39,626 nucleotides of DNA, taken from Bacteroidales bacterium. Lineage in GTDB: Bacteria > Bacteroidota > Bacteroidia > Bacteroidales > UBA7960. Within the stretch, counting starts at the first letter, position 1, and the number at the start of each line of letters is the position of its first letter. A program made the position numbers and the translations under genes. This document shows, one piece after another, positions 1 to 39,626 of this stretch. The notes beneath the pieces are model-generated. The model worked only from the letters and a program-made list of their open reading frames with translations, ran no database searches and was not told where the DNA came from. The stretch spans positions 1 through 39,626 of the forward strand of contig SKSE01000057.1 in the NCBI GenBank assembly GCA_007118135.1, written 5' to 3'.

Positions 1-134
1 AGACCGGAGATCGGGAGACCGAAAATTGAAAAATTCGAAGCACGAAGTTCGAAGCACGAAAAAATCATAAATCCTAAATCAATAATCATAAATTAATAAA
101 CTCTGCGCAACTCCGCATCTCTCTGTCTCTGTGG

Positions 135-1442
135 TTACCTGAGATACGCTTTAGCTCCAAGCCCTATAAGTTCACCAATGGGGCGACAGTCAGGTGAAAG
201 GATATCCTGGTTCTGGTTGAAGGCAATGGAACCGCAACCACCTCCACAAATCAGTTGCAGGTTGCAGTCGTGGCATTTTTCAATGTGCATTATATCTCGT
301 TGTTGCCAGCGTTCGATTTTTCTATCAAACAGTTCAACCTTCGGATAGAAGCTGCCGAGTTTTTCGCCGGGTTTACCCACCGTTGCCGTGCAGGAATATA
401 TGCTACCTGTATAATCCATAGCCCATTCGCTTTTGCAGGCAGGACAAGCATCGAAAAGGGGCTTGGGAAGCTCTCCACTTTCCTGCAGAAATTTCATAAC
501 TGAAAATGCTGGTTTATGGAACCGTATGATCTGTGGGTGCTTTTTAATAAGCCCCAACAACTCCTGATAAAGGGAGAGCCGGTTAAAAAGTCTGGATTTG
601 CCATCCTGGCAATAGTGCAATTCGTAATTTCTACCAATCTGGGTTTTGAACAGGGGATGGTCGGCCCAGCCTTTTTCAATGGCAAAATCTGCAAGGGCAG
701 GCAGTTCATCAATATTATCAAGGTCAACGACCATGCGGAGATTAACGGGTATTTGTTTCTGCAGACAGGCATCAATATTTTCCACAATTTTATCAAAGGT
801 AGGACTGTTGTTCTTCAGTTTCCTGCGGCGATTATGAGCTTCGCGGGTGCCATCGAGAGTTACCTGTATTTCACGGGTAAAGGCAGGATCCAGAATATCA
901 ATATACTTTTCCAGAAAATAACCATTGCTTACCAAGGCAATATCCAGTTGAGCGCCCACGGCCTTTTCTATGAAATAGGAGAGGCTTTCCTTGTAGGTTT
1001 GGGAGTTCAGAAGGGGCTCTCCGCCAAAAAGGGTAATGTATTTTTTTCTGTGGACAAACTGTTTCCCGATAAATGCAAAGAAGGCATCTGTTATTTCCTT
1101 TGAAAACGCAAGATTTTTATCGGGGTAGCCGCTTTGGTAACAATAAGAGCAGGTGAAATTACATGCATAGGTGGGAACAAAGAAAAGTTGCATTTCCTCC
1201 TTTTCCCTTTCTTCAAGAAATTCAATATACTTCAGGCGATAATCGATATCTTCTTTCTGCGGGTCAGCAACATAACCTTTTTCAATAAAATCGAGGGGGT
1301 AGTTTCTGTTAGCGGGATGGTTCAGAAGCGAAAGTTCTTCTTCCGAAAGTATATCAGCACTTCCGGATAAAGCATTAACAATAATGTGTTCTTTGCCTTC
1401 TCTAACAGTTGCAATGATGTTGTGCTTCGAAGGTTTAAGCAT
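135..1442 (-). CDS. Radical SAM/SPASM peptide maturase-like protein
   Basis: ORF 435 aa. CNFTCSYC (CxxxCxxC) radical SAM motif. C-terminal SPASM pattern Cx9Gx4C (CKSEWAMDYTGSIYSC), then CHDCNLQLICGGGC (Cx2Cx5Cx3C) and a final C (SPDC). Confidence 0.93.
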   Translation of the reverse strand: MLKPSKHNIIATVREGKEHIIVNALSGSADILSEEELSLLNHPANRNYPLDFIEKGYVADPQKEDIDYRLKYIEFLEEREKEEMQLFFVPTYACNFTCSYCYQSGYPDKNLAFSKEITDAFFAFIGKQFVHRKKYITLFGGEPLLNSQTYKESLSYFIEKAVGAQLDIALVSNGYFLEKYIDILDPAFTREIQVTLDGTREAHNRRRKLKNNSPTFDKIVENIDACLQKQIPVNLRMVVDLDNIDELPALADFAIEKGWADHPLFKTQIGRNYELHYCQDGKSRLFNRLSLYQELLGLIKKHPQIIRFHKPAFSVMKFLQESGELPKPLFDACPACKSEWAMDYTGSIYSCTATVGKPGEKLGSFYPKVELFDRKIERWQQRDIMHIEKCHDCNLQLICGGGCGSIAFNQNQDILSPDCRPIGELIGLGAKAYLR

Positions 1443-1473
1443 TAATCAGGAATCTTATGCTAATAGAAAGTAA

Positions 1474-1578
1474 TTAATCGTGGCAGCCTACCTGGTTGGG
1501 AGATAATTTGGCGCAACACTGTGCCTGTTTTTTGTCTGTATTAACTTTCTTTGGTGCTTTTTTTATGAGAGTCTTCAT
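1474..1578 (-). CDS. Putative RiPP precursor peptide, 34 aa: MKTLIKKAPKKVNTDKKQAQCCAKLSPNQVGCHD
   Basis: Hand translation of the minus strand between the methyltransferase and the maturase. Lys-rich N-terminal half and C-terminal CC...GC segment. Starts 31 nt upstream of the radical SAM start codon. Below the ORF-track length cutoff. Confidence 0.72.
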   Translation of the reverse strand: MKTLIKKAPKKVNTDKKQAQCCAKLSPNQVGCHD

Positions 1579-1665
1579 AGTTAATAAATCGTTGGTAGTT
1601 GAATATCAAAAATGTAGTTATTAATATTTGTTTTTTTATCGTTCTGCAATATACAAAATCTTTTC

Positions 1666-2304
1666 TTACAAGGCTTTTTGCCCTTTAATGGTAAAACTGC
1701 TAACTTTTATTTTACCCTTTTCATAAGGTACCGACTCTTCCAGAATATCAATACTTTTAAAACCGGCATACTTAAGATTGCGAAAATACTTCTCTTTTGT
1801 TTCAGCACCCGCCCAGCATTCTGCAACAGCTTCGGGGTCGTTGCGGTAGTGGTCAGGAACCTCTTCAAGGGCATAAATATCACTCACCACAAAAGTTCCG
1901 CCGGGCTTCAATATCCTGAATATTTCCTTCCATACTTTACCCTGATTCAGGCTGTGGTTAATGGTGCAATTGGAAAGAACCAAATCCAGTGAATCATCGG
2001 GCAGGTCAATGTTTTCCAGTTCGCTCTTAATAAACGAAGTATTGCTGAGGTTGAGTTTTCGGGCATTTTCCCTGGCAGTCTCCATCATAGATTCTGAAAC
2101 ATCCACACCCCAGGCAAAACCTTCTTGTCCTGCCAGAGTAACCATCTTTAATACGTCAAAACCTTTACCCGAACCCAGGTCGGCACAATGGAAACCGGGT
2201 TTTATTTCTGCAAAGTTTATTGCGCCACCACAGGAAAGGCAACACTCCTGACCGGATAGTTCATCGTATCGAACAGATATTGCTTTGGTGAAATTGTCTG
2301 ACAT
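1666..2304 (-). CDS. ArsM-like SAM-dependent methyltransferase
   Basis: Class I methyltransferase motif CADLGSGKGFD. ArsM-like cysteine contexts VLSNCTINHS and AECWAGA, plus N-terminal ECCLSCGG. Confidence 0.85.
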   Translation of the reverse strand: MSDNFTKAISVRYDELSGQECCLSCGGAINFAEIKPGFHCADLGSGKGFDVLKMVTLAGQEGFAWGVDVSESMMETARENARKLNLSNTSFIKSELENIDLPDDSLDLVLSNCTINHSLNQGKVWKEIFRILKPGGTFVVSDIYALEEVPDHYRNDPEAVAECWAGAETKEKYFRNLKYAGFKSIDILEESVPYEKGKIKVSSFTIKGQKAL

Positions 2305-2380
2305 TATTAAATGTAATTAAATATCTATATGTGTTTGCAAATTTAGGAAAAATATTATTGATGAGAAAGAAAACCGGATA

Positions 2381-2869
2381 TTATGCCATAGCGGTAATCA
2401 ATGCATAAATGGCATACCATGTCATTGCAATGGAAACCGTAAATTTTAGAACTATACCCAACAAAAGACCTACAAAACTTCCCATTGCCGACCTGAATGC
2501 ATCGTGGCTTTCTTTCCCGTTTACCATTTCTGCCAGCCATGCCCCTGCAATAGGACCTATGATAACTCCCAGTGGCGGGAAGAAGAAAATCCCGATAACA
2601 AGTCCAAGGCTTGCCCCCCACATCCCGTGGCGGGTTCCCTTGCCAAATTTTGTGCCCCAGATAGGAAGAAGATAATCAGCCAATGTTATAAGCAGAGTAA
2701 TAATGCCGAAAGTGATGAGTATACGTGATGAAAAAGCTGTGATACTGGTAAAATGTATGAGCAGCATACCGGCATAACTGAGAGGCGGACCCGGCAATAC
2801 AGGAATAAAGGCTCCAAGCACACCGGCCAGCAAAAGTAAAAAAGCCAGAAGTATCAGAAAAAGATCCAT
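2381..2869 (-). CDS. DUF456 family membrane protein
   Basis: 162 aa, hydrophobic, with LPGPPLSYAGMLL and a Gly-rich membrane segment (GVIIGPIAGAWLAE) typical of DUF456. Confidence 0.8.
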   Translation of the reverse strand: MDLFLILLAFLLLLAGVLGAFIPVLPGPPLSYAGMLLIHFTSITAFSSRILITFGIITLLITLADYLLPIWGTKFGKGTRHGMWGASLGLVIGIFFFPPLGVIIGPIAGAWLAEMVNGKESHDAFRSAMGSFVGLLLGIVLKFTVSIAMTWYAIYALITAMA

Positions 2870-2872
2870 TTA

Positions 2873-3052
2873 TTACCTGTCTGAAGGAATAGCTATAGCA
2901 AGGATCAAATAAACCAGAATACCTGTGCCATAGGCGATTGCTGCAACCGCAAATGCTATCCTGATGATTGTTGGATCAATGTTAAAATATTCTCCCAGGG
3001 CACCACATACTCCGAATATCATGCGGTTCTGGTTTTTTCTCAGTCGTTTCAT
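2873..3052 (-). CDS. PspC domain protein
   Basis: KRLRKNQNRMIFGVCGALGEYFNIDPTIIRIAF is the PspC signature. Internal ATG (cat at 3050-3052) preferred over the longer ORF start. Confidence 0.85.
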   Translation of the reverse strand: MKRLRKNQNRMIFGVCGALGEYFNIDPTIIRIAFAVAAIAYGTGILVYLILAIAIPSDR

Positions 3053-3408
3053 ACCGGTTGGTTTTATTGGTTTAAACAAAAGAACCCAAATAAAATAATT
3101 ACGGGGATGTTTACATAAGGTTCCTGAGTACAAATTTATATCTTAATTACAAATATTGTGGTGGGTAATACGAATAATTCTGCTACCTGAAAAAAATAAA
3201 AAATCAGAAAAAGAAATAATGCAATGTACATATTTTTCAAAATAGCGGTATTTTTATCATTTGAATCAGATGCTGCGGTAAAGTATTAGAAAAACTATTT
3301 ATTAACTTTAAAGTCCTGATTAAAAAACACTTATGTTTTATAAAATAAATGGTTTGTTTTTACAATACCTTGTAATTCCTTACAGAATTGAATTTTTACC
3401 ATATCAAA

Positions 3409-5667
3409 ATGAAAATCAGATATTTTAGAAACTTATTTCTGATAGTTTTTCTGATTTTGTCGTTTGAAAAAATCGCTCAATCAGAGAGCACCGTAAATTT
3501 TCAACGTGTCGGACTCACCTTGAGTGGCGGTGGGGCAAAAGGTCTGGCTCATGTGGGTGTGCTTCATATCATCGATAGTTTGGGAATCCAGATCGACTAT
3601 ATTTCAGGCACAAGTATGGGAAGTATAGTAGGGGGTATGTATGCAGCTGGTTATTCAGCTGAAGAGATTGAAAATATTGCACTTGAACTGGATTGGCAAA
3701 ACTTGTTTTCATCCCGACCCAATATCAAGTATGCACATCCACGGAAACGCGAGAATTTCGGTCGGCATATTATTGAGCTTCCTATTGAAAACTGGGAAAT
3801 AAAATTTCCTTCCGGTGCAATTGAAGGGCAGCAAATGTGGAATGTTTTGAGTGATATCTTTTTTAACGTCAGAAATATCAACGACTTCAATGAACTTCCT
3901 ATCCCTTTTGCCTGTGTTGCCACAGATGTAGCAACGGGAGAAGCCGTTATTCTTAATTCCGGAGATATTGTGGCAGCCATCCGGGCAAGTATGGCCATAC
4001 CATCAGTTTTTACTACCATCGAAATTGATAACAGGCGACTGATAGATGGCGGAGTCGTGAAAAATTTTCCTGTATCTGTTGCTCGTGATATGGGAGCTGA
4101 TTTTGTTATTGGAGTTAATGTGTCTCAGGGACTGCGGGAGGCCGATCAGCTCAGAACTCCGGTCGATATCATTTACCAGATGGGTTTTTTCCTGGATGCA
4201 CGCAGCTTTCTTGAAAACAAAAAGTTGTCAGATATTTATATCGAACCTGATTTAGACGAGTTTACTGTTGCAAGCTTTGTAAATGTTCGTGAAATCATTG
4301 AACGAGGAAAACAAAAGGCAAGGGAGAATATTGACGAATTTCTTAAACTTAAAGAATTAACATCTGAAAGGGAGTTGGTTGCCCGGTATCCTAAATCCCG
4401 AAAAGACCAAAGGGTTATTATTGATTCCATAAAATTTGAAGGTTTAAATAATATACGGCCCTGGTTTGTTCGCAATGCTCTGGCTCTCTCTAAAGGCGAT
4501 ACGGTAACTATCCTTCAGCTTAATTCAACAATTAACAGGCTTAATGCCACAGGCTATTTCAACAGGATTACTTACAGTCTTCTGCCTGCTGCAGATGAAT
4601 CAAAAAGTGTACTGATATTTCATTTTGTTGAGAATCCTTTCGGTAGTCTCGGAGTGGCTATCCATTACAGTTCTTTTACTGGTGTTGGACTAATCGGAAA
4701 TTTGATTACCAATAAGTTGTTCCTCTATAATGTTGGAGGTTATCTGAGAGCACATATAGGTGAAAAACCTGCATTGCGGGGGGGAGTGGATTTTTTTACC
4801 AGCGACAGGCAAAACGAATGGTTTAATATTGAAAGTCTTACCCGTTATCTCGTATTTCCGGTATACGAAGATTTTAATGTTGTAGGAGAATATCGTCAGA
4901 GATACTTTAAGGCGGAAGCTTCTTACAACAGACTAACCGGCCTTAACAGTTACTTCTCTGCGGGATTGGGGTATTTTTATCAGGGCTTAAATCCAAATAT
5001 TCATACCGACTTTTCAGTAAGGGGACATAACCATTCCAATGAATTGTTTTTGGGTTGGAAGTTTAATTCGCTCGACAGACATGCTTTTCCCAGAAGTGGT
5101 GTTAGGCTGGATTTTAAAACAACTTATTTCTTTAATCAGAATCCATCTTACCGTTTTAACAGTCCACAAGGTGAAGAAATTGATGACCTTTCTGATGTAG
5201 GAATTGAAATGAGCAATTATTTGCAGTTGTCTCTCAATTGGGAATCCTGGATTAGAGTAAATCAAAGAATGAGCTCATTCAATCAACTGCAAGCAGGATA
5301 CAATTATCGGTATCAGCAAAGTTTTATTAATAATTTTAACCTGGGAGGCACCTATCCTTTTCTGAAAAATCAGATTGTATTTGCTGGTCTTAATGAATAT
5401 GAAATACTTACAAAATCTGCTGTTGTCGGAACAATGGGCTGGCAATACAATGTTTGGGATGATTTTGTATTAACCCCGATAATCAATGCTGCCATATATG
5501 ATTTTGATCTGCGTAAACTGGATGATTTTTCCCGTGAAAACTTTATACTTGGTACCGGACTTAAAATCGGTTATTTTTCCGCTATCGGACCACTTGAAGT
5601 AACATTTTCCTATAGTCCGCAAACGACTAAAATTCTTGCTTATATTAACCTTGGCTGGACATTTTAG
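3409..5667 (+). CDS. Patatin-like phospholipase fused to POTRA/BamA-like outer-membrane barrel
   Basis: Signal-like N-terminus, GGGAKGLAHVGVL oxyanion loop, GTSMGS (GXSXG), DGGVVKNFPV catalytic Asp motif. C-terminal half is beta-barrel-like and ends in an aromatic (NLGWTF). The ORF-track start at 3388 is TTG; ATG 3409 preferred. Confidence 0.88.
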   Translation: MKIRYFRNLFLIVFLILSFEKIAQSESTVNFQRVGLTLSGGGAKGLAHVGVLHIIDSLGIQIDYISGTSMGSIVGGMYAAGYSAEEIENIALELDWQNLFSSRPNIKYAHPRKRENFGRHIIELPIENWEIKFPSGAIEGQQMWNVLSDIFFNVRNINDFNELPIPFACVATDVATGEAVILNSGDIVAAIRASMAIPSVFTTIEIDNRRLIDGGVVKNFPVSVARDMGADFVIGVNVSQGLREADQLRTPVDIIYQMGFFLDARSFLENKKLSDIYIEPDLDEFTVASFVNVREIIERGKQKARENIDEFLKLKELTSERELVARYPKSRKDQRVIIDSIKFEGLNNIRPWFVRNALALSKGDTVTILQLNSTINRLNATGYFNRITYSLLPAADESKSVLIFHFVENPFGSLGVAIHYSSFTGVGLIGNLITNKLFLYNVGGYLRAHIGEKPALRGGVDFFTSDRQNEWFNIESLTRYLVFPVYEDFNVVGEYRQRYFKAEASYNRLTGLNSYFSAGLGYFYQGLNPNIHTDFSVRGHNHSNELFLGWKFNSLDRHAFPRSGVRLDFKTTYFFNQNPSYRFNSPQGEEIDDLSDVGIEMSNYLQLSLNWESWIRVNQRMSSFNQLQAGYNYRYQQSFINNFNLGGTYPFLKNQIVFAGLNEYEILTKSAVVGTMGWQYNVWDDFVLTPIINAAIYDFDLRKLDDFSRENFILGTGLKIGYFSAIGPLEVTFSYSPQTTKILAYINLGWTF

Positions 5668-5895
5668 AAAATATTTTTGTGGTGAACTGATTACCGATTT
5701 AGTTGATTTTATGCGAACTTTAAAAGGTTTATGTTGTTAAAAATAGTAATTTTATAGTCCAATGGTTTGGATAGCTTATCACCCTGTTTTCATGATGTAA
5801 TTGCTCAACGCCGGAGTTCATTAAGGTAACATTTTGGCTGTCAGTATATTGTTGAATTTTCGAATAAGTCTCATTATATTAAAGGTTATTTAAGA

Positions 5896-7128
5896 ATGAA
5901 AAAAATTGTTGTAAAGAATCCTGTTGTTGAGTTGGATGGTGATGAAATGACGCGCATCATCTGGGAGTTTATCAAAGAAAAATTAATATTTCCTTATCTG
6001 GAACTGGATGTAAAATATTTTGATCTTGGTATTGAATACCGGGATAAGACTGATGACCAGGTTACCATTGACGCAGCCCATGCCATAAAAAAATACGGAG
6101 TGGGAATAAAATGTGCCACCATTACACCCGATGAGGCAAGAGTGGAAGAATTCGGATTAAAAAAAATGTGGCGTTCTCCCAACGGCACCATCAGGAATAT
6201 CCTGGGAGGAACGGTATTTCGTGAGCCTATTCTTATTTCCAACATACCACGGCTGGTTCCGGGCTGGACCAAACCCATCTGCATAGGTCGTCATGCTTTC
6301 GGCGATCAATATCGTGCTACCGATTTTGTAACCAAAGGTCGCGGAAAACTTACCATAACTTTTGCACCTGAGGATGGGTCAGAAGAAATTTCTTATGAAG
6401 TTTATCAGTTTGAAGGTGATGGTGTGGCTTTAAGCATGTACAACACCGATGAGTCCATTTCTGGTTTTGCGCGGGCATGCATGAACCAGGCTCTCAATAA
6501 AAAATGGCCACTTTATCTTTCTACCAAAAACACTATTCTCAAAAAATACGACGGAAGATTTAAAGATATTTTCCAGGAAATCTACGATACGGAATTTAAG
6601 AGCAAATTTGAAGAAGCCGGCATTACTTATGAGCACAGGCTTATTGATGATATGGTAGCCGCAGCATTGAAATGGGAAGGAGGATTTGTATGGGCCTGCA
6701 AAAACTATGATGGCGATGTACAAAGCGATACTGTGGCACAGGGATTTGGCTCATTGGGACTTATGACTTCAACGCTGGTAACTCCCGATGGTAATACCAT
6801 GGAAGCTGAAGCTGCTCATGGAACGGTTACACGACATTATCGTATGCATCAGCAGGGGAAACCTACTTCAACAAATCCCATTGCCAGTATATTTGCCTGG
6901 ACACGCGGACTGGCATTTCGCGGTAAGCTTGATGAAAATCAGGAATTAATTCACTTTGCAGAAACCCTTGAAAAGGTTTGTATTGAAACAGTAGAAAGTG
7001 GGCAGATGACAAAAGATCTTGCATTATTGATACACGGTGAAGCAATGAAACAGAGCCATTATCTGACAACAACTGAATTTCTTGAAGCCATTGACCGTAA
7101 CCTGAGAAAAAAGCTGAATGCAAACTGA
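5896..7128 (+). CDS. icd: NADP-dependent isocitrate dehydrogenase, eukaryote-like type
   Basis: 410 aa. [24 protein letters not shown] and [23 protein letters not shown] are typical of the eukaryote-like homodimeric NADP-IDH. Confidence 0.95.
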
Positions 7129-7160
7129 TTGAAATTCAACGATAAAATTTAAACCATACC

Positions 7161-8483
7161 ATGGAATACATAAAGAACAGATTTTACGAATCCGCACTCA
7201 AAAAATACGATGAGTTTCTCAAATTAAAAAAACAACACTCTGACGTAGTATTAGGGAAAGTAACCATCGGACATGTTTTAACAGGTATGAAGGGTGTTCC
7301 AAGTCTTCTGACCGAAACTTCCAAACTCGATGCCAACGAAGGTATACGTTTCAGAGGTGTTTCTTTGAAAGAATTACGAAAAACCATTCCACGCTTGTGT
7401 GAACACGGAGAGCCTTTGCCTGAAGGTTTGTTTTATCTGATGCTTATTGGCGAAGTTCCTGAACTGGATGATATAAGCAATATCAGCAAGGACTGGGCTA
7501 GCAGGGCAATCGTACCACAACATGTTTTTGATGTAATAGAATCCATGCCCAAAAATTCGAGACCCATGGCTCAATATGTGGCAGCCATAACGAGTATGGC
7601 CTCCGATTCTTACTTCCTCAATGCACATCAGGCTGGTATTCATAAAAAATATTACTGGGATTCAACCTACGAAGATGTGATGAATCTTATTGCCCGCTTG
7701 CCCAGAATAGCTGCTTATATTTACCGTCGCTCTTTCCATAAGGGAGAACATATTGATCCGGATCCCAGACTCGACTGGGCGGGCAACTTTGCCCATATGA
7801 TGGGATTTAGTGCACCTCCTCATAAGAGACTTATGCGACTTTACCTTAGTATTCATGCAGACCATGAAGGAGGCAACGTGTCAGCACATACAACACACCT
7901 GGTGGGGTCAACACTGGCCAATCCATATTACGCATATGCAGCAGGTATGCTGGGTCTGGCTGGTCCGTTACACGGGTTTGCCAATCAAAATGTACTAAAC
8001 TGGATTCTTGATATGATACGAGACCTTAATGATGAAGATCCGTCGGAGGAAAGAATTCAAAGATATGTTAAGAGATTTCTGGATGATGGTGGTGTTATCC
8101 CGGGCTATGGCCATGCAGTATTACGCATAACAGATCCGAGATATGAAGCGCAGAGGGAGTTTGCAGATAAGTTTATAAAAGAAGACAACCTGGTAAATAT
8201 TGTAATCAAACTTTATAATGTAGTTCCGCCTCTGCTCGAAGCCACCGGTAAGGTAAAAAATCCGTGGCCCAATGTGGATGCATTTAGTGGTACACTTTTG
8301 CGTTACTACGGTATTAAGGAACACCAGTTTTATACGGTTATGTTTGGAATCTCCAGGGCTCTGGGTGTGTTATCATCTCTGCTTTTCGACCGCGTTTTCG
8401 GATTACCCATCGAACGTCCTACTTCCTATCCTTTGCAATGGTACAAGGATGTAGCAGAAGGAAAAATCAAACTGGATTTATAA
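7161..8483 (+). CDS. Citrate (Si)-synthase, eukaryote-like type
   Basis: 440 aa. GMKGVPSLLTETSKLDANEGIRFRG, SIHADHEGGNVSAHTTHLVGS, GPLHGFANQ, PGYGHAVLRITDPRY. Confidence 0.95.
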   Translation: MEYIKNRFYESALKKYDEFLKLKKQHSDVVLGKVTIGHVLTGMKGVPSLLTETSKLDANEGIRFRGVSLKELRKTIPRLCEHGEPLPEGLFYLMLIGEVPELDDISNISKDWASRAIVPQHVFDVIESMPKNSRPMAQYVAAITSMASDSYFLNAHQAGIHKKYYWDSTYEDVMNLIARLPRIAAYIYRRSFHKGEHIDPDPRLDWAGNFAHMMGFSAPPHKRLMRLYLSIHADHEGGNVSAHTTHLVGSTLANPYYAYAAGMLGLAGPLHGFANQNVLNWILDMIRDLNDEDPSEERIQRYVKRFLDDGGVIPGYGHAVLRITDPRYEAQREFADKFIKEDNLVNIVIKLYNVVPPLLEATGKVKNPWPNVDAFSGTLLRYYGIKEHQFYTVMFGISRALGVLSSLLFDRVFGLPIERPTSYPLQWYKDVAEGKIKLDL

Positions 8484-8538
8484 CTCAGGCCAGGAATAAT
8501 TTTAAAGAATAGTTTTCAAATTCAGAATAGATAGTATT

Positions 8539-11319
8539 ATGACTAAATTACCTTTCAACATCGAAGATCGTTTGTCAACCGCAATGGGGGAGTTTACCTT
8601 TTTCAGTCTGAAAAAACTTGAAGAACAGGGCATGAAGGTTTCTCATCTTCCTTTCTCCATCCGTATTCTTTTGGAAAATGCTTTGAGAAATTTTGATGGC
8701 TTTGCAATCACGGAAGAAAACCTGCAAACCTTGCTTAATTGGAAGCCTGAACCCACAGATAAAGATATTCCTTTTAAGCCTGCAAGGGTATTGATGCAGG
8801 ATTTTACCGGTGTACCTGCTGTGGTGGATATTGCTTCGCTTCGTGCAGAAATGGCGCGGAAAGGTAAAGATCCATCCAAAATCAATCCATTGGTTCCCGT
8901 TGACCTGGTCATTGACCACTCAGTGCAGGTAGATTATTTTGGTACCCAGTATTCCTATGAAAAAAATGTTGAAAGAGAATATGAACGCAATGGTGAGCGC
9001 TATCAGTTTCTGAAATGGGCTCAAAAAGCATTTGATAACTTTTCAGTTGTACCTCCCGGTATGGGAATCTGCCACCAGGTAAACCTGGAATATCTGGCAA
9101 AGGGTGTTACCATACGTGATGGCGTTGCATTGCCCGATACACTTGTTGGACTCGACAGCCATACTCCTATGGTTAATGGAATCGGTGTAGTAGGCTGGGG
9201 TGTGGGAGGCATTGAAGCAGAAGCAGCCCTGCTTGGACAACCCATTTATTTCATTATGCCCGAAGTAATTGGTCTGAAGCTTACCGGAAAATTACCCCTG
9301 GGTACTACAGCCACAGATATGGTGCTTACCATTACCCAGCTTTTGCGTTCTCATGGTGTAGTTGGAAAATTTGTGGAAGTTTTTGGTGACGGTCTTGACG
9401 GTCTTACAGTTCCCGACCGGGCAACCATCTCCAACATGTCGCCCGAATTTGGCTGCACAATAACTTACTTCCCCATCGATGACCGCACACTCGATTATAT
9501 GCATAGCAGCAATCGTTCTGAAGAGCAGATAAAGCTTGTGGAAGATTACTGCAAAGCCAATATGCTATGGAGAACCGGAAATGAACAAATCACCTATTCT
9601 CACGTGCTTGAATTGGATTTGAGTACTGTTGAACCCACCATTGCCGGCCCCAAAAGGCCACAGGATAAAATCCTGCTTCGCAATGCCAAGAAAACTTTTA
9701 AATCACAACTTGCCGCTGATTTTAAACGTGAATATATTGAACCCGATAAACGTGAAGTTGAGCGCTGGTCAGGTGAAGGTGGAAGCACCGGGCAAATACA
9801 GGCGGGGAAAGATGTTCCGGCTGATATGGAAGTTGAAACTGCTCCTGTTGATGCAGGACTTAGAACCGTTGAATTAAGCGTTAAAAATGAAAGGTTCAGA
9901 TTAAGTGATGGCTCAGTTGTGATTGCTGCTATTACTTCCTGCACCAATACATCCAATCCATCAGTAATGATAGGAGCGGGTATTCTTGCGCGTAAGGCGC
10001 GCAGACTGGGTTTGGATGTAAAACCCTGGGTGAAGACATCCATGGCTCCGGGTTCAAAGGTTGTAACTGATTATCTTACAAAATCCGGTCTGCAGGAAGA
10101 TTTGGAAGCCCTGAAATTTCATACCGTGGGATATGGGTGTACAAGTTGTATCGGAAATTCTGGCCCGCTGCCTCCTCATATTGCACAGGCTGTTGATGAC
10201 AATGAACTGGTGGTTGCTTCCGTTCTGTCGGGCAACCGCAATTTTGAAGCTCGTGTGCATCCGCAGGTGCGCATGAACTTCCTTATGTCGCCCATCCTGG
10301 TTGTTGCTTATGCCATAGCAGGCAGGGTGGATGTAGATTTGATAAACGAACCACTGGCTTATGATCCTAATCTAAATCCTGTTTATTTGAAAGATATATG
10401 GCCCAGCTATGAAGAAATTCAGGATACTATGGGGAAAGTACTATCTCGTAGTGATTTTGAAAAGAATTACAATGAGATTTTTGATGGAAATGAGATATGG
10501 CAAAAAATGGAAGTGCCGGAAGACCAGGTTTATCAATGGGATGATAAATCAACTTACATTAAAGAGGCTCCGTTTTTCAGAGATATAAATGAAAATCCTG
10601 TTGCTCCGGGCGACATTGAAAATGCACAGGCTTTATTGGTTTTGGGCGATAGTATTACTACCGATCATATATCTCCTGCCGGTGCTTTTGCACCACATTC
10701 TCCCGCTGGCGAATATCTCATCAGCAAGGGTGTTGAAGTAAAACATTTTAATTCATTCGGTTCGCGAAGGGGTAATGATGAAGTGATGATAAGAGGTACC
10801 TTTGCCAATGTGCGTATCAAAAATAAGCTTGCACAAAGAGAAGGAGGATTTACTACCCATATTCCCTCAGGTGAACATATGAGTGTATATGAAGCTGCGC
10901 AGATTTACAAAACAGAAAATACACCACTTGTGGTGCTTGCAGGCAAAGAGTACGGTAGCGGAAGCAGTCGTGACTGGGCCGCCAAAGGAACCAACCTGTT
11001 GGGAATCAGAGCAGTTATTGCTGAAAGTTACGAGCGAATTCATCGTAGTAATCTGATTGGCATGGGTGTGCTTCCATTGCAATATAAAGATGGCGACAGC
11101 GCACAAAGCCTGGGTCTTACAGGTAAAGAGAAATTCAATATCACCGGAATATTTGATGGATTGCAACCTTTTAAAACACTTAATGTAGTTGCCGAATCTG
11201 AAGATGGAAAGAAAACTTCATTTGATGTTGTAACCCGTATCGATTCCAATATCGAAGTGAAATACTATGAGCACGGTGGCATTCTGCACTATGTGCTAAG
11301 GGATTTTTTGAATAAATAG
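8539..11319 (+). CDS. acnA: Aconitate hydratase, AcnA/IRP type
   Basis: 926 aa. Fe-S cysteines in AITSCTNTSNPSVM and GYGCTSCIGNSGPLP. GDSITTDHISPAGA and KEYGSGSSRDWAAKG swivel motifs. Confidence 0.95.
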   Translation: MTKLPFNIEDRLSTAMGEFTFFSLKKLEEQGMKVSHLPFSIRILLENALRNFDGFAITEENLQTLLNWKPEPTDKDIPFKPARVLMQDFTGVPAVVDIASLRAEMARKGKDPSKINPLVPVDLVIDHSVQVDYFGTQYSYEKNVEREYERNGERYQFLKWAQKAFDNFSVVPPGMGICHQVNLEYLAKGVTIRDGVALPDTLVGLDSHTPMVNGIGVVGWGVGGIEAEAALLGQPIYFIMPEVIGLKLTGKLPLGTTATDMVLTITQLLRSHGVVGKFVEVFGDGLDGLTVPDRATISNMSPEFGCTITYFPIDDRTLDYMHSSNRSEEQIKLVEDYCKANMLWRTGNEQITYSHVLELDLSTVEPTIAGPKRPQDKILLRNAKKTFKSQLAADFKREYIEPDKREVERWSGEGGSTGQIQAGKDVPADMEVETAPVDAGLRTVELSVKNERFRLSDGSVVIAAITSCTNTSNPSVMIGAGILARKARRLGLDVKPWVKTSMAPGSKVVTDYLTKSGLQEDLEALKFHTVGYGCTSCIGNSGPLPPHIAQAVDDNELVVASVLSGNRNFEARVHPQVRMNFLMSPILVVAYAIAGRVDVDLINEPLAYDPNLNPVYLKDIWPSYEEIQDTMGKVLSRSDFEKNYNEIFDGNEIWQKMEVPEDQVYQWDDKSTYIKEAPFFRDINENPVAPGDIENAQALLVLGDSITTDHISPAGAFAPHSPAGEYLISKGVEVKHFNSFGSRRGNDEVMIRGTFANVRIKNKLAQREGGFTTHIPSGEHMSVYEAAQIYKTENTPLVVLAGKEYGSGSSRDWAAKGTNLLGIRAVIAESYERIHRSNLIGMGVLPLQYKDGDSAQSLGLTGKEKFNITGIFDGLQPFKTLNVVAESEDGKKTSFDVVTRIDSNIEVKYYEHGGILHYVLRDFLNK

Positions 11320-11343
11320 AATTTTTGGAGAGACTTCTTTTCT

Positions 11344-11488
11344 GGGGCTAAAGCCCAAAGATTTTATTAGCTTCTTGAGTCCGTCAGCTGAAGCTGACGG
11401 CAATGGATAAGTCCAGTGCTTATATCCATTGCCGTTGGTTTTAACCAACGGAAAGTAAGTTCTCCAAAAATAAATGGGCTTTAGCCCC
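11344..11488. repeat. Composite palindromic repeat unit 1 (A-C-B-A')
   Basis: ggggctaaagccc 11344-11356; ccgtcagctgaagctgacgg 11381-11400; caatggata...tatccattg arms; ccgttggttttaaccaacgg 11432-11451; gggctttagcccc 11476-11488. Confidence 0.9.
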
Positions 11489-11519
11489 ATAAGGATAACA
11501 AGAGTAAATCTTTTTGTAT

Positions 11520-11615
11520 GGGGCGACAATAGATAATTGTAGCTTCTCTATCCATTGCCGTTGGTTTTAACCAACGGATAGAAAGTTCTCCAGAAATAAT
11601 AAGGGCTTTAGCCCC
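11520..11615. repeat. Composite palindromic repeat unit 2 (left half truncated)
   Basis: Starts ggggcgacaatagata, with the C palindrome apparently lost. ccgttggttttaaccaacgg 11558-11577; gggctttagcccc 11603-11615. Confidence 0.85.
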
Positions 11616-11622
11616 ATCGATT

Positions 11623-12060
11623 TCACTCCTGTATTAACTTCCAACCATATTTTTTCATAAAAACATCAATTTCTTCAGAAAAAGTGATATGCTTATGTTT
11701 GTCTTCCTGTGAGTGAATATAATTTCTGACTTCAGCAACATGGCTTTCACTAACTCCCACTGCCCAATAATCATCTTGCCAGGCAAACTTCCCTTTGACC
11801 AGTTTGTTTTTATTTATCCAGAATGAAGATTCACCTTTGATAAGCCTTGCTACATCACTAATATTTTGTTTTACTCCTAATGAAACTAAACAGTGAATAT
11901 GGTCATGATAGCCATTAACACAATCCAGCCAAATATCTTTTTCTTTAGCGTTCAGTTTAATGTGTTCAAACACTTTGAACCGCAATTCCTTGGAAGATAA
12001 AAAAGGGGTTCTGTTTTTGGTTGAAAATACATAGTGTACATAAACTCTTACCCAACTCAT
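11623..12060 (-). mobile_element. IS200-like Y1 transposase / REP-associated tyrosine transposase (RAYT)
   Basis: 145 aa. HYVFSTKNRTPFL, GYHDHIHCLVSL (HIH of the HUH motif), VRNYIHSQEDKHK with candidate catalytic Tyr. Flanked on both sides by palindromic repeats. Confidence 0.9.
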
Positions 12061-12121
12061 AGCAATGTTGATTTATTTTTAAAAGATTTTTCTTATTAAT
12101 AAAAATAAGCATTTTTTAAAT

Positions 12122-12266
12122 GGGGCTAAAGCCCCTTGAGTGTATAGATTTGCTTATTCCGTCAGTTGAAACTGACGGCAATAGATAATTGCAGCTTCTC
12201 TATCCATTGCCGTTGGTTTTAACCAACGGATAGAAAGTTCTCCAAAAATAAATGGGCTTTAGCCCC
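12122..12266. repeat. Composite palindromic repeat unit 3 (A-C-B-A')
   Basis: ggggctaaagcccc 12122-12135; ccgtcagttgaaactgacgg 12159-12178; ccgttggttttaaccaacgg 12210-12229; gggctttagcccc 12254-12266. Confidence 0.9.
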
Positions 12267-12297
12267 ATTAAGATAGCAGGAGTAAATCTTTTTGTAT

Positions 12298-12466
12298 GGG
12301 GCTAAAGCCCAAGACCTTTATAGACTTCCTAAGTCCGTCAGCTAAAGCAGACGGCAATAGATAATTGTAGTGCTTATATCTATTCCCGTTGGCTTTAGCC
12401 AATTGGTAAAATGGCAATAGATAGGCAGTAGTATTAATATCCATTGCCGTTGGTTTTAACCAACGG
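12298..12466. repeat. Composite palindromic repeat unit 4 (degenerate, with an extra B palindrome)
   Basis: ggggctaaagccc 12298-12310; ccgtcagctaaagcagacgg 12335-12354 (one mismatched pair); degenerate ccgttggctttagccaattgg from 12386; ccgttggttttaaccaacgg 12447-12466. Confidence 0.85.
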
Positions 12467-12480
12467 ATAATGGAGAAATC

Positions 12481-13248
12481 CTAAATCTCAAATTTTAACC
12501 CATCATAGGCGAGTTCTATTCCTGCAGGTAATTCTTTGCTTATTTCTTCATACAGTCCCATCTGGTGACTTATATGGGTAAGATATCCTTTTTCGGGTTT
12601 TAGATATTGAAGGATTTCGATGGCTTCTTCCAGGTTAAAATGAGAGTAATGCTTTTCTTTTCTTAAGGCATTGATAATGATATACCTGGAGCCTTTCATC
12701 TTATCCAGTTCTTCAGGTTGAATGATGCTCGCATCCGTAAGGTAGGAGAAATCACCAATCCGGAAACCGAATACAGGCAACCGAGCATGCATGGCATCAA
12801 TGGATATGATCCGTTCACCATTGATTTCAAAAGGCTTATTGGTGATAGTGTTAAGATTGATTTGCGGTACACCGGGGTATTTTTCTTCTTCAAATGCGTA
12901 GTCAAAATCTTTTTTTATGGATTTTAAAACACTATCTCTTGCAAAAACTTCCATAGGTTTTTTCAGTACCCAGTTAAAAGCACGGACATCATCAAGTCCA
13001 CCAGTATGGTCTTTATGATTATGGGTTATCAACAGTGCATCCAGTTTTCTTACATTTTCCCTAAGCATTTGCTGACGGAAATCAGGACCGGCATCAATAA
13101 CGATTGTGTTTTTCATTGTTTCAACCATAACAGCCGTGCGTAATCGCTGATCACGAAAATCAGTGCTTTTACATACCCTGCAATCGCAGGCAACCACCGG
13201 AACCCCCTGCGATGTGCCTGTGCCAAGTACTGTAATTTTTATTGTCAT
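12481..13248 (-). CDS. MBL-fold hydrolase (PhnP-like)
   Basis: GTGTSQGVPVVACDCRVC, TAVMVE, DAGPDFRQQ, LITHNHKDHTGGLDDVR. Confidence 0.88.
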   Translation of the reverse strand: MTIKITVLGTGTSQGVPVVACDCRVCKSTDFRDQRLRTAVMVETMKNTIVIDAGPDFRQQMLRENVRKLDALLITHNHKDHTGGLDDVRAFNWVLKKPMEVFARDSVLKSIKKDFDYAFEEEKYPGVPQINLNTITNKPFEINGERIISIDAMHARLPVFGFRIGDFSYLTDASIIQPEELDKMKGSRYIIINALRKEKHYSHFNLEEAIEILQYLKPEKGYLTHISHQMGLYEEISKELPAGIELAYDGLKFEI

Positions 13249-13374
13249 AGTATTTTTGAAGAATTCTTAAATTAATCAAAGATAACCCTATTCAGGTTGC
13301 ATGTTTTAAATTCAGAAGAAAAATAGCTACTTTAGCAATTCTTGTTTGGGGAATACAACAAATATCTTGATGTT

Positions 13375-13890
13375 ATGATTGAAAATCTGAAAAAAACAGA
13401 TCTGTACAAGCTTAATGAAAGCATATTTAAACTTATTGGTAAGGATTGGATGCTGGTATGTGCCGGTAATAATGAGAAATATAACATGATGACGGCCAGT
13501 TGGGGCACCTGCGGTATTTTATGGAACAAGCCCATTTCTATAGCTTTTATCAGGCCGCAAAGATATACCTATGAGTTTATTGAGAAACATGATTTTTTCA
13601 CCCTGAATTTCTTTGATCCTTCATATAAAAACATTCTCAATCTTCTTGGTACCGAATCGGGTCGCGATATCAATAAAATGGAAGTATACGGAATAGACCC
13701 TGTTTCGTCACCTTCAGGCTCGGTTTACTTTAAACAGGCCCGGATTGTATTGGAGTGCAGGAAGTTGTATTTCGACAACATAAAACCGGAACTATTTCTG
13801 AACAAGGATATTCATAAAATGTACCCCAATAAAGATTATCATCGCTTTTATATTGGGGAAATTTTGAATGCAATAAGCAATTTTGATTAA
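13375..13890 (+). CDS. Flavin reductase family protein (flavoredoxin-like)
   Basis: MMTASWGTCGILWNKPISIAFIRPQRYTYEFIEKHDFFTLNFF. ATG 13375 preferred over TTG 13342. Confidence 0.85.
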   Translation: MIENLKKTDLYKLNESIFKLIGKDWMLVCAGNNEKYNMMTASWGTCGILWNKPISIAFIRPQRYTYEFIEKHDFFTLNFFDPSYKNILNLLGTESGRDINKMEVYGIDPVSSPSGSVYFKQARIVLECRKLYFDNIKPELFLNKDIHKMYPNKDYHRFYIGEILNAISNFD

Positions 13891-13953
13891 ATTTGATGTA
13901 TCAAGGGGAAATCGTTAAGTTCACAACAAATCAGCCAAAAGCACAATACAAAA

Positions 13954-14508
13954 GTGATAAGGAAAATTAAAGATAGCATCAGGCACTGGTTTTTGGGTAG
14001 GGCTCTCAAAAATCTTAACCGTAAAAAGAAGACGTTTGGTTACAAGAATGCAGTAAATTTTGGAATTTTATATGATGCATCTACCGAAGATAACTTCCGT
14101 CAGATAACAGCCCTTGTGAAAGAGTTGCAAAATGATAAAAAGAAAGTTAAAACGTTGGGTTATGTTAATTTAAAGCATTTACCTGAGTATTGTTTTCCTC
14201 AACTCTCATTTGAGTTTTGTACACCTAAAAGCTTTGCATGGAATCAGAAACCTATGGAAAAAAATGTGAAGGATTTTATTGGTGCACATTACGATGTTCT
14301 TATAGATTTTACACCATCAGAGTTTTTTTATGTGAAATTTCTCAATGCGCTGTCCGATGCGTCTTTTAAAGTAGGCAGATTTCATGAAAGATACATCGAA
14401 CTTTATGATTTGATGATTCAGATCGAAGACATTACATCGCATGAGGAAGCTATTAAACAAACCATTCATTATTTAAAAATGCTAAACAATGATCAGTCAG
14501 ACGAATGA
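13954..14508 (+). CDS. DUF6913-like hypothetical protein
   Basis: 184 aa, GTG start. Overlaps the downstream dapA start by 20 nt. Resembles small Bacteroidota proteins encoded next to dapA. Confidence 0.7.
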   Translation: MIRKIKDSIRHWFLGRALKNLNRKKKTFGYKNAVNFGILYDASTEDNFRQITALVKELQNDKKKVKTLGYVNLKHLPEYCFPQLSFEFCTPKSFAWNQKPMEKNVKDFIGAHYDVLIDFTPSEFFYVKFLNALSDASFKVGRFHERYIELYDLMIQIEDITSHEEAIKQTIHYLKMLNNDQSDE

Positions 14509-15388
14509 TAAATTCAGGGGCACAGGTGTTGCTATTGTAACTCCTTTTCATAAGGAAGGAAGTATAGATTTCAAATCTTTTGAAATACTTATTGATTATC
14601 AAATCAATGGAGGCGTGGATTACATAGTTTTTATGGGAACCACCGGCGAGTCAGTTACACTGAATAGTGATGAAAAAAATGCAATAATCAATTTCGGACT
14701 GGAGATTGTTGATGGTCGTGTGCCTGTTGTTATTGGTATTGGGGGTAATAATACCAGGCAGGTGGTTACCGATATTAAAAATACTGATTTTACAGGAGTT
14801 TCAGCAATTTTATCGGTTAGTCCTTACTATAACAAACCCCAGCCCCGTGGAATATTTAATCATTATCGCGCAGTAGCATCTGAAAGTCCTGTCCCTGTTA
14901 TTATTTATAATGTACCGGGAAGGACCGGTTCCGATATTGATGCTGAAACCACTCTGCGAATTGCTCATGAAGTTCCCAACGTAATTGCAGTGAAGGAAGC
15001 ATCAGGAAATCTGGCACAGGTATCCAGGATCATTAATGGAAAACCAGAAGATTTTCTTGTAATTTCAGGTGACGATGCTTTAACCCTTCCTTTTATGGCT
15101 ATTGGTGGTGATGGAGTAATTTCAGTTATTGCCAATGCATTTCCTGCTGAGTTCTCTGCTATGGTCAGACATTGCTTACAAAACGACTATGAACATGCCC
15201 GCCAAATTCATTTCAGGCTTTTTGATATCATTGAAGCCATTTATTCCGACGGAAGCCCATCTGGTGTAAAGGCATTACTTGAGATTAGAGGGCTTGCAAA
15301 GAACAATGTGCGGTTGCCCCTGGTTAAGGTCAACAAAGGAGTTTTAAATCAGTTAAACTCATTGGTTGAATCATTTGACCGGCAATAA
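14489..15388 (+). CDS. dapA: 4-hydroxy-tetrahydrodipicolinate synthase
   Basis: GTGVAIVTPFHKEGSIDF, GTTGESVTLN, SPYYNKPQPRGIFNHYRAVA, YNVPGRTG, VIAVKEASGN. Confidence 0.96.
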   Translation: MISQTNDKFRGTGVAIVTPFHKEGSIDFKSFEILIDYQINGGVDYIVFMGTTGESVTLNSDEKNAIINFGLEIVDGRVPVVIGIGGNNTRQVVTDIKNTDFTGVSAILSVSPYYNKPQPRGIFNHYRAVASESPVPVIIYNVPGRTGSDIDAETTLRIAHEVPNVIAVKEASGNLAQVSRIINGKPEDFLVISGDDALTLPFMAIGGDGVISVIANAFPAEFSAMVRHCLQNDYEHARQIHFRLFDIIEAIYSDGSPSGVKALLEIRGLAKNNVRLPLVKVNKGVLNQLNSLVESFDRQ

Positions 15389-15439
15389 ATTCTTCAATGA
15401 AGAATATAATCCTTTTAATAAATTTTCCTGATTGATTCG

Positions 15440-15478
15440 AAAACGCCCCGATTTATCACGTAAACCGGGGCATTTTTA
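15440..15478. terminator. Bidirectional intrinsic terminator between convergent dapA and valS
   Basis: gccccgattta-tcacg-taaaccggggc stem-loop 15445-15471 with one mismatched pair, followed by atttttat and preceded by gaaaac. Confidence 0.8.
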
Positions 15479-15492
15479 TAATATTGATATTT

Positions 15493-18129
15493 TTAGTTCT
15501 TCAAAGCCTTTAACTGATCTTCTAAAACTTTGATCTTTGCAAGGGCATCGGCCTGCTTTTTCTTTTCCATATCCACAACATGGGCCGGGGCATTATTTAC
15601 GAATTTATCGTTACTCAGTTTTTTCATTACCGAACTAAGAAATCCCTGTTGGTATTTGAGTTCCTGCTCAAGTTTCTGAATTTCTGCATCAACATCGATG
15701 TTCTGGGAAACAGGCACATAAAATTCAGTGGTTCTCAGTATGAAATTAAAAGCACCTTCAGGTTTTTCCTTAACGTAATCAAGTTTTGACAGGTTACATA
15801 GCTTTACAACAAGGTTGTCGAAGGTTAAATCAGGCTGATCATCATAGTTTTTACGGATTAACAAATCAATAGCATCCTTATTGGCAATATTTTTCTCCTG
15901 GCGCAGGTTGCGGATAGCCATGATAACCTGTGCGGCAAAATCAAATTGCTGAAGAATATTTTCGTCGTAATTTTTGGGTCTGGGTACAGGCGAAATCATT
16001 ATGCTTTCGGGTGCTTCAGTGCTACGAATATGTTGATATATTTCTTCACTGATAAAGGGCATGAAAGGATGCAGCACTTTAAGCAATTTTTCAAATATTT
16101 CAATAGTCTTATCGTAACTTGCTTTATCAATGGGCTGCTGGTATCCAGGTTTAACCATTTCAAGGTACCATGAGCAGAAGTCATCCCATATGAGTTTATA
16201 AACTGCCATCAGGGCATCAGCAATGCGGTATTTGGAGAAATGATCTTCAATCGTGATAAGGGTTTTATTAAATGCGGACTCAAACCATTCTACAGCTACT
16301 TTGCTGCTTTGAGGTTGCTCAAGAGAATGATCAATTTTCCATCCCTGAGTCAACCGGAAGGCATTCCAGATTTTGTTGCAAAAATTGCGACCCTGTTCGC
16401 ACAATGCTTCATCGAAGAGTAAATCATTTCCGGCAGGAGCTGATAACAACATTCCCACGCGGACACCATCGGCACCATACTGATCTATCAAAGCCAGCGG
16501 GTCAGGTGAGTTGCCCAATGATTTCGACATTTTCCGACCTTGCTTATCTCGTACAATCCCATGAAGGTAAACACTGCGAAATGGAATTTCATTGCGGTAT
16601 TCAAGCCCGGCCATGATCATCCTTGCTACCCAGAAAAACAGAATCTCGGGTGCTGTAACCATATCATCGGTGGGGTAATAATACCTGATATCCTCGTTAT
16701 CAGGATATCTGATGCCATCAAAAACTGATAAAGGCCACAACCATGAGCTAAACCAGGTATCGAGTACGTCTTCATCCTGTTTCAGGTCAGATGCATTGTA
16801 TTTTTCATTGTATTTTTCCTTTAGAACAGCCAGTGCTACTTCGGGAGATTCGGCCACAATAATGTCACCATTGGGCAGGTAATAAGCCGGAATGCGATGT
16901 CCCCACCACAACTGGCGACTGATACACCAGTCGCGTACATTTTCCATCCAGTGGCGGTAAATGTTTTTCATCCGGGTGGGGTAAAATTTTATGGTATCTT
17001 CCATAACCACATCCAACGCCGGTTTGGCAAGCTCTTCCATTTTAAGGAACCATTGCAGCGAAAGCTTGGGTTCAATTACTTCATCAGTACGTTCAGAATA
17101 TCCGACTTTATTAATGATATCATCAACCTTAACCAGGTGTCCATGGTCGGCGAGTTCGACAACGATTTTTTTCCGAACCGCAAAACGGTCTTCACCGATA
17201 AAGATCTCGGCTTTTTCGTTGAGGGTGCCATTATCGTTAAATATATCTACTGATGGCAGATTATGTTTGATCCCAAGATTGTAGTCGTTAATATCGTGTG
17301 CCGGGGTTACCTTCAGGGCACCGGTACCGAATTCTCTGTCAACATACTCGTCGAATATTATCGGAATAGGCCGGTTAATAAGGGGAACCAGGGCTTTTTT
17401 TCCTTTCAGATGTTGAAAACGTTCATCTTCGGGGTGCACACAAATGGCAGTATCGCCCAGGATGGTTTCAGGACGTGTGGTAGCTATGGTAACAAATTCA
17501 TCGGTGGTACCTTCAATCTGATAGCGTAGAAAATAAAACTTGGAATTAACTTCTTTGTAAACCACTTCTTCGTCAGACAAAGCAGTAAGAGCTTTGGGGT
17601 CCCAGTTAACCATGCGAACCCCACGATAGATTAATCCTTTGTTGTAAAGATCAATGAAAACCTTGATAACCGATTGCGACAGGGATTCATCCATGGTAAA
17701 AGCAGTACGGTCCCAATCGCATGAAGCACCCAGTTTTTTCAACTGTTCCAGAATGATGCCACCATGTTTTTCTTTCCACTCCCATGCATGTTCAAGAAAT
17801 TCATCACGGGTAAGTTTATTCTTATCGATACCTTCATCTTTAAGTTTGGCAACTACTTTGGCTTCGGTAGCAATAGATGCATGGTCGGTACCGGGCACCC
17901 AGCAGGCATTTTTTCCCTGCATACGGGCACGACGAACCAATACATCCTGTATGGTATTATTGAGCATGTGACCCATGTGCAAAACACCGGTTACGTTGGG
18001 AGGGGGAATGGTTATAGTATAAGGTTTTCTTTTATCAGGGGTTGATTTGAAATAGCCTTTCTCCATCCAGTGCGCATACCACTTGTTTTCGGTCTTTGCA
18101 GGAGAATACTGCTTGGGAAGTTCTTTCAT
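15493..18129 (-). CDS. valS: Valyl-tRNA synthetase
   Basis: 878 aa. [16 protein letters not shown] (HIGH region), [12 protein letters not shown] (KMSKS), C-terminal coiled-coil arm. Confidence 0.97.
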
Positions 18130-18401
18130 TTTCTGTTATCAGTTATCAATTTCAATTTAATCGTTTGTGAGATGGTTCAGCAACTCATATTTCCTGCCCG
18201 GAGGGCCTGAAAAACAACTGGCAAAGATAGTGAGATAATTTCTCATTTGGAAACTCCTTATAACACAATGTTTGAACAATACTCTCCGACAATTTCTCAT
18301 AAATCAAATTTTCTGTGAAGGCTTCTGCTAAATCACAATTTTTCACTACTTTTAAAATCAAATCCGGGAATTACTGATATAACTACCTTAAACCTGTCGC
18401 C

Positions 18402-19235
18402 ATGGAAAACGAAAAACACACTCATGATGACTCTAATGAAAAAAAGCTGGCAGAGCTTATTGATAAAGTGTTTAATGCAACTGACTATTATGACCGTGTT
18501 GATGCTGTAAAGGAGATTGACGACCAGGAAATTTTGCGTAAGGTTGCAGCCAACGATCCGGACTATTACGTTAGGCAAACTGCTACAGAAAAAATTGATG
18601 ATCCGGAGGTACTGATGCAGATAGCACTCAACGACAGCGATTATTATGTAAGGGTTGCCGCAGTTAAGAAAATAACTGATCCTGAAACCCTTGCGCATAT
18701 TGTGCTTCGAAGTCAGGAAGATTATTATATCTGTAAAGATGCTTTGGGCAAAATCAATGATGATAATGTTTTATTTGAACTGATAAAGGAAATTACTGAC
18801 CGTGACATTATGAAATCCGCTGTAGAAGCCATTTCCAACCAGGAAATTCTTACTCATATTGCCCATACACATGAGGATTTTTATGTGCGCTCCGATGCTA
18901 TTAAAAAAATCATTGACCAGTCTACATTGGAAAGTATTGCCCGTAATGATGACGATTATTACGTCAGAGCCTTGGCCGTGGAAAGAATTCAGAACACAGA
19001 TACCATCAGAGAAATTGCATTTGCAGATCCTGATTATTATGTGCGTAATAAAGCTGTTGAAAAGCTAGATGATAACCTAACCCTGATGGAGATTGTGCGG
19101 AAGGACTCAGATTTTGAAGTTCGTAAAAAAGCCATTTCGCGTATAACCGATAAAGAATTGTTGCAGCAACTTCTTGCAGAAGTAGATGACCACTATATAG
19201 TGAGAAAAATCAATAACCGAATGGCTGTCCTTTAA
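18402..19235 (+). CDS. Repeat protein with about nine HEAT/LRV-like 26-aa units
   Basis: Regular repeats such as NDPDYYVRQTATEKIDDPEVLMQIAL, NDSDYYVRVAAVKKITDPETLAHIVL and ADPDYYVRNKAVEKLDDNLTLMEIVR. Confidence 0.85.
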   Translation: MENEKHTHDDSNEKKLAELIDKVFNATDYYDRVDAVKEIDDQEILRKVAANDPDYYVRQTATEKIDDPEVLMQIALNDSDYYVRVAAVKKITDPETLAHIVLRSQEDYYICKDALGKINDDNVLFELIKEITDRDIMKSAVEAISNQEILTHIAHTHEDFYVRSDAIKKIIDQSTLESIARNDDDYYVRALAVERIQNTDTIREIAFADPDYYVRNKAVEKLDDNLTLMEIVRKDSDFEVRKKAISRITDKELLQQLLAEVDDHYIVRKINNRMAVL

Positions 19236-19274
19236 TTCCTGCCTATATTTTCTGATTAAAACAGCCCGCTATTT

Positions 19275-19925
19275 ATGAAGTTGAGATTTGCATGTGTTTT
19301 ACTGATTTTACTTTTTTGGTTATCAGAAGCCTTTTCCCAGGAAAAGAGCCGGCGGGAATATTTCAGAGAACTTTCCAGACCTGAAAAATGGTGGGTAATA
19401 ACACATCCCTTTTCTGCAGGCAGAGCACTGGAAATCAGCCTCCACGCCCGCAAAATATCAAAAAAGATGGAAGACCATCCTAAACTGGATGGAGATAGTA
19501 GAGGAGGCCAGATTGATGCTTTCCGTCATGCTTGCTGGATGGCTTTAATGACTATTGAACTGAATCATCGCAGAGCCTGGCGATTGGGCTACGACCACGA
19601 AAAAGGGAATAAACTTCAATTCAAAAATAAAAAAGGTGAATATGATGGCCATCTGCCTACAGCAGCAGATTGCACCATGGATATGCACAATAATGAAGCA
19701 GGAATTGCCATAGGCTTAAATTACCCTGATGCCAGCCGAGATGAATTAAAGGATATTATTCTTCGCAAATTACTCGATGGCCATTTCATCATGCTGAAAA
19801 AAGATTCGGAAAATAATTTTCTTGATTGTGACGGAAATCCTGTTTCTCGCCAAGAATTCTACCATAATTGGGAGATACCGGTATGCCTGGTGCCTACCAG
19901 TTTTGAAAGGCCGGAAGGGGAGTAG
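19275..19925 (+). CDS. DUF6973-like secreted/lipid-anchored protein
   Basis: N-terminal signal peptide-like segment; GGQIDAFRHACWMALMT, LGYDHEKGN, MDMHNNEAGIAIG. Confidence 0.75.
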   Translation: MKLRFACVLLILLFWLSEAFSQEKSRREYFRELSRPEKWWVITHPFSAGRALEISLHARKISKKMEDHPKLDGDSRGGQIDAFRHACWMALMTIELNHRRAWRLGYDHEKGNKLQFKNKKGEYDGHLPTAADCTMDMHNNEAGIAIGLNYPDASRDELKDIILRKLLDGHFIMLKKDSENNFLDCDGNPVSRQEFYHNWEIPVCLVPTSFERPEGE

Positions 19926-20087
19926 ATGGTGGGTTTTGGGGTTGATGGGTTGAGTTGATAGGTTTAAGGGTTTAAGAGTTGAAAAGTTTAAGAGTTGTTG
20001 GAGCGAAGTGGAAATCCCGGGAGCTTGGGCGATTCGGAAAAAATTTAACAGGTTGAAAAGCAATGGTTTAATGAATATTTTTTTGAT

Positions 20088-21068
20088 ATGTTGTTTGTAA
20101 AAAATCAATCTCTGGATCCGTGGTTTAATATTGCTTCAGAAGAGTATCTGCTGAAACATTTTGATGAGGAGATCATCATGCTTTGGCGCAGTAATCCTTC
20201 TATTATTGTTGGGAAGCACCAGAATACCCTGGCAGAGATTAATCTTGAATATGTAACAAAGAATAATATTCCGGTAGTACGACGTCTATCAGGGGGTGGC
20301 ACAGTATTTCATGATCCCGGAAATATCAATTTTACTTTTATTAAAGGGACTGATAAGGAGAACCTGGTAAATTTTCGATTTCACACCCAACCGGTGATTA
20401 ACTTTTTAAAAAGTATGGGAGTTGATGCCAGTTTTGAAGGTAAGAATGATCTTCGTGTTAATGGTTTGAAGATATCAGGAAATGCTGAACATATTCATAA
20501 AAACAAAGTTTTGCATCATGGTACCCTGCTGTTTGATGCCAACCTTGCACATCTCAATGAAGCCATTAAGGCAAAGGAAGAGCTATTCGAAAGTAAGGCG
20601 GTAAAATCGATAAGGAGTAAAGTGGCAAATATCAGCCGGTTTTTGCCAAAACCAATGTCATGTGAAGAATTTCTGCAAAAACTGGAAAGCTATTTTTTTC
20701 AGCAATATCCATCGCTTGAAAAATATGAATTTCATGCTTCTGATATTAAAACTATCAACCAGATCAAGGAAGAAAAATACCTTCAATGGGACTGGAATTT
20801 TGGATGGTCGCCGGGTTATATTTTCAAAAATCTTATCCATTACAACAAGATGAGGCTGGCCCTGGAAATGAAGGTGGTAAAAGGCAGGATTGAGTTTGCC
20901 GATATAAGTATTGATAATGTTAAATTACCGGATGATGATGCTGTTTTTATCAGTTTGAGAAATACTCAGCACAAACCGGAAGAAATTGAAAAAATTCTGG
21001 CTGAAACAGACTTTCTGGGATTTAACAGTTTGAGCGACCCCTGGGAGCTTACCGGGTTGTTTTTTTAG
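20088..21068 (+). CDS. lplA: Lipoate--protein ligase
   Basis: NIASEEYLL, VRRLSGGGTVFHDPGNINFTFI, KISGNAEHIHKNKVLHHGTLLF, WNFGWSPGY. Confidence 0.94.
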   Translation: MLFVKNQSLDPWFNIASEEYLLKHFDEEIIMLWRSNPSIIVGKHQNTLAEINLEYVTKNNIPVVRRLSGGGTVFHDPGNINFTFIKGTDKENLVNFRFHTQPVINFLKSMGVDASFEGKNDLRVNGLKISGNAEHIHKNKVLHHGTLLFDANLAHLNEAIKAKEELFESKAVKSIRSKVANISRFLPKPMSCEEFLQKLESYFFQQYPSLEKYEFHASDIKTINQIKEEKYLQWDWNFGWSPGYIFKNLIHYNKMRLALEMKVVKGRIEFADISIDNVKLPDDDAVFISLRNTQHKPEEIEKILAETDFLGFNSLSDPWELTGLFF

Positions 21069-21089
21069 CGTTTACTCTGCTGTATTGGT

Positions 21090-22007
21090 TTATCCAATGT
21101 CAATACACAATCCTTCTTCAGCCAGTATGGTATTGTGAAAAACTGTTTTTGCCTCTTCTTCAAAGAGTTTCATGTCGTCATAACGAGCTGAATAATGCCC
21201 AAGCATTAGTTGTTTCACCCCTGCCTTTTGGGCTATGTTGGCGGCATCGATGGTTGTACAATGTGTTTTCTGCCGGGCAATATCGACCTTATCGTGCAAA
21301 AAGGTTGCTTCATGATACAGAAGGTCTGCATTTTTGATTTGATCAATGTATTGTTCGGTATAGCCGGTATCGGAGCAAAAGGCATACTTACGTATTGGGG
21401 GTGGATCGATGGTAATATTATCATTGGTAATTAGTTTGCCATCTGGTGTAACAAAATCTCCTCCGGCTTTTAACCGGCTGATTTCCTCAACAGGTATATT
21501 ATATTTTTCAATAGCATCTTTACGCATATTTCTCAAGGCTGGTTTCTCCCTGAATAAAAATCCGTATGTTTTCAACCTATGGTGCATTTCAATGGCTTCT
21601 ACAGAAATGTTGGTGTCTTCATAAAGGAGCTGATTGCCCTGGCTTATCAAATGGTATTTGATGGGATATGAAGTTTTCAGGTCAGATATACGGAACTGTA
21701 ACTCAATAATTTCTTTCAGGCCATCTGGTGCATATATGTTGAGTGTTTTGGTTCTGCCAAGCAGGTGGTAAGAAAACATCAGCCCGGGCAAACCCAGATA
21801 ATGGTCGCCATGCATATGCGAAATAAAAATATGGTTAATTTTCATCATGGGAAGCCGTAGCCTTCGAAGTTGCATTTGCGTGCCTTCTGCACAATCAAGA
21901 AGGAAATACTTGTTATGGTAATTAAGCAACTGCGCAGTGGTGTGCCTTTCTGATGTTGGTATTGCTGCAGAACAACCCAAAATATGTACCCTAAAATCCT
22001 TACTCAT
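21090..22007 (-). CDS. rnz: Ribonuclease Z
   Basis: LLDCAEGTQMQLRRLRL, IFISHMHGDHYLGLPGL, FCSDTGYTEQ, LYHEATF, LMLGHYSARY. Confidence 0.94.
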   Translation of the reverse strand: MSKDFRVHILGCSAAIPTSERHTTAQLLNYHNKYFLLDCAEGTQMQLRRLRLPMMKINHIFISHMHGDHYLGLPGLMFSYHLLGRTKTLNIYAPDGLKEIIELQFRISDLKTSYPIKYHLISQGNQLLYEDTNISVEAIEMHHRLKTYGFLFREKPALRNMRKDAIEKYNIPVEEISRLKAGGDFVTPDGKLITNDNITIDPPPIRKYAFCSDTGYTEQYIDQIKNADLLYHEATFLHDKVDIARQKTHCTTIDAANIAQKAGVKQLMLGHYSARYDDMKLFEEEAKTVFHNTILAEEGLCIDIG

Positions 22008-22039
22008 TATTTTCCAGCTTTTGATGCCCGGGAAGGTGG

Positions 22040-23200
22040 TTATTTTTCATAACTGCCTTTTTTTAACATTTTTCTATCTTCCACCATTAAAGCTCCCATG
22101 GCTGCCATGTGAACGATTTCGAATTTTTCGTCAATAAGAACCATATCAGCGTCTTTTCCCACTTTAACCCTTCCTTTATCGTTAAGCCACAGGATATCGG
22201 CTACATTACTGGTTACCACTTTAAGGGCGTCTTGTAATGACATGCCTTCAGATACCACAGCATCAACCATTTCATCAAAAATGGATTTTGGGTAGCCCAT
22301 TTCAAGCCTTCTGAGTTTACCATTCTCATCAAAATCGGGTAACGAGCCACAGGCGTCGCTGGTCATGGTGATATGTTCAAGAGGAACACCGGCTTTTACC
22401 AATTCTACGATAGCTTTTGATGGTTTTATTTCATATTCTGGGAAGTAAGGGTAAGAACTGGCTGTTATGTCAACATAGCCTTTTTTTCCCCAGGTTTTCG
22501 CATCCTCAAAGATATAATGGTTACGGTTGCAGTGTGTTGGGATAAATTGTGTAAACTTCATATCGCTAATGGCCACGGCCTCATAAAGCGGTTTAAAAGG
22601 ATTTCGCACATCACCCATGTGAATATTTACAAGACCGGCTTTTCCGCCCAGCATACCTCCAACTCTTGCATGTCGGGCAATACGAACAAGCTCATGTGGT
22701 GAAGGGAAAGAGCTTCTGTGATCAGAAACAGCGATTTCACCGGCACCAATAACCTCATCTATCAGGGCAATGTCTCTGCCTACATCACCAAGAAGAGTGG
22801 GGGTGGGCACCTGGTATGAGCCGGTATACATCCATGCGCTTACTCCCTCCTGGCGTAATCCTTTTGCTTTCATAAGCACAGATTCCAGGCTGCGGGTCAT
22901 TCCATCGGTTCCCTGGCAGCCAATTACGGTAGTAACACCTGCTTCGAGCATGTGGCTGAGCTGCAGTTCAGGAGTGCGACTGGCAGGTCCACCTTCGCCT
23001 CCCGCTCCGGCTATGTGCACGTGTGCATCAATAAGACCGGGTATCATGCGCAAACCTTTTGCATCAATTATCTTACCTTCTGCTCCTATGGGAAGTTCAA
23101 TTTTATCGCCAATTGCAACAATCTTACTTCCTGCAATAAGTATGTCTTTTTTGCCTTGGTTATCAGGTGCGTAAAGTTCACAATTTTTAAACAGTATCAT
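22040..23200 (-). CDS. iadA: Isoaspartyl dipeptidase (beta-aspartyl-peptidase)
   Basis: Amidohydrolase motifs PGLIDAHVHIAGAGGEGGPASRTPEL, GVTTVIGCQGTDG, SDHRSSFPS, TMTSDACGSLP. Confidence 0.9.
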   Translation of the reverse strand: MILFKNCELYAPDNQGKKDILIAGSKIVAIGDKIELPIGAEGKIIDAKGLRMIPGLIDAHVHIAGAGGEGGPASRTPELQLSHMLEAGVTTVIGCQGTDGMTRSLESVLMKAKGLRQEGVSAWMYTGSYQVPTPTLLGDVGRDIALIDEVIGAGEIAVSDHRSSFPSPHELVRIARHARVGGMLGGKAGLVNIHMGDVRNPFKPLYEAVAISDMKFTQFIPTHCNRNHYIFEDAKTWGKKGYVDITASSYPYFPEYEIKPSKAIVELVKAGVPLEHITMTSDACGSLPDFDENGKLRRLEMGYPKSIFDEMVDAVVSEGMSLQDALKVVTSNVADILWLNDKGRVKVGKDADMVLIDEKFEIVHMAAMGALMVEDRKMLKKGSYEK

Positions 23201-23268
23201 AGGAATGGATTAACAGTTATATATCTGAAAGCAGCCAAAGATATGGTTTTCCGCGCAGCTTCCCATAA

Positions 23269-25176
23269 TTAAACTTCATATTTTTCTATCAAATCAAATA
23301 TCAGAGGTCTGATTATTTCAAGCAATATCTTTTCTTTGTTCTTTTCGCTGTAACTAACGTTTTTGAGTATATTACTGTTCATGATTAGTTTTATTTCTGC
23401 ATCTGAAATCTCAATAATATATCCTCCCGGTAAAATTTGTTTTCTGAGTGTTTCTTCGGCCCAGTTTGCATGGTCGAGAATAACGATATCAGCCCCTTCG
23501 TGAAAAAAACCATAATCATAAATGTCTTTCTGGATATGATTAAAGAAAGCAAAAGAAGTTTTAGGGTGTCTTAAAATGATTTTTATATTTTGCTCATGGC
23601 TTTCGTTCTTAAAAAAGTAATTCCCATTGAAGAAAACACCTTCACGGATTAATGCCCCGGTAAACACACCCGGCTTTACGTCATTAATTTCTTCCAATAA
23701 CTTCAACAAAAGCGGTTGTGTTATATTATTCCCTGCAATGACAGGAATCCTTGAAAGTTCAGTCCTTTTAAAGTGAGATAATAGTATCATTTCAGGTACG
23801 TTAATGCTATCACCATAAGCCGGTGACAGGTGCATGAAAACACCGGGACCCGCATTAACTTCAATAATACCAAAATCCCCTTCTTTCCATGGTATTGAGA
23901 TATCTTCAGTCAGAATGTCAATTCCTATACATTTTAGGTTAAAGAAGGTAGCAATGGATTCGGCCAGTTTTATATTTTCGGGATGAATTTTCTCAGTAAC
24001 ATTTATGGAGACCCCACCGGCTGAGATATTGGCTACCCGACGCAGATAAACTTTTTGCCCTTCATCCGGAACTGAACCGGTATGGAGGTTCTGTAACTGA
24101 AGGAACTGTATCATATCCGTATCCAGTAATATTTTAGTAAGGGGAGAGCGCGCATTATCTTTTCTGATTTCTTTTTTGTTTTCTTCTTCGATAAGTTCTT
24201 CAATAGTATTTACACCATTACCGATAACAAATGCAGGTTCTCTTTTGAGTGCTGCTGCATACATTCCATCGATGGTAAGAAGCCGGTGATCATCACCATT
24301 TATTTGCTGCTGAACAATTGCACCATCAAAATATAAGCCTTCCATAGCTGATAAATCAACAATATGCTGAAATGCAACCCTGAGCTCTGATTCTGTTTGA
24401 ATTCCTGTTACAACTCCCTGACCTTTGTGTCCTGATACCGGTTTTACAACCAGCGGATAACCTAGTTTTGCAGCCTCATCAACAGCTTCCTGTTCAGTTA
24501 AACAGTTTTTACCTGCCGGTGTGGGAAAACCGCACATAACCAGAAATTCAGCAACCATGTCTTTGTACATGGTGAATTCTGTATCTTTTACTCCATCAGT
24601 GTGAAATGTAGTTGAACGGCCTCTTAGTTGTTTAACGCCATAACCCCACTGATATTGGTTTTCTTCTTCAAGAAAAAACACAGGAATATCATTTTTAAGG
24701 CCTGCTTCAACAAGTGAATACAGTGTAGGCCCTCCAAGCAGTGATTTATCAAATATCGCCTGAAGATGCTCAAATTTCTTTGAAAAGTTGAATAGTTCAG
24801 CAGTTCCTTCGTTCATAGATATAAACCAATCGCTAACCAATACCGCAGCATCTTCTGATGAATAATCGTCGAGAAACTCAATGGCAATAACATAATCTTC
24901 ATGATCTTCTGAAATGGAAAAATCATTGATGTATAAATCAATATCCATCCGAAGCACTTCGCGTAATGTATGTGTAAAAAGGTCGGCAACAGTTTGGATG
25001 TTAAACTTTTCAACCTGGGGAAAAACTTCATGAACAAAGGGTTTGTAAAAATCTGCTTCGGGTCCTTCGGGCGACACGTAAATATTAAAAACCATGGCTC
25101 TGCGTGGCAGGTAGTGATTGGGTCCGTAATAGAAATGGAATTTCCTAACGGCGAAGTCTTGTTCCTGGGTTTTCAT
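23269..25176 (-). CDS. Cyanophycin synthetase-like ATP-grasp protein with short degenerate Mur-like C-terminus (CphA2-like)
   Basis: 635 aa. ATP-grasp motifs PLVVKPVSGHKGQGVVTGI, NGDDHRLLTIDG, REPAFVIGNGVNTIEELI, VANISAGGVSINVTEKIHPEN, IIEVNAGPGVFMH. C-terminal about 150 aa lacks a GTNGKTTT-type P-loop. Confidence 0.85.
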   Translation of the reverse strand: MKTQEQDFAVRKFHFYYGPNHYLPRRAMVFNIYVSPEGPEADFYKPFVHEVFPQVEKFNIQTVADLFTHTLREVLRMDIDLYINDFSISEDHEDYVIAIEFLDDYSSEDAAVLVSDWFISMNEGTAELFNFSKKFEHLQAIFDKSLLGGPTLYSLVEAGLKNDIPVFFLEEENQYQWGYGVKQLRGRSTTFHTDGVKDTEFTMYKDMVAEFLVMCGFPTPAGKNCLTEQEAVDEAAKLGYPLVVKPVSGHKGQGVVTGIQTESELRVAFQHIVDLSAMEGLYFDGAIVQQQINGDDHRLLTIDGMYAAALKREPAFVIGNGVNTIEELIEEENKKEIRKDNARSPLTKILLDTDMIQFLQLQNLHTGSVPDEGQKVYLRRVANISAGGVSINVTEKIHPENIKLAESIATFFNLKCIGIDILTEDISIPWKEGDFGIIEVNAGPGVFMHLSPAYGDSINVPEMILLSHFKRTELSRIPVIAGNNITQPLLLKLLEEINDVKPGVFTGALIREGVFFNGNYFFKNESHEQNIKIILRHPKTSFAFFNHIQKDIYDYGFFHEGADIVILDHANWAEETLRKQILPGGYIIEISDAEIKLIMNSNILKNVSYSEKNKEKILLEIIRPLIFDLIEKYEV

Positions 25177-25399
25177 AGGCTTCAGGTTTTGATTTGAAAA
25201 AATGAACCGGTAACAAAGGGAGGATATTTTTGCTCACTGGAGCGGCTTATCAAACCTACATAAAATTTGGCAAAAATGCATGTAAAACCTGAAATAATTC
25301 TGATATGAATTACGCAGTATTTTCGAAAAGAAGATACTTGAAAAATGATTACCTAATTTGGGATTTATAAGAATCAGGCAGGTAAAATAATACTTAGGT

Positions 25400-26209
25400 T
25401 TACGAAGAAATAATTCTCCATTTTTTCAAATCGAACCTGCTGTTTTCCTGTAAAAAACCTATCCTTAAACCATCAATTGAGATTCTTTGTCCGGGTTCTA
25501 TCCGGTCAAAATTCGAATAACTAACATCATGGGTTGATACCACAGTAACAATTCCGGTACCTGCTACATCCATTGTATTATCAGGATTAATGGTAATGGA
25601 TGTGTTTTCGCCAATACCAATACCTTTGTTGGTATGGCCACTGCACAGGAATTGAGTTAGTCTGCCAAGCCTTCCCCGGGCCACAAAATGGGTGTCAATG
25701 GTAATATCTTTAAGAAATCCAAAACCCTTGTCAAACTTTACAGAACCTTTAATGAGTCCCTCATTATCGCCATCGAAAGTCATAATTTCAGCTGCAGCCG
25801 ATGCACCGGCAGAAGTTCCTGCTATGGTAAGTTTATTTTGTAAATACTTTTCTTTTATTGTTTGCAGAAGTCTTGTTTGTAATAAAATATTTGTTAACCT
25901 AACCTGATCGCCACCGGTAAAAAAAACCATATCAATATTCTGTAATTTTTCAAGAAAATCAGGCTTTTCAGCTTCATAGCTATTGCGTATGTCAAAAAGA
26001 TATATATTATCAACTCCAAGGTTTCGAAAAGCACGGTAATAATCTTCTCCGGTTTCTAATGGAAAGAGGGTAGCACTAGTAATGATTGCGATGTTTGAAG
26101 CGTTATTAAGCTCAATAGTTTTTTTTAGGATCATTTTCCCTTCAATACGGTCTTCTGCACCACCAATAAGAACCAGGTTACCTTTACCGGATTTATTTTC
26201 TTCTGTCAT
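25400..26209 (-). CDS. cphB: Cyanophycinase (serine peptidase, S51-like)
   Basis: LIGGAEDRIEGK, FFTGGDQVRLT, AGTSAGASAAAEIM nucleophile motif, DTHFVARGRLGRLTQFL, GIGIGENT. No obvious signal peptide from the ATG at 26209, which is preferred over the longer ORF. Confidence 0.92.
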   Translation of the reverse strand: MTEENKSGKGNLVLIGGAEDRIEGKMILKKTIELNNASNIAIITSATLFPLETGEDYYRAFRNLGVDNIYLFDIRNSYEAEKPDFLEKLQNIDMVFFTGGDQVRLTNILLQTRLLQTIKEKYLQNKLTIAGTSAGASAAAEIMTFDGDNEGLIKGSVKFDKGFGFLKDITIDTHFVARGRLGRLTQFLCSGHTNKGIGIGENTSITINPDNTMDVAGTGIVTVVSTHDVSYSNFDRIEPGQRISIDGLRIGFLQENSRFDLKKWRIISS

Positions 26210-26243
26210 AATATCTGTCAGTGGAAAGCTAAATAGAATAGTT

Positions 26244-27566
26244 TTATCTGAAAAGACGCATGATATCGTTAAAGTTGGCAAATAATATGAGCGACAACAG
26301 CAGGAGCATACCCACAGTTTGAGCATATTCCATAAACTTGTCTGATGGCTTTCTTCCAACGATGATCTCATAAAAAAGAAACATTACATGACCTCCATCG
26401 AGAGCCGGGATTGGCAAAATATTCATTATGGCAAGAATAATAGACAGAAATGCTGTGATGGTCCAGAAATGCACCCAGTCCCATGTTGGCGCAAAGATGC
26501 TGCCTATGGTAATGAAACCACCCAGACTTTCGCTGGCTTTTACTTCGGGCCTGAAGAGCAGGCGCAGTTCTCCCAGGTAGTTTACAGTTGTGTTCCAGGC
26601 TTTGACAGTTCCTGCCGGAATTGCCGCTAAGAAAGAATATTCACGTCTTTCATACTCAAATATTTCATTCAAAGGCTTGAGATAAACTCCAATGAGGCCT
26701 TCTTCCGGAACTCTCATTGGCAAGCTTAGTCTTTCATCGTTACGCATAACCTGCAGCTCAATATCTTTTCCTGCAAAATTTCCTATTTGACCACGAAATT
26801 CATCAAACGACCAGGTTTCAATATCATTAATACCCATTATATGGTCGCCCTTTTGAATACCGGCATCTTTGGCTGGAGAGCCATCCACAAAACCTTCTGC
26901 AATAAAAGGGAATCGAATACTCATAAAGTTAGCTCCACGATTGGAAATGATTTTAGCAAAAAAATCATCCGGAACATCCAGAGTTACAATCTCACCATTT
27001 CTATCAACACCAACAGTTTTTGCATTACCCATAATGAACTCGCGGGGTATGTCCATAAAATCCTCAACTTCTTCGTTGTTAATGTATAGTATCCTGTCTC
27101 CGGTTTCTAATCCTATCTCCTGTGCCAGTAAATCAGCATGGATTCCATATTGTACGTTTCTTGCCGGGAGATACTGCTCCCCAATGATTGACAACATGAA
27201 AATGTAAATAAAAATAGCCAGAATTACATTAAAAGTTACGCCTCCCAACATAACTATCAATCTCTGCCAGGCAGGTTTTGTACGAAACTCCCAGGGTTTG
27301 GGTTCCTGTTGCATTTGTTCTTTGTCCATCGACTCGTCAATCATTCCGGAAATCTTGACGTAACCACCCAGGGGAAGCCAACCGACTCCGTATTCAGTGT
27401 CGCCTATTTTTTTCTTGAAAAGAGAAAACCAGGGGTTAAAGAAAAGGTAAAACTTTTCTACTCTAATGTTAAAGTATCGGGCTGCAAGATAGTGTCCGAG
27501 TTCGTGTATGGCAATGAGAATAGATAAACTTAATAAAAACTGTATTACTTTAATTGCTACTTCCAT
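26244..27566 (-). CDS. rseP: RIP metalloprotease RseP (site-2 protease)
   Basis: HELGHYLAA (HExxH), PDZ-like segments, ILPIPALDGGHVMF. Confidence 0.95.
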   Translation of the reverse strand: MEVAIKVIQFLLSLSILIAIHELGHYLAARYFNIRVEKFYLFFNPWFSLFKKKIGDTEYGVGWLPLGGYVKISGMIDESMDKEQMQQEPKPWEFRTKPAWQRLIVMLGGVTFNVILAIFIYIFMLSIIGEQYLPARNVQYGIHADLLAQEIGLETGDRILYINNEEVEDFMDIPREFIMGNAKTVGVDRNGEIVTLDVPDDFFAKIISNRGANFMSIRFPFIAEGFVDGSPAKDAGIQKGDHIMGINDIETWSFDEFRGQIGNFAGKDIELQVMRNDERLSLPMRVPEEGLIGVYLKPLNEIFEYERREYSFLAAIPAGTVKAWNTTVNYLGELRLLFRPEVKASESLGGFITIGSIFAPTWDWVHFWTITAFLSIILAIMNILPIPALDGGHVMFLFYEIIVGRKPSDKFMEYAQTVGMLLLLSLILFANFNDIMRLFR

Positions 27567-27604
27567 GAATTTGTAAAAAAATTAGATTATTGAGTTAGTT
27601 AGTA

Positions 27605-28786
27605 TTAGCAGGGTAAATCAGTAAACCTGTTACTGCCGTAAAAAAGTTCACGGGCCAGTTTACGGGTTTCATGATCAGTTAAACATAGATCCTCAAAAGA
27701 AGGGTCTTCTATGAAATCAATTTTATGCATGCATTGTTCAATTTTTTCTGACATTTCAAGAAATCCGGTTTTATCTTTCAGAAAAGCTGCTACTGCGATT
27801 TCGTTGGCAGCATTAAGGATACATGGCATGTTACCGTCTTTATCCATAGCCAAATATGCCAGCTCAAGGTTTCGAAAAGTACCTGTGTCAGGCTCTTCAA
27901 ATGTAAGTTGAGGGTAATCCATAAAATTATACCTTGGAAAATCGGATTTTACGCGTTGTGGATATGCCAGAGCGTACTGTATGGGTAGTTTCATATCTGG
28001 TAGTCCCATCTGGGCTTTCATGGAACCATCTTCAAACTGCACAACAGAATGGATAATGGATTGCGGATGTACAACAACCTTGATTTGTTGTGGTTTAAGA
28101 GCAAATAACCAGCCGGCTTCAATCACTTCAAGACCCTTGTTCATGAGTGTAGCTGAATCGATGGTGATTTTACAGCCCATATCCCAATTGGGATGCTTAA
28201 GCGCATCTTCCTTTTTCACATTTTTGAGAAAATCCTTGTCTTTTCCTCTGAAAGGGCCACCGCTGGCAGTAAGGTAAATTTTTTCGATGGGATTATGAAA
28301 CTCACCAGCCATGCATTGAAAAATGGCAGAGTGTTCGGAGTCGACAGGATAAATATTTACACCAGCTAGTTTAGCTTCGCGCATGATAATATTACCTGCA
28401 ACAACAAGGGTTTCCTTATTAGCCAGTGCAATATTTTTACCCGATTGTATTGCTTTTAAAGTAGGTTTAAGCCCGGCAAAACCTACCATTGCAGTAAGTA
28501 TGGTATCGATATTATCAAATTCTACAATTTCTTCAAGCGATTTTTCCCCGCAGAATACTTTGATTAAATGCGGGTTTAGCGCTTCTCTGACTCTTGGATA
28601 TAGGGTTTCATTTCCAATAACAACAGCATTGGGTTTAAACTCCAGGGCTTGTTTGATTAACAAACCGGCATTGTTTTGGGCGGTAAGTATTTCAGCTGAA
28701 AAAATATCAGGATTAGCCCTTATAACATGCAATGCCTGGGTACCAATAGAACCTGTAGAACCTAAAATTGCAATCTTTCTTTTCAC
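27605..28786 (-). CDS. dxr: 1-deoxy-D-xylulose-5-phosphate reductoisomerase
   Basis: ILGSTGSIGTQALHVI, NIALANKETLVVAG, PVDSEHSAIFQC, TASGGPFRG, HPNWDMGCKITIDSATLMNKGLEVIEA. Confidence 0.97.
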   Translation of the reverse strand: MKRKIAILGSTGSIGTQALHVIRANPDIFSAEILTAQNNAGLLIKQALEFKPNAVVIGNETLYPRVREALNPHLIKVFCGEKSLEEIVEFDNIDTILTAMVGFAGLKPTLKAIQSGKNIALANKETLVVAGNIIMREAKLAGVNIYPVDSEHSAIFQCMAGEFHNPIEKIYLTASGGPFRGKDKDFLKNVKKEDALKHPNWDMGCKITIDSATLMNKGLEVIEAGWLFALKPQQIKVVVHPQSIIHSVVQFEDGSMKAQMGLPDMKLPIQYALAYPQRVKSDFPRYNFMDYPQLTFEEPDTGTFRNLELAYLAMDKDGNMPCILNAANEIAVAAFLKDKTGFLEMSEKIEQCMHKIDFIEDPSFEDLCLTDHETRKLARELFYGSNRFTDLPC

Positions 28787-28828
28787 CTGTGATTTCTTTG
28801 AAGAAATGTTTCTGTACGTACCTTCTTT

Positions 28829-29710
28829 CTAAAATACAATATAATCGAGAGGGTTAATCGGGTTTCCGTTGAACCAAAGTTCAAAGTGAAGATGCGTACC
28901 GGTAGAAAGTGTTCCGGATTCGCCTATAATAGCTATAGCCTCACCAGCTTTCACAAAGCTGCCTTCTTCTTTCAAAAGATTACTGTTGTGTTTATAAACA
29001 GAAATAAGGTTATTTGCATGCTGTATTCCAATAGTATAGCCTGTTGCCAGTGTCCATGTTGAGAAAATAACAGTACCATCAAGAGTAGCTTTAATAGGCT
29101 CACCTTCGTCAGCAACAATATCAATTCCGAAATGCCTTTGTGCTGCATTGAAATGGCTGGTAATAATACCATTGAGTGGTGGAAAAAAGAAGAATTGCGA
29201 CATAGGTTGTGGTTCAAAACTTTCGGGGTCTTCCGGACTCACTCCCACAAATCTTACTTCACTTTCAATCTGGGCTCTTAATATTGAATCTTCTCGTGAG
29301 CGTGTTAATTCAGCAATTTCTACAAAATCCTGACTATCTGATGGTTCAAATACCTCTTCATCAAAATCGCGTCCTTCTACAATGTTCCTTATATTATTGA
29401 TGTACAAATCTTTACTTCTTAACTCCCTCTGTAATGAATCGGCCTTCAGGTTAAGTTCTCTTAATACTTTTCTGGTATTAAAGTCAGCATAACCCGGAAT
29501 GTATTCACGTAAGGGTGTAAATGCAATAAGGTATGTAGTGGCAAATACCAGGAATATAACCAGGGTTCCGAAAAGGATAAATACGTTGAATCTTGTTAAA
29601 CTGAATGATATCTTTTCTTCAAAAGTATCATCATTCATAAGAACCAGCCTATACTTGTCGTGTAGTTTGTTAAAGAAATTTTTTTCCTTTTTTGGTATGT
29701 TTTCAGCCAT
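28829..29710 (-). CDS. Membrane-anchored M23 family metallopeptidase
   Basis: N-terminal TM helix, coiled-coil segment, then HFGIDIVADEGEPIKATLDGTV and GTHLHFELWFNGNPINPLDYI (LytM HxH motif). Confidence 0.93.
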   Translation of the reverse strand: MAENIPKKEKNFFNKLHDKYRLVLMNDDTFEEKISFSLTRFNVFILFGTLVIFLVFATTYLIAFTPLREYIPGYADFNTRKVLRELNLKADSLQRELRSKDLYINNIRNIVEGRDFDEEVFEPSDSQDFVEIAELTRSREDSILRAQIESEVRFVGVSPEDPESFEPQPMSQFFFFPPLNGIITSHFNAAQRHFGIDIVADEGEPIKATLDGTVIFSTWTLATGYTIGIQHANNLISVYKHNSNLLKEEGSFVKAGEAIAIIGESGTLSTGTHLHFELWFNGNPINPLDYIVF

Positions 29711-29996
29711 TATGAGTTGTGTACTTCAATTTATATTTGGTTGAAGGTAAAAAATATTGAAATTAAAAAAACATCTGCAAATATCGGAATTTTAATTGTT
29801 CCTTCTATGATTAATCAATCATATTCGCAACATGGAAATGTTGAGAAAATGATTAGAGCTTGTTTTATGTAAGACCAGATAAGTTTTAAATGTTAAAACG
29901 ACATCTTTGAAAAAATAGTTTGAATTGGAGAAATAATTAAAATAAATTTGCAAATTCTTAGTTATACTTGCAGTTGAAGCCTAAAACTCTGAATCA

Positions 29997-32663
29997 TTGA
30001 AACATCTGATAAGAAAATCTTTAAGTCTGAAAATATCTCTGCTCGGCTCAATACTTTTTTTACTGTTTTTTGCTGGCTGCTCAACGCAGAAAAACACTTT
30101 TCTGAACCGTAATTACCATAGTATTACCACTTTGTATAATGGGTATTTTAATGCCCGTGAAAGTTATCGTGATGGTTTGAGAAGGCTATCAAACATGCAT
30201 GAAGACAACTATGAAAATGTGTTGAGCATATTTAAATACGGCAGCGAGCAGCAAATGGGAAGTATTTCATCCAACATGGATATTGCTTACCAGAAAGCCA
30301 GCACTGCCATTCGCCGTCATTCAATGAATATTCGTGGAGTTGAATACAATCGCTGGATTGATGACAGTTATTACCTTATAGCAAGAAGCCATTATTTCAG
30401 AAGGGATTTTAACCTTGCCATTCTCACTTTTGAGTATATTATTCGTCAGTATGACAGTCCGCTCGTATATAAATCCAAGATATGGGTAGCAAAATCCTAC
30501 ATACAAACAGGGCAGTTTAACAATGCACTCCAGGCTCTGGAAAGGGCTACCAGAAATAAAGAAGAAGGATTGCTTGACAATGATGCACTTTTGTTGTATC
30601 ACATGGTATATGCCGATTATTTCCTGCAACAGCAAAACTATCTTGAAGCATCGCCACACCTTGAGCGTGCTTCAAAACTATCACGTAACAGAAATCAAAG
30701 AACCCGACTTACTTATATTCTTGCACAGACATACCAGATGGAGCGTAACTACGCTTCAGCTCAGCAAACATATGCAAGAGTTTTGAGGATGAACCCTGAT
30801 TTTGAAATGGCATTCAAAGCCAGAATCAATATGGCTATGGCTTTCGATACCGAAAGTGGTGATGAAAGGTTTATTCTTTCAGAACTTGAAGGTATGCTCA
30901 GAGACAGTAAAAACCGTGAATTCAGAGATCAGATATATTATGCCCTTGCTCAGTTCTCCATGAGACAAAGGAATACGGAAAAAGCTATTGAATATTATAA
31001 CCTGGCTCTTGAAAACCACAGGGGAAATAATTCGCAAAAAGGTTTGTCTTTTTTACGGTTAGGTGAAATATATTTTGATAAAAAAGAATACAGGCAGGCT
31101 GCCCGGTTATATGACAGTACAATGGTTTACTTGTCGCGCGAGTATCCGGAACATGAAGATGCCGGCAGAAGAAGTATTTTGTTACGTGAATTGGCCGGGC
31201 ACCTGCGGGTTATTGAACGTGAAGATTCATTGCAGAATCTGGCAGGATTGAGTGCCGCTGAACGTAATGCTGTTCTTGACAAGATTATTGAAGATATTCA
31301 GGAACAGGAACGTCTGGAAAGAGAAATGGAGCAGGAAAGAGCTAGAATGAGACAAGATATGGCCCGGCAGGGAAGAGGCAGAACACAGATGGATGGTATG
31401 AGCGAAGGAGGATGGTATTTCTACAATCCTTCGGCCATGAGTTTCGGACGAAATGAATTTTATGCCAAATGGGGAGAAAGGGATTTAGAAGACCTGTGGC
31501 GTATTAGCAACAAGCGAACAATGGCATTTGGCGATATGGGGGATTTTGATATGGAGGGTGATGAAAGGGCTACGGGTGGACGGTTGTCAAGGGCAAGTCT
31601 TATGGAAAACATTCCCACTACACCCGAAAAAATGAAGGAATCTAATACAAGACTGGCAAGAGCTTATTATAATAAGGGAGTTCTGTTTAAAGACAGGTTG
31701 GTAGATACAGAAAGCTCCATTAATAGTTTTGAAACCCTGTTAACCCGATTTCCTGATAATGATCATAAGCTTCATAGCGCATATTTTCTTTATACACTCT
31801 ACAATGGTTCAGGAAATACCAATCGTGCCCAGATTTATAGAAATATGATCATTCAGGATTTTCCCGAAACGGATTTTGCAAAAATTCTCTCTGATCCAAA
31901 TTATGCAGAAAATCTAAGAGCTCGTCAGGATAGAGTGAAGCAAATTTACCGGCAAGCTTATGAAGCTTTTCTTGATGGCAATTATGAAGCTTCAAGAAGC
32001 TATGCTCAAAAGGCCGATACACTTGAGCAGACTATCGAACAAGCCGCCCAGTTTTCATACCTTAAAGCACTCATTGTTGGAAAAACATCTGACACTCAAG
32101 ATTTTGTAGCAAGCCTTACCTATATCAAAGATAACTTCGAAGGTACGAATGTGCATGAACCTGCAGCAAATTTACTTGCTTACCTGGGATCTACAGGTAT
32201 GATAACTGAGCCTGATGCCAGCGATAGCTTTGATAGAAGAAGAACCGGAGATCCTGAAACCGATGAAAAACTTGACTTCATGGAAACATCACCGTTTATT
32301 TACAGACCAGGTTCGGTACACTTTTACGTTCTTGTGGTAAATACAAGGGATATCCAGGTTCGTCAGCTCAGAGCAGATATTAATGAGTTTAACAGGAGTA
32401 ATTTCAGTGAAAACAACCTCAATTTAAGCACATTGTTTTTTGATGATAGAAGGCAACTGGTAACAATTACCAATTTTTCTGATGCAGATAAAGCAAAAGC
32501 TTATGGTGATATGCTTACCGATGCTATGTCAAAAAATGAACATGATTCAGCTCATTATAAGGGTTTTATAATCTCAGTTGATAATTATCCTGTTTTTTAT
32601 CAGGAGAGGAAACTTGAAGAATATCTTCAGTTTTATAATATGGCCTATACATTTGATGATTAA
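29997..32663 (+). CDS. porW: Type IX secretion system TPR lipoprotein PorW/SprE family
   Basis: Lipobox FFAGCSTQKNTFLNRNYHSITTLYNGYFNARESY followed by TPR-like repeats; 888 aa. Apparent TTG start. Confidence 0.85.
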   Translation: MKHLIRKSLSLKISLLGSILFLLFFAGCSTQKNTFLNRNYHSITTLYNGYFNARESYRDGLRRLSNMHEDNYENVLSIFKYGSEQQMGSISSNMDIAYQKASTAIRRHSMNIRGVEYNRWIDDSYYLIARSHYFRRDFNLAILTFEYIIRQYDSPLVYKSKIWVAKSYIQTGQFNNALQALERATRNKEEGLLDNDALLLYHMVYADYFLQQQNYLEASPHLERASKLSRNRNQRTRLTYILAQTYQMERNYASAQQTYARVLRMNPDFEMAFKARINMAMAFDTESGDERFILSELEGMLRDSKNREFRDQIYYALAQFSMRQRNTEKAIEYYNLALENHRGNNSQKGLSFLRLGEIYFDKKEYRQAARLYDSTMVYLSREYPEHEDAGRRSILLRELAGHLRVIEREDSLQNLAGLSAAERNAVLDKIIEDIQEQERLEREMEQERARMRQDMARQGRGRTQMDGMSEGGWYFYNPSAMSFGRNEFYAKWGERDLEDLWRISNKRTMAFGDMGDFDMEGDERATGGRLSRASLMENIPTTPEKMKESNTRLARAYYNKGVLFKDRLVDTESSINSFETLLTRFPDNDHKLHSAYFLYTLYNGSGNTNRAQIYRNMIIQDFPETDFAKILSDPNYAENLRARQDRVKQIYRQAYEAFLDGNYEASRSYAQKADTLEQTIEQAAQFSYLKALIVGKTSDTQDFVASLTYIKDNFEGTNVHEPAANLLAYLGSTGMITEPDASDSFDRRRTGDPETDEKLDFMETSPFIYRPGSVHFYVLVVNTRDIQVRQLRADINEFNRSNFSENNLNLSTLFFDDRRQLVTITNFSDADKAKAYGDMLTDAMSKNEHDSAHYKGFIISVDNYPVFYQERKLEEYLQFYNMAYTFDD

Positions 32664-32813
32664 TTTTTTTCTGGTCAGCGTTTTTTATTTTACTTTTGTT
32701 TCGCTGACGGAACAGTTAAAAGTTTGAATTGTTTTCAAAATTAGTTTTTGGATAAGAAATTTGTAAACTCATAATAGTTAACGAATAAATATTTAAATCA
32801 GATAAATTTTAAA

Positions 32814-33236
32814 ATGTTTATTAAAAAAAAGACTGATACAAAAATGGCAAAAAGTAACGAAGCAGAGCACACCTCCATTAATTTGATAGGAACCGGAACA
32901 ACCATCAATGGTGAAATTAAAAGCAACGGAGATATCCGTATTGACGGAACAGTTATAGGACAGGTGTTTTCCAAAGGAAAAATTGTTGTGGGCAATACTG
33001 GCACAGTAGAAGGAGAAGTATATTGCCAGAATGCTGATTTCTCAGGTAACATTAAAGCAAAGGTGGAAGTATCGGAATTATTATCACTTAAAGCAACATC
33101 ACGTTTAAGAGGTGAAATTGTAACCAACAAATTGTCTATTGAACCAGGTGCCAGATTTACAGGAACCTGCACAATGGACAAAACCCCTGAAACGGATGTA
33201 AAACTTGTTTCTAAAGAAAATCAGGAAAAAAAATAG
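32814..33236 (+). CDS. Bactofilin (polymer-forming cytoskeletal protein)
   Basis: NLIGTGTTINGEIKSNGDIRIDGTVIGQVFSKGKIVVGNTGTVEGEVYCQNADFSGNIKAKVEV. Confidence 0.95.
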   Translation: MFIKKKTDTKMAKSNEAEHTSINLIGTGTTINGEIKSNGDIRIDGTVIGQVFSKGKIVVGNTGTVEGEVYCQNADFSGNIKAKVEVSELLSLKATSRLRGEIVTNKLSIEPGARFTGTCTMDKTPETDVKLVSKENQEKK

Positions 33237-33253
33237 CAAGAAGGCAATTAGTT

Positions 33254-33292
33254 AAACCGGAATAATCAATTGGTATTATTCCGGTTTTATTT
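33254..33292 (+). terminator. Intrinsic terminator downstream of bactofilin
   Basis: aaaccggaataat-caattggt-attattccggttt perfect 13-bp stem followed by tatttt. Confidence 0.85.
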
Positions 33293-33313
33293 TGTTTACG
33301 AAACAATGTAAAA

Positions 33314-33691
33314 ATGAATTCAGAAAAAAATTACTATAAAAAACTGACCCTATTTTCATTCATATTGTTTCTCATTAGCTTTTTATTTAGTCGATTTGCT
33401 CCATCGGCACTTGTAAGTGATTATCTGGTATTTATTGTCCCTTTTTTCTTCTTAATGACATTAATTACCCGGGTTTTCGTAATAAGTGATACAGCCGAAG
33501 CTTCAAATAAATCTCTTACATCTTATCTTGGAGCTTCCGGTGTTAAGCTTTTTCTTTATTTGATCGTGCTTATTATTTATGGTTTGCTCAACAGAGAAGA
33601 TGCTCCTGCATTTTTTATCAGTTTTTTACTTTTTTATCTTATCTATACCTTCTTTGAAATTAAACTTGAGTTAAAGAAACATTCTAAGTGA
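33314..33691 (+). CDS. Small integral membrane protein preceding atpB
   Basis: 125 aa with about four hydrophobic segments. Position resembles an AtpI-like gene, but homology was not verifiable by eye. Confidence 0.6.
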   Translation: MNSEKNYYKKLTLFSFILFLISFLFSRFAPSALVSDYLVFIVPFFFLMTLITRVFVISDTAEASNKSLTSYLGASGVKLFLYLIVLIIYGLLNREDAPAFFISFLLFYLIYTFFEIKLELKKHSK

Positions 33692-33847
33692 ATCACCTAT
33701 TTTTACACATTAAATATTTTGCATCGACTTACAAGATTCACATTATCAGCACAATAGAATATATTCAAATCAAAGAATCCCTGATTTTTATCAAATACAA
33801 TGAAATAAAGGGTATAACGTAGTTTTCCATAATAAATAATTTTTAAA

Positions 33848-35017
33848 TTGCACATCGAAAAAAAAGCAATTTTTTTAAAAATGAAAGTGAAGGGAAAACC
33901 GGATAAAGACCATTTCAGGAGCATGATATGCAACATTCCTGGAGTATTTCTAGCAATGCTTCTGATTCTCTTTACTGTTAATGTTTTTGCTGAAACTTCT
34001 CCGGCAGAGCAAAAAAAAGAAAAGGGTGGGTTTGATGCAGGAAAGGTAATAATTGATCACATTCTCGATGCTTACGATTGGCATATAGCAGACTATGGTG
34101 ACACGCACATAAGTATTCCATTACCTGTAATATTATTTTATGAGGGTAAATGGTATTTCTTTTTTTCCCACAAATTTCATCATGGCAAAGATGCTTACAA
34201 AGGATTCAGGATTGCCGGGGATGGACACAAAAAAGGTCGTATAATCAAAGTTCTGGATGATGGTATTACTCCTGATCCCAATGCATCTTTCATTCTTGAT
34301 CTATCTATAACAAAAAATGCTTTTTCCATTTTTATAAGTGCATCTTTATTGTGCTGGCTGTTAATAAGTGTTGCCAGAACTTATACACATTGTGGTCCCA
34401 AAAGAGCTCCGCGCGGACTTTCAGCTTTTATTGAGCCACTGATACTTTTTGTTCGCGATGATTTAGCCCGCTCAGCAATCCCTGAAGATAAAGTTGACAG
34501 GTTTTTACCATATTTATTAAGTCTTTTTTTCTTTATCTTTTTTAATAACCTTCTGGGTCTTGTTCCCTTTTTCCCGGGTGGAGCCAATGTAACAGGAAGT
34601 ATAAGTGTAACATTAACTTTGTCATTGTTTACATTTATGACCTTACACTTGTTTGCCAATAAAGAATACTGGAAACATATTTTTAATACTCCGGGTGTAC
34701 CTGTCTGGCTGAAATTTCCCATACCTCTTATGCCGGTAATTGAATTGGTTGGTGTTTTTGTAAAACCCATTGTGCTTACTTTAAGGCTTTTTGCCAACAT
34801 TACTGCAGGGCATATGATTATTCTGGGTTTTGTAAGTCTGATTTTTGTTTTGGGAGCATCCGGTACAATAATGGGATTAGCAATATCACCGCTTTCAGTA
34901 ATATTTGTAATCTTTATGAATTTCCTTGAGTTGCTTGTAGCATTTATACAGGCATATGTATTTACTTTTTTTAGTGCCATATTTTTTGGAATGGCTGTTC
35001 CTGATGAACATCATTAA
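33848..35017 (+). CDS. atpB: F0F1 ATP synthase subunit a, with N-terminal extension
   Basis: VELVGVFVKPIVLTLRLFANITAGHMIILG, MNFLELLVAFIQAYVFTFFSAIFFGMA. Long N-terminus with a hydrophobic signal-like segment. Exact start uncertain. Confidence 0.93.
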   Translation: MHIEKKAIFLKMKVKGKPDKDHFRSMICNIPGVFLAMLLILFTVNVFAETSPAEQKKEKGGFDAGKVIIDHILDAYDWHIADYGDTHISIPLPVILFYEGKWYFFFSHKFHHGKDAYKGFRIAGDGHKKGRIIKVLDDGITPDPNASFILDLSITKNAFSIFISASLLCWLLISVARTYTHCGPKRAPRGLSAFIEPLILFVRDDLARSAIPEDKVDRFLPYLLSLFFFIFFNNLLGLVPFFPGGANVTGSISVTLTLSLFTFMTLHLFANKEYWKHIFNTPGVPVWLKFPIPLMPVIELVGVFVKPIVLTLRLFANITAGHMIILGFVSLIFVLGASGTIMGLAISPLSVIFVIFMNFLELLVAFIQAYVFTFFSAIFFGMAVPDEHH

Positions 35018-35068
35018 AAATAATTATACAATTAGAATTAACCCAAGTATCACTTAAAACTAGAACTT

Positions 35069-35332
35069 ATGTTATTAACAGATGTATTAATGCAAGCGAG
35101 CGTGGAAATTGCCATGCAATGGATAAAAATGGGTGCAGCCTTTGCTGCTGCTGCTGCAGTTTTCGGGGCAGCCTGGGGTATCGGCAAGATTGGTAAAACA
35201 GCTCTTGAGTCAATTGCCAGGCAACCGGAAGCAGCCAATGACCTGCGTTCATCAATGATTGTAGCTTCTGCTCTTATTGAAGGTGCAACATTCTTTGCCA
35301 TCGTTGTATGTTTACTTGTGTTGTTCGTTTAG
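35069..35332 (+). CDS. atpE: F0F1 ATP synthase subunit c
   Basis: 87 aa hairpin: GAAWGIGKIGKTALESIARQPEA loop and ASALIEGATFFAIVVCLLVLF. Confidence 0.95.
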   Translation: MLLTDVLMQASVEIAMQWIKMGAAFAAAAAVFGAAWGIGKIGKTALESIARQPEAANDLRSSMIVASALIEGATFFAIVVCLLVLFV

Positions 35333-35455
35333 AACACAAAGGCTAAACGCAATTTACCAGATGTTCATCAGTAAATAGTTTTCAAAATTTTCTAAATAAA
35401 CTTTACTGAAAAATATCAGGTTCTGGCGAATAACTATCAATTAAAACTTACAACT

Positions 35456-35950
35456 ATGGAACTCGTAACTCCCGGAATTGGCCTTATCTTCTGGATGACA
35501 TTATCTTTCGGACTTGTGCTGTTTATTTTGCGTAAGTTTGCCTGGAAACCTATTCTCTCTACCATTAAAGAACGTGAAGCTTATATTGCCGGATCGATAC
35601 GTGATAGTAAGAGAATACAGCGAGAACTTGCTGAGCTTGATGCTACTAAGGAAAAATTGCTTTTACAGGCAAGAGAAAAGGCCGATGAGCTAATTCAACA
35701 GGCTAAGAAAGATTCTGAAGTGGTTATTCAAAAAGCTCAGCAACAGGCGAGAGAAGATGCGGCTAAAATTGTTGAGGCTGCCAAAAAAAGTATTTTTGCT
35801 GAAAGAAAAGCTGCAGAGAGAGAAATTAGGCAACAAATTGTTAATCTAACTGTCGATATGACCCGTAGGGTCCTGCGGGATGAATTCAGTGATATTGGGA
35901 AAAATAACCAATATGTTGAAAAATTACTTGAAGACATTCAGCTCAATTAG
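35456..35950 (+). CDS. atpF: F0F1 ATP synthase subunit b
   Basis: N-terminal TM, KFAWKPILSTIKEREAYI, long coiled coil. Confidence 0.95.
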   Translation: MELVTPGIGLIFWMTLSFGLVLFILRKFAWKPILSTIKEREAYIAGSIRDSKRIQRELAELDATKEKLLLQAREKADELIQQAKKDSEVVIQKAQQQAREDAAKIVEAAKKSIFAERKAAEREIRQQIVNLTVDMTRRVLRDEFSDIGKNNQYVEKLLEDIQLN

Positions 35951-35973
35951 TTTTAAAGAGTTAAACTACAATT

Positions 35974-36516
35974 ATGAGAAACCTTCGAGTTGCTAATCGT
36001 TATGCCAAAGCACTTCTGGGGCTTGCAGAGGAAAACAATTTCTCTGAACAGGCTTTTGCAGATATGAAGCTTGTGTGTAGCGCCTTTCAGGAGAGTAAGG
36101 AACTCAAAACGGTTTTGAAAAGTCCGATTGTAAGAATCAGCAAAAAACTTAACATCATCAATGCAATTTTTAAAGGTAGGATTCACGAGGTTAGCCTTCG
36201 TTATCTTAATATCATTACCCGTAAAAAAAGAGCTTCGCTGATTGAGGGAATTGCCTATGAATTCCAAAAAATACACAAACAAAGACTGGATATAGAGACC
36301 GTAACACTAATTACCGCGGGTACTATTGACGAAACACTTAACAAAAAAGCACTGGAAATTTCACATCAACTTACCCCCAGAACCAGGATTGAATTTAACA
36401 AAACTATTGATCCTGAGATTGTCGGAGGTTTTATACTCAGGGTAGGAGATATGCAATACGATGCCAGCGTAAAAACAAAACTTGCAAAACTGAAAAAGCA
36501 TTTGATAGAACTTTAG
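35974..36516 (+). CDS. atpH: F0F1 ATP synthase subunit delta
   Basis: NRYAKALLGLAEE N-terminus and DPEIVGGFILRVGDMQYDASVKTKLAKLKKHL C-terminus. Confidence 0.95.
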   Translation: MRNLRVANRYAKALLGLAEENNFSEQAFADMKLVCSAFQESKELKTVLKSPIVRISKKLNIINAIFKGRIHEVSLRYLNIITRKKRASLIEGIAYEFQKIHKQRLDIETVTLITAGTIDETLNKKALEISHQLTPRTRIEFNKTIDPEIVGGFILRVGDMQYDASVKTKLAKLKKHLIEL

Positions 36517-36569
36517 AAAAAAAGCATTGATTTTGAAATTTCTATCAGTGCACCTGTAAAAATATTATT

Positions 36570-38171
36570 ATGGCAGAAATAAAACCCGCAGAGATATCTG
36601 CAATTTTACGTCAGGAGATGTCAGGTTTCTCCATGGAGACCGAGCTTGAAGAAACAGGCTCCGTCTTGCAGATAGGAGATGGTATTGCCCGGATATATGG
36701 CCTTACCAATGCTAAAAGTGGCGAGCTCGTGAGCTTTGAAGATTCAGACCTGCAGGGAGTTGTTCTTAACCTTGAAGAGGACAACGTGGGTGTTGTTCTT
36801 TTGGGTGAAGCCCAGAATGTAAAGGAAGGCCACCTGGTTAAAAGAACCAAAAGAATTGCTTCCATTAAGGTAGGTGAAGGTTTGTTGGGCCGGGTAGTAA
36901 ACACCTTGGGTGAGCCCATTGACGGAAAAGGTCCTGTGAAAGGTGAATTGCTTGATATGCCACTGGAAAGAAAAGCACCGGGTGTAATATTCAGACAACC
37001 GGTAAAAAACCCGCTGCAAACTGGTATAAAAGCTATCGATTCAATGATTCCAATTGGAAGGGGCCAGCGCGAGCTTATCATTGGTGATCGCCAGACCGGA
37101 AAAAGTACAATTGCCCTGGATACTATCATCAACCAGAGAGAGTTTTTCGAAAAGGGAGAACCCGTTTTTTGTGTTTATGTTGCTGTGGGGCAAAAGGGTT
37201 CAACTGTGGCCAACATCATGTCGATATTAGAAAGATATGGTGCAATGGAGTACACTGTTATTGTTTCGGCCAATGCCAGTGATCCTGCCGCGATGCAGTT
37301 TTTTGCGCCCTTTGCCGGAGCTTCCATCGGAGAATTTTTCAGGGATACAGGTCGCCATTCACTGGTAATTTTTGATGACCTTTCCAAGCAGGCTGTTTCC
37401 TATCGTGAGGTATCATTGTTATTAAGAAGACCTCCTGGAAGGGAAGCTTATCCTGGTGATGTGTTTTATTTGCACAGCCGTCTTCTGGAAAGAGCTGCAA
37501 AAATTATTGAATCAGATGAAATTGCTGCCCAGATGAATGATATTCCTGATTCCTTAAAAGGAAAAGTTAAAGGAGGGGGCTCTCTTACTGCATTGCCAAT
37601 TATTGAAACACAGGCCGGTGACGTTTCCGCATACATCCCTACCAACGTAATTTCCATTACCGACGGACAGATCTTTCTCGAATCAAGCCTGTTTAACTCG
37701 GGTATCAGACCCGCAATTAATGTGGGAATCTCCGTATCAAGGGTAGGAGGTAATGCCCAGATCAAATCCATGAAAAAAATTGCAGGTACCCTTAAACTTG
37801 ATCAGGCACAGTATCGTGAACTGGAAGCTTTTTCCAAGTTTGGTTCTGATCTTGATGCCACTACAAAATCTATTCTCGATAAAGGTGCCAGAAACGTTGA
37901 ATTGCTTAAACAGGGCCAGTTTCAACCGGTGCCTGTAGAAAAGCAAATTGCCCTTGTATTTTGTGGTACAAAAGGTTTGCTGAGAAAACTCGAAATTAAG
38001 CAAGTACCTATTTTCGAACAAAAGTTTATTCAATTGCTGGATGAAAATCATAGAGACCTGCTTGACAAGTTGAAGGCCGGAGAATTTAACGACGATATTT
38101 CAATTGAACTTGAAAAAGCGGCACTGAAGATTGTTTCCGAAATGGCTCCTGCAGAAAAAATTATTAAATAA
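36570..38171 (+). CDS. atpA: F0F1 ATP synthase subunit alpha
   Basis: [18 protein letters not shown] Walker [47 protein letters not shown]. Confidence 0.98.
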
Positions 38172-38186
38172 CTAGGTAAAAACAAT

Positions 38187-39068
38187 ATGGCCAACCTGAA
38201 GGAAGTTAGGGTAAGGATAGCATCCATTAAGTCTACAAGGCAAATTACCAGTGCTATGAAGATGGTTTCTGCCTCAAAATTGCGTAAAGGGCAAAATGGC
38301 ATAACTAATCTTGTACCCTATGAAAAACAACTTCGGGAAACACTTGATAAAATTAATCAGACATTAAAACCAGAAGATAAGAATGTACTTTGTATCCAGA
38401 AATCGGTTAAGGATGTGCTGGTTATTATTGTTTCTGCGAACAAAGGACTTTGCGGCACTTTTAATTCCAACTTGCTCAAAGGCACTGTAAACCATCTGAG
38501 AAAACTGAAAGAGCAGGGATTTAACGTAAAGCTCTGGATTATCGGAAAAAAAGCCGAAGAGTTTTTCAGAAAAAGCAATTACGAAATCCTTGAAGTCCAT
38601 AATGAACTAATAGATCATGTTACTTTCGAAAGTGCATTTTCACTTGCCAGGAAAGCAATGGAACTTATTGAGAATGATACTTTTCAGAAAATTGATATAG
38701 TTTATAACAAATTTAAAAATGCAGCGGTTTATAATTTGATAACCGAGCAATACCTGCCAATGTATATACCTGATGCTCCCGATTCCAATGGTTTTGAAAC
38801 TGAAGCTCAGACATATATTATGGAGCCTTCGCGCAAAGAGCTTCTGGAAGAGCTGGTGCCCAAAGTAATTCAAACCTACATGTACCGTATTTTGCTAGAC
38901 TCGTTTACCAGCGAACAGGGGGCCAGAATGACCGCTATGCATAAAGCCACCGACAATGCCACCGAACTGCTTAAAAACCTTACTATTACTTACAACAAGG
39001 TAAGACAATCATCTATCACGAACGAGATTGTCGAGATTGTGGGTGGGGCAGAGGCACTCAACAGGTAA
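38187..39068 (+). CDS. atpG: F0F1 ATP synthase subunit gamma
   Basis: LKEVRVRIASIKSTRQITSAMKMVSASKLRK and TAMHKATDNATELLKNLTITYNKVRQSSITNEIVEIVGGAEAL. Confidence 0.97.
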   Translation: MANLKEVRVRIASIKSTRQITSAMKMVSASKLRKGQNGITNLVPYEKQLRETLDKINQTLKPEDKNVLCIQKSVKDVLVIIVSANKGLCGTFNSNLLKGTVNHLRKLKEQGFNVKLWIIGKKAEEFFRKSNYEILEVHNELIDHVTFESAFSLARKAMELIENDTFQKIDIVYNKFKNAAVYNLITEQYLPMYIPDAPDSNGFETEAQTYIMEPSRKELLEELVPKVIQTYMYRILLDSFTSEQGARMTAMHKATDNATELLKNLTITYNKVRQSSITNEIVEIVGGAEALNR

Positions 39069-39148
39069 AATCCAATTTTCATTTTCTTTCTGGTCGCAAT
39101 AAAAAATAATTTTATCTGCCATCCACTTTTACTCCGCAGAATATTTGC

Positions 39149-39156
39149 TAACTTTG
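39149..39156 (+). promoter_or_regulatory. Possible Bacteroidota -7 element (TAnnTTTG) upstream of ferritin
   Basis: taactttg matches TAnnTTTG, 41 nt before the ferritin ATG. No convincing -33 TTTG at ideal spacing. Confidence 0.35.
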
Positions 39157-39196
39157 GGGTAGAAAATTGTATTATTAACCTTTAAAGCATACGAAA

Positions 39197-39626
39197 ATGT
39201 TAACAAAAAAACTGGAAAAGGTATTGAATGAGCAGGTTGAAAAGGAAGGTTACGCAGCACAGCTATACCTTTCAATGGCATCATGGGCCGATAGCAAAGG
39301 CCTGGAAGGAATTTCCAACTGGTTTTATGCTCAGCATATGGAAGAAATTGAGCATATGCTTAAGTTTATCAAGTATATCAATGAAAGAGGCGGACATGCA
39401 GTGGTTCCTAAAATCGACCAACCACCTCGCGAATTCAAAGGTGTAAAACAGGCTTTTGAAGCTTCACTGGAGCATGAGCAAATGGTAACCAAATCTATCA
39501 ACAACATTGTTGGCATTTGCCTTGACGAAAAAGATTTTACAACCCATAACTGGATTCAGTGGTTTGTGGATGAGCAACTGGAAGAAGAAACATCCGTACA
39601 GGGATTGCTTGACAAGCTTGATTTGC
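39197..39626 (+). CDS. Ferritin (3' end truncated by window edge)
   Basis: ATG 39197, MLTKKLEKVLNEQVEKEGYAAQLYLSMASWADSKGLEGISNWFYAQHMEEIEHMLKFIKYINERGG; open to window end. Confidence 0.93.
   Translation, partial: MLTKKLEKVLNEQVEKEGYAAQLYLSMASWADSKGLEGISNWFYAQHMEEIEHMLKFIKYINERGGHAVVPKIDQPPREFKGVKQAFEASLEHEQMVTKSINNIVGICLDEKDFTTHNWIQWFVDEQLEEETSVQGLLDKLDL

Follow-up and report, generated by a model that had tools for sequence, protein, structure and literature searches.

Mycofactocin and PQQ derive from short precursors whose core is fixed across phyla, and both rely on a radical SAM (rSAM)/SPASM maturase equipped with an RRE; the mycofactocin core is also located at the C-terminus. RiPPs that serve as weapons usually have diversifying cores. 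The CteA/CteB system, a SCIFF peptide and its thioether maturase (5wgg, 5why), likewise consists of a leader/Cys-core peptide encoded beside a SPASM rSAM enzyme with an N-terminal RRE, a layout that resembles that of the locus described here, in which the RRE is only putative. This locus lies in a window of 39,626 nucleotides, the whole stretch of DNA that was analysed, from a Bacteroidales bacterium, and it is centred on a 34-aa peptide without annotation. The initial annotation had read this peptide as a candidate RiPP precursor, and the call is now well supported by the conserved ORF, its linkage to the maturase and selection at the protein level, all of which were observed directly, as were the gene itself and its cysteine sites; chemistry and function are inferred. 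As a whole, the best explanation, held with good confidence, is that the ORF encodes the precursor of an rSAM-modified peptide, and the system is regarded as an rSAM RiPP-like family that has not been described before and whose partners are unusual.

The peptide gene and its conservation

The initial annotation had placed the 34-aa peptide on the minus strand, 31 nt from an rSAM gene and 87 nt from a methyltransferase gene. Translation of positions 1474–1578 (minus strand) returned exactly MKTLIKKAPKKVNTDKKQAQCCAKLSPNQVGCHD*, and both spacings are correct, as the rSAM gene starts at 1442 and the methyltransferase gene ends at 1666. ORFs of about 34 codons are numerous in the ORF listing of the window, so that conservation becomes the deciding evidence for a peptide gene, and by this measure the small ORF is real and conserved far beyond chance. 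Sixty relatives were searched with the rSAM protein as the query, ignoring the peptide, which gave 25 true orthologues (51–88% identity, >500 bits), every other match reaching 54 bits or less. All 26 full or near-full orthologues, counting that of the window, are preceded by an ORF ending in CCAK-x6-GCHD-stop at most ~110 nt upstream. Among 394 genomes of the order, 50 carry the peptide motif, the 48 genomes with a maturase are all among these, and a reversed-pattern control returned no match in the same 394 genomes. G316, one of the two motif-only genomes, contains the start of the maturase on a 2.5-kb contig; in G072, which is 99% complete, the peptide is present and no maturase of this family was found. 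A maturase-first search of a phylum-wide sample found the peptide with 4 of 4 maturases other than that of the window, the occurrence at this level being sporadic (5 of 249 genomes).

Selection on the gene was measured among 11 genus-level copies, in which pN/pS is 0.05 in the core (C-half) versus 0.38 in the leader half (N-half), and none of which carries a frameshift or a stop. As the synonymous sites of these copies are highly diverged and the pN/pS of the core is only 0.05, selection acts on the protein. Two outcomes had been named that would defeat the precursor call, namely homologous maturases lacking a small ORF and absence of purifying selection on the peptide, and neither occurred: the ORF accompanies 26 of 26 maturases of the window and its relatives and 48 of 48 in the order sample, and purifying selection is strong at the protein level.

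The alignment of 157 distinct peptides, together with pN/pS, delimits a C-terminal core of 16 residues, AQCCAKLSPNQVGCHD in the window (1477–1524, minus strand), with the consensus AQCCAKxSx4GCHD at the exact C-terminus. In this alignment A, CC, A, K and GCHD are invariant (the first A in 157 of 157), Q is kept in 154 and S in 150. The search pattern for the collection itself required CC, the A behind it and GCHD, and in only part of the searches K as well, but it placed no demand on the first A, on Q or on S. The leader-like N-half (1525–1578, minus strand) is Lys-rich, begins with MK(S/T)L(I/V)KK, mostly spans 14–30 residues and is variable past its start, with extra Cys in some Paludibacter-like and Anaeromyxobacter leaders. 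The leader/core layout proposed at the outset is therefore found in the family as well, as a variable, K-rich N-half followed by 16 near-invariant residues. Neither selenocysteine or Trp in place of the three Cys nor tandem copies of the peptide were seen in the loci collected by that stage. The peptide frame of two loci (L087 and L190) lacks an ATG and offers only a GTG near the core, so that the start codon or the assembly is uncertain there.

One genome per GTDB species was scanned for CCA-x7-GCHD-stop, which gave at least 120 stretches, 80 of which were turned into loci. All 80 stretches read encode a small peptide of the same design, typically of 30–47 residues, with a K-rich leader and the AQCCAKxSx4GCHD end. 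They belong to Bacteroidales, Cyclobacteriaceae, Ignavibacteria, Spirochaetia, Myxococcales, Anaeromyxobacter, Hydrogenedentota and Marinamargulisbacteria, and the peptide is thus present in at least five phyla (Bacteroidota, Ignavibacteriota, Spirochaetota, Myxococcota and Hydrogenedentota). Because metagenome bins make up most of these genomes, individual taxon labels may be wrong; the broad spread stands. Phyla are intermixed in the maturase tree while the peptide core stays fixed, a pattern compatible with transfer within the limits set by bins and old paralogy. Such constancy of the core over several phyla suggests a conserved role in the cell, comparable to the cases of PQQ and mycofactocin. 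Two of the carriers, Anaeromyxobacter soli and A. oryzisoli, are cultured isolates, which brings genetics and mass spectrometry within reach.

Partner enzymes and gene neighbourhood

The maturase (435 aa, 135–1442, minus strand) is an rSAM/SPASM protein by its PF04055 domain, its sub-threshold NCBIfam matches and the CteB-like fold of its AlphaFold2 model (pLDDT 93). The SPASM cysteine pattern is complete, as the initial annotation had judged, and conserved: the rSAM CxxxCxxC motif (C94, C98 and C101; 1140–1163, minus strand) and seven Cys of the SPASM region (C333, C351, C390, C393, C399, C403 and C419; 183–455, minus strand) are invariant in 45 homologues, with a further SPASM-region residue, C336, kept in 29 of the 45. 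C278, located before the SPASM region and outside both motifs, is also invariant in these homologues, possibly as a ligand of a cluster or as a catalytic residue. The N-terminal residues ~1–82 (1197–1442, minus strand) form a putative RRE-like (PqqD-like) domain; the full-length CefB/TIGR04463 models align over it, and in the AlphaFold2 model its three strands and helices are ordered as in a PqqD-like RRE. This assignment rests on the order of secondary structure only, with no leader-binding data and no domain-level comparison. The best solved matches of the model (CteB, anSME, TigE, ChlB and SuiB) are peptide- or protein-modifying SPASM enzymes, CteB (5why/5wgg) being the closest by both sequence and fold.

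On the other side of the peptide, positions 1666–2304 (minus strand) encode a SAM methyltransferase of 212 aa that is ArsM-like by structure alignment and Cys conservation. It aligns with ArsM/AS3MT structures (5evj, 4kw7 and 4fr0) across the SAM domain and retains the three As(III)-binding Cys: C25, C113 and C163, invariant in 43 homologues, align with CmArsM C72, C174 and C224, which have been reported as the arsenite-binding residues (PMC3877260). It is, however, about half as long as these enzymes and has an extra near-invariant CC (C21, C22 and also C40 are nearly invariant in the 43 homologues), and it falls below the arsenite methyltransferase cut-off (180 bits for the window protein and 180–201 bits overall, versus 263; PRK11873). 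Neither pump nor reductase families of arsenic resistance are among the neighbour families listed for the 77 loci scanned, which weakens the arsenic reading and leaves it as only one option. Arsenite methylation is itself inferred, and the target could also be antimony, selenium, reactive sulfur or the peptide, by S-methylation.

The usual order of the cassette is ArsM-like methyltransferase, peptide, rSAM and a thioredoxin–thioredoxin reductase (Trx-TrxR) fusion. Near those peptides with enough flanking sequence, the rSAM gene was found in 59 of 63 cases, the methyltransferase in 66 of 72 and TrxR in 38 of 42. The methyltransferase is therefore not incidental and belongs to the cassette, as does the Trx-TrxR fusion in most lineages. 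In the window's own family the fusion is not adjacent to the cassette, and a search for its orthologue in the window's own genome gave only weak partial matches. Gene order is different in Myxococcota, in which Trx and TrxR are sometimes separate genes and the set is either together or has its rSAM elsewhere in the genome, as in those Anaeromyxobacter genomes whose rSAM does not adjoin the peptide. The conserved cassette includes no gene for a protease, peptidase or exporter. Recurrent neighbours among the 77 loci are DUF1847 (11), DUF302 (7), DUF6132 (6) and MarR regulators (5).

Several individual loci show further features. In some Bacteroidales, a TonB-receptor-like protein or a thioredoxin-like lipoprotein is encoded between the methyltransferase and the peptide; in one group (L204, L058–L060, L090 and L102) the TonB-receptor-like protein directly precedes the peptide, which hints at the uptake of something related. 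An ArsR-like winged-helix regulator was noticed by eye ahead of the methyltransferase in L199 (−1768 to −1480, counted from the peptide), and several Spirochaetes have MarR regulators (Pfam) in its place. The locus of the 99%-complete genome without a maturase of this family (L194; G072:C3, peptide at 7661) is surrounded, as judged by eye, by HdrA/HdrC-like proteins, a DsrE-like lipoprotein, a different class I methyltransferase, a Fur-like regulator and a peroxiredoxin. L196 (G345:C7, peptide at 7680) is a second copy without an adjoining maturase in a genome that also has a full cassette (L197), and its neighbours are Trx, TrxR, a DUF302-like protein and what seems to be the alternative methyltransferase noted in L194. 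Elsewhere in the window, a 145-aa ORF (11623–12060, minus strand) resembles by eye an IS200-type transposase.

It could be argued that the peptide is an unmodified small thiol or metal-binding protein, like a mini-metallothionein or a redoxin, and that the rSAM enzyme acts on another target in the pathway. Its three invariant Cys and C-terminal His-Asp would suit metal or metalloid binding, the Trx-TrxR and ArsM-like partners agree with such a role, and one genome has the peptide and no maturase. Nevertheless, a maturase without the peptide was never found in the 394 genomes, and both a SPASM neighbour with an RRE-like N-terminus and the split in rates between leader and core are hallmarks of a precursor, so this alternative is improbable. 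The pairing of peptide and maturase is held with high confidence, the modification itself being inferred.

A second possibility is that the system is an ordinary SCIFF, PapB ranthipeptide, CefB or TIGR04463 member that merely scores low with NCBIfam. The best models, CefB, TIGR04463 and PapB, all take their names from Cys-containing peptides or have a link with them. Their scores for the maturase are nonetheless far below the curated cut-offs (CefB, NF038107, 165 of 600 bits; TIGR04463, 138 of 525; PapB, NF047865, 124 of 340), as is that of SCIFF (TIGR03974, 84 of 425), and divergent members of the family likewise remain below them. In addition, the peptide matches no NCBIfam model, its core stays fixed from one phylum to the next, and we know of no Trx-TrxR or ArsM partners in any of those four systems. 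Ordinary membership is thus very unlikely; the maturase belongs to none of the named families tested and behaves like that of a SPASM RiPP system. Finally, a translational leader (a Cys-codon attenuator or uORF) controlling the rSAM gene would account for a short ORF that in most genomes precedes the maturase by 0–110 nt and for its consecutive Cys codons, but it is rejected as scarcely credible on gene order and codon data, because in several Myxococcota the peptide adjoins Trx/TrxR with the rSAM on the opposite strand or further away, and because selection acts on amino acids that include A, K, G, H and D with synonymous sites free to vary.

Proposed mechanism and function

As the peptide is nearly always located beside the same rSAM and ArsM-like enzymes in at least five phyla, it is very probably a substrate for modification. 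In the proposed model, the RRE-like N-terminus of the maturase would hold the K-rich leader, and the enzyme would modify the C-terminal core AQCCAKxSx4GCHD. That the maturase acts on the peptide, and does so at Cys, is a probable inference, Cys modification being unproven. The modification would most likely be a cross-link derived from Cys, of the thioether type that CteB, the nearest structural relative, forms, although for this chemistry the inference stands at even odds. With no protease or exporter in the conserved cassette, the peptide may act unprocessed. Given this lack of an exporter or peptidase and a core that shows no diversification, the product is probably not a bacteriocin.

The product is more probably a thiol peptide of fixed structure. 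It might have a role in cytoplasmic thiol redox or metalloid handling, its thiols being kept reduced by Trx-TrxR, and the methyltransferase might use a trithiolate-bound metalloid, or else the peptide, as its substrate. Such a thiol or metalloid role is inferred and can only be advanced tentatively. It is possible, though still doubtful, that environmental bacteria of at least five phyla share a ribosomally made, rSAM-built thiol peptide of fixed structure that works in the manner of a cofactor, carrying or binding a metalloid or a reactive sulfur species, and that has an ArsM-like methyltransferase and a thioredoxin reductase of its own. The association with a dedicated Trx-TrxR and with an ArsM-like enzyme whose metalloid site is intact offers a direct and testable lead.

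Comparison with described systems

Literature searches found neither the core motif AQCCAK nor a description of an rSAM, arsenic and RiPP system, nor any description under Cys-every-fifth, TIGR04463 or DUF1847; these absences are weak, as subscription journals were mostly not covered. The motif is also absent from the main text of PMC10352776 and PMC9062424. Seven SPASM Cys have been reported for CteB and QhpD (PMC10352776), and the number in CteB matches that of the window maturase. Identity to CteB in the fold alignment is, however, only 17–19%, and the window system differs from CteA/SCIFF in its three-Cys core, its fixed GCHD end and its methyltransferase and Trx-TrxR partners. CefB (NF038107) and TIGR04463, the best-scoring families, align over nearly their full length and are paired by name with Cys-rich peptides, but the window core does not have the Cys at every fifth residue for which the CefB peptides are named. 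PapB (NF047865) is likewise a SPASM maturase for Cys peptides and is matched over most of its length; in this case, the window core has a single acidic residue, the C-terminal Asp, and no repeated Cys-Asp pairs. Mycofactocin and PQQ, whose overall design is similar, differ from the window system in an unrelated core sequence and in other partner enzymes.
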